In this document: positions 1 through 36,101 of the stretch, piece after piece
Layout of the letters: each line of letters begins with the position of its first letter
How positions within the stretch are numbered: the first letter of the stretch is position 1
NCBI GenBank assembly: GCA_017395215.1
Contig: JAFPVW010000135.1
Coordinates: 1-36,101, forward strand
Source of the DNA: Prevotella sp.
GTDB lineage: Bacteria > Bacteroidota > Bacteroidia > Bacteroidales > Bacteroidaceae
Direction of reading: 5' to 3'
DNA: 36,101 nucleotides
The notes under the pieces: generated by a model
Seen by the model: only the letters and a program-made list of their open reading frames with translations
Database searches by the model: none
What the model was told of the DNA's origin: nothing
Program-made: the position numbers and the translations under genes

Positions 1-1002
1 ATGGTTGATCGGATAGCTTACGCGGGTGTTCTCGGTTACGCTCTTGTCAGCGAAATCGATCTTGCCGTTCTCGTCCACAGTTACATTCTCCAGAAGGGCG
101 TTACGACGGATAGCAGCGTAGATGTCCGGCTCACTCTCTTTGTCGAGGTTGATCACCTTGGCATAGCAACCGCCTTCGAAGTTGAACACACCCTCGTCGT
201 CCCAGCCGTGCTCGTCGTCGCCGATGAGCAGGCGCTTCGGGTCAGTCGACAGCGTGGTCTTACCTGTGCCGCTGAGGCCGAAGAAGATAGCGGTGTTCTT
301 ACCCTCCATGTCGGTGTTGGCCGAGCAGTGCATCGAAGCGATGCCCTGCAGGGGCAGGTAGTAGTTCATCATCGAGAACATACCCTTCTTCATCTCGCCG
401 CCGTACCATGTGTTAATGATGCACTGCTCGCGGGTAGTAGTGTTGAAGGCCACGCAGGTCTCTGAGTTCAGACCCAGTTCCTTGTAGTTCTCAACCTTGG
501 CCTTCGAAGCGTTGTAGATGACGAAGTTCGGCTCGAACGACTCCAGCTCCTCAGCGGTAGGCTGGATGAACATATTCTTCACGAAGTGAGCCTGCCAGGC
601 CACCTCGACGATGAAGCGCACGCGCAGACGGGTAGCCTCGTTGGCACCGCAGAAAGCGTCCATCACGTACAGGTTCTTGTTGCAGAGCTCCTTGATGGCA
701 ATCTCCTTGACGGTCTTCCAGACCTCTTCGGTCATGGGGTGGTTGTCGTTCTTATATTCCTCGCTGGTCCACCATACCTTGTCCTCGCTCTGTGCATCCT
801 TCACGATGTACTTGTCCTTGGGCGAGCGGCCGGTGTAGATACCAGTCATCACGTTTACAGCGTTCAGCTCAGTGTTCTGACCTTTGTCAAAACCGGTCAG
901 ACCTTCCTTAGTCTCTTCCTCATAGAGGAACTCATACGACGGATTGTGGGCAATCACGGTTGAACCAGTGATGCCATACTGTGTCAAATCTAACTTTGCC
1001 AT
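1..1002 (-). CDS. pckA: Phosphoenolpyruvate carboxykinase (ATP), N-terminal 334 residues (runs off the window)
   Basis: PckA interconverts oxaloacetate + ATP and phosphoenolpyruvate + CO2 + ADP in the cytoplasm. In anaerobic Bacteroidales it usually works in the carboxylating direction, feeding succinate/propionate fermentation (family knowledge). The reading frame starts at ATG (1002-1000) with [10 protein letters not shown] and stays open to the window edge. The family's usual length is about 535 residues, so roughly 200 C-terminal residues lie outside. Visible motifs are TGRSPKDKY (residues 57-65, substrate binding), YGGEMKKG (200-207, metal/substrate site), the P-loop GLSGTGKTT (242-250) and the kinase-2 segment LIGDDEHGW (259-267). 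The gene has its own promoter about 55 bp upstream and appears monocistronic at its 5' side. The assignment is essentially certain. Confidence 0.97.
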
Positions 1003-1054
1003 ACTTTTGTTGATATTTTTTTGTTATGATGAATACTCACTCTTTTTACGGGTG

Positions 1055-1062
1055 CAAAGGTA
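1055..1062 (-). promoter_or_regulatory. Bacteroidetes -7 promoter box for pckA
   Basis: On the minus strand the sequence reads TACCTTTG, a match to the Bacteroidetes sigma-ABfr -7 consensus TAnnTTTG, about 53 nt upstream of the pckA ATG. The DNA just upstream (1066-1105) is an AT-rich run of short CAATTTT-like repeats. Confidence 0.6.
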
Positions 1063-1135
1063 CGAAAAAGAATTTGAAAATTGATGATTGAAAATTGAGA
1101 AATTGCCGACGGGCGCGCCTTTCTGCGTTAAAGTA

Positions 1136-1178
1136 TCAAAAAACAAATGTCGAAGCGACACTTTTGCCACTTCGACAT
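1136..1178 (-). terminator. Rho-independent terminator after the small lipoprotein gene
   Basis: ATGTCGAAG (1147-1155) pairs with CTTCGACAT (1170-1178). On the minus strand the hairpin is followed by a T-rich run (TTTGTTTTTTG, complement of 1136-1146). It lies about 20 bp past the stop codon at 1199. Confidence 0.75.
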
Positions 1179-1198
1179 ATCAAAAGGAGTGTGCGCGT

Positions 1199-1432
1199 TC
1201 ACCGTTGCTCGTCGACAACGGTCACTGAGTCAGCCTGCTCCACCACTTCCTGCGAGTCGTCCGTCACATACTCCACGGTGTCATCGCCGATGTCGTAAGG
1301 CTCCGGCTGGTAGTTCCTCGGCGCCGGGCCGTAGCAGGCCATGAACAGCAGTGCCGACGAGCCGATGCCGAGCCACGTCAGCATCTTTGTCAGCACTTTG
1401 TTCTTACACTTGTTCCATCTTTTTGCTTTCAT
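1199..1432 (-). CDS. Small putative lipoprotein (77 aa), function unknown
   Basis: This is a 77-residue protein with a basic N-terminus, a hydrophobic stretch (about residues 18-32) and the lipobox-like end LLFMAC, giving a predicted lipidated Cys at about residue 33. The exported part is short, acidic and low in complexity (several EP, DD and VV pairs). The N-terminal region resembles the very small Bacteroidales lipoproteins that are often annotated as radical-SAM-associated, but no radical SAM gene is visible here, so no function is assigned. It is followed by a good terminator, which supports its being a real transcription unit. Lipidation and export are inferred from the sequence only. 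Confidence 0.65.
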   Translation of the reverse strand: MKAKRWNKCKNKVLTKMLTWLGIGSSALLFMACYGPAPRNYQPEPYDIGDDTVEYVTDDSQEVVEQADSVTVVDEQR

Positions 1433-1493
1433 ACGTTCACGGTTTTTTCATATTTTACGTTTCATATTTTATGAAATCTTTTTGTGGTACGTA

Positions 1494-1886
1494 TTACGCA
1501 TACTCTAAAATGAGGTTTGCATCAATGCCCATCTTTGATCTCAGACGCTTGGCAAATGACATGGAGATACGCCGACGGCCACTCATAATCTGACTGAATT
1601 GGGACTCATTGACCCCCAATAACCGTGCTCCGTCTTTCTGCTTCATGCCATGAGCGTAAAAATATTCTTCAATAGAAGCAATGAGAGGCGACTTTTTACG
1701 TAACGGGAGAATATTGAGGTACTCATCCTCATAGTCAGCCATCAGCTTACTCAAATCACCTATCTCACGAGTGTACTCATTCTCACTATCAGGTTCAAGC
1801 ATTCCTTTCTGAGTCGCTTCAGTTATTAGTTCCTCTACACGAGCCTTCACCTTGTCATACTGCTCACGGGTAATCAATTTTTCCAT
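1494..1886 (-). CDS. HigA-type HTH regulator/antitoxin, no toxin partner visible
   Basis: This is a 130-residue protein. An acidic helical N-terminal region (about 1-75) with EQYDKVKARVEELI and a D/E-rich middle is followed by an XRE-type helix-turn-helix (about 78-128: MKQKDGARLLGVNESQFSQI, then GRRRISMSFAKRL). That layout is typical of HigA antitoxins and related regulators. ATG at 1886 is preferred over longer in-frame starts because the conserved protein begins there and a good promoter lies about 25 nt upstream. In higBA loci the toxin usually precedes higA. Here the 145 bp upstream hold only a promoter and the previous gene's terminator, so the gene looks orphaned. It may regulate its own promoter. 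HigA-family membership is likely; antitoxin activity is unproven. Confidence 0.8.
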   Translation of the reverse strand: MEKLITREQYDKVKARVEELITEATQKGMLEPDSENEYTREIGDLSKLMADYEDEYLNILPLRKKSPLIASIEEYFYAHGMKQKDGARLLGVNESQFSQIMSGRRRISMSFAKRLRSKMGIDANLILEYA

Positions 1887-1909
1887 CGTCCTTGCTTCTT
1901 TTGATTGTG

Positions 1910-1941
1910 CAAAGATACTCTTTTCTTTCCAATTATGCAAA
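1910..1941 (-). promoter_or_regulatory. Promoter of the higA-like gene (-33 TTTG, 20-nt spacer, -7 TATCTTTG)
   Basis: On the minus strand TTTG (complement of 1938-1941) is followed after 20 nt by TATCTTTG (complement of 1910-1917). This matches the Bacteroidetes TTTG / TAnnTTTG arrangement and lies 24 nt before the ATG. Confidence 0.7.
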
Positions 1942-1971
1942 TTAATATTCAAAAAAGTAAAGCCGACTTGC

Positions 1972-2006
1972 AAAAAATGCCTGCCGGAGAAAACTCCAGC
2001 AGGCAT
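1972..2006 (-). terminator. Rho-independent terminator of the cohesin/dockerin operon
   Basis: The arms ATGCCTGCCGGAG (1977-1989) and CTCCAGCAGGCAT (1994-2006) form a 13-bp stem with one mismatch and an AAAA loop. A T-run follows on the minus strand. It lies 25 bp past the small peptide gene that ends at 2032. Confidence 0.85.
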
Positions 2007-2031
2007 TACTTTGTTATGTATTCTTCGTTGA

Positions 2032-2226
2032 TTACTCGCCAAAGATGAACTTACCCATCGGGATGCGCGACTCGGGATCGAGCTCGCCCTCAATGTCTAT
2101 GCCACCATAACCAATATCGAACGGATCTTCACTGCTGACGCCGCTGGCGGCAATCATCTCTTCGGTCATGTATTCCAGTATCTCCGTCTGGGGAGCAAAA
2201 TATACTTTCTTCATAGCTGTCTTCAT
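2032..2226 (-). CDS. Small acidic leader-like protein (64 aa, or 60 from the second ATG)
   Basis: It begins MKTAMKKVYFAPQTEILEYM and continues into a Gly/Asp/Glu-rich, acidic tail. The MKKxYxxPxTE-type start is a recurring motif of small uncharacterised Bacteroidales proteins and resembles a leader segment. There is no Cys, no hydrophobic export signal and no known domain. The first ATG follows directly on the TAA of the upstream gene, which suggests translational coupling; the second ATG (2214) would give 60 residues. It is the last gene of a three-gene operon closed by a strong terminator. It could be a secreted or modified peptide or a small cytoplasmic protein; the sequence does not decide. 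Confidence 0.6.
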   Translation of the reverse strand: MKTAMKKVYFAPQTEILEYMTEEMIAASGVSSEDPFDIGYGGIDIEGELDPESRIPMGKFIFGE

Positions 2227-3384
2227 TTACTTTTTAATGACTTTCTTACCATTAACGATATACACGCCCTTACCGGCCTTGCTAACACGCTGTCCGCTCA
2301 GAGTGTAAATCTCTTCCTCGCCGTTGGTCTTCAGGTTCTTGATGGCAGTAACGTCATCGAACGTGATGTAAATGCGAGAAGCTGCGTCATAAGCTACCAG
2401 TGTTTCCTTTAACTCAAAGTATGCACGGAATGCCTTCATTTTATTATCTCCCTTTGAATACCAGAACTTGCCGTCATTGAGGAACAAATTCTCTTCGGGA
2501 ACAGGAGTATTTGCAACATATGTACCATACATCCCAGCCTTTTTCCCAAAGTCTTTAGCCTCAAGTTCAGGGGCACTTTCAGGAGTAATGTTTACACCTT
2601 CAACAGTGAATTGAGATACAGGGTTATTTACCTTGATAATGAAGGGACGATTAGCTTCAATAGTCGAAATACTCTTGAAGCCTACAGCAATGGCAACGAC
2701 GTTTTCATCATCATCTTCCTCAATTTTACAACCTGTTATCTCGCCCAGTTGCACACCATCTCCAAAGGCAGTTTTAATCTGAGCAGCATCCATTGCGAAC
2801 GGGAAGCAACCAGTGCTCCATGTATTATCAGCAATGGTGCGCTTCATAAGAACTTTCACGCCATTTGCAGCCTTGGGTGCCTCTGTAGCGTTTTCGTCAA
2901 GTGTCATATAATCAACGACATTTACTTTGAAAGTGAGATTATCCACTGCAGCTTTACCACCAGTTTGTATCAAGAATGCAAAATTTTTGATAGTAACATC
3001 ATAGCTTCCAGTTTGAACACTCTTGTCCACTTTCAGTTCGAAAGTTGCAATCTGAAATTCACCAGCAGGTAATACAATATCGTCAGATGTTGCCAAAATA
3101 TTAGCATAACCATCTTGCACATCACCAACACTCAGCTTTCCTGAAGTCCTGGTTTTGTCCCAAATATTGTTGTCAACAGTAGATACTCCTGTTGTTGTGA
3201 ATCCCTCCGGAACATATGCATCAAATTGGAATCCAGTGTAATCACCAGCAGACTCAGTGTCAATTGTCAAGGCAACATTTACGGTTCCACCTTGCATTAC
3301 CTCAACATCAGCAACAGAAAACTTCTGTGCATTGGCCATTCCAAAAACAGCCAAAAGGCCTAAAGTAAAAATGTATTTTTTCAT
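2227..3384 (-). CDS. Exported cohesin-like protein with a Bacteroidetes C-terminal sorting-like tail (385 aa)
   Basis: A signal peptide (residues 1-19, ending MANA) is followed by Gln, so the mature protein would start at Gln20. Residues about 20-150 form a cohesin-like beta domain with alternating hydrophobic strands (VNVALTID, GFQFDAYVPEGF, FELKVDKSV). The middle (about 165-335) is a beta-rich region without a family I can name. The C-terminus (about 355-385) reads EEEIYTLSGQRV then GKGVYIVNGKKVIKK, the pattern of C-terminal segments found on many exported Prevotella/Bacteroides proteins and related to type IX sorting tails. It lies 11 bp downstream of the dockerin-bearing protein and directly upstream of a small peptide gene. 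A cell-surface or secreted role in protein-protein attachment is inferred. Confidence 0.75.
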   Translation of the reverse strand: MKKYIFTLGLLAVFGMANAQKFSVADVEVMQGGTVNVALTIDTESAGDYTGFQFDAYVPEGFTTTGVSTVDNNIWDKTRTSGKLSVGDVQDGYANILATSDDIVLPAGEFQIATFELKVDKSVQTGSYDVTIKNFAFLIQTGGKAAVDNLTFKVNVVDYMTLDENATEAPKAANGVKVLMKRTIADNTWSTGCFPFAMDAAQIKTAFGDGVQLGEITGCKIEEDDDENVVAIAVGFKSISTIEANRPFIIKVNNPVSQFTVEGVNITPESAPELEAKDFGKKAGMYGTYVANTPVPEENLFLNDGKFWYSKGDNKMKAFRAYFELKETLVAYDAASRIYITFDDVTAIKNLKTNGEEEIYTLSGQRVSKAGKGVYIVNGKKVIKK

Positions 3385-3395
3385 ATCTCTTTTTT

Positions 3396-4103
3396 TTATT
3401 CCTTACGCAGATATATTCTAATAGCCCTATTTACATCATCACCGTCTATAACACCATCGATATATGAATCAGCAGCAACCTTATTGAAACCCGTCGGGTT
3501 TTTCCTAAGATAATAGCGGATTAACTGGTTGACATCATCACCATCAACTATTTTGTCTCCGTTAACGTCGCCAAAGATAACAGCATCATCATCTGCACTT
3601 GAGGCATTAGCTAACTCGGCTCCCTCGGAGGCAGTTGCAAAAATCGCCTTACTTACCTCAATATTTCCACCTGTGTAATCCTCAGAGGCAGTAACACTAA
3701 AATAGATGACATAATCACCAGATTCTCCCGTCAGAGGTATATTACCATCCTCAAGGTTACCATCATTGAATTTTGCCGAATAAGCAACGATTCGCTTTTT
3801 TCCTTCAACGTCACCAGTCAAAATATTATGATAGGTAGCGTCACTGGTACGGCGCGACTTAATACTGCTCTCATCAATTGTCAAGCCTGCGGGCAATGCA
3901 ATATCCATCTGAAAAGCAGTAAATGCAGTTGTGTTCTCTAAAGAGACAGCCACCTGTTTTGTTTGTCCCGCCTTAATGTTCAAGGGACTAACAACACGCA
4001 CATTGTCATCTGCCCAAGCGCTTGATGCAGCCACCAGCATAAGGCAGAGAGCCGATAGTTTTCGTAGGCGCGCAGCCCACGACGATTGATTGTTTTGTTT
4101 CAT
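3396..4103 (-). CDS. Exported cohesin-like protein with C-terminal type I dockerin pair (235 aa)
   Basis: The signal peptide (about 1-31) ends SSAWA. Residues about 33-165 form a cohesin-like domain (VKAGQTKQVAVSLENT-like start, then FQMDIALPAGLTI). The C-terminus (about 173-235) carries two dockerin calcium-loop repeats: DVNGDKIVDGDDVNQLIRYY and a second copy with DGVIDGDDVNRAIRIYLRK. Dockerin loops bind Ca2+ and usually dock to cohesins. Having both module types on one short protein, beside a second cohesin-like protein, suggests self-assembly or a scaffold-like surface complex rather than a catalytic role. No catalytic domain is present. It is the first gene of the operon, with a promoter about 42 bp upstream. 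Confidence 0.82.
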   Translation of the reverse strand: MKQNNQSSWAARLRKLSALCLMLVAASSAWADDNVRVVSPLNIKAGQTKQVAVSLENTTAFTAFQMDIALPAGLTIDESSIKSRRTSDATYHNILTGDVEGKKRIVAYSAKFNDGNLEDGNIPLTGESGDYVIYFSVTASEDYTGGNIEVSKAIFATASEGAELANASSADDDAVIFGDVNGDKIVDGDDVNQLIRYYLRKNPTGFNKVAADSYIDGVIDGDDVNRAIRIYLRKE

Positions 4104-4144
4104 ATTAAACTATATTTTAAGTTATCAGTTTATAAACTCCGCTG

Positions 4145-4152
4145 CAAATTTA
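4145..4152 (-). promoter_or_regulatory. -7 promoter box of the cohesin/dockerin operon
   Basis: The minus strand reads TAAATTTG, matching TAnnTTTG, about 42 nt upstream of the ATG at 4103. Confidence 0.55.
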
Positions 4153-4311
4153 AGCATATTTTTCGAAACGTCCAAATAATTCTCTGTTTTTTTCTATATT
4201 TTTTCTGTGCATCTTATTCCGACTACTGTATTAGGACAAGTTCTATGAGTGCTGTTACGTCTTGGATATTCACTAAGGGGTGCCGAGCTGAACGGAGCAA
4301 GTGGGCGGGTT

Positions 4312-4342
4312 GGTCGGAGTAACTCGGCAGGTTACTCCGACC
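4312..4342. repeat. Perfect 12-bp inverted repeat (hairpin)
   Basis: GGTCGGAGTAAC (4312-4323) and GTTACTCCGACC (4331-4342) are perfect complements around a 7-nt loop. No T-run follows on either strand, so it is not an obvious terminator. It lies in the 449-bp gap between divergent and terminating minus-strand units. Confidence 0.8.
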
Positions 4343-4431
4343 AAAAGGGGCGTGACAACAAAATAAAAAAGTGACGACACCTCCCTTCTGATCTCTGTAA
4401 CCCCGATGTATAAAAGGTTCCCAAGGTTTTG

Positions 4432-4532
4432 AGACCTCCCGTCAGAGGTCCCATCGACCTCCCATCAACCTCCCGTGCTGAAACGCTGATGTAGAAAGGT
4501 GTTTCGGAAGAAAACAGGAGGATGGGAGGTCT
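4432..4532. repeat. Intergenic array of ACCTCCC-type repeats with an inverted copy at the far end
   Basis: AGACCTCCC (4432-4440) is followed by further GAGGTCCC, GACCTCCC and AACCTCCC copies spaced about 10-18 bp apart. The far end carries the inverse GGGAGGTCT (4524-4532), followed on the plus strand by TTTT. The segment can fold into alternative hairpins and lies just past the stop of the glutaminyl cyclase gene (4553), where a transcription end is expected. With the hairpin at 4312-4342 and the promoter at 4145, this accounts for most of the 4104-4552 gap; no ORF is convincing there. Confidence 0.6.
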
Positions 4533-4552
4533 TTTCGTGAATAACAGGACAG

Positions 4553-5539
4553 CTACTCGCTAAACAGCACCTGAATGATGGTCTGGCCGACGGCCTGGAG
4601 GGTGTTGCGGTCGATGTGCTGCATATCGTCGTTGACAGTATGCCACGTCGGGCCGAAGGAGCTGGCTTCGCAGTCGGGATAGTGGGGGATGATGTCGATG
4701 CAGGGGATGCCAGCCACGCGGTTTAGGGGCAGATGGTCGTCGGTGATGGCGTTGCCCTCTTCCTTGGGGAACAGGCTGCCGTAGCCGACCGTCTGGGCGG
4801 CACTCCACACACGGCGCACGACGTCGGGGGCGAAGGCGAGCGACACCTGCTCCTGATAGAAGCGGGCACCCTGGCCGCCCACCATGTCGAGCAGGATGCC
4901 GTAGCGGTAGCGGGGAGCCGAGGTGTCGGCTGCATACTGCATGGCCCAGTACTGGGCACCGAGCGCCCACGTGTCGGCATCACTCCCCTCCGTCTCTACC
5001 CACTGCGGAGTGCCCCAGTCCTCGGCATCGAAGCAGACGAAGTCGACGCCCACGGCGAGCGTGTCGCCCGCCAGCAGCCGTGCCACCTCGAGCATGACAG
5101 CCACGCCCGATGCGCCGTCGTTGGCGGCCATCACGGGTTTACGATGGTTCTTCTCGTCGGGGTCGTTGTCGGCCCAGGGACGGCTGTCCCAGTGGGCACA
5201 GAGCAGCACGCGCGGCGTAAGCTCCGGGCGATACGAGGCTATGATGTTGGTACTGCGCAGACGGGTGTCGTCGTAGCCCCGGAGGTCGGCCTTCTGCAGC
5301 GTGACCTCCATGCCATACTGGCGGAACTTCTCGGCAATCCACTCGCCGCAGCGGTCGTGGGCCTCGCTGTTCATCGTGCGCGGGCCGAAGTCGCACTGCT
5401 GCTGGCAGAAGAGGTAGGCCGAGTCGGCCATGAACGCCGGGCCGACAGGTTCGGAATTTGCTGTTTCCATAGTACTTTTGCTGGTGTTGCCGCAGGCTGT
5501 CAGCACAATGAGTGCCAATAAATACATTATCTTATTCAT
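4553..5539 (-). CDS. Glutaminyl-peptide cyclotransferase, M28-fold zinc lipoprotein
   Basis: Glutaminyl cyclase converts N-terminal Gln of exported proteins to pyroglutamate. The 328-residue protein has a lipoprotein signal (LLALIVLTAC, Cys at about 16), so it should sit in the periplasm on a membrane. The M28-like zinc site is visible: the first ligand His in LLCAHWDSRPWAD (about 112-124), the Asp in MAANDGASGVAVMLE (about 137-151) and the acidic FDAEDWG motif (about 168-176). A C-terminal His (PTWHTVNDDMQHID) completes the site. The FGPRTMNSEAHDRCGEW segment is typical of bacterial QC rather than of aminopeptidases. Five exported proteins in this window carry Gln at the predicted mature +1 position, which fits this enzyme's role. 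The start is preceded by a 7-bp tandem array. An aminopeptidase annotation is the main alternative. Confidence 0.9.
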   Translation of the reverse strand: MNKIMYLLALIVLTACGNTSKSTMETANSEPVGPAFMADSAYLFCQQQCDFGPRTMNSEAHDRCGEWIAEKFRQYGMEVTLQKADLRGYDDTRLRSTNIIASYRPELTPRVLLCAHWDSRPWADNDPDEKNHRKPVMAANDGASGVAVMLEVARLLAGDTLAVGVDFVCFDAEDWGTPQWVETEGSDADTWALGAQYWAMQYAADTSAPRYRYGILLDMVGGQGARFYQEQVSLAFAPDVVRRVWSAAQTVGYGSLFPKEEGNAITDDHLPLNRVAGIPCIDIIPHYPDCEASSFGPTWHTVNDDMQHIDRNTLQAVGQTIIQVLFSE

Positions 5540-5576
5540 AGCTTTTCATTTCTCATTCCTCATTTCTCATTCCTCA
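5540..5576 (-). repeat. 7-bp tandem repeats filling the gap before the glutaminyl cyclase start
   Basis: On the minus strand about five units alternate ATGAGGA and ATGAGAA from the upstream gene's stop codon (5574-5576, itself part of the array) to the ATG at 5539. Each unit contains the start/stop overlap ATGA, and because the period is 7 the copies fall in successive frames. Confidence 0.85.
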
Positions 5577-7406
5577 TTTCTTCTGTACTTGTGTCATGAC
5601 GCGAAGAAAGTTGCCGCCCCAGATCTTCTGGATATCGCGCTCGGAGTAGCGGCGGGCAAGGAGCTGGCGCGTGAAGTTGATCAGCTCCGACGAGTCGCGC
5701 AGGCCGCGGATGCCGCCGTCGCCGTCGAAGTCGGTGCCCAGTCCGACGTGGTCGATGCCCATGATGCGGATGGCATGCTCCAAATGAGCAATGGCACCAA
5801 GGACAGTAGCCTCGCCGTCCTTGACGAGGAAACCGTTGTAAAGGGTGATCTGCATCACGCCGCCCGCAGCAGCCAGACGCTGCATCTGGTCGTCGGTGAG
5901 GTTGCGGGGATGGTCGCAGAGGGCGCGGCACGACGAATGGCTGCAGACGATGGGCGTCTGACTGATGTCGAGGGCGTCGTAGAACGACTTGTCGCCGGCG
6001 TGGCTCAGGTCGACCATCAGTCCGAGGCGGTTCATCTCGCGGATGACCTGCTCGCCGAAGCGGCTGACGCCGTCGTGGGTGTTGCAGCCGCGGCAGGAGT
6101 CGCAGAGGTCGTTGTCGCCGTTGTGGCAGAGGGTGATATAGACCACGCCTCGGTCGGCGAAGTGCTCGACGTTCTTCAGCTCGCCGCCAAGGGCCAGCCC
6201 GTTCTCGATGCCGAGCATGATCGACTTGCGGCCGTGGCGCTTGTTCTCGTAGAGGTCGCCAGGGGTGCGGGCCAGGGCTATGTAGTCGGCATTCGCATTG
6301 ACAATCTCCTCAATCTTGTCGAAGATAAGGTCGGCATACTCCGTGGGTCCCTGCACGTCGAAGTCGACCTTGCTGGAGAAGGTCTCGCCCATCTTCGGCT
6401 GCGGCAGGTAGGCGACCATGATGGTGGCATCCTGCCGGCCTTCGGTCATCTTGTGCAGGTCGACGAGTATGCGGGGGTCGCGCTGCTCGAAATGTATGCC
6501 CTGCGGGAAGAACATCGGCGTGTCGCAGTGGGTGTCGAGCGTCAGCACGCGGTTGTGCACCTCGTGGGCGTGGCGGTAGGCATTAGCCTCAGCGACGAGC
6601 CACTCGAACAGGGGCAGACCGTCGTCGCCCAGGCACTCCGGGTGCCACTGCACGCCGAGTATGCTCTTGAACTCCGAGCTCTCGATGACCTCGATGATGC
6701 CGTCAGTGACAGTAGCCACGACACGGAACCGCTCGCCCGGCTCGCTGACGGCCTGGTGGTGGAAGGAGTTGACGAGGAGCCTCCCACCATCCCCCTCAAG
6801 CCTCCCCCCTGCCCCCTCCCGTAGAGGGGGAGTCTTGAGCGCTTCTATATATATATTATATAAGGTGGAATCTTCGGCGATGGTGACGCTATGGGTTGGC
6901 TCTGAGCGGTCGGCGTCCTGCGAATGCTTGACCGAGCCTCCCCTCCCTATGGGTGAGGGGCCGGGGGTGGAGCTTATGTCCTGACAGACCTTGCCGCCCA
7001 GTGCGACGGCCAGCGTCTGAATGCCGCGACAGATGCCGAGCATGGGCATCTGGCGGTTGTAGGCCAGGCGGGTGATGAGCAGCTCGGGCAGGTCGCGCTC
7101 GCTGTTGATGCCACGGAGTCCGGGCACCGGCTCCTCGCCGCAGTACAAGGGGTTGATGTCGCCGCCACCGCTGAGGATGAGCGCGTCGATGTGGTCGAGC
7201 GTGTTCATCAGCACGGCCTTGTCGGCCGACGGCGGAATAATGACGGGCGTGCCCCCGGCACGGATGACCGACTGGTAATAGCCCTTGCCCAGCTTGCAGG
7301 TAAGGTCCTCGTAGTTGCCCGTAATGCCAATGACGGGCTGACGGCTGGCAGCGGGATAGCCGCTGTACACCGCGTCGATATGGTTCTGCAGACTAAAACT
7401 TTTCAC
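5574..7406 (-). CDS. Fusion of C26 gamma-glutamyl hydrolase/class I amidotransferase with M19 membrane-type dipeptidase (610 aa)
   Basis: Residues about 22-275 are a peptidase C26 (PuuD-like) domain: the nucleophile Cys is in LGICRGIQTLAVALGG, and the His-Glu pair is in LGVQWHPE. Residues about 285-605 are an M19 (renal dipeptidase) domain with metal ligands in LTLDTHCDTPMF, the bridging Glu in MLGIENGLALGG, then DLSHAG, VCSHSSCRALCDHPRN and HVGLGTDFDG. No signal peptide is seen, so it is likely cytoplasmic. C26 enzymes cleave gamma-glutamyl bonds and M19 enzymes cleave dipeptides such as Cys-Gly, so the fusion could degrade gamma-glutamyl peptides in two steps (inference). Two GC-rich palindromic insertions interrupt the C26 domain in frame (residues about 145-158 and 190-208). 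The best start is GTG at 7406, preceded by a TGA two codons upstream. It lies 17 bp downstream of the Lrp-family gene. Confidence 0.88.
   Translation of the reverse strand: MKSFSLQNHIDAVYSGYPAASRQPVIGITGNYEDLTCKLGKGYYQSVIRAGGTPVIIPPSADKAVLMNTLDHIDALILSGGGDINPLYCGEEPVPGLRGINSERDLPELLITRLAYNRQMPMLGICRGIQTLAVALGGKVCQDISSTPGPSPIGRGGSVKHSQDADRSEPTHSVTIAEDSTLYNIYIEALKTPPLREGAGGRLEGDGGRLLVNSFHHQAVSEPGERFRVVATVTDGIIEVIESSEFKSILGVQWHPECLGDDGLPLFEWLVAEANAYRHAHEVHNRVLTLDTHCDTPMFFPQGIHFEQRDPRILVDLHKMTEGRQDATIMVAYLPQPKMGETFSSKVDFDVQGPTEYADLIFDKIEEIVNANADYIALARTPGDLYENKRHGRKSIMLGIENGLALGGELKNVEHFADRGVVYITLCHNGDNDLCDSCRGCNTHDGVSRFGEQVIREMNRLGLMVDLSHAGDKSFYDALDISQTPIVCSHSSCRALCDHPRNLTDDQMQRLAAAGGVMQITLYNGFLVKDGEATVLGAIAHLEHAIRIMGIDHVGLGTDFDGDGGIRGLRDSSELINFTRQLLARRYSERDIQKIWGGNFLRVMTQVQKK
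6781..6838 (-). repeat. GC-rich palindromic element inserted in frame in the C26 domain (copy A1)
   Basis: CCCCCTC (6812-6818) pairs with GAGGGGG (6824-6830), in a region of Pro/Arg/Gly/Glu codons. It encodes roughly TPPLREGAGGRLEGDGG, placed between the conserved HSVTI strand and the VNSFHHQAV motif of the domain. The same unit, in the same plus-strand orientation, recurs at 21460 inside the RND pump gene. Confidence 0.75.
6934..6972 (-). repeat. GC-rich palindromic element inserted in frame in the C26 domain (copy A2)
   Basis: CCCCTCCC (6940-6947) faces GTGAGGGG (6953-6960), and the unit ends in CCGGGGGTGGAG. It encodes SSTPGPSPIGRGGS in the amidotransferase domain. Similar plus-strand units lie at 21507-21542, 22565-22601 and 24188-24216. 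Confidence 0.75.
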
Positions 7407-7434
7407 CTTTCACTCTTCACTTTTCACTTCTCAA
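7407..7434 (-). repeat. 7-bp tandem repeats at the lrp/dipeptidase junction
   Basis: On the minus strand four units (AGTGAAA, AGTGAAG, AGTGAAA, GGTGAAA) run through the TGA stop of the Lrp gene (7424-7426) to the GTG start at 7406. Each unit carries a GTGA start/stop overlap. Confidence 0.8.
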
Positions 7435-7897
7435 TCTCTTCAAAGTGTACGGGAATCTCGCGCTTGATGCTCTGCTCCAACGAGATGAGCGTCTCGGTGG
7501 ACATCACGCCGTGGATGCCCTGCAGACAGCCGTTAAGCAGCTCCATCAGCTGCTCGTTGTCGCGGGCATAGAGTTTGACGAGCATGGTGTAGGGACCCGT
7601 GGTGAAGTGGCACTCCACCACCTCGGGGATGTGCTGCAGCTCCTCGACCACATCCTTGTACATGGAGCCTTTCTCAAGGGTGATGCCCACGTAGGTACAG
7701 GTGCTGTAGCCGAGGCTCTTGGGGTTCACGTCGAAGCCGCTGCCCGTGATGACGCCGGCCTCTATCAGATGCTGTACGCGCTGATGAATAGCCGCGCGCG
7801 ACACATTGCATTCTGCTGCGACATCCTTGAACGGGATGCGCGCATTCTTTGACAAGATGCTCAGAATTTTCTTGTCGAGATTGTCGATTTTTTCCAT
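7424..7897 (-). CDS. Lrp/AsnC-family transcriptional regulator (157 aa)
   Basis: Lrp/AsnC proteins are DNA-binding regulators of amino acid metabolism that respond to amino acid ligands. The N-terminus (MEKIDNLDKKILSILSKNAR) and the helix-turn-helix (about residues 20-52, FKDVAAECNVSRAAIHQRVQ) are classic. Residues about 68-145 form the RAM/AsnC ligand domain (VGITLEKGSMYKDVVEEL, HFTTGPYTMLVKLYARD). The length is normal for the family. It has its own promoter and is followed after 17 bp by the C26/M19 peptidase, so it may regulate that gene and glutaminyl cyclase; this is inferred from position only. The specific ligand cannot be read from sequence. Confidence 0.95.
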   Translation of the reverse strand: MEKIDNLDKKILSILSKNARIPFKDVAAECNVSRAAIHQRVQHLIEAGVITGSGFDVNPKSLGYSTCTYVGITLEKGSMYKDVVEELQHIPEVVECHFTTGPYTMLVKLYARDNEQLMELLNGCLQGIHGVMSTETLISLEQSIKREIPVHFEEIEK

Positions 7898-7926
7898 GAT
7901 AAAGTGTTTTCGTTACATTTTGTCAG

Positions 7927-7934
7927 CAAAAGTA
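7927..7934 (-). promoter_or_regulatory. -7 promoter box of the Lrp-family gene
   Basis: The minus strand reads TACTTTTG, matching TAnnTTTG, 30 nt upstream of the ATG at 7897. Confidence 0.6.
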
Positions 7935-7971
7935 ACCATTTTTGCTGAATTGAGCAACAAAACTAACGGAA

Positions 7972-8003
7972 AAAATAAAAAAATGTGCCACTTTCGTGGC
8001 ACA
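7972..8003 (-). terminator. Rho-independent terminator of the FKBP operon
   Basis: TGTGCCAC (7984-7991) pairs with GTGGCACA (7996-8003) around a 4-nt loop. On the minus strand it is followed by TTTTTTTATTTTTT. It lies 12 bp past the stop of the last FKBP gene. Confidence 0.9.
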
Positions 8004-8014
8004 TTATAAAGTTT

Positions 8015-8998
8015 TTACTTCTTCTTGGCTGTCTTTTTGGTGTTTTTCGCCGCCGGCTTGGCGGGTTCGGCCTTGGCTGGCTCTGCAGGCTTGTCGCCGA
8101 CAATGCCTACCAGCTCGACATCGAAGATGAGTGCGGAGTAGGGCTTGATGCTGCCTGTGTTGCGCTCGCCGTAGGCCAGCTCCTGCGGAATGAAGAGCTG
8201 CCACTTCGAGCCGACGGGCATCATCGTGAGTGCCTCCGTCCAGCCCTTGATGACCTGGTCGGCACGGAACTCCAGCGGCTTGTCGCCATGCTTCTTCGAG
8301 GCGTCGAAGACGGTGCCGTCAATCAGACGGCCCTCATAGTGTACCTGCACCTTGTCGGTCTTCTGGGGCACCTGGCCTTCGCCCTGCACCAGCACCTTGT
8401 ACTGCAGACCAGAGGCGGTGGTAATGACACCCTCCTTCTTGGCATTCTCCTTCAGGAACTGTACGCCGGCCTCGCGGTTAGCACCGTAGAGCTTCTCGTC
8501 CTTGGCCTTCTTGTCGACCTCCTGTTTCATCTTGAAGAAATCCTCGGCAGCAGCCTGGCTGAAGTGCGTGCTGTCCTGCTTCATAGCGTCGATGAATCCA
8601 CGGTAGAAGAGGTTGGCGACGATGGTGTCGGGAGAGTCCTTGAAGTCGCCGCTGATGCCGGGCAGCATGCGGCTTTTTACCTGGTTGGCAATCTCGGCAC
8701 CGGCTATGCGGGCCTTGGCCTCGGGCGAGTCGCCGGCGTTGATGGCCTCCTCGAAAGCCTTGAGGAACGTGCCGATATTGGCAGAGTCGAGACCGTGCTG
8801 CTGCTTCAGGAACGGCATCAGACCGTTGGTGATAGCCATACCGGCGGCATAGCTGACGGAGTCGGAGCCGTTCTTCAGCTCCACGGGAACGACGACGGGC
8901 TTCTCCTCCACTACTTCCTTTTTCTTCTTCTTTGCATCAACTGTGCAAAAAGAAGCACTCGCCATGACAGCGAGTGCTAATAATACGACCTTCTTCAT
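8015..8998 (-). CDS. Periplasmic FKBP-type peptidyl-prolyl isomerase, FkpA-like (327 aa)
   Basis: FKBP enzymes speed cis-trans isomerisation of prolyl bonds and act as folding helpers. The N-terminal hydrophobic signal ends FCTVDA and is followed directly by a run of lysines, then an FkpA-type helical dimerisation region (about 40-190: [19 protein letters not shown]). The FKBP domain follows (about 200-297): [59 protein letters not shown] Pro/Ala/Lys-rich tail (about 305-327) ends KKTAKKK. Although there is a Cys (FCTVDAK), a lipobox is not convincing, so it is likely soluble periplasmic. It is third in a row of three paralogs, 3 bp after the second, and ends at a terminator. Confidence 0.93.
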
Positions 8999-9001
8999 TG
9001 T

Positions 9002-9880
9002 TTACTTCTTAGGGTTCACCTCCAAAAGTTCAATCTTGAATACCAGCACTGAGAAGGGCTTGATGATACCCTGCTCACGCTCGCCATAAGCCTGATCCTG
9101 GGGAATGTAAACCTCCCAGATAGAGCCGGCAGGCATGTGGACCATAGCTTCGGTCCAACCCTTGATGGTCTGGTTGCAGCGCAGGGTGATAGGCTCGCCG
9201 CGCTTGTAAGAGCTGTCGAAGACAGAGTCGTTGAGCAGACGGCCCTCGTAGTGTACCTTCACGAGCGAGGTGTCGGCGGGGATGGCACCAGAACCTTCCT
9301 TGATGACCTTGTACTGCACACCGCCATCCAGTGTCTTCACACCTTCCTTCTTGGCGTTCTCAGCGAGGAACTTCTCACCTTCCTCCTTGTTGGGACCATA
9401 GGTCTTCAGCATCTCGCGGGCCTTGATCTCCTGCATCTTGGTCTGAGCAGTTGTCTGAGCCTCCTCGGCGGTCATCAGGCCACCCTTACCAGTGGTTCCG
9501 CTGACGAAACCGGCCATGAAGTTCTTCATCGAGATGGTCTTCGTAGAGTCGTCACCGAACACCTCGTGGTTGATGCCCTTCACCATCTGGTTAGCAATCT
9601 GCTGACCAATCTGGATACCGGCATAGTAGGCGGCCTTCTTCTTGTTGTCGCCAGCGTTGGCGCCTTCGTTCAGACCCTTGATAAACTCGCCCATGTAGGC
9701 GGTGTCTACGCCGAGGCGCTCTACGAGATAGTCCTTCAGACCCTGAGTCTGGGCCATACCGATGGCATAGCTCATGGAGTCGACATCACTCTTCAGGCTG
9801 GCCTTCGGAGTGCCATTGCCGCAAGCGGTGAAGCCCGCAGCCACAATAGCCATAGCGGCTACGATAGATAATTTTTTCAT
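9002..9880 (-). CDS. FKBP-type peptidyl-prolyl isomerase lipoprotein, FkpA-like (292 aa)
   Basis: The protein starts with a lipoprotein signal (VAAGFTAC, Cys at about 20) followed by GNGTPK, so it should be membrane-anchored in the periplasm. Residues about 30-190 are the helical dimerisation/chaperone region (SMSYAIGMAQTQGLKDYL). The FKBP domain (about 200-290) contains VKVHYEGRLLNDSVFDSSYK, IKGWTEAMVHMPAGS and YGEREQGIIKPFSVLVFKIEL. It is the middle gene of three FKBP paralogs. Its start is preceded by a six-unit 8-bp repeat array, and its stop is 3 bp from the next start, indicating one transcript. Confidence 0.94.
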   Translation of the reverse strand: MKKLSIVAAMAIVAAGFTACGNGTPKASLKSDVDSMSYAIGMAQTQGLKDYLVERLGVDTAYMGEFIKGLNEGANAGDNKKKAAYYAGIQIGQQIANQMVKGINHEVFGDDSTKTISMKNFMAGFVSGTTGKGGLMTAEEAQTTAQTKMQEIKAREMLKTYGPNKEEGEKFLAENAKKEGVKTLDGGVQYKVIKEGSGAIPADTSLVKVHYEGRLLNDSVFDSSYKRGEPITLRCNQTIKGWTEAMVHMPAGSIWEVYIPQDQAYGEREQGIIKPFSVLVFKIELLEVNPKK

Positions 9881-9896
9881 TGCTTTTTGTTTTTTT

Positions 9897-9944
9897 ATTA
9901 TTCGATGTTTCGATATTTCGATATTCCGATGTTACGATGTATCG
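9897..9944 (-). repeat. 8-bp tandem repeat (CGAAACAT family) between two FKBP genes
   Basis: On the minus strand six consecutive 8-mers (CGATACAT, CGTAACAT, CGGAATAT, CGAAATAT, CGAAACAT, CGAATAAT) fill the gap from the upstream stop (9948) to about 17 nt before the ATG at 9880. The same 8-bp unit forms the array upstream of the RND pump start at 18557-18596. Confidence 0.85.
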
Positions 9945-9947
9945 AGG

Positions 9948-10553
9948 CTAAACCACCTCAATCAGCTCCACGTCGAAGATCAGCGTTGCAAACGGGGGAA
10001 TCATCTGTCCGGCACCGCCCTCGCCGTAAGCCAGGCGGTAGGGGATGAAGAAGCGGTACTTGGCCCCCTCCTGCATCAGCTGCAGGCCCTCGGTCCAGCC
10101 TGCAATGACCTGCTGCAGGGGGAACGTGGCAGGCTCGCCGCGCTGAACGCTGCTGTCGAACACTGTTCCGTCGATGAGGAAGCCCTCGTAGTGGCACTTC
10201 ACGGTGTCCTTGGCGCTGGGCTTCTTGCCGTTACCCTCTTTCAGCACCTGATACTGCAGGCCGCTGGGCAGCGTGACGACGCCTTCCTTCTTGGCATTCT
10301 CGGCCAGATACTTCTCGCCGGCCTCCTTATGAGCCTTGCCCTGCACGGCACGCTCGGCATTGAGCTTCTCTTCCTTCTTTGCAAAATAATCCTGTACAAT
10401 CTGCTGTGCGTCGCGGTGCTGAACCTTCAGTTCGCTGCCGCTGACAACGTCCTTGATGGCCTGAGCAAAATCGTCGATGTTCAGGTCAGAGGCACCCATC
10501 TGTGCCAACTGCTGACCAATGCCCAGACCAAGGGCATAACTTACTTTATCCAT
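9948..10553 (-). CDS. Cytoplasmic FKBP-type peptidyl-prolyl isomerase, FklB-like (201 aa)
   Basis: It begins MDKVSYALGLGIGQQLAQMG with no signal peptide, so it is expected in the cytoplasm, as for FklB. A helical N-terminal region (1-105) precedes the FKBP domain (about 110-200): [45 protein letters not shown] and IPPFATLIFDVEL. It is the promoter-proximal member of the three-gene FKBP operon. The other two members have export signals, so the operon supplies isomerases to at least two compartments. The length matches FklB (about 206). Confidence 0.93.
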   Translation of the reverse strand: MDKVSYALGLGIGQQLAQMGASDLNIDDFAQAIKDVVSGSELKVQHRDAQQIVQDYFAKKEEKLNAERAVQGKAHKEAGEKYLAENAKKEGVVTLPSGLQYQVLKEGNGKKPSAKDTVKCHYEGFLIDGTVFDSSVQRGEPATFPLQQVIAGWTEGLQLMQEGAKYRFFIPYRLAYGEGGAGQMIPPFATLIFDVELIEVV

Positions 10554-10596
10554 GCTTTCTCTTTAATAATAAGGTACAAATTTTCGAAAATCGGCG

Positions 10597-10604
10597 CAAA
10601 GGTA
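10597..10604 (-). promoter_or_regulatory. -7 promoter box of the FKBP operon
   Basis: The minus strand reads TACCTTTG (TAnnTTTG), about 44 nt upstream of the fklB-like ATG. Confidence 0.6.
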
Positions 10605-10614
10605 CTACTTTTTA

Positions 10615-10651
10615 GGGAGTTAAAGGAGTTAAAGGAGTTAAAAGGAGTTAA
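10615..10651 (+). repeat. 9-bp tandem repeat GGAGTTAAA, four copies
   Basis: Four copies of GGAGTTAAA (one with an extra A) lie in the divergent promoter region, just upstream of the sirtuin promoter box. Confidence 0.9.
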
Positions 10652-10679
10652 AGGCCGCCACCTTTTGACCTAAAATGCG

Positions 10680-10687
10680 TATATTTG
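10680..10687 (+). promoter_or_regulatory. -7 promoter box of the sirtuin gene
   Basis: TATATTTG matches TAnnTTTG, 22 nt upstream of the ATG at 10710. A clear -33 box at proper spacing is not seen; the 9-bp repeats occupy that area. Confidence 0.55.
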
Positions 10688-10709
10688 CACAAATTTAATC
10701 GTTTTGTGT

Positions 10710-11402
10710 ATGAAAAAGATAGTTGTATTGACTGGTGCCGGCATGTCGGTGGAGAGCGGCTTGAAGACTTTCCGCGATGCCGACGGACTGTGGGAGGAAT
10801 ATCCCGTAGCACAGGTGGCCACCCACGAGGGATGGCTGGCCGACCCCACGCTGGTGACGAACTTCTATAACATGCTGCGCAAGAAGTGCTGGGGCGTGAA
10901 GCCCAACGAGGGACACAAGCTCGTGGCAGCCCTCGAGCAGAAGTACGACGTGACAGTGGTGACGCAGAACGTCGACAACCTGCACGAGCAGGCCGGCTCG
11001 TCGAAGGTCATCCACCTGCACGGCGAACTGATGAAGGTTTGCTCGAGCAACGATGTCGACGACCCGCGCTACATCCAGCAGCTGACGCCCGACAACTGCG
11101 AGATTGCCCCCGGCACGAAGGCCGGCGACGGCTCGCTGCTGCGCCCCTACATCGTCTTCTTCGGCGAGGCTGTGCCAAACATCGGCATCGCTGCCGACGA
11201 GGTGCAGGAGGCCGACATCCTGATTATCATCGGCACGTCGCTGGTGGTCTATCCCGCCGCCGGACTGCTGCACTACGCCCGCCCCTCGACGCCCGTCTAC
11301 CTGATCGACCCGAACCCCGTCTCGGCTGGCGCTCGCGTGAAGCAGATTCAGAAGGGTGCCTCCGAGGGCATGAAGGAGCTCTACGAAATCCTCATGGCCT
11401 GA
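10710..11402 (+). CDS. Sir2-family NAD-dependent protein deacylase lacking the zinc cysteines (230 aa)
   Basis: Sirtuins remove acyl groups from lysines, or transfer ADP-ribose, using NAD+. Visible motifs are GAGMSVESGLKTFRD (residues 9-23), TQNVDNLHEQAG (85-96, NAD site), HLHGEL (102-107, catalytic His), FGEAVP (141-146) and GTSLVVYPA (165-173). The start is ATG 10710; an upstream TTG would add two residues but sits too near the promoter. The usual small domain with two Cys-x-x-Cys pairs is absent: Cys occur only singly (60, 111, 120). That matches a Bacteroidetes sirtuin subgroup known to lack zinc binding (from memory). It is transcribed divergently from the FKBP operon and followed by a large hairpin. 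The substrate is unknown. Confidence 0.93.
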   Translation: MKKIVVLTGAGMSVESGLKTFRDADGLWEEYPVAQVATHEGWLADPTLVTNFYNMLRKKCWGVKPNEGHKLVAALEQKYDVTVVTQNVDNLHEQAGSSKVIHLHGELMKVCSSNDVDDPRYIQQLTPDNCEIAPGTKAGDGSLLRPYIVFFGEAVPNIGIAADEVQEADILIIIGTSLVVYPAAGLLHYARPSTPVYLIDPNPVSAGARVKQIQKGASEGMKELYEILMA

Positions 11403-11441
11403 ACTTCTGGCATATAATTGTTATTCACAGGAATTACCCTG

Positions 11442-11500
11442 CACTTCCTACACTCCCTACACCTGTTGAACTTTCTTAGGTGTAGGGAGTGTAGGAAGTG
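11442..11500. repeat. 23-bp perfect inverted repeat built from CCTACAC-type units
   Basis: The left arm (11442-11464) and right arm (11478-11500) are exact reverse complements around a 13-nt loop. Each arm contains short repeats (CCTACACTCCCTACACC). It follows the sirtuin stop by about 40 bp. No T-tract follows, so it is a strong RNA or cruciform structure but not a standard terminator. Confidence 0.92.
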
Positions 11501-11616
11501 TAGGATACAAAGTGCGAATGGCAACTATAATAGCAAAAACAGCCGGAATAATCGACAAAACCACGCTCGCCGCCAGCCTTCGGAGGCAGGAACCGACACT
11601 CGAACCGACACCCTGA

Positions 11617-11656
11617 CGTAAACCCCCGCCTTTTGCGCAAAAGGCGGGGGTTTACG
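11617..11656. repeat. 40-nt perfect palindrome
   Basis: The segment from CGTAAACCCCCGCC to GGCGGGGGTTTACG, with TTTTGCGCAAAA at its centre, is its own reverse complement over 40 nt. It could be a bidirectional transcription stop, a protein-binding palindrome or a mobile-element remnant. Confidence 0.92.
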
Positions 11657-11768
11657 AGCAAAAGGCGCCGGGTTTTAGGGAAACGGCATCGCCTCTGCTG
11701 AAGATATTGTATGGAAAGTGTATATTTACAAGAATACAGGGGCAAATATGCACTTTCTTTGCATTTTC

Positions 11769-11800
11769 TTTGGCATTTCGGGCAAAAATGAATAATTTTG
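11769..11800 (+). promoter_or_regulatory. Promoter of korA (TTTG, 20-nt spacer, TAATTTTG)
   Basis: TTTG (11769-11772) and TAATTTTG (11793-11800) are separated by 20 nt, the same geometry as the higA-like and 25.7-kb promoters in this window. The ATG at 11841 lies 40 nt downstream. Confidence 0.75.
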
Positions 11801-11840
11801 CAGCCGATTTTGCAAAACGTAGTTTAAAACTAAATAGAAA

Positions 11841-13763
11841 ATGGCAGAAGTTTTAGAAGTGAAGGAGCTGGACCAGGTTGTTGTCCGCTTCTCGGGTGAC
11901 TCCGGCGACGGTATGCAGTTGGCCGGAAACATTTTTTCAACCGTCAGCGCCACGGTGGGAAACGGCATCTCGACGTTTCCCGACTACCCCGCTGACATCC
12001 GCGCCCCGCAAGGCTCGCTGACGGGCGTCTCGGGCTTTCAGGTACACATCGGAGCGGGCAAGGTCTACACGCCCGGCGACAAGTGCGACGTGCTGGTGGC
12101 CATGAACGCCGCCGCGCTGAAGACGCAGTACCGCTACGCCAAGCCCGGCGCAACGATTATCATCGACACCGACTCGTTCGGTCCGAAGGATCTGGAGAAG
12201 GCACAGTTCAAGACCGAGGACTACCTCGGCGAGATGGGCATCGACCCCGACCGCGTCATCCAGTGCCCGCTGACAACGATGGTGAAACAAGCACTCATGC
12301 CAGCCCCCCCTTCAGCCCCCGAGGGGGCCACAATAGTTGGCAAGAGTAATGAAGCCCCCTCGGGGGCAGTAGGGGGGGCCAGCATCGATATGAAGTCTGT
12401 TTTGAAGTGCCGCAATATGTTCGCACTGGGACTCGTCTGCTGGCTCTTCGACCGCGACCTCAACCTGGTGGCCAACTTCCTGCGTGAGAAGTTCGCCAAG
12501 AAACCCGCCATTGCCGAGGCTAACATCAAGGTGATTCAGGCCGGCTGGGACTACGGCCACAACACCCACTCGTCGACGGTCAACGTCTACCGCGTGGAGT
12601 CGAAGGTGAAGGAGCCCGGACGCTATATGGACATTACGGGTAACAAGGCCACAGCCTACGGCTTCATCGCCGCTGCCGAGAAGGCCGGACTGAAGCTCTA
12701 CCTCGGCTCCTACCCTATCACACCGGCCACCGACGTGCTCCACGAGCTGTCGAAGCACAAGTCGTGCGGCGTCATCACCGTGCAGTGCGAGGACGAAATC
12801 TCGGGCTGCGCTTCGGCCCTCGGCGCCTCGTTCGCCGGAGCCCTCGGCGTGACCAGCACCTCCGGCCCCGGCATCTGCCTGAAGTCAGAGGCCATGAACC
12901 TGGCCGTCATCATGGAGCTGCCGCTCGTCGTGCTCGACGTGCAGCGCGGCGGTCCTGCCACCGGTCTGCCCACTAAGTCGGAACAGACCGACCTGCTGCA
13001 GGCTCTCTTCGGCCGCAACGGCGAGAGCCCCATGCCGGTGATGGCTGCCACCAGTCCCACCGACTGCTTCGACGCCGCCTACCAGGCTTGCAAGATGGCA
13101 CTGGAGCACATGACGCCCGTCGTGCTGCTGACCGATGCCTTCGTGGCCAACGGCTCGGGAGCCTTCAAACTGCCCGAGATGGACAAGCTCGACCCCATCA
13201 ATCCGCCATACGTGCCCGAGGATCTGAAGGGCAAGTGGACACCCTACATGCGTGCCGAGAACGGCACCCGCTACTGGGCTGTGCCCGGTCGTGAGGGCTT
13301 CGCCCACATCCTCGGCGGACTGGAGAAGGACAGCAATACCGGTGCCATCTCCACCAATCCTGAGAACCACGACCTGATGACGCGCCTGCGCCAGCAGAAG
13401 ATTGCCAACATCGAGGTGCCCGACCTGGAGGTCAGCGGCGACGTCGACGATGCCGACCTGCTGATTGTGGGCTTCGGCTCTACCTACGGCCACTTGCACT
13501 CGGCCATGGACGAACTCCGCCAGAAAGGCTACAAGGTGGCTCAGGCTCACTTCAAGTACCTGAACCCGCTGCCCAAGAACACCGCCGCCGTGCTCTCTAA
13601 ATATAATAAGGTGGTGGTGGCCGAGCAGAACATGGGTCAGCTCGCCGCCTACCTGCGCATGAAGGTCGACGGCTTCGTGCCCTACCAGTTCAATCAGGTA
13701 AAGGGCCAGCCGTTCGTGGTCGAAGAACTCGTCAATGCGTTCGAAGAGATAATTAAGAAATAA
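11841..13763 (+). CDS. korA: 2-oxoacid:ferredoxin oxidoreductase (2-oxoglutarate type), fused gamma-alpha subunit (640 aa)
   Basis: KorA with KorB catalyses CoA-dependent oxidative decarboxylation of a 2-oxoacid with reduction of ferredoxin, or the reverse; the KorAB type generally acts on 2-oxoglutarate. The N-terminal gamma domain starts VVVRFSGDSGDGMQLAG and includes FPDYPADIRAPQGSLTGVSG and GDKCDVLVAMNAAALK (about residues 12-180). The alpha domain starts at about residue 270 (TAYGFIAAAEKAGLKLYLGS, YPITPATDVLHELSKH) and includes VQRGGPATGLPTKSEQTDL; the C-terminal region ends GQPFVVEELVNAFEE. An 85-bp palindromic element is inserted in frame at residues about 153-181, before the conserved KNMFALG-like stretch (CRNMFALGLVCWLFDRDL). 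The korB gene is 600 bp downstream, separated by the GxxExxY element. Strict substrate choice (2-oxoglutarate versus a branched acid) is not certain. Confidence 0.93.
   Translation: MAEVLEVKELDQVVVRFSGDSGDGMQLAGNIFSTVSATVGNGISTFPDYPADIRAPQGSLTGVSGFQVHIGAGKVYTPGDKCDVLVAMNAAALKTQYRYAKPGATIIIDTDSFGPKDLEKAQFKTEDYLGEMGIDPDRVIQCPLTTMVKQALMPAPPSAPEGATIVGKSNEAPSGAVGGASIDMKSVLKCRNMFALGLVCWLFDRDLNLVANFLREKFAKKPAIAEANIKVIQAGWDYGHNTHSSTVNVYRVESKVKEPGRYMDITGNKATAYGFIAAAEKAGLKLYLGSYPITPATDVLHELSKHKSCGVITVQCEDEISGCASALGASFAGALGVTSTSGPGICLKSEAMNLAVIMELPLVVLDVQRGGPATGLPTKSEQTDLLQALFGRNGESPMPVMAATSPTDCFDAAYQACKMALEHMTPVVLLTDAFVANGSGAFKLPEMDKLDPINPPYVPEDLKGKWTPYMRAENGTRYWAVPGREGFAHILGGLEKDSNTGAISTNPENHDLMTRLRQQKIANIEVPDLEVSGDVDDADLLIVGFGSTYGHLHSAMDELRQKGYKVAQAHFKYLNPLPKNTAAVLSKYNKVVVAEQNMGQLAAYLRMKVDGFVPYQFNQVKGQPFVVEELVNAFEEIIKK
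12299..12383 (+). repeat. REPIN-like palindromic element inserted in frame in korA
   Basis: A left arm (12299-12328) and a right arm (12354-12383), each 30 nt, are imperfect reverse complements (about 5 differences). Each arm contains its own CCCCCGAGGGGG-type hairpin, and a 25-nt centre separates them. The element is open in the korA frame and encodes a Pro/Ala/Gly/Ser-rich stretch (APPSAPEGA ... EAPSGAVGGAS). Confidence 0.88.
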
Positions 13764-13784
13764 ATCAATCAATAGAAAACAAAG

Positions 13785-13912
13785 ATTTAAAGATTTAAAA
13801 GATTTTTGGCCTTGGAGGATTTAAAGATTTAAAAGATTTTTGGCCTTGGAGGGTTTAAAGATTTAAAAGATTTTTGGCCTTGGAGGATTTAAAGATTTAA
13901 AAGATTTTTGGT
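13785..13912 (+). repeat. 34-bp tandem repeat, nearly four copies
   Basis: The unit GGATTTAAAGATTTAAAAGA followed by TTTTTGGCCTTGGA repeats with a period of exactly 34 bp: the TTGG anchors fall at 13808, 13842, 13876 and 13910. One copy has GGGTTT in place of GGATTT, and the last copy diverges (GGTTATGG) where it meets the GxxExxY start. The unit contains the left inverted repeat of the element. Confidence 0.95.
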
Positions 13913-13913
13913 T

Positions 13914-14297
13914 ATGGTTTACACAAGTGGAGTTGAGACACACGAGATAATAGGTGCGGCAATGGCTGTCCACCGTGAACTCGGGTGTGGCTTTACCGAA
14001 AAAGTGTACCAGGATGCTCTCGAAATTGAATTACAACATCGTCAGATTCCTTATAAACGCGAATATCCGCTACATGCCACATACAGAGGAGTGGTACTGA
14101 AGACAGCGTTTGTTCCTGATTTTATATGCTATGACCAAATCGTAGTGGAGCTGAAAGCAGTTAAGGAACTGGAGAATATCTTTCGTGCCCAAGCCATGAA
14201 TTATGCAAAGGTAGCTGGTTGCAAGATTGCTGTACTCTTGAATTTTGGCGAGACGTCATTGAAATATGAGCGTTACAACATTCAGCAAAATCCATAA
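13914..14297 (+). CDS. GxxExxY family protein (PD-(D/E)XK nuclease-like, 127 aa)
   Basis: The family signature is present as GFTEKVY (G-x-x-E-x-x-Y), preceded by IIGAAMAVHRELG. The second half carries a PD...ELK pattern (VPDFICYDQIVVELKAVKEL) as in PD-(D/E)XK nucleases, followed by RAQAMNYAKVAGCKIAVLLNFG. The acidic and Lys positions expected of an active nuclease fold are kept, but activity is unproven for this family. ATG 13914 is chosen; an upstream in-frame TTG (13908) lies within the last 34-bp repeat. Base composition is more AT-rich and codon use differs from the GC-rich korA and korB on either side, suggesting separate origin. Flanking inverted repeats suggest that ORF and flanks arrived together. 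It would be cotranscribed with korAB. Confidence 0.9.
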   Translation: MVYTSGVETHEIIGAAMAVHRELGCGFTEKVYQDALEIELQHRQIPYKREYPLHATYRGVVLKTAFVPDFICYDQIVVELKAVKELENIFRAQAMNYAKVAGCKIAVLLNFGETSLKYERYNIQQNP

Positions 14298-14362
14298 TCT
14301 ACGGACTCCAAGACAGAAAAAATCTTCAAAATCTTAAAATCTTTGTATAAAAAATAAACAAT

Positions 14363-15367
14363 ATGAGTTACAGTGCACAAGATTTCAAGAAAGGACAGCC
14401 GCGGTGGTGTCCGGGTTGTGGCGACCACTTCTTCCTGGCTTCGCTCCATAAGGCTATGGCAGAGATTGGCGTAGCTCCTGAGAATGTGGCAGTTATCAGC
14501 GGTATCGGCTGTTCGAGCCGTCTGCCGCACTACATGGCTACCTACGGCATGAACACCATCCACGGACGTGCCGCCGCCATCGCTACCGGCGCCAAGGTGG
14601 CTAACCCCGACCTGACCGTCTGGCAGGTGTCGGGCGACGGCGACGGACTGGCCATCGGCGGTAACCACTTCATCCACGCCAACCGCCGTAACATCGACCT
14701 GAACATGATTCTGTTGAACAACCGCATCTACGGTCTGACCAAGGGCCAGTACTCGCCGACCAGCCCCCGTGGCTTCGTCTCGAAGTCCTCACCCTACGGC
14801 ACCGTCGAGGACCCGTTCCGTCCCGCCGAGCTGTGCTTCGGTGCCCGCGGCCACTTCTTCGCACGCTGCGTGGCTACCGATGCCAAGGGCACCGTTGAGG
14901 TGCTGAAGGCTGCCTACGAGCACAAGGGTGCTTCGGTGACCGAGGTGCTGCAGAACTGCGTCATCTTCAACGACCACTGCCACGACATCGTTTACAACAA
15001 CGAGGGCCGCAAGAAGAACGCCATCTACGTGCGCCACGGCGAGAAGCTGGTGTTCGGCGAGAACAACGAATACGGCCTCGTGCAGCAGGGCTTCGGCCTG
15101 AAGGTTGTTGAGATTGGCAAGGACGGCTACACGCTCGACGACGTGCTTACCCATGATGCCCACTGTCAGGACAACACCCTGCAGCTGAAGCTTGCCCTGA
15201 TGACCCCCGAGGATGGTTTCCCCATCGCCCTCGGCGTCATCCGCGACGTGGAGGCTCCCACCTACAACGACGCTGTCTACGCTCAGATTGCTGAGGTCTC
15301 AGCCCAGAAGAAGTATCACAACTTCGCTGAGCTGTTAGAGACCAACGACATCTGGGAAGTGAAATAA
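14363..15367 (+). CDS. korB: 2-oxoacid:ferredoxin oxidoreductase (2-oxoglutarate type), beta subunit (334 aa)
   Basis: KorB binds thiamine diphosphate and partners KorA in 2-oxoacid oxidation. Motifs include RWCPGCGDHFF (residues 14-24), ISGIGCSSRLPHY (45-57), NTIHGRAAAIATGAK (64-78), the ThDP site GDGDGLAIGGNHF (91-103) with NNRIYGLTKGQYSPT (119-133), and FARC in the second half. The length is typical of KorB. Translation starts at ATG 14363, 17 nt after the right inverted repeat of the GxxExxY element, which therefore forms part of the korB 5' region. A strong terminator follows the stop. Expression probably comes from the korA promoter; no separate promoter of the TAnnTTTG type was found in the short gap. 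Confidence 0.95.
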   Translation: MSYSAQDFKKGQPRWCPGCGDHFFLASLHKAMAEIGVAPENVAVISGIGCSSRLPHYMATYGMNTIHGRAAAIATGAKVANPDLTVWQVSGDGDGLAIGGNHFIHANRRNIDLNMILLNNRIYGLTKGQYSPTSPRGFVSKSSPYGTVEDPFRPAELCFGARGHFFARCVATDAKGTVEVLKAAYEHKGASVTEVLQNCVIFNDHCHDIVYNNEGRKKNAIYVRHGEKLVFGENNEYGLVQQGFGLKVVEIGKDGYTLDDVLTHDAHCQDNTLQLKLALMTPEDGFPIALGVIRDVEAPTYNDAVYAQIAEVSAQKKYHNFAELLETNDIWEVK

Positions 15368-15370
15368 GTA

Positions 15371-15400
15371 AAATCCCCGCCTGGCCGGCGGGGATTTTTT
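15371..15400 (+). terminator. Rho-independent terminator of korAB
   Basis: AAATCCCCGCC (15371-15381) pairs with GGCGGGGATTT (15387-15397) around TGGCC and runs into TTT and TTTG. It lies just after the korB stop. Confidence 0.93.
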
Positions 15401-15405
15401 GTTTA

Positions 15406-15708
15406 CTACAGGTCGCGGGTCAGCATGAGGCGGTAGTCAACGGGACTCATGCCGATGGCCTCCTGAATGCGGCGCTGGAGAGTGCGCACGTTTGAGAAGC
15501 CCGCCTCCTCGGCCACGACGGCGATGGTGTAGTTGGGCTTCTCACGGAGCAGCCGCAGGGCAGCCAGCACGCGCAGGTTGTCGATATAGGCATCAGGCGT
15601 GCGGTGGATGGTCTGGTGACGGAAGAGCAGTGCCAGGCGGTTCTGGCTGACGCCGAGCATCTCGGCCAAGTCGGCCGCACCGCACATGACCTCCAGGATT
15701 TGTCGCAT
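15406..15708 (-). CDS. Short AraC-family DNA-binding protein (100 aa, HTH domain only)
   Basis: The protein consists of a single AraC/XylS DNA-binding domain with two helix-turn-helices: LAEMLGVSQNRLALLFRHQT and IAVVAEEAGFSNVRTLQRRIQ, ending GMSPVDYRLMLTRDL. There is no ligand-binding domain. The chosen start is ATG 15708 (MRQILEVMCGAADLA); the frame is open to 15822, but the extra 38 residues look unlike the family. It lies convergent to korB and divergent from the DASS transporter gene, whose expression it could control. An inverted repeat TTGCCAA-6-TTGGCAA lies between them. Confidence 0.75.
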   Translation of the reverse strand: MRQILEVMCGAADLAEMLGVSQNRLALLFRHQTIHRTPDAYIDNLRVLAALRLLREKPNYTIAVVAEEAGFSNVRTLQRRIQEAIGMSPVDYRLMLTRDL

Positions 15709-15747
15709 GATACAGAAAAACTCCCAAAGAATCTTTTCGCCGTAAAA

Positions 15748-15767
15748 TTGCCAACTCCACTTGGCAA
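15748..15767. promoter_or_regulatory. Inverted repeat in the araC/DASS divergent region, possible operator
   Basis: TTGCCAA (15748-15754) and TTGGCAA (15761-15767) are perfect complements with a 6-nt centre. A related TTGCCAATCG/CGATTGGCAA pair occurs in the terminator at 17443-17485, so a shared structural origin is possible. The operator role is inferred. Confidence 0.4.
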
Positions 15768-15868
15768 CCCCGCCGCATAAGGACGGCCACGGCGCCATAA
15801 TTTGCCTTTTAGCAGAAAGCAAAAACCAAAAAAAGCTGGAAGACGGACGGCGTCTCGCAAAAACTTCG

Positions 15869-15876
15869 TACCTTTG
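15869..15876 (+). promoter_or_regulatory. -7 promoter box of the DASS transporter gene
   Basis: TACCTTTG matches TAnnTTTG, 38 nt upstream of the ATG at 15915. Confidence 0.65.
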
Positions 15877-15914
15877 CGGCCACTTAAAGCGAAATCATTA
15901 AAAATTAAGAAGAT

Positions 15915-17420
15915 ATGTTTCATATTTACGAAGGATTCCACTTGGTCGACGCCTACCACAAGATGCGTTACCAGCGGAAGTATCAACCTGCCGATGGCAC
16001 GAAGCGTGCCATCAAGATTCTGATTGTAGCCCTGGTCACGCTGCTGCTCTGGAACATGCCCGGCGAGTGGTTCGGCATCCAGAACCTGACCGTCATCCAG
16101 CAGCGCATCATCGCCATCTTTGCCTTTGCCACGCTGATGTGGATTCTTGAGATTGTCTCGTCGTGGGCCACGTCGGTGGCCATCATCGTGCTGATGCTGC
16201 TCTTCTGTTCCGACAGCGGCATAGCGCCGATGGTCAACGAGGAGGAAGTAGGCGCGCTATTATCTTATAAAGGTGTTATGGGATCGTTTGCCGACCCTGT
16301 CATCATGCTGTTCATCGGCGGTTTCGTGCTGGCCATTGCCGCCACGAAGACGGGGCTCGACGCCCAGCTGGCCAAGGTGCTGCTGAAGCCCTTCGGCACG
16401 CGCAGCGAGATGGTGCTGCTGGGTTTCCTGCTCGTGACAGGCCTGTTCTCGATGTTCGTGTCGAACACGGCTACTGCCGCCATGATGCTGACGTTCCTGA
16501 CGCCGGTGTTCCGCCAGCTGCCGCCCGAGGGTAAGGGCCGCACCGCCCTGGCCATGTCTATCCCCGTGGCAGCCAACCTCGGTGGCATGGGCACGCCCAT
16601 CGGTACGCCCCCGAACAACATCGCCCTGAAGTATCTGAACGACCCAGAGGGTCTGAACCTCGGCCTCGGCTTCGGCCAGTGGATGATGTTCATGTTCCCG
16701 CTCGTCGTCCTGCTGCTGTTCATCAGCTGGCGCCTGCTGCTGAAGTTCTTCCCCTTCACGCAGAAGACCGTCGAGCTGAAGATTGACGGCGGCATGGAGA
16801 AGGGTTTCCACTCGACGGTGGTGGTCATCACGTTCATCGTCACCATCCTGCTCTGGCTGTCCGACCGCTTTACCGGCATCAATGCCAATACCGTAGCGCT
16901 CATCCCCTTCTGCGTCTTCGCCCTGACGGGAGTCATCAACAAGCGCGACCTTGAGCAGATTAACTGGAGTGTCATCTGGATGGTGGCCGGCGGCTTTGCC
17001 CTCGGTTACGGTCTCAACAAGTCGGGACTGGCCGAGAATGCCGTCGAGAGCATTCCCTTCGCCGAGTTCTCGCCGTTGCTCATCCTGCTGCTCGGCGGCG
17101 CCATCTGCTACGCCCTGTCGAACTTCATCAGCAACTCGGCCACGGCAGCCCTGCTGATGCCCATCCTGGCCATCGTCTGCACAGCCATGGGCGACAAGCT
17201 CGACCCCATCGGCGGAACGGGAACCGTGCTCATCGGCGTGGCCATCGCCGCCTCGTCGGCTATGATCCTGCCCATCTCGACGCCGCCTAACGCCCTGGCC
17301 TTCGCTACAGGTTTCGTCAAGCAGAGCGAGATGTCGAAGATAGGCATCATCATGGGTATCATCTCAATGGTGCTGGGCTTTGGTCTTGTCTACCTCATGG
17401 GTACGATGCACCTGATATAA
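15915..17420 (+). CDS. DASS/SLC13-family sodium:dicarboxylate (or sulfate) symporter (501 aa)
   Basis: DASS carriers use sodium to import dicarboxylates such as succinate, or sulfate. The protein has an extended cytoplasmic N-terminus (1-33) and then about 11-12 hydrophobic segments. The two SNT-type sodium/substrate motifs are present: SNTATAAMMLTFLTPVF (about residues 178-194) and SNSATAALLMPILAIV (about 400-415), each with a matching Pro-rich hairpin (GMGTPIGTPPNNIAL and LPISTPPNALAFATG). The length is typical. It stands alone, with its own promoter and a strong terminator. A C4-dicarboxylate substrate is a reasonable guess given fermentative metabolism, but it is not shown by sequence. 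Confidence 0.92.
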   Translation: MFHIYEGFHLVDAYHKMRYQRKYQPADGTKRAIKILIVALVTLLLWNMPGEWFGIQNLTVIQQRIIAIFAFATLMWILEIVSSWATSVAIIVLMLLFCSDSGIAPMVNEEEVGALLSYKGVMGSFADPVIMLFIGGFVLAIAATKTGLDAQLAKVLLKPFGTRSEMVLLGFLLVTGLFSMFVSNTATAAMMLTFLTPVFRQLPPEGKGRTALAMSIPVAANLGGMGTPIGTPPNNIALKYLNDPEGLNLGLGFGQWMMFMFPLVVLLLFISWRLLLKFFPFTQKTVELKIDGGMEKGFHSTVVVITFIVTILLWLSDRFTGINANTVALIPFCVFALTGVINKRDLEQINWSVIWMVAGGFALGYGLNKSGLAENAVESIPFAEFSPLLILLLGGAICYALSNFISNSATAALLMPILAIVCTAMGDKLDPIGGTGTVLIGVAIAASSAMILPISTPPNALAFATGFVKQSEMSKIGIIMGIISMVLGFGLVYLMGTMHLI

Positions 17421-17442
17421 AACATCCCAAAAACAGAGTATT

Positions 17443-17496
17443 AACGGTTGCCAATCGAAAAAAAGTCAAACGATTGGCAACCGTTTTCCGTTTTTC
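17443..17496 (+). terminator. Rho-independent terminator of the DASS gene
   Basis: AACGGTTGCCAATCG (17443-17457) pairs perfectly with CGATTGGCAACCGTT (17471-17485) and is followed by TTCCGTTTTTC. Confidence 0.9.
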
Positions 17497-17500
17497 TTAT

Positions 17501-17508
17501 TATCTTTG
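17501..17508 (+). promoter_or_regulatory. -7 promoter box of the RND efflux operon
   Basis: TATCTTTG matches TAnnTTTG, 21 nt upstream of the ATG at 17530 and just after the preceding terminator. Confidence 0.65.
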
Positions 17509-17529
17509 CAACCAAAAACCAAGAAACAC

Positions 17530-18552
17530 ATGAGATACGCAATCATTCTGGCAGTCGGATGCTGGCTCCTGACCACCGGCTGCAGCGAGAAGAAAACTAC
17601 TGGACAGAAAGCCCCAACGCGCGTAAAGACGCTCTTGGTGAGCCCCGGTCTGGTCGACGACAGCCACACCTACGTGGGCATTGTCGAGGAGAACGCCGGC
17701 ACGGCCGTCAGCTTCACCAGCATGGGCGTGGTCAAGCGTGTGTATGTCAACGAGGGACAGGCCGTCAGCCGCGGCCAGCTCCTCGCCGAGATGGACGCCA
17801 CGCAGGCCCGCAACGTGCTCAGCGGCGCCGAGGCCCAGATGGCGCAGGCCAACGACGCCCTGCAGCGCTACCAGATGCTCCACGACAATGGCTCGCTGCC
17901 CGAGGTGCAGTGGGTCGAGATTCAGAGCAAGGTGGCTCAGGCCCGCTCACAGCTTGAGGTGGCCAAGAAGAACCTTGCCGACTGCCGCCTCGTGGCCCCC
18001 GTCGGCGGCATCATCGGCCGCAAGATGGTGGGTGCCGGCGAGACTGCCATGCCTTCGCAGGCCGTGGTGAGCATTCTCGACATCTCGACGGTGAAGGTGA
18101 AGGTGGCCATCCCCGAGGCCGAGATTGGCGCCATCACGCCCAGCACCATGACCACCGTCAAGGTCGAGGCCATCGACCGCAGCTATCAGGGCGGCCATAT
18201 AGAGAAAGGTGTGCAGGCCGACGCCCTCACGCATACCTACGATGTACGTATACGCGTGGCCAACCTCGAGCGCCGCCTGCTGCCCGGCATGGTGGCCAGC
18301 GTCAGATTCCTCACCAGCGGTTCGCAGGCCATCAGCGGTCGCTCGCTGCCCGTGACGTCAATCCAGAAGAAGTCCGACGGCACGCTCTTCGTCTGGACCG
18401 TCGACAAGGACAGCACCGCCCACCGCACGCCGGTCAAGATAGGCCACGTACAGGGTAACCACGTCACCGTGACCGAAGGCATCGACATCGGCCAGCGCGT
18501 CATCACCGAGGGCTACCAGAAGCTGAGCGAAGGCACCCGCGTCGCCTTCTAA
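17530..18552 (+). CDS. RND efflux periplasmic adaptor (membrane fusion) lipoprotein (340 aa)
   Basis: The adaptor links an RND pump to an outer-membrane channel. A lipoprotein signal ends LLTTGC (Cys at about 17). The mature part contains the barrel-sandwich/lipoyl halves (TSMGVVKRVYVNEGQAVSRG and LVAPVGGIIGRKMVGAGE), separated by a coiled-coil hairpin (about 85-145, rich in Ala, Gln and Glu). The beta-barrel (VKVKVAIPEAEIGAI) and membrane-proximal domain (about 265-340, ending EGYQKLSEGTRVAF) follow. ATG 17530 is used; an upstream TTG lies inside the promoter box. It is first in the adaptor-pump-channel operon. The substrate is unknown. Confidence 0.93.
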   Translation: MRYAIILAVGCWLLTTGCSEKKTTGQKAPTRVKTLLVSPGLVDDSHTYVGIVEENAGTAVSFTSMGVVKRVYVNEGQAVSRGQLLAEMDATQARNVLSGAEAQMAQANDALQRYQMLHDNGSLPEVQWVEIQSKVAQARSQLEVAKKNLADCRLVAPVGGIIGRKMVGAGETAMPSQAVVSILDISTVKVKVAIPEAEIGAITPSTMTTVKVEAIDRSYQGGHIEKGVQADALTHTYDVRIRVANLERRLLPGMVASVRFLTSGSQAISGRSLPVTSIQKKSDGTLFVWTVDKDSTAHRTPVKIGHVQGNHVTVTEGIDIGQRVITEGYQKLSEGTRVAF

Positions 18553-18556
18553 GGGG

Positions 18557-18596
18557 CGTCGAAGCGTCGAAGCATCGAAACATCGAAACATCGAAA
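18557..18596 (+). repeat. 8-bp tandem repeat (CATCGAAA family) upstream of the RND pump start
   Basis: Five 8-mers (CGTCGAAG twice, CATCGAAA three times) fill most of the 57-bp gap between the adaptor stop and the pump ATG at 18610. The unit is the same as in the FKBP operon gap (9897-9944), in the same sense relative to the downstream gene. Confidence 0.9.
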
Positions 18597-18609
18597 AAAC
18601 AAATCGCAA

Positions 18610-21600
18610 ATGAAGAAGATGGACTGGCTCCGCTGGCCGCTGGAGCATTACTCAATATCGCTGCTCATCGTCGGCATCCTGTTCGTACTGGGCATCTACG
18701 GCATGTACGTCATGCCCAAGGACGAATTCCCGGCATTCACCATCCGTCAGGGTGTGGTGATAGCCGCCTACCCCGGCGCCACGACTGAGGAGGTGGAAAC
18801 CCAGGTGGCCAAGCCCCTCGAGCGCTACCTGTTCACCTTCGGCGAGGTGTGCCGCGCCAAGACCAGCACCACGTCGCAGAACGGTCTCTGCATCGTCATG
18901 GTGCGCCTCAACGACGAGGTCAACAACAAGGATGAGGTCTGGTCGAAGATCAAGCACGGCCTCAACCTCTTCAAGTCGTCGCTGCCCTCGGGCGTCGTCG
19001 CCCTTTTTGCCAACGACGACTTCGGCAACACGTCGGCCCTGCTCATTGCCATCGAGAGCCCGCAGCGTAGCTATCGCGAGCTTCAGAAATACACCGACCA
19101 GCTCTCCGACCGCCTGCGCCGCATACCCTCCGTGGCCAATGTCCGCACCTACGGTGAGCAGAAGGAGCAGATCTCGCTCTATGTCGACCGCCAGCGCCTC
19201 CAGGCCTACGGCATCGGCCAGCAGATGCTCTTCAGCCACCTGCAGTCGCAGGGCATCACCACCCTCAGCGGCAGCATCAGCGACGACGACCAGCAGATAC
19301 CTATTCATATCGAGGCCACCAACAATACCGAAGAGGAGATAGCCAACCAGATTATCTTCAGCGACCCCGTCAGCGGCAAGGTGGCCCGCGTCAGGGATGT
19401 GGCACGCGTCGTGCGCGAGTACGACAGCGTAGAAAGCTACATCGAGCAGGACGGCCACCCCTGCATGCTGCTCTCGCTTGAGATGACGCCCGGCAACAAC
19501 ATCGTACAGTATGGCGATGAGGTCGAGAGCGTGCTCAGCCGCTTCTCGGCCGACGAGCTGCCCGACGACGTCACCATCACCCGCATTGCCGACCAGCCGA
19601 AGGTCGTGGGTGCGAGCGTCCGCGACTTCCTGCGCGACCTGCTCGTCTCGATGGCCATCATCGTCCTGGTCATGATGGTGCTCTTCCCCCTGCGCTCGGC
19701 CATCGTGGCTGCCATCACCATTCCGCTGAGCACCTTCGTCTCGGTGGCTATCATGTATATGATGGGCATCGAGCTCAACATCGTCACCCTCGCCGCCCTC
19801 ATCGTGGTGCTCGGCATGGTCGTCGACAATGCCATCGTCGTCATCGACGGCTATCTGGAGTATGTCGGCAAGGGCTACACCCCCAAGGAGGCCGCCATCG
19901 CCTCGGCCAAGCAGTATTTCATGCCGATGATGCTCGCCACACTCTGCATCTGCGTCATCTTCTACCCGCTGCTGCTCACGCTGAAGGGCGCCTTCAACGA
20001 TGCCCTGAGGGACTTCCCCGTCACCATCACCATCAACCTCATGGTGTCGCTCTTCCTCGCCGTCACCGTCATCCCCTTCCTCGAGGTGCTGATCATCAAG
20101 ACGCCCGTCGCCAAGCAGGGCGGAGGCGGGGGCGGGGCAATCACCCGCTGGGTGCAGACCACCTACGACAAGGTGCTCGACTTCACCTTCCGCCATCCGT
20201 GGCTCACCATCTGGGGCGGCGTCGGCATCATCCTGCTCTCGTGCCTCATCGTGCCCGCGCTGAAAATCCGACAGTTCCCCTTTGCCGACCGCGACCAGTT
20301 TGCCGTCGAGATATTCATGCCCGAGGGCAAGGGCATCGCCGAGACGCGCGTCATTGCCGACTCCCTGCGCCACGTGCTGCAGCAGGACGACAACGTCAAG
20401 TGCATCACCAGCTTCGTGGGCTGCTCGTCGCCGCGCTTCATGGTCTGCTACGCCCCGCAGATGGCCGGCCGCAACTACGCGCAGTTCATCGTCAACACCA
20501 CGTCGCACCAGGCCACCCTCGACCTGCTGGCCAAGTACCAGCCCCGCTGGAGCGAGGCCTTCCCCCAGGCCTACATCCGCTTCAAGCGCCTTGACTACCT
20601 CGAGGTGCCCGAGCTGGAGTACCGCTTCTATGGCGAAGACCTCGACTCGCTCCACGAGGCTGCCGAACGGCTGATGCTGCGCATGCGCGAGATGCCCGAG
20701 CTCGAGTGGGTACACACCGACTTCCTGCAGCCCTACCCGCTCATCAACGTCGAGCTCGACCCCGTGGCCTCCGCGCAGCTGGGCATATCGCGCACCACCG
20801 CAGCCCTCGCCCTGAGCGCTACTACCAACGACCTGCGCGTAGGCCAGGTCTATGAGGACGACTACGAACTGCCCATCGTCGTCAAGGACGATGCCGACAT
20901 GACCTTCTCTGACATTGAGAACCTCGGCATTGCCACACCGATGGCCGTGCTCTCGGCGGGTGCCGGCGGCACCAACAGCACCGTTCCGCTGCGCTCCATA
21001 GCCAAGGTCAGCCCCAAGTGGAGCGAGAGCCGCATCATGCACCGCGGCGGCGAGCGCTGCATCACCGTGACGGCGCAGTTTGCCTACGGCGTCTATGCCG
21101 CACCCATCGAGTCGCGCATTGCCGACATCATGGAGCACGAGATGCAGATTCCCGACGGCGTGCGCTCCGAGGTGGGCGGCGAAATCGAGTATAACGGCGA
21201 AGCCATGCCCCAGATCTTCGGCGGCGTGGCCATCGCCATGGTCATCATTTTCTTCTTCCTGCTGTTCAACTTCAAGAAGTTCGGCATCACCACCGTCTGC
21301 ATCGTCGCCCTCGGCCTGATGATACCCGGCGTGCTCGTCGGCCTCGGCCTGATGAACCGCACGCTCGGCCTCACCTCCATCATGGGCGTCATCACCCTCA
21401 TGGGAATGATCATGCGCAACGAGATCCTTATCTTCGAGCATGCCAACAGCCTGCTAAAAGGCCCCCTCCAACCTCCCCCCGTAGGGGAGGCTCAAGCCTC
21501 TCAAGTTCCCCTCCCTACGGGGGAGGGGTCCGGGGTGGGGCCCACCGTCCGCGAGGCCGCCTACGAGGCCGGCAAGCGCCGCATGGTGCCCATCTTCCTT

Positions 21601-21771
21601 ACCACCGCCACCACCGCCGTCGGTGTGGTCCCGATGATTATTGCGCAGTCGTCGTTCTGGATGCCTGTCGGTGTCACCATCTTCGCCGGCGGCATCGGCT
21701 CCCTCATCCTCGTCGTCACCATGCTCCCCGTCATCTACTGGAAAGTCAGCCTGAAAAAAAGTAAGAAATGA
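18610..21771 (+). CDS. RND-family efflux pump, inner-membrane permease (1053 aa)
   Basis: RND permeases export drugs, bile salts or metals using the proton gradient. The length and layout fit the HAE1/AcrB-like class: TM1 near residues 15-35, a large periplasmic loop, and a TM2-6 block (about 335-500) with LIVVLGMVVDNAIVVIDGY, which carries the proton-relay Asp (a DN variant of the usual DD). A second periplasmic loop and a TM8-12 block (about 870-1045) follow. Between two conserved cytoplasmic motifs, NEILIFEHANSLL and VREAAYEAGKRRMVPIF, an extra segment of about 25-28 residues (about 951-978) is encoded by a palindromic element. The gene overlaps the next one by ATGA. The substrate cannot be told from sequence. 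Confidence 0.95.
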   Translation: MKKMDWLRWPLEHYSISLLIVGILFVLGIYGMYVMPKDEFPAFTIRQGVVIAAYPGATTEEVETQVAKPLERYLFTFGEVCRAKTSTTSQNGLCIVMVRLNDEVNNKDEVWSKIKHGLNLFKSSLPSGVVALFANDDFGNTSALLIAIESPQRSYRELQKYTDQLSDRLRRIPSVANVRTYGEQKEQISLYVDRQRLQAYGIGQQMLFSHLQSQGITTLSGSISDDDQQIPIHIEATNNTEEEIANQIIFSDPVSGKVARVRDVARVVREYDSVESYIEQDGHPCMLLSLEMTPGNNIVQYGDEVESVLSRFSADELPDDVTITRIADQPKVVGASVRDFLRDLLVSMAIIVLVMMVLFPLRSAIVAAITIPLSTFVSVAIMYMMGIELNIVTLAALIVVLGMVVDNAIVVIDGYLEYVGKGYTPKEAAIASAKQYFMPMMLATLCICVIFYPLLLTLKGAFNDALRDFPVTITINLMVSLFLAVTVIPFLEVLIIKTPVAKQGGGGGGAITRWVQTTYDKVLDFTFRHPWLTIWGGVGIILLSCLIVPALKIRQFPFADRDQFAVEIFMPEGKGIAETRVIADSLRHVLQQDDNVKCITSFVGCSSPRFMVCYAPQMAGRNYAQFIVNTTSHQATLDLLAKYQPRWSEAFPQAYIRFKRLDYLEVPELEYRFYGEDLDSLHEAAERLMLRMREMPELEWVHTDFLQPYPLINVELDPVASAQLGISRTTAALALSATTNDLRVGQVYEDDYELPIVVKDDADMTFSDIENLGIATPMAVLSAGAGGTNSTVPLRSIAKVSPKWSESRIMHRGGERCITVTAQFAYGVYAAPIESRIADIMEHEMQIPDGVRSEVGGEIEYNGEAMPQIFGGVAIAMVIIFFFLLFNFKKFGITTVCIVALGLMIPGVLVGLGLMNRTLGLTSIMGVITLMGMIMRNEILIFEHANSLLKGPLQPPPVGEAQASQVPLPTGEGSGVGPTVREAAYEAGKRRMVPIFLTTATTAVGVVPMIIAQSSFWMPVGVTIFAGGIGSLILVVTMLPVIYWKVSLKKSKK
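21460..21542 (+). repeat. REPIN-like palindromic element inserted in frame in the RND pump gene
   Basis: It starts GGCCCCCTCC and ends GGGGTGGGGCC. Two hairpin units (CCTCCCCCCGTAGGGGAGG at about 21472 and CCCCTCCCTACGGGGGAGGGG at about 21509) lie in inverse orientation to each other, separated by CTCAAGCCTCTCAAG. It encodes a Pro/Gly/Glu-rich loop (GPLQPPPVGEAQ ... PLPTGEGSGVG). The two units match A1 and A2 of the C26/M19 gene in order and orientation. Confidence 0.85.
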
Positions 21772-23123
21772 AAAAGCCCCTCCTCTACCTCCTCTCCCTG
21801 CTCTGTCACCTATGCTGCAACACCGTTGCAGCCCAGCCCGGCTACACCCTGGCCCAGCTCAAGGACTCGGCTCTCGCCCATAACGCCGCCGTCAGCAACG
21901 CCCGACTCTCAGTCGACGCCGCCAGCCAGCAGCGCCGCGAGGCCTTCACCAAGTTCTTCCCCAACGTCAGCGCCACGGGCTTCACGTTCAATGCCAACCG
22001 CGGCATGGCCGAGACCACCGTCAACCCCTCCGAGATTGTCCCCTCGTCGCTGGCGCCCGCCCTGTCGCAGCTGTCCCCGCCCGAGGCCCTCGTCGCCCTC
22101 GCCAATCCCGTCACCATCTCCATGATGAAGAACGGCACCGTGGGCTCCATCATGGCCGTGCAGCCCGTCTTCGCCGGCGGACAGATAGTCAACGGCAACC
22201 GCCTCGCCCGCGTCGGCGAGGACGTCAGCCGGCTGCAGCTCCAGCTCTCGCAGCAGGAGGTAGAGCGCAACGTCGAGCAGTACTACTGGCAGCTCGTCAC
22301 CCTCAATGAGAAGCGGCGCACGCTCGATGCCGTCGACACGCTCCTTGCCGACATCCACAAGGACGTCGACGTGGCTGTCCGTGCCGGTGTCGCCCTGCGC
22401 AACGACCTCCTCCAGGTACAGCTTCGCCAGAACGACATCGCCTCGCAGCGCCTCAAGCTGAACAACGGCGTCACCCTACTCCACCTCCTCATCGCCCAGT
22501 ACTGCGGCCTGCAAGACACCACCTTTGCTCTCGCAGCGTCCGACATAAACAACCAAGGAAACCAACTCCCCTCCCTCTCAAGGGAGGGCTCGGGGGTGAG
22601 TCTTCTCCCCGAATACCGCCTCCTGGAGAAGCAGGTCGAGGCAGCAACCCTCCAGAAGAAGCTCGCCGTAGGCCAGAACCTGCCCTCGGTCGCCGTCGGT
22701 GCTGGCTACACCTACCACAACCTCCTCGACCGCGACCGCACCTTCGGCATGCTCTTCGCCACCGTCAGCGTGCCCATCTCCGACTGGTGGGGCGGTTCCC
22801 ACGCCGTCAAGCGCCGCAAGATTGAGCTGCAGCAGGCTGAAGAGCAACTGGCCGACAACGCCCAGCTGCTCAACATACGCATGCAGAAAACCTATAATGA
22901 TGTGGTCGAGGCCAACGAGCAGCTACAGCTCGCCCAGCGCAGCATTGAGCAGGCTGAAGAGAACCTCCGGCTCAACCGCAACTACTACCAGGCGGGCACG
23001 TCGCGCATGGCCGACCTGCTCGAGGCGCAGCTTCTCTACCAGCAGGCCCGCGACCGCCATACCGACGCCTTCGCCGACCTCCAGAACAAACTCCTGGAAT
23101 ACCGCTTCGCCACCGCCCAATAA
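21768..23123 (+). CDS. TolC-like outer-membrane efflux channel (451 aa)
   Basis: TolC-family proteins form the outer-membrane duct for RND pumps. The signal peptide ends NTVAA and is followed by Gln (predicted mature start QPGYTLAQLKDSAL). The two-fold OEP repeat with long amphipathic helices is visible: ARLSVDAASQQRREAFTKFF and DVSRLQLQLSQQEVERNVEQ in the first half; EYRLLEKQVEAATLQKKLAV and NYYQAGTSRMADLLEAQLLY in the second. The length is typical. A short palindromic element (residues about 266-278, LPSLSREGSGVS) sits just before the conserved LLPEYRLLEKQ motif. It overlaps the pump gene by 4 bp (ATGA) and ends the operon. Confidence 0.94.
   Translation: MKKPLLYLLSLLCHLCCNTVAAQPGYTLAQLKDSALAHNAAVSNARLSVDAASQQRREAFTKFFPNVSATGFTFNANRGMAETTVNPSEIVPSSLAPALSQLSPPEALVALANPVTISMMKNGTVGSIMAVQPVFAGGQIVNGNRLARVGEDVSRLQLQLSQQEVERNVEQYYWQLVTLNEKRRTLDAVDTLLADIHKDVDVAVRAGVALRNDLLQVQLRQNDIASQRLKLNNGVTLLHLLIAQYCGLQDTTFALAASDINNQGNQLPSLSREGSGVSLLPEYRLLEKQVEAATLQKKLAVGQNLPSVAVGAGYTYHNLLDRDRTFGMLFATVSVPISDWWGGSHAVKRRKIELQQAEEQLADNAQLLNIRMQKTYNDVVEANEQLQLAQRSIEQAEENLRLNRNYYQAGTSRMADLLEAQLLYQQARDRHTDAFADLQNKLLEYRFATAQ
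22565..22601 (+). repeat. Palindromic element inserted in frame in the TolC-like gene (single unit)
   Basis: ACTCCCCTCCCTCTCAAGGG runs into AGGGCTCGGGGGTGAGT. The core CCCTCCC / GGGAGGG hairpin and the CGGGGGTG tail match unit A2 and the right unit of the RND insertion. Confidence 0.7.
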
Positions 23124-23487
23124 CCCCCAATCGGTCATCAGGCTCGAAAGAACCCCAAGTCTGCCGTCAATCCCACAAATATCATATTTAAATCCGTCAC
23201 ATCCGTCACAGCCACGTAAACAACAGACAATCAAGCAGATACGTGGTGACGGATAATGGTGACGGATGACGGATGCACGGCGCATTCCCCTGCGCCAAGC
23301 CTCTGCGCCAAATGTTCACGGGCGGTGAATCATTGTTCACCGCCCGTGAATCATTGCAGTGGAGCATGTAGCCATCCGTCACCCGTCACCCTTATCCGTT
23401 ACCACGTAACACACTCAGCATGAGGCAGATAGGACGAAGGTGACGGATTGACGGATAATAATCGATTTGGAACAGAACGGCTCCTCT
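23124..23487. other. 364-bp convergent intergenic region with ATCCGTCAC repeats and a 15-bp hairpin
   Basis: ATCCGTCAC occurs at 23192, 23201 and 23374, with variants CCGTCACC and ATCCGTTAC nearby. The inverse GTGACGGAT occurs at 23246, 23259 and 23440, with TGACGGAT at 23267 and 23449. Each forward cluster faces an inverse cluster across an ACGTAA-containing centre, giving two related fold-back structures (about 23192-23274 and 23374-23456). Between them TTCACGGGCGGTGAA (23315-23329) and TTCACCGCCCGTGAA (23336-23350) form a perfect 15-bp hairpin. The region lies between converging operons, where transcription should end. No ORF is convincing. Confidence 0.8.
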
Positions 23488-24147
23488 CTACAGTTTCTCC
23501 CCGTAGCACAGGTCGCCGCAGTCGCCAAAGCCCGGCACAATATACTTGTGCTCGTTCATGCCCGGGTCGATGGCCGCACACCAGATGGTCGAGCCGTCGG
23601 GCAGCGCCTCGCGCACCACCTCGATGCCCTCGGGTGTGGCAATCACGCAGCACACGTGCACCTTCCTTGGGCGTCCAGTCTTCATCAGCGCCTCGATGCT
23701 CGCTGCCATTGAGCCGCCCGTAGCCAGCATCGGGTCGGTAATCACCAGCGTCTTGTTCTTCACGCTCGGCGATGCCATGTACTCCGTATGCACGCCCACC
23801 TCCGTATGCTCGCGGTTGGTATACATACGGTAGGCCGACACGAAGCCGTTCTCAGCATGGTCGAACACCTTCAGGAAACCCTCGTGGAACGGCAGTCCCG
23901 CCCGCAGCACCGTGGCTATCACCAGCTCGTCGTGCGGCAGCGGAATGTCCAGCGTACCCAGCGGAGTGGTCACCGTCTTCGCCTTGTACTCCAGCGTCTT
24001 CGACAGCTCAAAGGCCATCATCTGACCGATGCGCTCAATGTTGTTACGAAACAGCAGCCTGTTCTGCTGATACTTCCTGTCGCGCAGCTCGGCCATGAAC
24101 TGGTTCATCACCGACCTCTGCTCCGAAAAATCAATAACCTCAACCAT
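23488..24147 (-). CDS. upp: Uracil phosphoribosyltransferase (219 aa)
   Basis: Upp makes UMP from uracil and PRPP in pyrimidine salvage. The PRPP-binding motif LVITDPMLATGGSMAASIE (about residues 133-151) and the uracil-site tail DPGMNEHKYIVPGFGDCGDL (about 193-212) are both present, with VLRAGLPFHEGFLKVF (about 80-95). The N-terminus (MVEVIDFSEQRSVMNQFM) is of the Bacteroidetes type. The length agrees with the family (about 208-220). The upstream gap (24148-24187) is AT-rich with TTTCGAT-type repeats. It may be cotranscribed with the DUF4294 gene. Confidence 0.96.
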   Translation of the reverse strand: MVEVIDFSEQRSVMNQFMAELRDRKYQQNRLLFRNNIERIGQMMAFELSKTLEYKAKTVTTPLGTLDIPLPHDELVIATVLRAGLPFHEGFLKVFDHAENGFVSAYRMYTNREHTEVGVHTEYMASPSVKNKTLVITDPMLATGGSMAASIEALMKTGRPRKVHVCCVIATPEGIEVVREALPDGSTIWCAAIDPGMNEHKYIVPGFGDCGDLCYGEKL

Positions 24148-24187
24148 CTTTATTATTTTCGATTATTCTATTTTCGATTTTCTATTT

Positions 24188-24216
24188 CCTCCTCCCCAGG
24201 GGAGGCCGGGAGGGAG
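24188..24216 (-). repeat. Palindromic GC-rich element abutting a stop codon (intergenic copy)
   Basis: CCTCCCC / GGGGAGG form the core hairpin and the unit ends CCGGGAGGGAG directly against the TAG (24217-24219) of the DUF4294 gene. It belongs to the same family as the in-gene copies at 6934, 21507 and 22565. No T-run follows on the minus strand, so it is not a standard terminator. Confidence 0.65.
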
Positions 24217-24828
24217 CTACAGCTGCCCCGCCTCCACCATCAGCACCACGCGCTCGGTCAGCCGGTCCGTGCCCTCAGGGTCGTACTCCTTCTTCAGGCT
24301 CGCACCGAAGGCCCAGGCAAACGCCTGCCAGAAGCCCGCGCGTATCGGCCCCAGAAACGCCTGGATGGCCTCGTAGCTCGTCGAGTTGCACTCACGGTTA
24401 ATCAGCTTGATTAGCAGCTTACCCTGCGAGTAAGTCAGCTTCTTCATCTTCGGTTTATACTCCTTCACGATGCTCTGCTCCACCCGCTTCATGTGCTCCT
24501 GCTTCGCCTTCTCGTTAGGCAGCATCTCTAAGTACTCCGCCGTCTCGATGAGAATCTGGCGCACCTCCTTTGCTATCGGCAGCGTCTTCTTCACGTTCTT
24601 CACCAGGCGCATGTAGGAGCCCTCCTGGCGCTTGCTGCTGAACGTCATCTTCGGGTACACATACACGTTCGACATCTCCATATACTGAATGCTGTCGCCG
24701 TCGACCACCACCTTGCTCACCTTCACCGTGGGCACGAAGGTGGGGTCGCCGATGCCGGTCGTGTCCTTCTGCGCCGACGCACAGAGCACGCTCGCCAGCA
24801 CCATGATTATCGTCAGTATATGCCGCAT
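24217..24828 (-). CDS. Exported DUF4294-family protein (203 aa)
   Basis: The signal peptide ends VLCASA and is followed by Gln (QKDTTGIGD). The rest is rich in charged helices and matches the Bacteroidetes DUF4294 pattern: a VVVDGDSIQYMEMSNVYVYP-type start, RLVKNVKKTLPIAKEVRQIL in the middle, and KKLTYSQGKLLIKLINRECN followed by a GPIRAGFWQAFAWAFG stretch near the end. The biochemical role of this family is unknown to me. It starts 1 bp after the VanX-like gene and so is probably in the same transcript; a periplasmic or envelope role is inferred from the signal peptide. Confidence 0.85.
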   Translation of the reverse strand: MRHILTIIMVLASVLCASAQKDTTGIGDPTFVPTVKVSKVVVDGDSIQYMEMSNVYVYPKMTFSSKRQEGSYMRLVKNVKKTLPIAKEVRQILIETAEYLEMLPNEKAKQEHMKRVEQSIVKEYKPKMKKLTYSQGKLLIKLINRECNSTSYEAIQAFLGPIRAGFWQAFAWAFGASLKKEYDPEGTDRLTERVVLMVEAGQL

Positions 24829-24829
24829 C

Positions 24830-25600
24830 TCACTTTGTCAATTTTCTTACGGGAAAGGTGAAATATGTATCAGGGAAGGGCTCGTCGCTCAGCGTAAAGT
24901 GCCACCACTCGGTGCTTAAGGGCTTGAAGCCATGACGGAGCATTGCCTGGCGCAGAATCATGCGGTTGGCAAACTGCTCGGCCGTGATGCTGCGGTTAGC
25001 GGGACTCTTGCTGTTGTCACCCGTGTATTCGCCCGTCTCGGGATTGCCGCAGAAGTCAGGGTGACTCTCAGGCCCGAACCAGTCGAAAGTGCCGCCCATG
25101 TCAAGCTCTTTCTCCGTGGTCATGTCGAAGAGTGTCAGGTCGAGTGTAGAGCCACGCGTATGGCCACTCTTCAGGCAGATATATTCCTGAGGGAAGAGCA
25201 CGTTCTTGTCGAGGTCGGGGTAGAAGTAGGTCTTCATGCGCACATCGGGGATGTCCTCGGCCCAGCGCACAAAGTGGTCGACGGCCTTCTGCGGCCGATA
25301 GGCGTCGTAAATCTTCAGCCGATAGCCCAGTTTGACAACATCGTCACTCACGGCGCGCAGGCTGTCGGCAGCCTGTCTGGTCAGCAGGGCCGTAGGTTCT
25401 TCGTAGCCGTCAATGCGGTCGCCCACAAAGTTGTAGGTGCCGAAGTAACGGATTTCAAGGATGGCATCGGGCACAGCATCTGTCAGCATCACAAACTGAC
25501 TGGCATCATCGGTTGGCGCGATGGTGGAGGTGTCGACGCTGCTCTTGCGGCAACCAGCGATGACGACAATTCCACAGATCAGGAAAAAGAGTTTCTTCAT
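24830..25600 (-). CDS. VanX-type D-Ala-D-Ala dipeptidase lipoprotein (M15D, 256 aa)
   Basis: M15D enzymes cut D-Ala-D-Ala or related dipeptides with zinc. The protein has a lipoprotein signal ending IVVIAGC (Cys at about 17). The first zinc motif SGHTRGSTLDLTLFD (about 143-157; Ser-x-His-x-x-Gly-x-x-x-Asp) and the EWWHF motif (about 230-234; catalytic Glu and His ligand) are intact, with IYDAYRPQKAVDHFV (about 98-112) upstream. Its periplasmic lipoprotein form points to peptidoglycan turnover or recycling and not to vancomycin resistance: no vanH, vanA or VanRS-like genes are seen nearby. A promoter lies about 65 bp upstream. Confidence 0.9.
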   Translation of the reverse strand: MKKLFFLICGIVVIAGCRKSSVDTSTIAPTDDASQFVMLTDAVPDAILEIRYFGTYNFVGDRIDGYEEPTALLTRQAADSLRAVSDDVVKLGYRLKIYDAYRPQKAVDHFVRWAEDIPDVRMKTYFYPDLDKNVLFPQEYICLKSGHTRGSTLDLTLFDMTTEKELDMGGTFDWFGPESHPDFCGNPETGEYTGDNSKSPANRSITAEQFANRMILRQAMLRHGFKPLSTEWWHFTLSDEPFPDTYFTFPVRKLTK

Positions 25601-25663
25601 TGCAATTTATTATAGTTTCGCGTTTGCATTGTCCACTTTTCACTATTTGTCCGAAAAACACTG

Positions 25664-25671
25664 CAAAGGTA
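25664..25671 (-). promoter_or_regulatory. -7 promoter box of the VanX-like/DUF4294/upp unit
   Basis: The minus strand reads TACCTTTG, matching TAnnTTTG, 64 nt upstream of the ATG at 25600. Confidence 0.6.
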
Positions 25672-25701
25672 CACATTTTACGCTGAAAAAACAAATGAGT
25701 G

Positions 25702-25733
25702 TTTGCTTTATTCAATAATAATTCGTAATTTTG
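25702..25733 (+). promoter_or_regulatory. Promoter of the HHH/outer-membrane protein gene
   Basis: TTTG (25702-25705), a 20-nt spacer and TAATTTTG (25726-25733), 17 nt before the ATG at 25750. Confidence 0.7.
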
Positions 25734-25749
25734 CCCAAAAGAATAAAAA

Positions 25750-27729
25750 ATGAGAGCATTCGCAGCCATTATCTTGCTATTGCTGACGCTGACGGCAAGC
25801 GGCCAGACGGAGCGGCCGTGGGACGAGTTGCTGGCCGAAACGATGACAGCCGAAGACATGGAGGCAGCCGACTGGGAGGACACCTACGACATGCTGTGCG
25901 AACTGGAGCAGCAACCCCTAAACCTCAACACGGCCACCCGCGAGGAGTTGGAGGCGCTGCCCTTCCTCTCGGTGCGCCAGGTAGAGGACATCATGGAATA
26001 CCTATACCGCTACGGCCCGATGAAATCCATGAACGAGCTGCGCATGATCAAGACGCTCGACCCTACACAGACAGAGCTTCTGCGCTACTTCACCTTCGTC
26101 GAAGACGAACGGGTGGAGCCGGGTTTCCCCCGGCTCAGCGATATTCTGAAATACGGCCGCCACGAGACGATGGCCAACGTTCGCGTACCTTTCTATCAGC
26201 GTAAAGGCGATGAGAACGGATATATCGGCTACCCGTACCGCCACTGGCTGCGCTATAACACGAGTTACGGCGACTATGTGAAAGCGGGCTTCGTAGGGTC
26301 GCAGGATGCCGGCGAGCCTTTCTTCGCCGACAAGAACAAGGCTGGCTATGACTTCTACTCGTACTACTTGCAGATCAGGAAACTGGGGCGCATCGACAAC
26401 GCCGTCGTCGGCAAGTACAAGCTCTCGACAGGAATGGGACTCGTCCTCAACAACAGCTTCGGACTGGGCAAGCTGGCCATGCTGCAGCAGCTGGGGCGCA
26501 ACACCAACACCGTCCGGCCCCATTCGTCGCGCTCGCAGTCAGGATTCTTCGAGGGAGCAGCCGCTACCGTCAGTCTGTCGGCACAGTGGCGACTTACGGC
26601 CTTCCTCTCCTATCGGCCCCTCGACGCCACGCTCAACGACGACGGCACCATAAGTACCATCGTCACCGGCGGCTACCACCGCACGCCCAACGAGATGGAG
26701 AAGAAGAACAACAGCCACGCCACCGACGCCGGCACGCACATCGGCTACCGGCAGGGCGGACTGCACGCCGGTGCCACCGTCCTCTATACCCACCTGGACC
26801 GCCAGCTCTGTCCCAATACAAAAACCCTATACCGCCGCTACAACGCGCAGGGCAGCAACTTCGTGAACGTCAGTGCCGACTATGGCTACCTGCACCCACG
26901 ATTCGCACTGAACGGCGAGACAGCCGTCAACCGCGACGGGGCACTGGCCACCATCAACAGCCTCAGCCTGCAAGCTGCCGACGGAATGACCGTCATGCTG
27001 CTGCAGCGCTTCTTCAGCTACCGCTACACCGCCCTCTACGCCCGCACGATGACCGAAGGTGGGCACGTACAGAACGAGAGTGCCATTTACCTCGGTGCCA
27101 CATGGAAGCCGCGACCCGACCTGCAACTGCAGGCCTACACCGACTATGCCTACTTTGCCTGGGCACGCTATCAGGTGTCGCAGGCCTCCCACGCCTGGGA
27201 CAACCTGCTCTCAGCCACCTATAGCAGGGGCACATGGACTCTGACAGGCCGCTACCGCCTGCACCTGCGGCAACGCGACAACGAGACGAAGACGGCTCTG
27301 ACCGACTATACCGAGCACCGCGGACGACTGAGCCTGACACAAGGCAGCGCACGACTCACCGCCACCACACAGGCTGATGCCGTCAGCACGGGCGACGACT
27401 GGGGCTACATGCTGAGCGAGACGGTAGGCAGACAGTGGCACAAGCTGAAGGCAAGTGCCGGCTGCGGCTACTTCAACACCACGGGCTACGCCAGCCGGCT
27501 GTATGTCTACGAGCGCAGTCCGCTCTACGCCTTCTCCTTTCCCGCCTACTATGGCGAAGGCATGCGCCTGATGCTGATGGTACAGTCGGCGCCCGTCAGC
27601 CGGCTGACGCTGACCGCCAAGCTCGGCCTCACCCGCTACTTCGACCGCAGCACCATCGGCACCGGTCTCCAGCTGATTGACAGCCCGATGCAGACCGACC
27701 TCGACCTGCAACTACGCTGGAAGTTTTGA
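25750..27729 (+). CDS. Exported helix-hairpin-helix (ComEA-like) protein with outer-membrane beta-rich region (659 aa)
   Basis: The signal peptide ends LTASG and is followed by Gln (QTERPWDELL). Residues about 55-115 hold a ComEA-type helix-hairpin-helix: PLNLNTATREELEALPFLSV followed by RQVEDIMEYLYRYGPMKSMN and LRMIKTLDP. The rest (about 130-659) alternates aromatic/hydrophobic strands with turns (YLQIRKLGRIDNAVVGKYKL, TLTGRYRLHLRQRDN) and ends in a Phe (LDLQLRWKF), as outer-membrane barrels do. Proteins of this layout are common in Bacteroidetes, but their role is not established; DNA handling at the outer membrane is only a suggestion from the HHH. It is monocistronic, and the phosphonate operon promoter begins about 40 bp past its stop. 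Confidence 0.82.
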   Translation: MRAFAAIILLLLTLTASGQTERPWDELLAETMTAEDMEAADWEDTYDMLCELEQQPLNLNTATREELEALPFLSVRQVEDIMEYLYRYGPMKSMNELRMIKTLDPTQTELLRYFTFVEDERVEPGFPRLSDILKYGRHETMANVRVPFYQRKGDENGYIGYPYRHWLRYNTSYGDYVKAGFVGSQDAGEPFFADKNKAGYDFYSYYLQIRKLGRIDNAVVGKYKLSTGMGLVLNNSFGLGKLAMLQQLGRNTNTVRPHSSRSQSGFFEGAAATVSLSAQWRLTAFLSYRPLDATLNDDGTISTIVTGGYHRTPNEMEKKNNSHATDAGTHIGYRQGGLHAGATVLYTHLDRQLCPNTKTLYRRYNAQGSNFVNVSADYGYLHPRFALNGETAVNRDGALATINSLSLQAADGMTVMLLQRFFSYRYTALYARTMTEGGHVQNESAIYLGATWKPRPDLQLQAYTDYAYFAWARYQVSQASHAWDNLLSATYSRGTWTLTGRYRLHLRQRDNETKTALTDYTEHRGRLSLTQGSARLTATTQADAVSTGDDWGYMLSETVGRQWHKLKASAGCGYFNTTGYASRLYVYERSPLYAFSFPAYYGEGMRLMLMVQSAPVSRLTLTAKLGLTRYFDRSTIGTGLQLIDSPMQTDLDLQLRWKF

Positions 27730-27769
27730 AAAAAATCTTTCAAACGCCAACTTATTCGCAAATTATTCG

Positions 27770-27777
27770 TACCTTTG
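27770..27777 (+). promoter_or_regulatory. -7 promoter box of the phosphonate operon
   Basis: TACCTTTG matches TAnnTTTG, 20 nt upstream of the aepX ATG at 27798. It makes the operon independent of the preceding gene. Confidence 0.7.
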
Positions 27778-27797
27778 TAGCCAAAAAGTATGATAAT

Positions 27798-29102
27798 ATG
27801 GAAAAGACCGTTTACTTAGGCATGATTGCCGACATCATGCACCCAGGACTTATCAACATCATCAACGAGGGAGCCAAGCACGGACAGCTCATCATCGGAC
27901 TGTTCACCGACAAGGCCATAGCGCAGTATAAGCGACTGCCCTACCTGACCTACGAACAGCGCAAGAACGTGGTCGAGAGCATCAAGGGTGTGAGCCAGGT
28001 AGTGCCACAGGACGAATGGAGCTATGCCGAAAACCTGCGCAAGCTGAAGCCCGACTACATGATTCACGGCGACGACTGGCAGCAGGGTCCCGACCAAGAG
28101 CTGCGCTCTGAGGCCATCAACGTGATGCGGGAATGGGGCGGCGAGGTGATAGAGATTCCCTACACGAAGGGCATCGAGTCGTCGTCGCTCGACAAGGAGA
28201 TTAAGAAGATAGGAACCACGCCCGACATACGACTGAAGTCGCTCAGACGGCTGATAGCCGCCAAACCCACGGTGCGCATCCTCGAGGTTCACGACGGGCT
28301 GTCGGGGCTTATCTGCGAAAACCTGGAGGTCAAGAACGGACTGTTCACCGAGAGTTTCGACGGTATGTGGAGCAGCTCGCTGACCGACTCGACGTCGAAG
28401 GGCAAGCCCGACATCGAGGCCGTCGACCTGACCACCCGCATGCAGGACCTGACGAACGTGCTGGAGTGTACGACCAAGCCCATCATCTACGACGGCGACA
28501 CTGGCGGCAAGCTGGAGCACTTCATCTTCACCGTCCGTACCTTGGAGCGCAACGGCATCTCGGCCGTCATCATCGAGGACAAGACCGGCCTGAAGAAGAA
28601 CTCACTCTTCGGCACCGATGCCATACAGACGCAGGACAGCATCGAGAACTTCTGCGAGAAGATACGGGCGGGCAAGAATGCCCAGGTGACGAAGGACTTC
28701 ATGATTATTGCCCGCTGCGAGAGTCTGATAGCAGGCAAGCCCATCGACGATGCCCTCGAGCGCTGCTGCGCATACGTGGAGCAGGGCGGAGCCGACGGCA
28801 TCATGATCCACTCAAAGGAGAAGACGGGGCAGGACATTCGCGAGTTCTGCCAACGTTTCAAGGCGCTACACCCTTTCGTGCCCATCGTGGCGGTTCCCAC
28901 CACCTACAACCACCTGCGCGAGGAGGAGCTGGCCGAATGGGGCATCAAGGTGGTCATCTATGCCAACCACATGCTGCGCGCCGCCTACCCGGCAATGGTA
29001 AAAGTGGCCACCAGCATTCTTGAGAACCACCGGTCGTACGACGCCAACGACCTGTGCATGCCCATCAAGCAAATTCTTGAACTTATACCTGGAACGAAAT
29101 GA
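27798..29102 (+). CDS. aepX: Phosphoenolpyruvate phosphomutase fused to an N-terminal cytidylyltransferase-like domain (434 aa)
   Basis: PEP mutase rearranges PEP to phosphonopyruvate, the first step of nearly all phosphonate biosynthesis. The PEP mutase domain (about 145-430) keeps the signature EDKTGLKKNS (260-269; EDK-x5-NS) plus YDGDTGG (231-237), IIARCESLIAGKP and GADGIMIHSKEKTG. Residues 1-135 form a cytidylyltransferase-like domain (YLGMIADIMHPGLINIINEG; YLTYEQRKNVVESI), but the HxGH active motif reads HPGL (15-18), so catalysis by this half is doubtful. ATG 27798 is chosen: the frame is open to 27726, but a promoter lies between. The same fusion layout is known in the Bacteroides fragilis capsule aepX gene (from memory). 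The gene overlaps the next by 4 bp. Confidence 0.95.
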   Translation: MEKTVYLGMIADIMHPGLINIINEGAKHGQLIIGLFTDKAIAQYKRLPYLTYEQRKNVVESIKGVSQVVPQDEWSYAENLRKLKPDYMIHGDDWQQGPDQELRSEAINVMREWGGEVIEIPYTKGIESSSLDKEIKKIGTTPDIRLKSLRRLIAAKPTVRILEVHDGLSGLICENLEVKNGLFTESFDGMWSSSLTDSTSKGKPDIEAVDLTTRMQDLTNVLECTTKPIIYDGDTGGKLEHFIFTVRTLERNGISAVIIEDKTGLKKNSLFGTDAIQTQDSIENFCEKIRAGKNAQVTKDFMIIARCESLIAGKPIDDALERCCAYVEQGGADGIMIHSKEKTGQDIREFCQRFKALHPFVPIVAVPTTYNHLREEELAEWGIKVVIYANHMLRAAYPAMVKVATSILENHRSYDANDLCMPIKQILELIPGTK

Positions 29103-30211
29103 TAGACGTTAAAGAAACCTATGAAGCACTGGTAGGCAGCGGCATCGACATGTTCACAGGCGTGCCCGACTCGCTGCTGAAAAACATCTGTGCCTACATT
29201 ACCGACACAACACCCCGCGAGAGGCACATCATAGCCGCCAACGAGGGCAACGCCGTGGGCATAGCCGCCGGCCACTACCTGGCCACGGGCAAGCCCGCAC
29301 TGGTTTACATGCAGAACTCCGGACTGGGCAACACGGTGAACCCCCTGATGTCGCTGGCCGACGAGAAGGTCTACAGCATCCCGATGGTGCTGATGATAGG
29401 CTGGCGCGGGGAGCCGGGCGTCCACGACGAGCCTCAGCACGCGAAGCAGGGCGAGGTGACGCTGGCCCTGCTCGACGCCATGCAGATACCTTATATAATA
29501 TTAGAAGACGTCGGTCAGATAGGGCCACAGGTGGCACTGGCCGTCAACCGCAAGTCGCCCGTCGCCATCGTCGTGAGGAAGGGCACCTTCGGCAGCTACA
29601 AGCTGAAAAATGCCAGCAAGAACGACTACGAACTCAGTCGCGAACAGGCCATGAAGTTGGTGGTGGACCACCTGCGGGCCGACGACATCATCGTGTCGAC
29701 AACGGGGAAACTGTCGCGCGAACTCTTCGAGTACCGCGAGGCCAAACAGCAGGGCCATGGCCACGATTTCCTGACCGTGGGCTCCATGGGCCACAGCAGC
29801 AGCATCGCACTGGGCATCGCACTGGAAAAGCCGCAGCGGCGGGTGTTCTGCTTCGACGGCGACGGCGCGTTCATCATGCACACGGGAGCGCTGGGCATCG
29901 TGGCATCGATGAAGCCCCGCAACTTCTACCACATACTCTTCAACAATAACGCACACGAAAGCGTGGGCGGCCAGCCCACCATCGGCTACGAGATTGATGC
30001 CGTCGGCATAGCCAAGGCCAGCGGCTACCTGTTTGCCCAGCGTGCTGCTACGCAAGAGGAGATGATACAGGCCCTGCAGCAACTGGAGCACGTGGAAGGG
30101 CCCGCCCTGACAGAACTGCGCGTGAGAATCGACTCACGCGACGACCTGGGACGCCCCACGACAACACCTGTTGAGAACAAAGAAGCTTTCATGGAGGAAC
30201 TGGGCGTATGA
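29099..30211 (+). CDS. aepY: Phosphonopyruvate decarboxylase (370 aa)
   Basis: This thiamine diphosphate enzyme decarboxylates phosphonopyruvate to phosphonoacetaldehyde, pulling the unfavourable PEP mutase reaction forward. The N-terminal half carries FTGVPDSLLKNICAYI, the conserved Glu in AANEGNAVGIAAGHYLATG, and YMQNSGLGNTVNPLMSLAD. The C-terminal half has the ThDP motif GDGAFIMHTGALGIVAS (about residue 254 onward) ending in FNNNAHESVGGQPT. The length matches known phosphonopyruvate decarboxylases. It starts inside the aepX stop codon (ATGA) and ends inside the next start (ATGA), so the genes are probably translationally coupled. Confidence 0.95.
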   Translation: MIDVKETYEALVGSGIDMFTGVPDSLLKNICAYITDTTPRERHIIAANEGNAVGIAAGHYLATGKPALVYMQNSGLGNTVNPLMSLADEKVYSIPMVLMIGWRGEPGVHDEPQHAKQGEVTLALLDAMQIPYIILEDVGQIGPQVALAVNRKSPVAIVVRKGTFGSYKLKNASKNDYELSREQAMKLVVDHLRADDIIVSTTGKLSRELFEYREAKQQGHGHDFLTVGSMGHSSSIALGIALEKPQRRVFCFDGDGAFIMHTGALGIVASMKPRNFYHILFNNNAHESVGGQPTIGYEIDAVGIAKASGYLFAQRAATQEEMIQALQQLEHVEGPALTELRVRIDSRDDLGRPTTTPVENKEAFMEELGV

Positions 30212-30930
30212 CGACAACCGCTGTTATCATGGCTGCGGGCCTGGGCACCCGCTTTGGCAGCATGACCGAGGCCCGTCCCAAAGGATTCATCGAGGTGGGC
30301 GGTAAGGCGATGGTCGTGCGCTCCGTCGAGACACTCGTCGACTGTGGCATCAAGCGCATCGTCATCGGCACGGGCTACCAGCACGAGGCCTACGAGGAGT
30401 TAGCCCGCCAGTTTCCGCAGATAGAGTGCTGCTTCAGCCCTCGCTATGCCGAGACCAACAGCATGTATACCTTGTACAACTGCCGGTCGCTGATAGGCGA
30501 AGACGAGGATTTCCTGCTTCTGGAGAGCGACCTGGTGTACGAGAAAAGAGCCATAACGGCCCTCATGGAGTGCCCACACCCCGACGTTATGCTCATCACG
30601 CCCGTCACGAAATTCCAGGACCAGTATTACGTGGAGTCCGACGACGACGGCATCCTCACCAACTGCTCAACCAACAAGGATGAGCTGAAGGCCAAGGGCG
30701 AACTGGTGGGCATACATAAGTTGTCGGCCAGCTTCTACCGAGTCATGTGCGACGACTATTCCAGAAAGTCTGACCAGCTGCCCAAGCTGGGCTACGAATA
30801 CCAGCTGCTCCACATGTCGCAGGCGTTGCGCCCCGTCCACGTGCTCTGCGAGGAGGGACTGAAATGGTATGAGATTGACGACATGGACGACCTGAAGTTT
30901 GCAGAAGAAAACATCATTCAATATCTATGA
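30208..30930 (+). CDS. LicC/PntC-like nucleotidyltransferase, predicted CTP:2-aminoethylphosphonate cytidylyltransferase (240 aa)
   Basis: The fold is that of sugar-nucleotide/LicC-type nucleotidyltransferases: AVIMAAGLGTRFGSMTEARP followed by KGFIEVGGKAM (about 5-35), TGYQHEAYEELARQF, YAETNSMYTLYNCRSL and the metal-binding ESDLVYEK (about 110). LicC activates phosphocholine as CDP-choline; the homologous PntC enzymes make CMP-AEP from 2-aminoethylphosphonate. Its place between the decarboxylase and AEP transaminase genes, with a LicD gene downstream, makes CMP-AEP the best prediction. Activation of phosphocholine is the alternative, but no choline kinase (LicA) gene is visible. It has ATGA overlaps at both ends. 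Confidence 0.85.
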   Translation: MTTTAVIMAAGLGTRFGSMTEARPKGFIEVGGKAMVVRSVETLVDCGIKRIVIGTGYQHEAYEELARQFPQIECCFSPRYAETNSMYTLYNCRSLIGEDEDFLLLESDLVYEKRAITALMECPHPDVMLITPVTKFQDQYYVESDDDGILTNCSTNKDELKAKGELVGIHKLSASFYRVMCDDYSRKSDQLPKLGYEYQLLHMSQALRPVHVLCEEGLKWYEIDDMDDLKFAEENIIQYL

Positions 30931-32054
30931 CTATCAAAAGAAACGTTTTGCTGAATCCGGGACCAGCTACCACCACCGACACGGTGAAGATGGCACAGGT
31001 GGTGCCCGACATCTGTCCCCGCGAGAAAGAGTTTGCCGGCATGATGAAGCAGCTGCGCGCCGACCTGCTGCGCGTGGCCCACGCTCCCGCTGAAAAATAC
31101 ACGTCGGTGCTGTTCTGCGGCTCGGGGACCATCAACATCGACATCTGCCTGAACTCCCTGCTGCCTGCCGGGAAGAAGGTGCTGGTAGTGAACAACGGCG
31201 CCTACAGCTCGCGCGCCGTCGAGGTGTGCCAGTATTACGGCCTGCCACACGTCGACCTGAAGTCGTCGGTCTTCGAGCTGCCTGACCTCAATGCCGTCGA
31301 GCAGGCTCTCAGCGGAAACCCCGACGTGGCCGTGGTCTACACGACGCACCACGAAACAGGAACGGGCATACTGAACCCCATACGCCAGATAGGAGAGATG
31401 GCTCACCGCCACGGCGCCGTCTTCGTGGTCGACACCACCTCGTCGCTTGGAATGATTCCCTTCGACATGGAGCGCGACAACGTCGACTTCTGCATGGCCT
31501 CGGCCCAGAAGGGGATCATGGCCATGGCTGGACTGTCGTTCATCATTGGCAACGAGGCCGAAATCCGCAAGAGCAAGGACTACCCCAGACGCTCCTACTA
31601 CTGCAACCTCTTCCTGCAGTACGACTTCTTCGAGCGAACGGGCGAGATGCACTTCACGCCTCCCGTGCAGACTATCTATGCCACCATACAGGCCCTGAAA
31701 GAGTACTTCGAGGTGGGCGAGGCCGAGAAGTTCGCACGCCACCGCCGCGTCATCGACGCCATCCACAACGGACTGGCCGCGATGGGGCTGCGCGAGGCCA
31801 TCCGTCGCGACATTCAGTCGGGACTCGTGGCCAGCGTCCTCTATCCCGACGACGAGCACTGGAACTTCGAGCGCGTACACGACTACTGCTACGAGCGCGG
31901 CTTCACCATCTATCCCGGCAAGATCTCCACCACAAACACCTTCCGGCTGTGTGCCCTCGGGACAATCGACGTTCCTGACATCGAGGACTTCTTCGTGGTA
32001 CTGCGCGAAGCATTCGAAAAGTACGGCATTGCCGTTCCGGCTAAATACACCTGA
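30927..32054 (+). CDS. aepZ: 2-aminoethylphosphonate aminotransferase, PLP-dependent (375 aa)
   Basis: In the biosynthetic direction this enzyme aminates phosphonoacetaldehyde to 2-aminoethylphosphonate (AEP). It belongs to the class V aminotransferase fold: LLNPGPATTTDTVKMAQ at the start, VLFCGSGTINIDICL near residue 65, VYTTHHETGTGILNP, the Asp in FVVDTTSSLGM, and the PLP Lys in SAQKGIMAMAG (about residue 195). Its homologue PhnW is used for AEP breakdown, but no phosphonatase (PhnX) or C-P lyase gene is nearby and the operon begins with PEP mutase, so synthesis is inferred. It overlaps the previous gene by ATGA. Confidence 0.93.
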   Translation: MTIKRNVLLNPGPATTTDTVKMAQVVPDICPREKEFAGMMKQLRADLLRVAHAPAEKYTSVLFCGSGTINIDICLNSLLPAGKKVLVVNNGAYSSRAVEVCQYYGLPHVDLKSSVFELPDLNAVEQALSGNPDVAVVYTTHHETGTGILNPIRQIGEMAHRHGAVFVVDTTSSLGMIPFDMERDNVDFCMASAQKGIMAMAGLSFIIGNEAEIRKSKDYPRRSYYCNLFLQYDFFERTGEMHFTPPVQTIYATIQALKEYFEVGEAEKFARHRRVIDAIHNGLAAMGLREAIRRDIQSGLVASVLYPDDEHWNFERVHDYCYERGFTIYPGKISTTNTFRLCALGTIDVPDIEDFFVVLREAFEKYGIAVPAKYT

Positions 32055-32058
32055 GACA

Positions 32059-32979
32059 ATGACAGACGGCATGAAGACTGAAATGCGCGACGGCTACCCC
32101 GTTGCACCTGAGATGAAGAAGCTGTGGGCCGTGGAGCTCGACCTACTGCGCGTGTTCCTCAGCCACTGCGAACGCCACGGACTGAAGTGCTGGGTAGAGG
32201 GCGGAACGCTGCTGGGAGCCGTGCGCCACAAGGGTTTCATCCCGTGGGACGACGACCTGGACGTGGCGATGATGCGCGACGACTACGACCGTCTGTGCCA
32301 GATAGGCAACGACGGACTGAGTGAGCCCTACTTCCTGCAGACGGCCTGGAGCGACACCGACTACCACCGAGGGCATGCCCAGCTGCGCCGCAGCGACACC
32401 GCAGCCATACGCCCCTCCGACTGTTTCCAGCCCTTCAACCAGGGTATCTTCATCGACATCTTCCCCCTCGACGCCGTCCCCGACGACCGCCAGCTGGTAC
32501 ACGACCACTGCAAGCGGTGCAAGAAACTGCTGAAATTCCTGAAAGCCAAGAACACCCACTGCATCAGCTCGGGGCGGCTGACGCTGATATTCCGCAAGCT
32601 GAAAGCCCGCTACCTGACACGAAAGAACGGTTGGCTATACTACTACAACAAGGCCGAGGACGAAATGCGCGTACTGGCGCAGTACCCCCATACGCAGGTG
32701 GCCGAACTGACCTCGTTAGGCGAGGAGCCGCGCTGGGACAAGCGCATCTTCGACAAGACCGTGATGCTGCCGTTCGAGGACATCATGGTGCCAGCCCCCT
32801 ACGACTACGATGCTTTCCTTCGCAGCTCATTCGGCCCCGACTACATGACACCGGTCAAGGCTCCAAGCGAGCATGGTTCGCTGGTCTTCGACACTGAGCA
32901 CAGCTATAAGGAGATTCTCCCGCGCTTGCAAAGGGAGTATCGCAGGTCGATGTGGAAACGCTTACTGAAAAAACTCTGA
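32059..32979 (+). CDS. LicD-family phosphotransferase (306 aa)
   Basis: LicD proteins transfer a phospho-alcohol such as phosphocholine from its nucleotide carrier to a glycan. The hallmark GGTLLGAVRHKGFIPWDDDL followed by DVAMMRDDYD (about residues 47-76) and the later FIDIFPLDAVPDD (about 131-143) are intact; these residues form the nucleotidyltransferase-type active site. The start is ATG 32059, 4 bp after the aminotransferase stop; the frame is open further upstream but only through that gene. As the last enzyme of the operon it probably moves AEP (from CMP-AEP) onto a surface polysaccharide, lipid or glycoprotein glycan. No glycosyltransferases or capsule genes lie in the window, so the acceptor is unknown. 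Confidence 0.9.
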   Translation: MTDGMKTEMRDGYPVAPEMKKLWAVELDLLRVFLSHCERHGLKCWVEGGTLLGAVRHKGFIPWDDDLDVAMMRDDYDRLCQIGNDGLSEPYFLQTAWSDTDYHRGHAQLRRSDTAAIRPSDCFQPFNQGIFIDIFPLDAVPDDRQLVHDHCKRCKKLLKFLKAKNTHCISSGRLTLIFRKLKARYLTRKNGWLYYYNKAEDEMRVLAQYPHTQVAELTSLGEEPRWDKRIFDKTVMLPFEDIMVPAPYDYDAFLRSSFGPDYMTPVKAPSEHGSLVFDTEHSYKEILPRLQREYRRSMWKRLLKKL

Positions 32980-33006
32980 CCAACGCTATAATTATCCGAC
33001 TGACCT

Positions 33007-34428
33007 ATGAAGAAGAACGCAATGAAGTACAAGTATGTTGGTTTCCTGGCCTTGCTGGGACTCATGATGCTGGCTGCCTGTGACGGCCCGAGGACAGCCG
33101 GCGGCGGTGACGAAGAAGAAGGGTATAACCCCCAGGATGCCCTGACGTTCGGACTGGTGGGCGATGTCAAGGAGGTGCGCCTTTCGGTGGCTAAACGTTC
33201 CAACCTGCTGCCCGGCGAGGACCCGTGGGTAGAGGACGACGAACTGCTGATGACCTTCGACGAGCGCGGTCGCGTCACCCTCGACCCCTATGGCAACGTG
33301 TATGTCTACAACGAGAAGGGCAGACTCGTCAAGGGTCTCTCCAAAAAGACAACGTTGACACGCGACGATGAGGGGCGTCTGGGCAATTACGACAACGAAC
33401 AGGGCCTGAACGACCGCGACATGCGCCACTTCACCTTCACGCACGACGCAAAAGGGCGCCTGCTGACGGTGGAGCAGATTTACTGGGAGGCCATTACCAC
33501 CGACTCGATGGTCTACGAGGGCAGCAAGGTCTACCCTGCGAAGACGATTACCGAGGGGCAGGCTGAAGCCGAGACCTACAAGGTGACAACCACCTATAAA
33601 TACGTCAAGACCGACGCCCACGGCAACTGGACGGAGCGCTACTGCTACTATACGGCGAAAGGCATGATAGCCGACGACGAGACCACCCGCTCTACCGATA
33701 AGGGTGAGAGTCTCGAGCGCCGCAAAATCATCTACTACTCCGACGACCCTGAGGAGGCAGAGGCCGACGAGGAAGAAGTGCCCGCCGACGTGGCCGGTAC
33801 TACTGCTACCGATGTGCGCGCCTTCGGCTTCTTGGGGTCCGTTAAGGAGTCGTTCTGCAATATGTTCGAAGCCGATGACATCGATGCCGACGAGCTGGAG
33901 AAAGGCGACCCCGTCAACAGCAACGACAGCGAGCAGGGCTACTCCTTCAACGCCGACGGTCAGATTCTTACCGAACCTTACGGTGGCGTCTATGAATACG
34001 ACAACAGGGGCCGATTCGTCAAGGGAATCACCGAGAAATCAGTCATGCGCCGCGATGCCAAGGGGCGCGTCGTCTACTACTTGCAGCAGAACGACGAGGA
34101 CGACGATGCCCGCTTTGAGAATAAGTTCACCTACGACGAACAGGACCGACTTATAAAGATTGAGCGTACGTTCTGGGAGTCGTTCTCCGTCGAGAAGTTC
34201 TCTTACGAGGGCGACAACATCTACCCCTCAAGCCGCGAGTACAGCAGCGAAGAGGAAGGCACATCGATAGAGTCGAGGACCGAATACCGCTATACGAAGT
34301 TCGACGACAAGGGCAACTGGACCAGGCGCGAACAGCGCTACCGCGGCAGCACCGCCGAGGGCGGCGAGTTGAGCCGCACCTCCTGGCGGGGCGCCATGGT
34401 TGTGGAACGGGAAATCGAATACTATTAA
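33007..34428 (+). CDS. Lipoprotein with two copies of a YD-repeat-like domain (473 aa)
   Basis: A lipoprotein signal ends LMMLAAC (Cys at about 23-24). The mature protein is a tandem duplication: unit 1 (about 43-225) begins FGLVGDVKEVRLSV and unit 2 (about 272-470) begins FGFLGSVKESFCNMF. Both then share YGxVYxYxxxGRxVKGxxxK, RRDxxGR-like and TYDxxDRLxxIExxFWE-like segments and a KFDDKGNWTxRxQRY-type end. Such GR/YD-type strands occur in many exported Bacteroidetes proteins of unknown role. An acidic linker (PEEAEADEEEVP) separates the units. Start choice lies between 33007 and 33022 (MKYKYVG). It follows licD by 27 bp, so it may be the last gene of the phosphonate operon, but nothing in its sequence links it to phosphonates. 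Confidence 0.75.
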   Translation: MKKNAMKYKYVGFLALLGLMMLAACDGPRTAGGGDEEEGYNPQDALTFGLVGDVKEVRLSVAKRSNLLPGEDPWVEDDELLMTFDERGRVTLDPYGNVYVYNEKGRLVKGLSKKTTLTRDDEGRLGNYDNEQGLNDRDMRHFTFTHDAKGRLLTVEQIYWEAITTDSMVYEGSKVYPAKTITEGQAEAETYKVTTTYKYVKTDAHGNWTERYCYYTAKGMIADDETTRSTDKGESLERRKIIYYSDDPEEAEADEEEVPADVAGTTATDVRAFGFLGSVKESFCNMFEADDIDADELEKGDPVNSNDSEQGYSFNADGQILTEPYGGVYEYDNRGRFVKGITEKSVMRRDAKGRVVYYLQQNDEDDDARFENKFTYDEQDRLIKIERTFWESFSVEKFSYEGDNIYPSSREYSSEEEGTSIESRTEYRYTKFDDKGNWTRREQRYRGSTAEGGELSRTSWRGAMVVEREIEYY

Positions 34429-34437
34429 CTCAGCGAC

Positions 34438-35592
34438 TTACTTGAAAATCTTCTGGGCAAACATCGTGAGGTAGATGCGCCAGTTGCGCCAGATGTGGCC
34501 ACCGTCGTTCTCGTAGTACTCGTAAGGGTACTTATGTTCGTCGAGATACTTGCGCAGCTCGCTGTTCATCTGCAGCAGGAAGTCCTCCTTGCCGATGGCA
34601 ATCCAGAAGAGGCGGGGCTTCGAGGCGAAGAGGCGCGCCATCTGCTCGTCAAACTTCGCGTCGTTACGCTGCATGCGGGCTGCTGCCGACTGCAGGCCGT
34701 AGTAGTCGAACGTCTCAGGATAGAGGCGTGAGATGCCGAAGGTGTGGCCGCCGCCCATCGACAGGCCGGTCACGGCACGTCCTGACCGCTTGCGGATGGT
34801 CTTGTAGTGGCTGTCCACGAAGTTGACGATATCCATGAAACTCTCCTCCATCGACGCCTTGGCGCCACGCTGGTTGAAGGCGTTGCCGTCGGGCGTGTAC
34901 ATGCCCTCGTGCCACCAGCCCGGGGCGGCGTTGCACGTCGGGTTGCCGTTAGGCATCACCACAATCATCGGCACGGCCTTGCCCTCGGCAATGAGGTTGT
35001 CCATTATCTGAGAGGCACGGCCGAGGTCGCCCCAAGCCGTCTCGTCGCCGCCGTGGCCGTGGAGCAGATACATCACGGGGAACTCCTTCTTTCCGTCATA
35101 GGCAGCGGGCAGGTAGACCGTCATGCGGCGCTGCTGACCGAGCGTCGGACTGTCGTACCAGACGCGGGCCAATGTGCCATGGGGCACGTTATTCATCTGG
35201 TAGAGGTGTCCCTTGTCGTCGTTGTCCTTCGTCACGATGAAGATATTGCTCAGCGTCGAGATGTCGCGGTTCACATAGCTGTTGGCGGGGTCGACAAAGC
35301 GCTGACCGTCAACGGAGAGGCTATACGAATACAACTCCGGTGCCAGCGGTGCAGTCGTCACGGTCCATACGCCGTTGTCCTGCTTCGTCATTTCCAGGCC
35401 CTTTGAGCGAATCTGCTCGAAGTCGCCCACGACACTCACCCTTGTCGCCGATGGGCTGAAGAAATTGAATGTTACCGTACCGTCGGCGTTCACCACGGGT
35501 GATTTCACGCGCGCCCGCTGGCCGAGGGCCTGCTGTCCGAAACTGCTGACAACAATCATGCTGCTGCAAAGTAAAGTCACAAGCCTTTTCAT
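34438..35592 (-). CDS. Exported CE1-like esterase with N-terminal E-set domain (384 aa)
   Basis: The signal peptide (about 1-19, ending VVSSFG) is followed by Gln. Residues about 28-110 form an E-set/CBM48-like domain (VTFNFFSPSATRVSVVGDFE, YSYSLSVDGQRFVDPANS). Residues about 130-384 are an esterase D/feruloyl-esterase-type alpha/beta hydrolase: VYLPAAYDGKKEFPVMYLLH then GHGGDETAW, the nucleophile elbow TGLSMGGGHT (Ser about 278), an acidic residue near GKEDFLLQM, and the C-terminal His in NDGGHIWRNW. Relatives release ferulate or acetate from plant xylan, which fits a gut or rumen polysaccharide degrader, but no xylanase gene is visible. It converges with the duplicated-domain lipoprotein gene with only 9 bp between stops. 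Confidence 0.9.
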   Translation of the reverse strand: MKRLVTLLCSSMIVVSSFGQQALGQRARVKSPVVNADGTVTFNFFSPSATRVSVVGDFEQIRSKGLEMTKQDNGVWTVTTAPLAPELYSYSLSVDGQRFVDPANSYVNRDISTLSNIFIVTKDNDDKGHLYQMNNVPHGTLARVWYDSPTLGQQRRMTVYLPAAYDGKKEFPVMYLLHGHGGDETAWGDLGRASQIMDNLIAEGKAVPMIVVMPNGNPTCNAAPGWWHEGMYTPDGNAFNQRGAKASMEESFMDIVNFVDSHYKTIRKRSGRAVTGLSMGGGHTFGISRLYPETFDYYGLQSAAARMQRNDAKFDEQMARLFASKPRLFWIAIGKEDFLLQMNSELRKYLDEHKYPYEYYENDGGHIWRNWRIYLTMFAQKIFK

Positions 35593-35666
35593 TGTCTTGA
35601 TGGGTTTAGTTATTGAATCAATGTCTGTAAAAAGGGAACGCGTTGTTCGTTCCTTTTATTGGGGAA

Positions 35667-35674
35667 CAAAGGTA
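35667..35674 (-). promoter_or_regulatory. -7 promoter box of the esterase gene
   Basis: The minus strand reads TACCTTTG, matching TAnnTTTG, 75 nt upstream of the ATG at 35592. Confidence 0.55.
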
Positions 35675-35715
35675 ACAATAATAATCCGATCAGCCAAGCT
35701 TTTTCCCAAATTTTA

Positions 35716-35741
35716 ATAAAGCGAAGTATTTCTCGCTTTAT
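35716..35741 (-). terminator. Possible terminator downstream of the histidine kinase gene
   Basis: ATAAAGCGA (35716-35724) pairs with TCGCTTTAT (35733-35741) around 8 nt. On the minus strand it is followed by a moderately T-rich run (TAAAATTTG). It lies about 170 bp past the kinase stop, so the link is uncertain. Confidence 0.4.
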
Positions 35742-35908
35742 AAAGTAGTAGTATCATTATTCACCTTCGTTATAGTCCAAAAGGATACGATGAGGTTCAA
35801 TATTGCAACTATAATTAGGTAAATGCAAGTGGCAGAATGGAAGCCAGTCTATCAATGCTAAGGAAAAACTTGGAAGACTCCAGACGCCCTCTGTAATTCC
35901 GGCTCCTT

Positions 35909-36101
35909 TCATTTATGAGTTTTCTGGATGGGAAATTGGATGGTGAAGCGAGTGAGATGGTCTTCAGGGTCTGTGAGCAGATTGAACGTGCAGTGATGAG
36001 AAGTAAGGATGTCACGGATGAGCAGAAGACCGAGGCCCTGGCCTTGGGGTTTGGTAGAGAAAAACGGAGTGAAGAGATTCTTTGCTATAGCTGGCGGGAT
36101 G
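35909..36101 (-). CDS. Sensor histidine kinase, C-terminal ATPase fragment (partial)
   Basis: The last 63 codons before a TGA (35911-35909) encode the end of a HATPase_c domain: AIAKNLFTPFFSTKPQGQ is the F box, and GQGLGLLLIRDILTSH the G2 box, followed by a closing beta strand (LTRFTIQFP). The order F box, G2 box and final strand is that of bacterial two-component sensor kinases. The sensor part, the phospho-accepting His and the N and G1 boxes lie outside the window, so the signal sensed and the partner regulator cannot be told. Confidence 0.85.
   Translation of the reverse strand, partial: IPPAIAKNLFTPFFSTKPQGQGLGLLLIRDILTSHHCTFNLLTDPEDHLTRFTIQFPIQKTHK

Follow-up and report, generated by a model that had tools for sequence, protein, structure and literature searches.

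The segment at positions 13779-14346 of a Prevotella contig, which separates the korA and korB genes, is on balance probably a selfish DNA element with a single gene: this gene codes for a predicted PD-(D/E)XK nuclease of the GxxExxY family, which would act on the inverted repeat arrays (the arms) that bound the element. By our account, the element occupies the gap between two neighboring genes of the same strand, where the transcription of the host genes would be borrowed by read-through to make the 127-aa nuclease. The arms are inverted arrays of short units particular to the nuclease lineage, and the nuclease may recognize either the array or the hairpin or cruciform formed by the arms and cut there. 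Repair would then copy the element to other sites, whether new or empty, and the same repair would keep the two arms alike; copies that consist of the hairpin only would be decayed or non-autonomous.

Organization of the korA-korB element

The window, i.e., the whole stretch of 36,101 nt that was analyzed, is contig C85 of a MAG (completeness 85%, contamination 5.9%). In it korA (11841-13763, a listed ORF), the GxxExxY gene (13914-14297, identified by profiles and predicted fold) and korB (14363-15367, a listed ORF) all lie on the plus strand. The names korA and korB are those of an earlier sequence-only reading of this DNA; they fit the translations and are based on these. A spacer (13764-13778) leads from the korA stop to the left arm (13779-13911), in which sequence and repeat analysis reveal ~9-nt AAAGATTT units within 3.8 copies of a 34-bp unit, the copies spanning 13784-13911. 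The 127-aa ORF starts with the ATG at 13914 and is followed by the right arm (14306-14346), an array with an 8-nt period delimited by inverted-repeat and repeat analysis, and by a second spacer (14347-14362) up to the korB start; all these parts are given on the plus strand.

The sequence-only reading had described near-perfect inverted arms at 13779-13807 and 14318-14346 that enclose a single PD-(D/E)XK-like ORF, and both statements are confirmed: the 29-nt arms pair at 26 of 29 positions (90% complementary) at a distance of 510 nt, and the ORF matches the TIGR04256 and PF13366 profiles. The further pairing that it saw inside the arms is partly genuine: pairing resumes inward after a 2-nt gap for ~10 nt, between GGCCTTGGAG and a partner at 14306-14317 that pairs with the inner end of the first left unit; a part of it is redundancy of the array, as the left arm forms the first of several array units. 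To score such flanks we compared the 250 nt upstream of a gene with the reverse complement of the 250 nt downstream, with mismatched pairs of loci as the null. The window locus scores 45, as against 99th percentiles of the mismatched pairs of 40 in a 32-locus set and 37 in a 91-locus set; 0.6% of its own mismatched pairs score 45 or more.

The same MAG has two further GxxExxY genes with complementary flanks of different sequence: one on contig C64 with ACGGATT-type arms (score 61) and one on contig C78 with CAAATTAGCACAAATTG-type arms (score 40 by local alignment; absent from the repeat-finder output). Its three GxxExxY genes hence have three arm sequences, with no one inverted repeat in common. 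ORF-less arrays of the AAAGATT type are also present in this genome: 11 of 16 pattern matches lie away from the window locus, and a reversed control pattern gave 1 match. ORF-less AAAGATT-type hairpins were further seen in tandem at contig ends (contigs C135 and C136: L023, 53-264 and 1958-2240; L024, 16-330), where their repetition may in part be an assembly effect.

The GxxExxY protein

The window protein matches TIGR04256 (E 8e-40, 135.9 bits, cut-off 35) and PF13366 (E 1.6e-37, 128.9 bits, cut-off 22), with no second Pfam match; these are the sole profile matches of the ORF, and no transposase was found in it. Across 112 aligned sequences G26, E29, Y32, D69, E79 and K81 are conserved, and the putative catalytic residues D69, E79 and K81 are invariant in all 112. 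By its D...(D/E)xK residues and the predicted fold of the 127-aa protein (pLDDT 94.8) it belongs to the PD-(D/E)XK superfamily as a predicted nuclease; the predicted fold indicates no substrate. In the three of six sequence pairs for which dS could be obtained, dN/dS values of 0.12, 0.13 and 0.03 point to purifying selection on the gene.

The nearest relatives in titled records, among the best 80 of 542 confirmed GxxExxY loci, are from Bacteroidaceae and Prevotellaceae MAGs. Searches with the window element gave no match in PADLOC or in phage records, and one weak PHROGs match of unknown function (E 0.0009). A PDB sequence match to T7 endonuclease I (E 0.54) is at chance level and was set aside.

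Inverted short-unit arrays around GxxExxY genes

We assembled a genus set of 92 loci among the matches listed, which are mostly the higher-scoring ones, and a collection set of the best 80 of 542 confirmed GxxExxY loci. The 172 loci gave 174 HMM hits, 171 after removal of duplicates, of which 166 have flanks of 120 nt both upstream and downstream. They include 75 collection loci: 32 from Bacteroidota, 40 from phyla other than this one and 3 with no phylum, as sorted by record titles.

Looking for inverted repeats around other GxxExxY genes was a check put forward with the sequence-only reading. The flanks exceed the 95th percentile of the null at 131 of these 166 non-redundant loci (among the matches listed), as against 10 of 245 control ORFs from the same loci, 5 of which exceed the 99th percentile; an earlier control, for which the bounds were different, gave 2 of 166. 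The remaining 35 GxxExxY loci, again among the matches listed, do not pass. Within the genus set, from the matches listed, the flanks pass the 95th percentile at 73 of 91 loci and the 99th at 54; within the collection set, from the best 80 of 542, the counts are 58 and 35 of 75. The loci from outside Bacteroidota in that same selection, scored against a null of their own, pass in 26 of 40 (95th) and 13 of 40 cases (99th). Examples of arms outside the phylum are ACCGCCAAGGACGCCAAG in a planctomycete, Aeoliella (L279), AACCGCAGATAAACGCAGAT in an acidobacterium (L256) and AACCACGAATTAACACGAAT in a member of Gallionellaceae (L271). At three GxxExxY loci on named plasmids, a set without a computed null, the arms are weak and score 22, 24 and 17.

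Features of the arms were examined at the 119 of 166 loci where they are clear. The median arm is 38 columns long, with 86% identity, and the median span is 549 nt; a best period of 8-10 nt is seen at 67 of these loci, with 9 nt at 34. The polarity of the units relative to the gene, scored with a motif chosen after the arms had been inspected, is the same in 94, reversed in 7 and undecided in 18. There is no sign of a target-site duplication at these loci: adjacent repeats of at least 4 nt are as frequent in own as in mismatched pairs (10% each). Common 6-mers are found in 18% of own and 9% of mismatched pairs, which is a weak difference. An AAC[CA] signature at the outer ends was considered as a possible terminus; it is present in 19 of 119 upstream arms (3% at random), too few for such a role. 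At one locus (L036; G086:C68 6002-6838) two equally scoring GxxExxY genes follow each other in tandem at a distance of 495 nt, which looks like a duplication of the unit.

Turnover at the korA-korB junction

Comparison of this junction in related strains was another check put forward. From 150 genomes of the genus we took the 30 loci with the closest korB; 29 have korA on the contig, and L083 was left out. korB is at least 94.6% identical among the compared relatives, and the junction contents and remnants were classed by eye. Empty sites do occur in close relatives: 15 of the 29 junctions are empty or short, ten with a gap of 8-13 bp and five with 30-62 bp. Nine hold a GxxExxY gene within one of four arm types, namely AAAGATT, CACAGATT, CACGAATT/CACTAATT and ACGGATT (in L069 the gene has an apparent internal stop). 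The rest are made up by a PF05635 four-helix gene within AGTTAAG-type arms (L068), a DUF559 gene within GC-rich palindromic arms and three ORF-less remnants.

In the korB tree most inner branches are weak, with 16 of 26 open. Five forks are well supported: three join unlike contents, namely a GxxExxY element and an empty site (96/87), a remnant and an empty site (99/91), and a GxxExxY and a four-helix element (96/93), while two join short junctions. A fork between GxxExxY and DUF559 contents has less support (80/93). As the AAAGATT element occurs at the junction in four relatives (L055, L056, L067 and L072), it is likely to have been partly inherited in place.

The junction comparison indicates that the GxxExxY gene is not an old, fixed gene between korA and korB; no gain was observed directly, and an empty junction could also reflect loss of the element. 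The proposal of a minimal selfish element is well supported by the empty sites in relatives together with the repeats that flank GxxExxY genes at large: neither of the two outcomes named in advance as speaking against it, an old gene fixed at this place or a lack of inverted repeats around other GxxExxY genes, is what the data gave. In the MAG of the window (G000:C173 2257-3398, L130) we also observed a second korB fragment, 89% identical, with a DUF559 gene immediately upstream; it probably stems from a contaminating strain with a different cargo at the same junction.

Arms, protein lineages and sibling cargo families

Arm similarity and GxxExxY protein identity are correlated (Mantel r 0.19 for 66 genus loci and 0.33 for 53 collection loci, p 0.001), as against r 0.01 and 0.08, respectively, for a control piece of the same length further upstream; pairs at different sites alone give r 0.17 (p 0.002). 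For instance, L001 and L046 (75% identical) lie at different sites and have ACGGATT arms in common, as do L033 and L040 (76% identical) with CACAGAAAT arms. The agreement between protein and arms is a loose one: of the 45 different-site pairs with 65-95% identical proteins, 49% have arm words in common, and L151/L039 (85%), L193/L177 (78%) and L029/L033 (77%) are among those that do not.

The four-helix and DUF559 genes are the other cargo families found with this layout. Of 100 genomes of the genus, 87 have matches to the four-helix family, 65 to GxxExxY and 62 to DUF559; the flanks exceed the 95th percentile of mismatched pairs at 17 of 30 four-helix and 15 of 30 DUF559 loci. In a nearest-neighbor test on arm 4-mers, 92% of 102 arms are assigned to the right cargo family, whereas shuffled labels give 48%: each cargo family has its own repeat style. 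The arms tested, selected by a looser cut, were 66 of GxxExxY, 20 of four-helix (from 29) and 16 of DUF559 genes (from 29).

Ten four-helix loci on cyanobacterial plasmids were scored without a computed null: seven are clearly bounded by inverted arrays of short units, for instance (AATTCGC)n and (AATTCGT)n, and score 46-80, and the remaining three are weak with 33, 32 and 21. In one four-helix element of a Nostoc plasmid (L290, 830-1375), a ~25-nt piece that is not part of the heptads is present in both arms in the same register; similar sequences occur in 14 places in 7 Nostoc plasmid records. This suggests that one arm was copied from the other. In a further Nostoc plasmid (L285), a 466-nt four-helix element at 865-1330 (within 677-1573) replaces 328 nt of a DNA cytosine methyltransferase gene, which is whole in L298, L299 and L300; the split is common to L301 and L302. 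No target duplication was seen at this insertion. The uninterrupted genes have one CAATTCG ~8 nt from the left break and one CGAATTG further down, which hints at an insertion targeted to a cognate unit, in a single case noticed post hoc. On Planktothrix plasmids the element is present in all three matching records, with no empty site, and the Sphingomonas fabD-fabG site has only distant relatives for comparison.

Several of these genes were observed in or beside known operons: a four-helix gene between cas2 and cas1 (L291), another upstream of cas1 (L293), a third after drmD (L289) and a GxxExxY gene between fabD and fabG (L297). They are likely to be passengers there.

Palindromes are also present within coding genes of the window. 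At 12303-12380 korA contains an in-frame, GC-rich palindrome of the same type as the DUF559 arms, which adds 25 residues (PAPPSAPEGA...) and is absent from all 14 relatives with the site covered; it resembles a sibling element without an ORF, placed within a coding gene. Rickettsia palindromic elements are much like this in-frame insertion. By eye, the peptides TPPLREGAGG, LPTGEGSGV and PSLSREGSGV in the ORFs 5574-7406 (minus strand), 18610-21771 and 21768-23123 (both plus strand), respectively, suggest further in-frame insertions of this kind.

DNA or RNA, and other explanations

The arms might instead serve at the RNA level, as an intervening sequence: they would pair in the korA-korB transcript, RNase III would cut the stem and the ORF-bearing loop would be released. 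The insertion may thereby be harmless to the operon, as is the S23-encoding intervening sequence of 23S rRNA, and this may be compatible with the DNA reading. The pairing in the korAB mRNA that the sequence-only reading had envisaged stands as a prediction: the RNA fold of 13764-14362 has -157.6 kcal/mol (z -3.48; 0 of 100 shuffles are as low) with the arms as its closing stem. The sense orientation of the genes within gene pairs and the PF05635 gene with the same layout at the same korA-korB junction are also consistent with an action in RNA.

If pairing in the sense transcript had kept the arms alike, G-U should outnumber A-C among their mismatches. No such excess is seen in GxxExxY arms, with 113 G-U against 133 A-C among 692 mismatches at 119 loci; locus by locus, 23 lean toward G-U and 48 toward A-C, with 48 ties. 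The same holds for four-helix arms (16 against 28), DUF559 arms (13 against 19) and GxxExxY loci outside Bacteroidota (24 against 27), all of which counts against an upkeep of the arms by pairing in mRNA. Moreover, because the Nostoc four-helix element displaced 328 nt of coding sequence, it is no seamless intron there. A search of 13500-14600 against Rfam gave four matches, all far below the gathering score, and found no group I or group II intron structure. Given this evidence on both sides, we hold the RNA-level explanation to be unlikely as it stands.

Both neighbors lie on the strand of the gene at 81 of the 119 loci, and both on the opposite strand at 4. Since the genes lie in sense with their neighbors, this orientation apparently reflects a dependence on read-through transcription. 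Between 13700 and 14420 no sigma-70-type promoter was found on the sense strand and one on the other strand, which is the level of shuffled sequence, with a model that may not fit Bacteroidota. Promoters of Bacteroidota differ from the sigma-70 type.

We regard as quite unlikely an ordinary accessory gene, gained and lost in the usual way, with arms that form a local control or stability structure evolving with it. Purifying selection on the GxxExxY gene would fit such a role, as would arms that are transcribed together with the gene if it is read through. It is at odds with two unrelated families that have the same layout with arm styles of their own, with ORF-less hairpins that exist alone and with a scan of 13700-14420 that found no terminator-like site. 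A chance likeness of AT-rich, low-complexity flanks is highly improbable: simple arrays of similar composition can align, with a top mismatched-pair score of 66 in the 32-locus set, but the mismatched-pair nulls and the control ORFs, the constant unit polarity (94 loci against 7) and the GC-rich arms at other loci all speak against it.

Comparison with known systems

The proposed selfish element is set apart from known kinds because those of their defining features that can be tested fail in it. REPIN/RAYT and MITE-type elements are hairpin-bounded units, some without a gene, beside one enzyme family. The window-type elements are likewise hairpin-bounded, in part gene-less and tied to one enzyme family; they differ in that the window ORF is a PF13366 protein with no other Pfam match, and in that the arm sequence varies between the elements of one genome. 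The window ORF itself is not a Y1 (HUH) transposase, the partner gene of REPIN/RAYT, which may lie elsewhere in the genome. Homing endonuclease genes are small, code for a nuclease and have empty alleles in relatives. The window gene, too, is a small nuclease-family gene with empty alleles, and both the GxxExxY and the DUF559-like families are of the PD-(D/E)XK type; however, the element is distinguished by arms of its own and there is no intron or intein. From insertion sequences it differs by the lack of target-site duplication across the 119 loci, of a known transposase and of a shared inverted repeat.

The closest published systems are the intervening sequences of 23S rRNA and two kinds of short-period intergenic array. 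The intervening sequence of Coxiella, as described in part of PMC4990558, is 428 nt long with a 28-bp stem that is cut by RNase III in vitro: it is similarly an element of ~430 nt with one small ORF and terminal inverted repeats that close a stem, and its S23 family (PF05635/TIGR02436) occurs at korA-korB within array arms (L068). The window element differs by its ORF, which has PF13366 alone and is of another family than S23/PF05635, by its site between two protein genes rather than in an rRNA gene, and by arms that are periodic arrays.

Short-period intergenic arrays have been described with TAACTGA heptamers (in part of PMC4679880) and with GGGAATC heptamers in Xanthomonas and Nostoc, the latter forming 70 inverted pairs in one Xanthomonas genome and 75 in another (in part of PMC4692102). 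In a similar way, the cyanobacterial plasmid four-helix genes lie within inverted arrays of 7-nt units; unlike here, the parts of the two papers considered tie no gene to the arrays and mention neither S23 nor a four-helix family. We propose that the TAACTGA and GGGAATC arrays may be linked to the four-helix family.

Among the open-licence PMC papers listed we found no report of GxxExxY, four-helix or DUF559 genes inside inverted periodic arrays. The data suggest an undescribed class of one-gene selfish elements, spread over several phyla and three gene families; mobility by a known route, if established, would place the element within a known kind. A wider version of this idea is tentative: GxxExxY, the four-helix proteins of 23S rRNA intervening sequences and DUF559 might be three drivers of one such class, in which the protein recognizes a self-specific array and the arms are copied between each other and drift with the protein. 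Solo arms might then explain much of the short-period intergenic repeats that have no explanation so far (the cyanobacterial heptads, TAACTGA and perhaps GGGAATC), and rRNA intervening sequences would be one special landing place. If true, each lineage would bear its own address tag.

Implications

These findings would give a first testable role to TIGR04256/PF13366, PF05635 and DUF559, families that are widespread and poorly understood, and also to short-period repeat arrays that had been noted with no known cause. They carry a warning as well: such genes in or beside CRISPR, DISARM and metabolic operons may be passengers rather than parts of these systems. If each nuclease recognizes its own array, the elements would amount to a large natural set of nuclease/target pairs, in which the specificity is written beside the gene.
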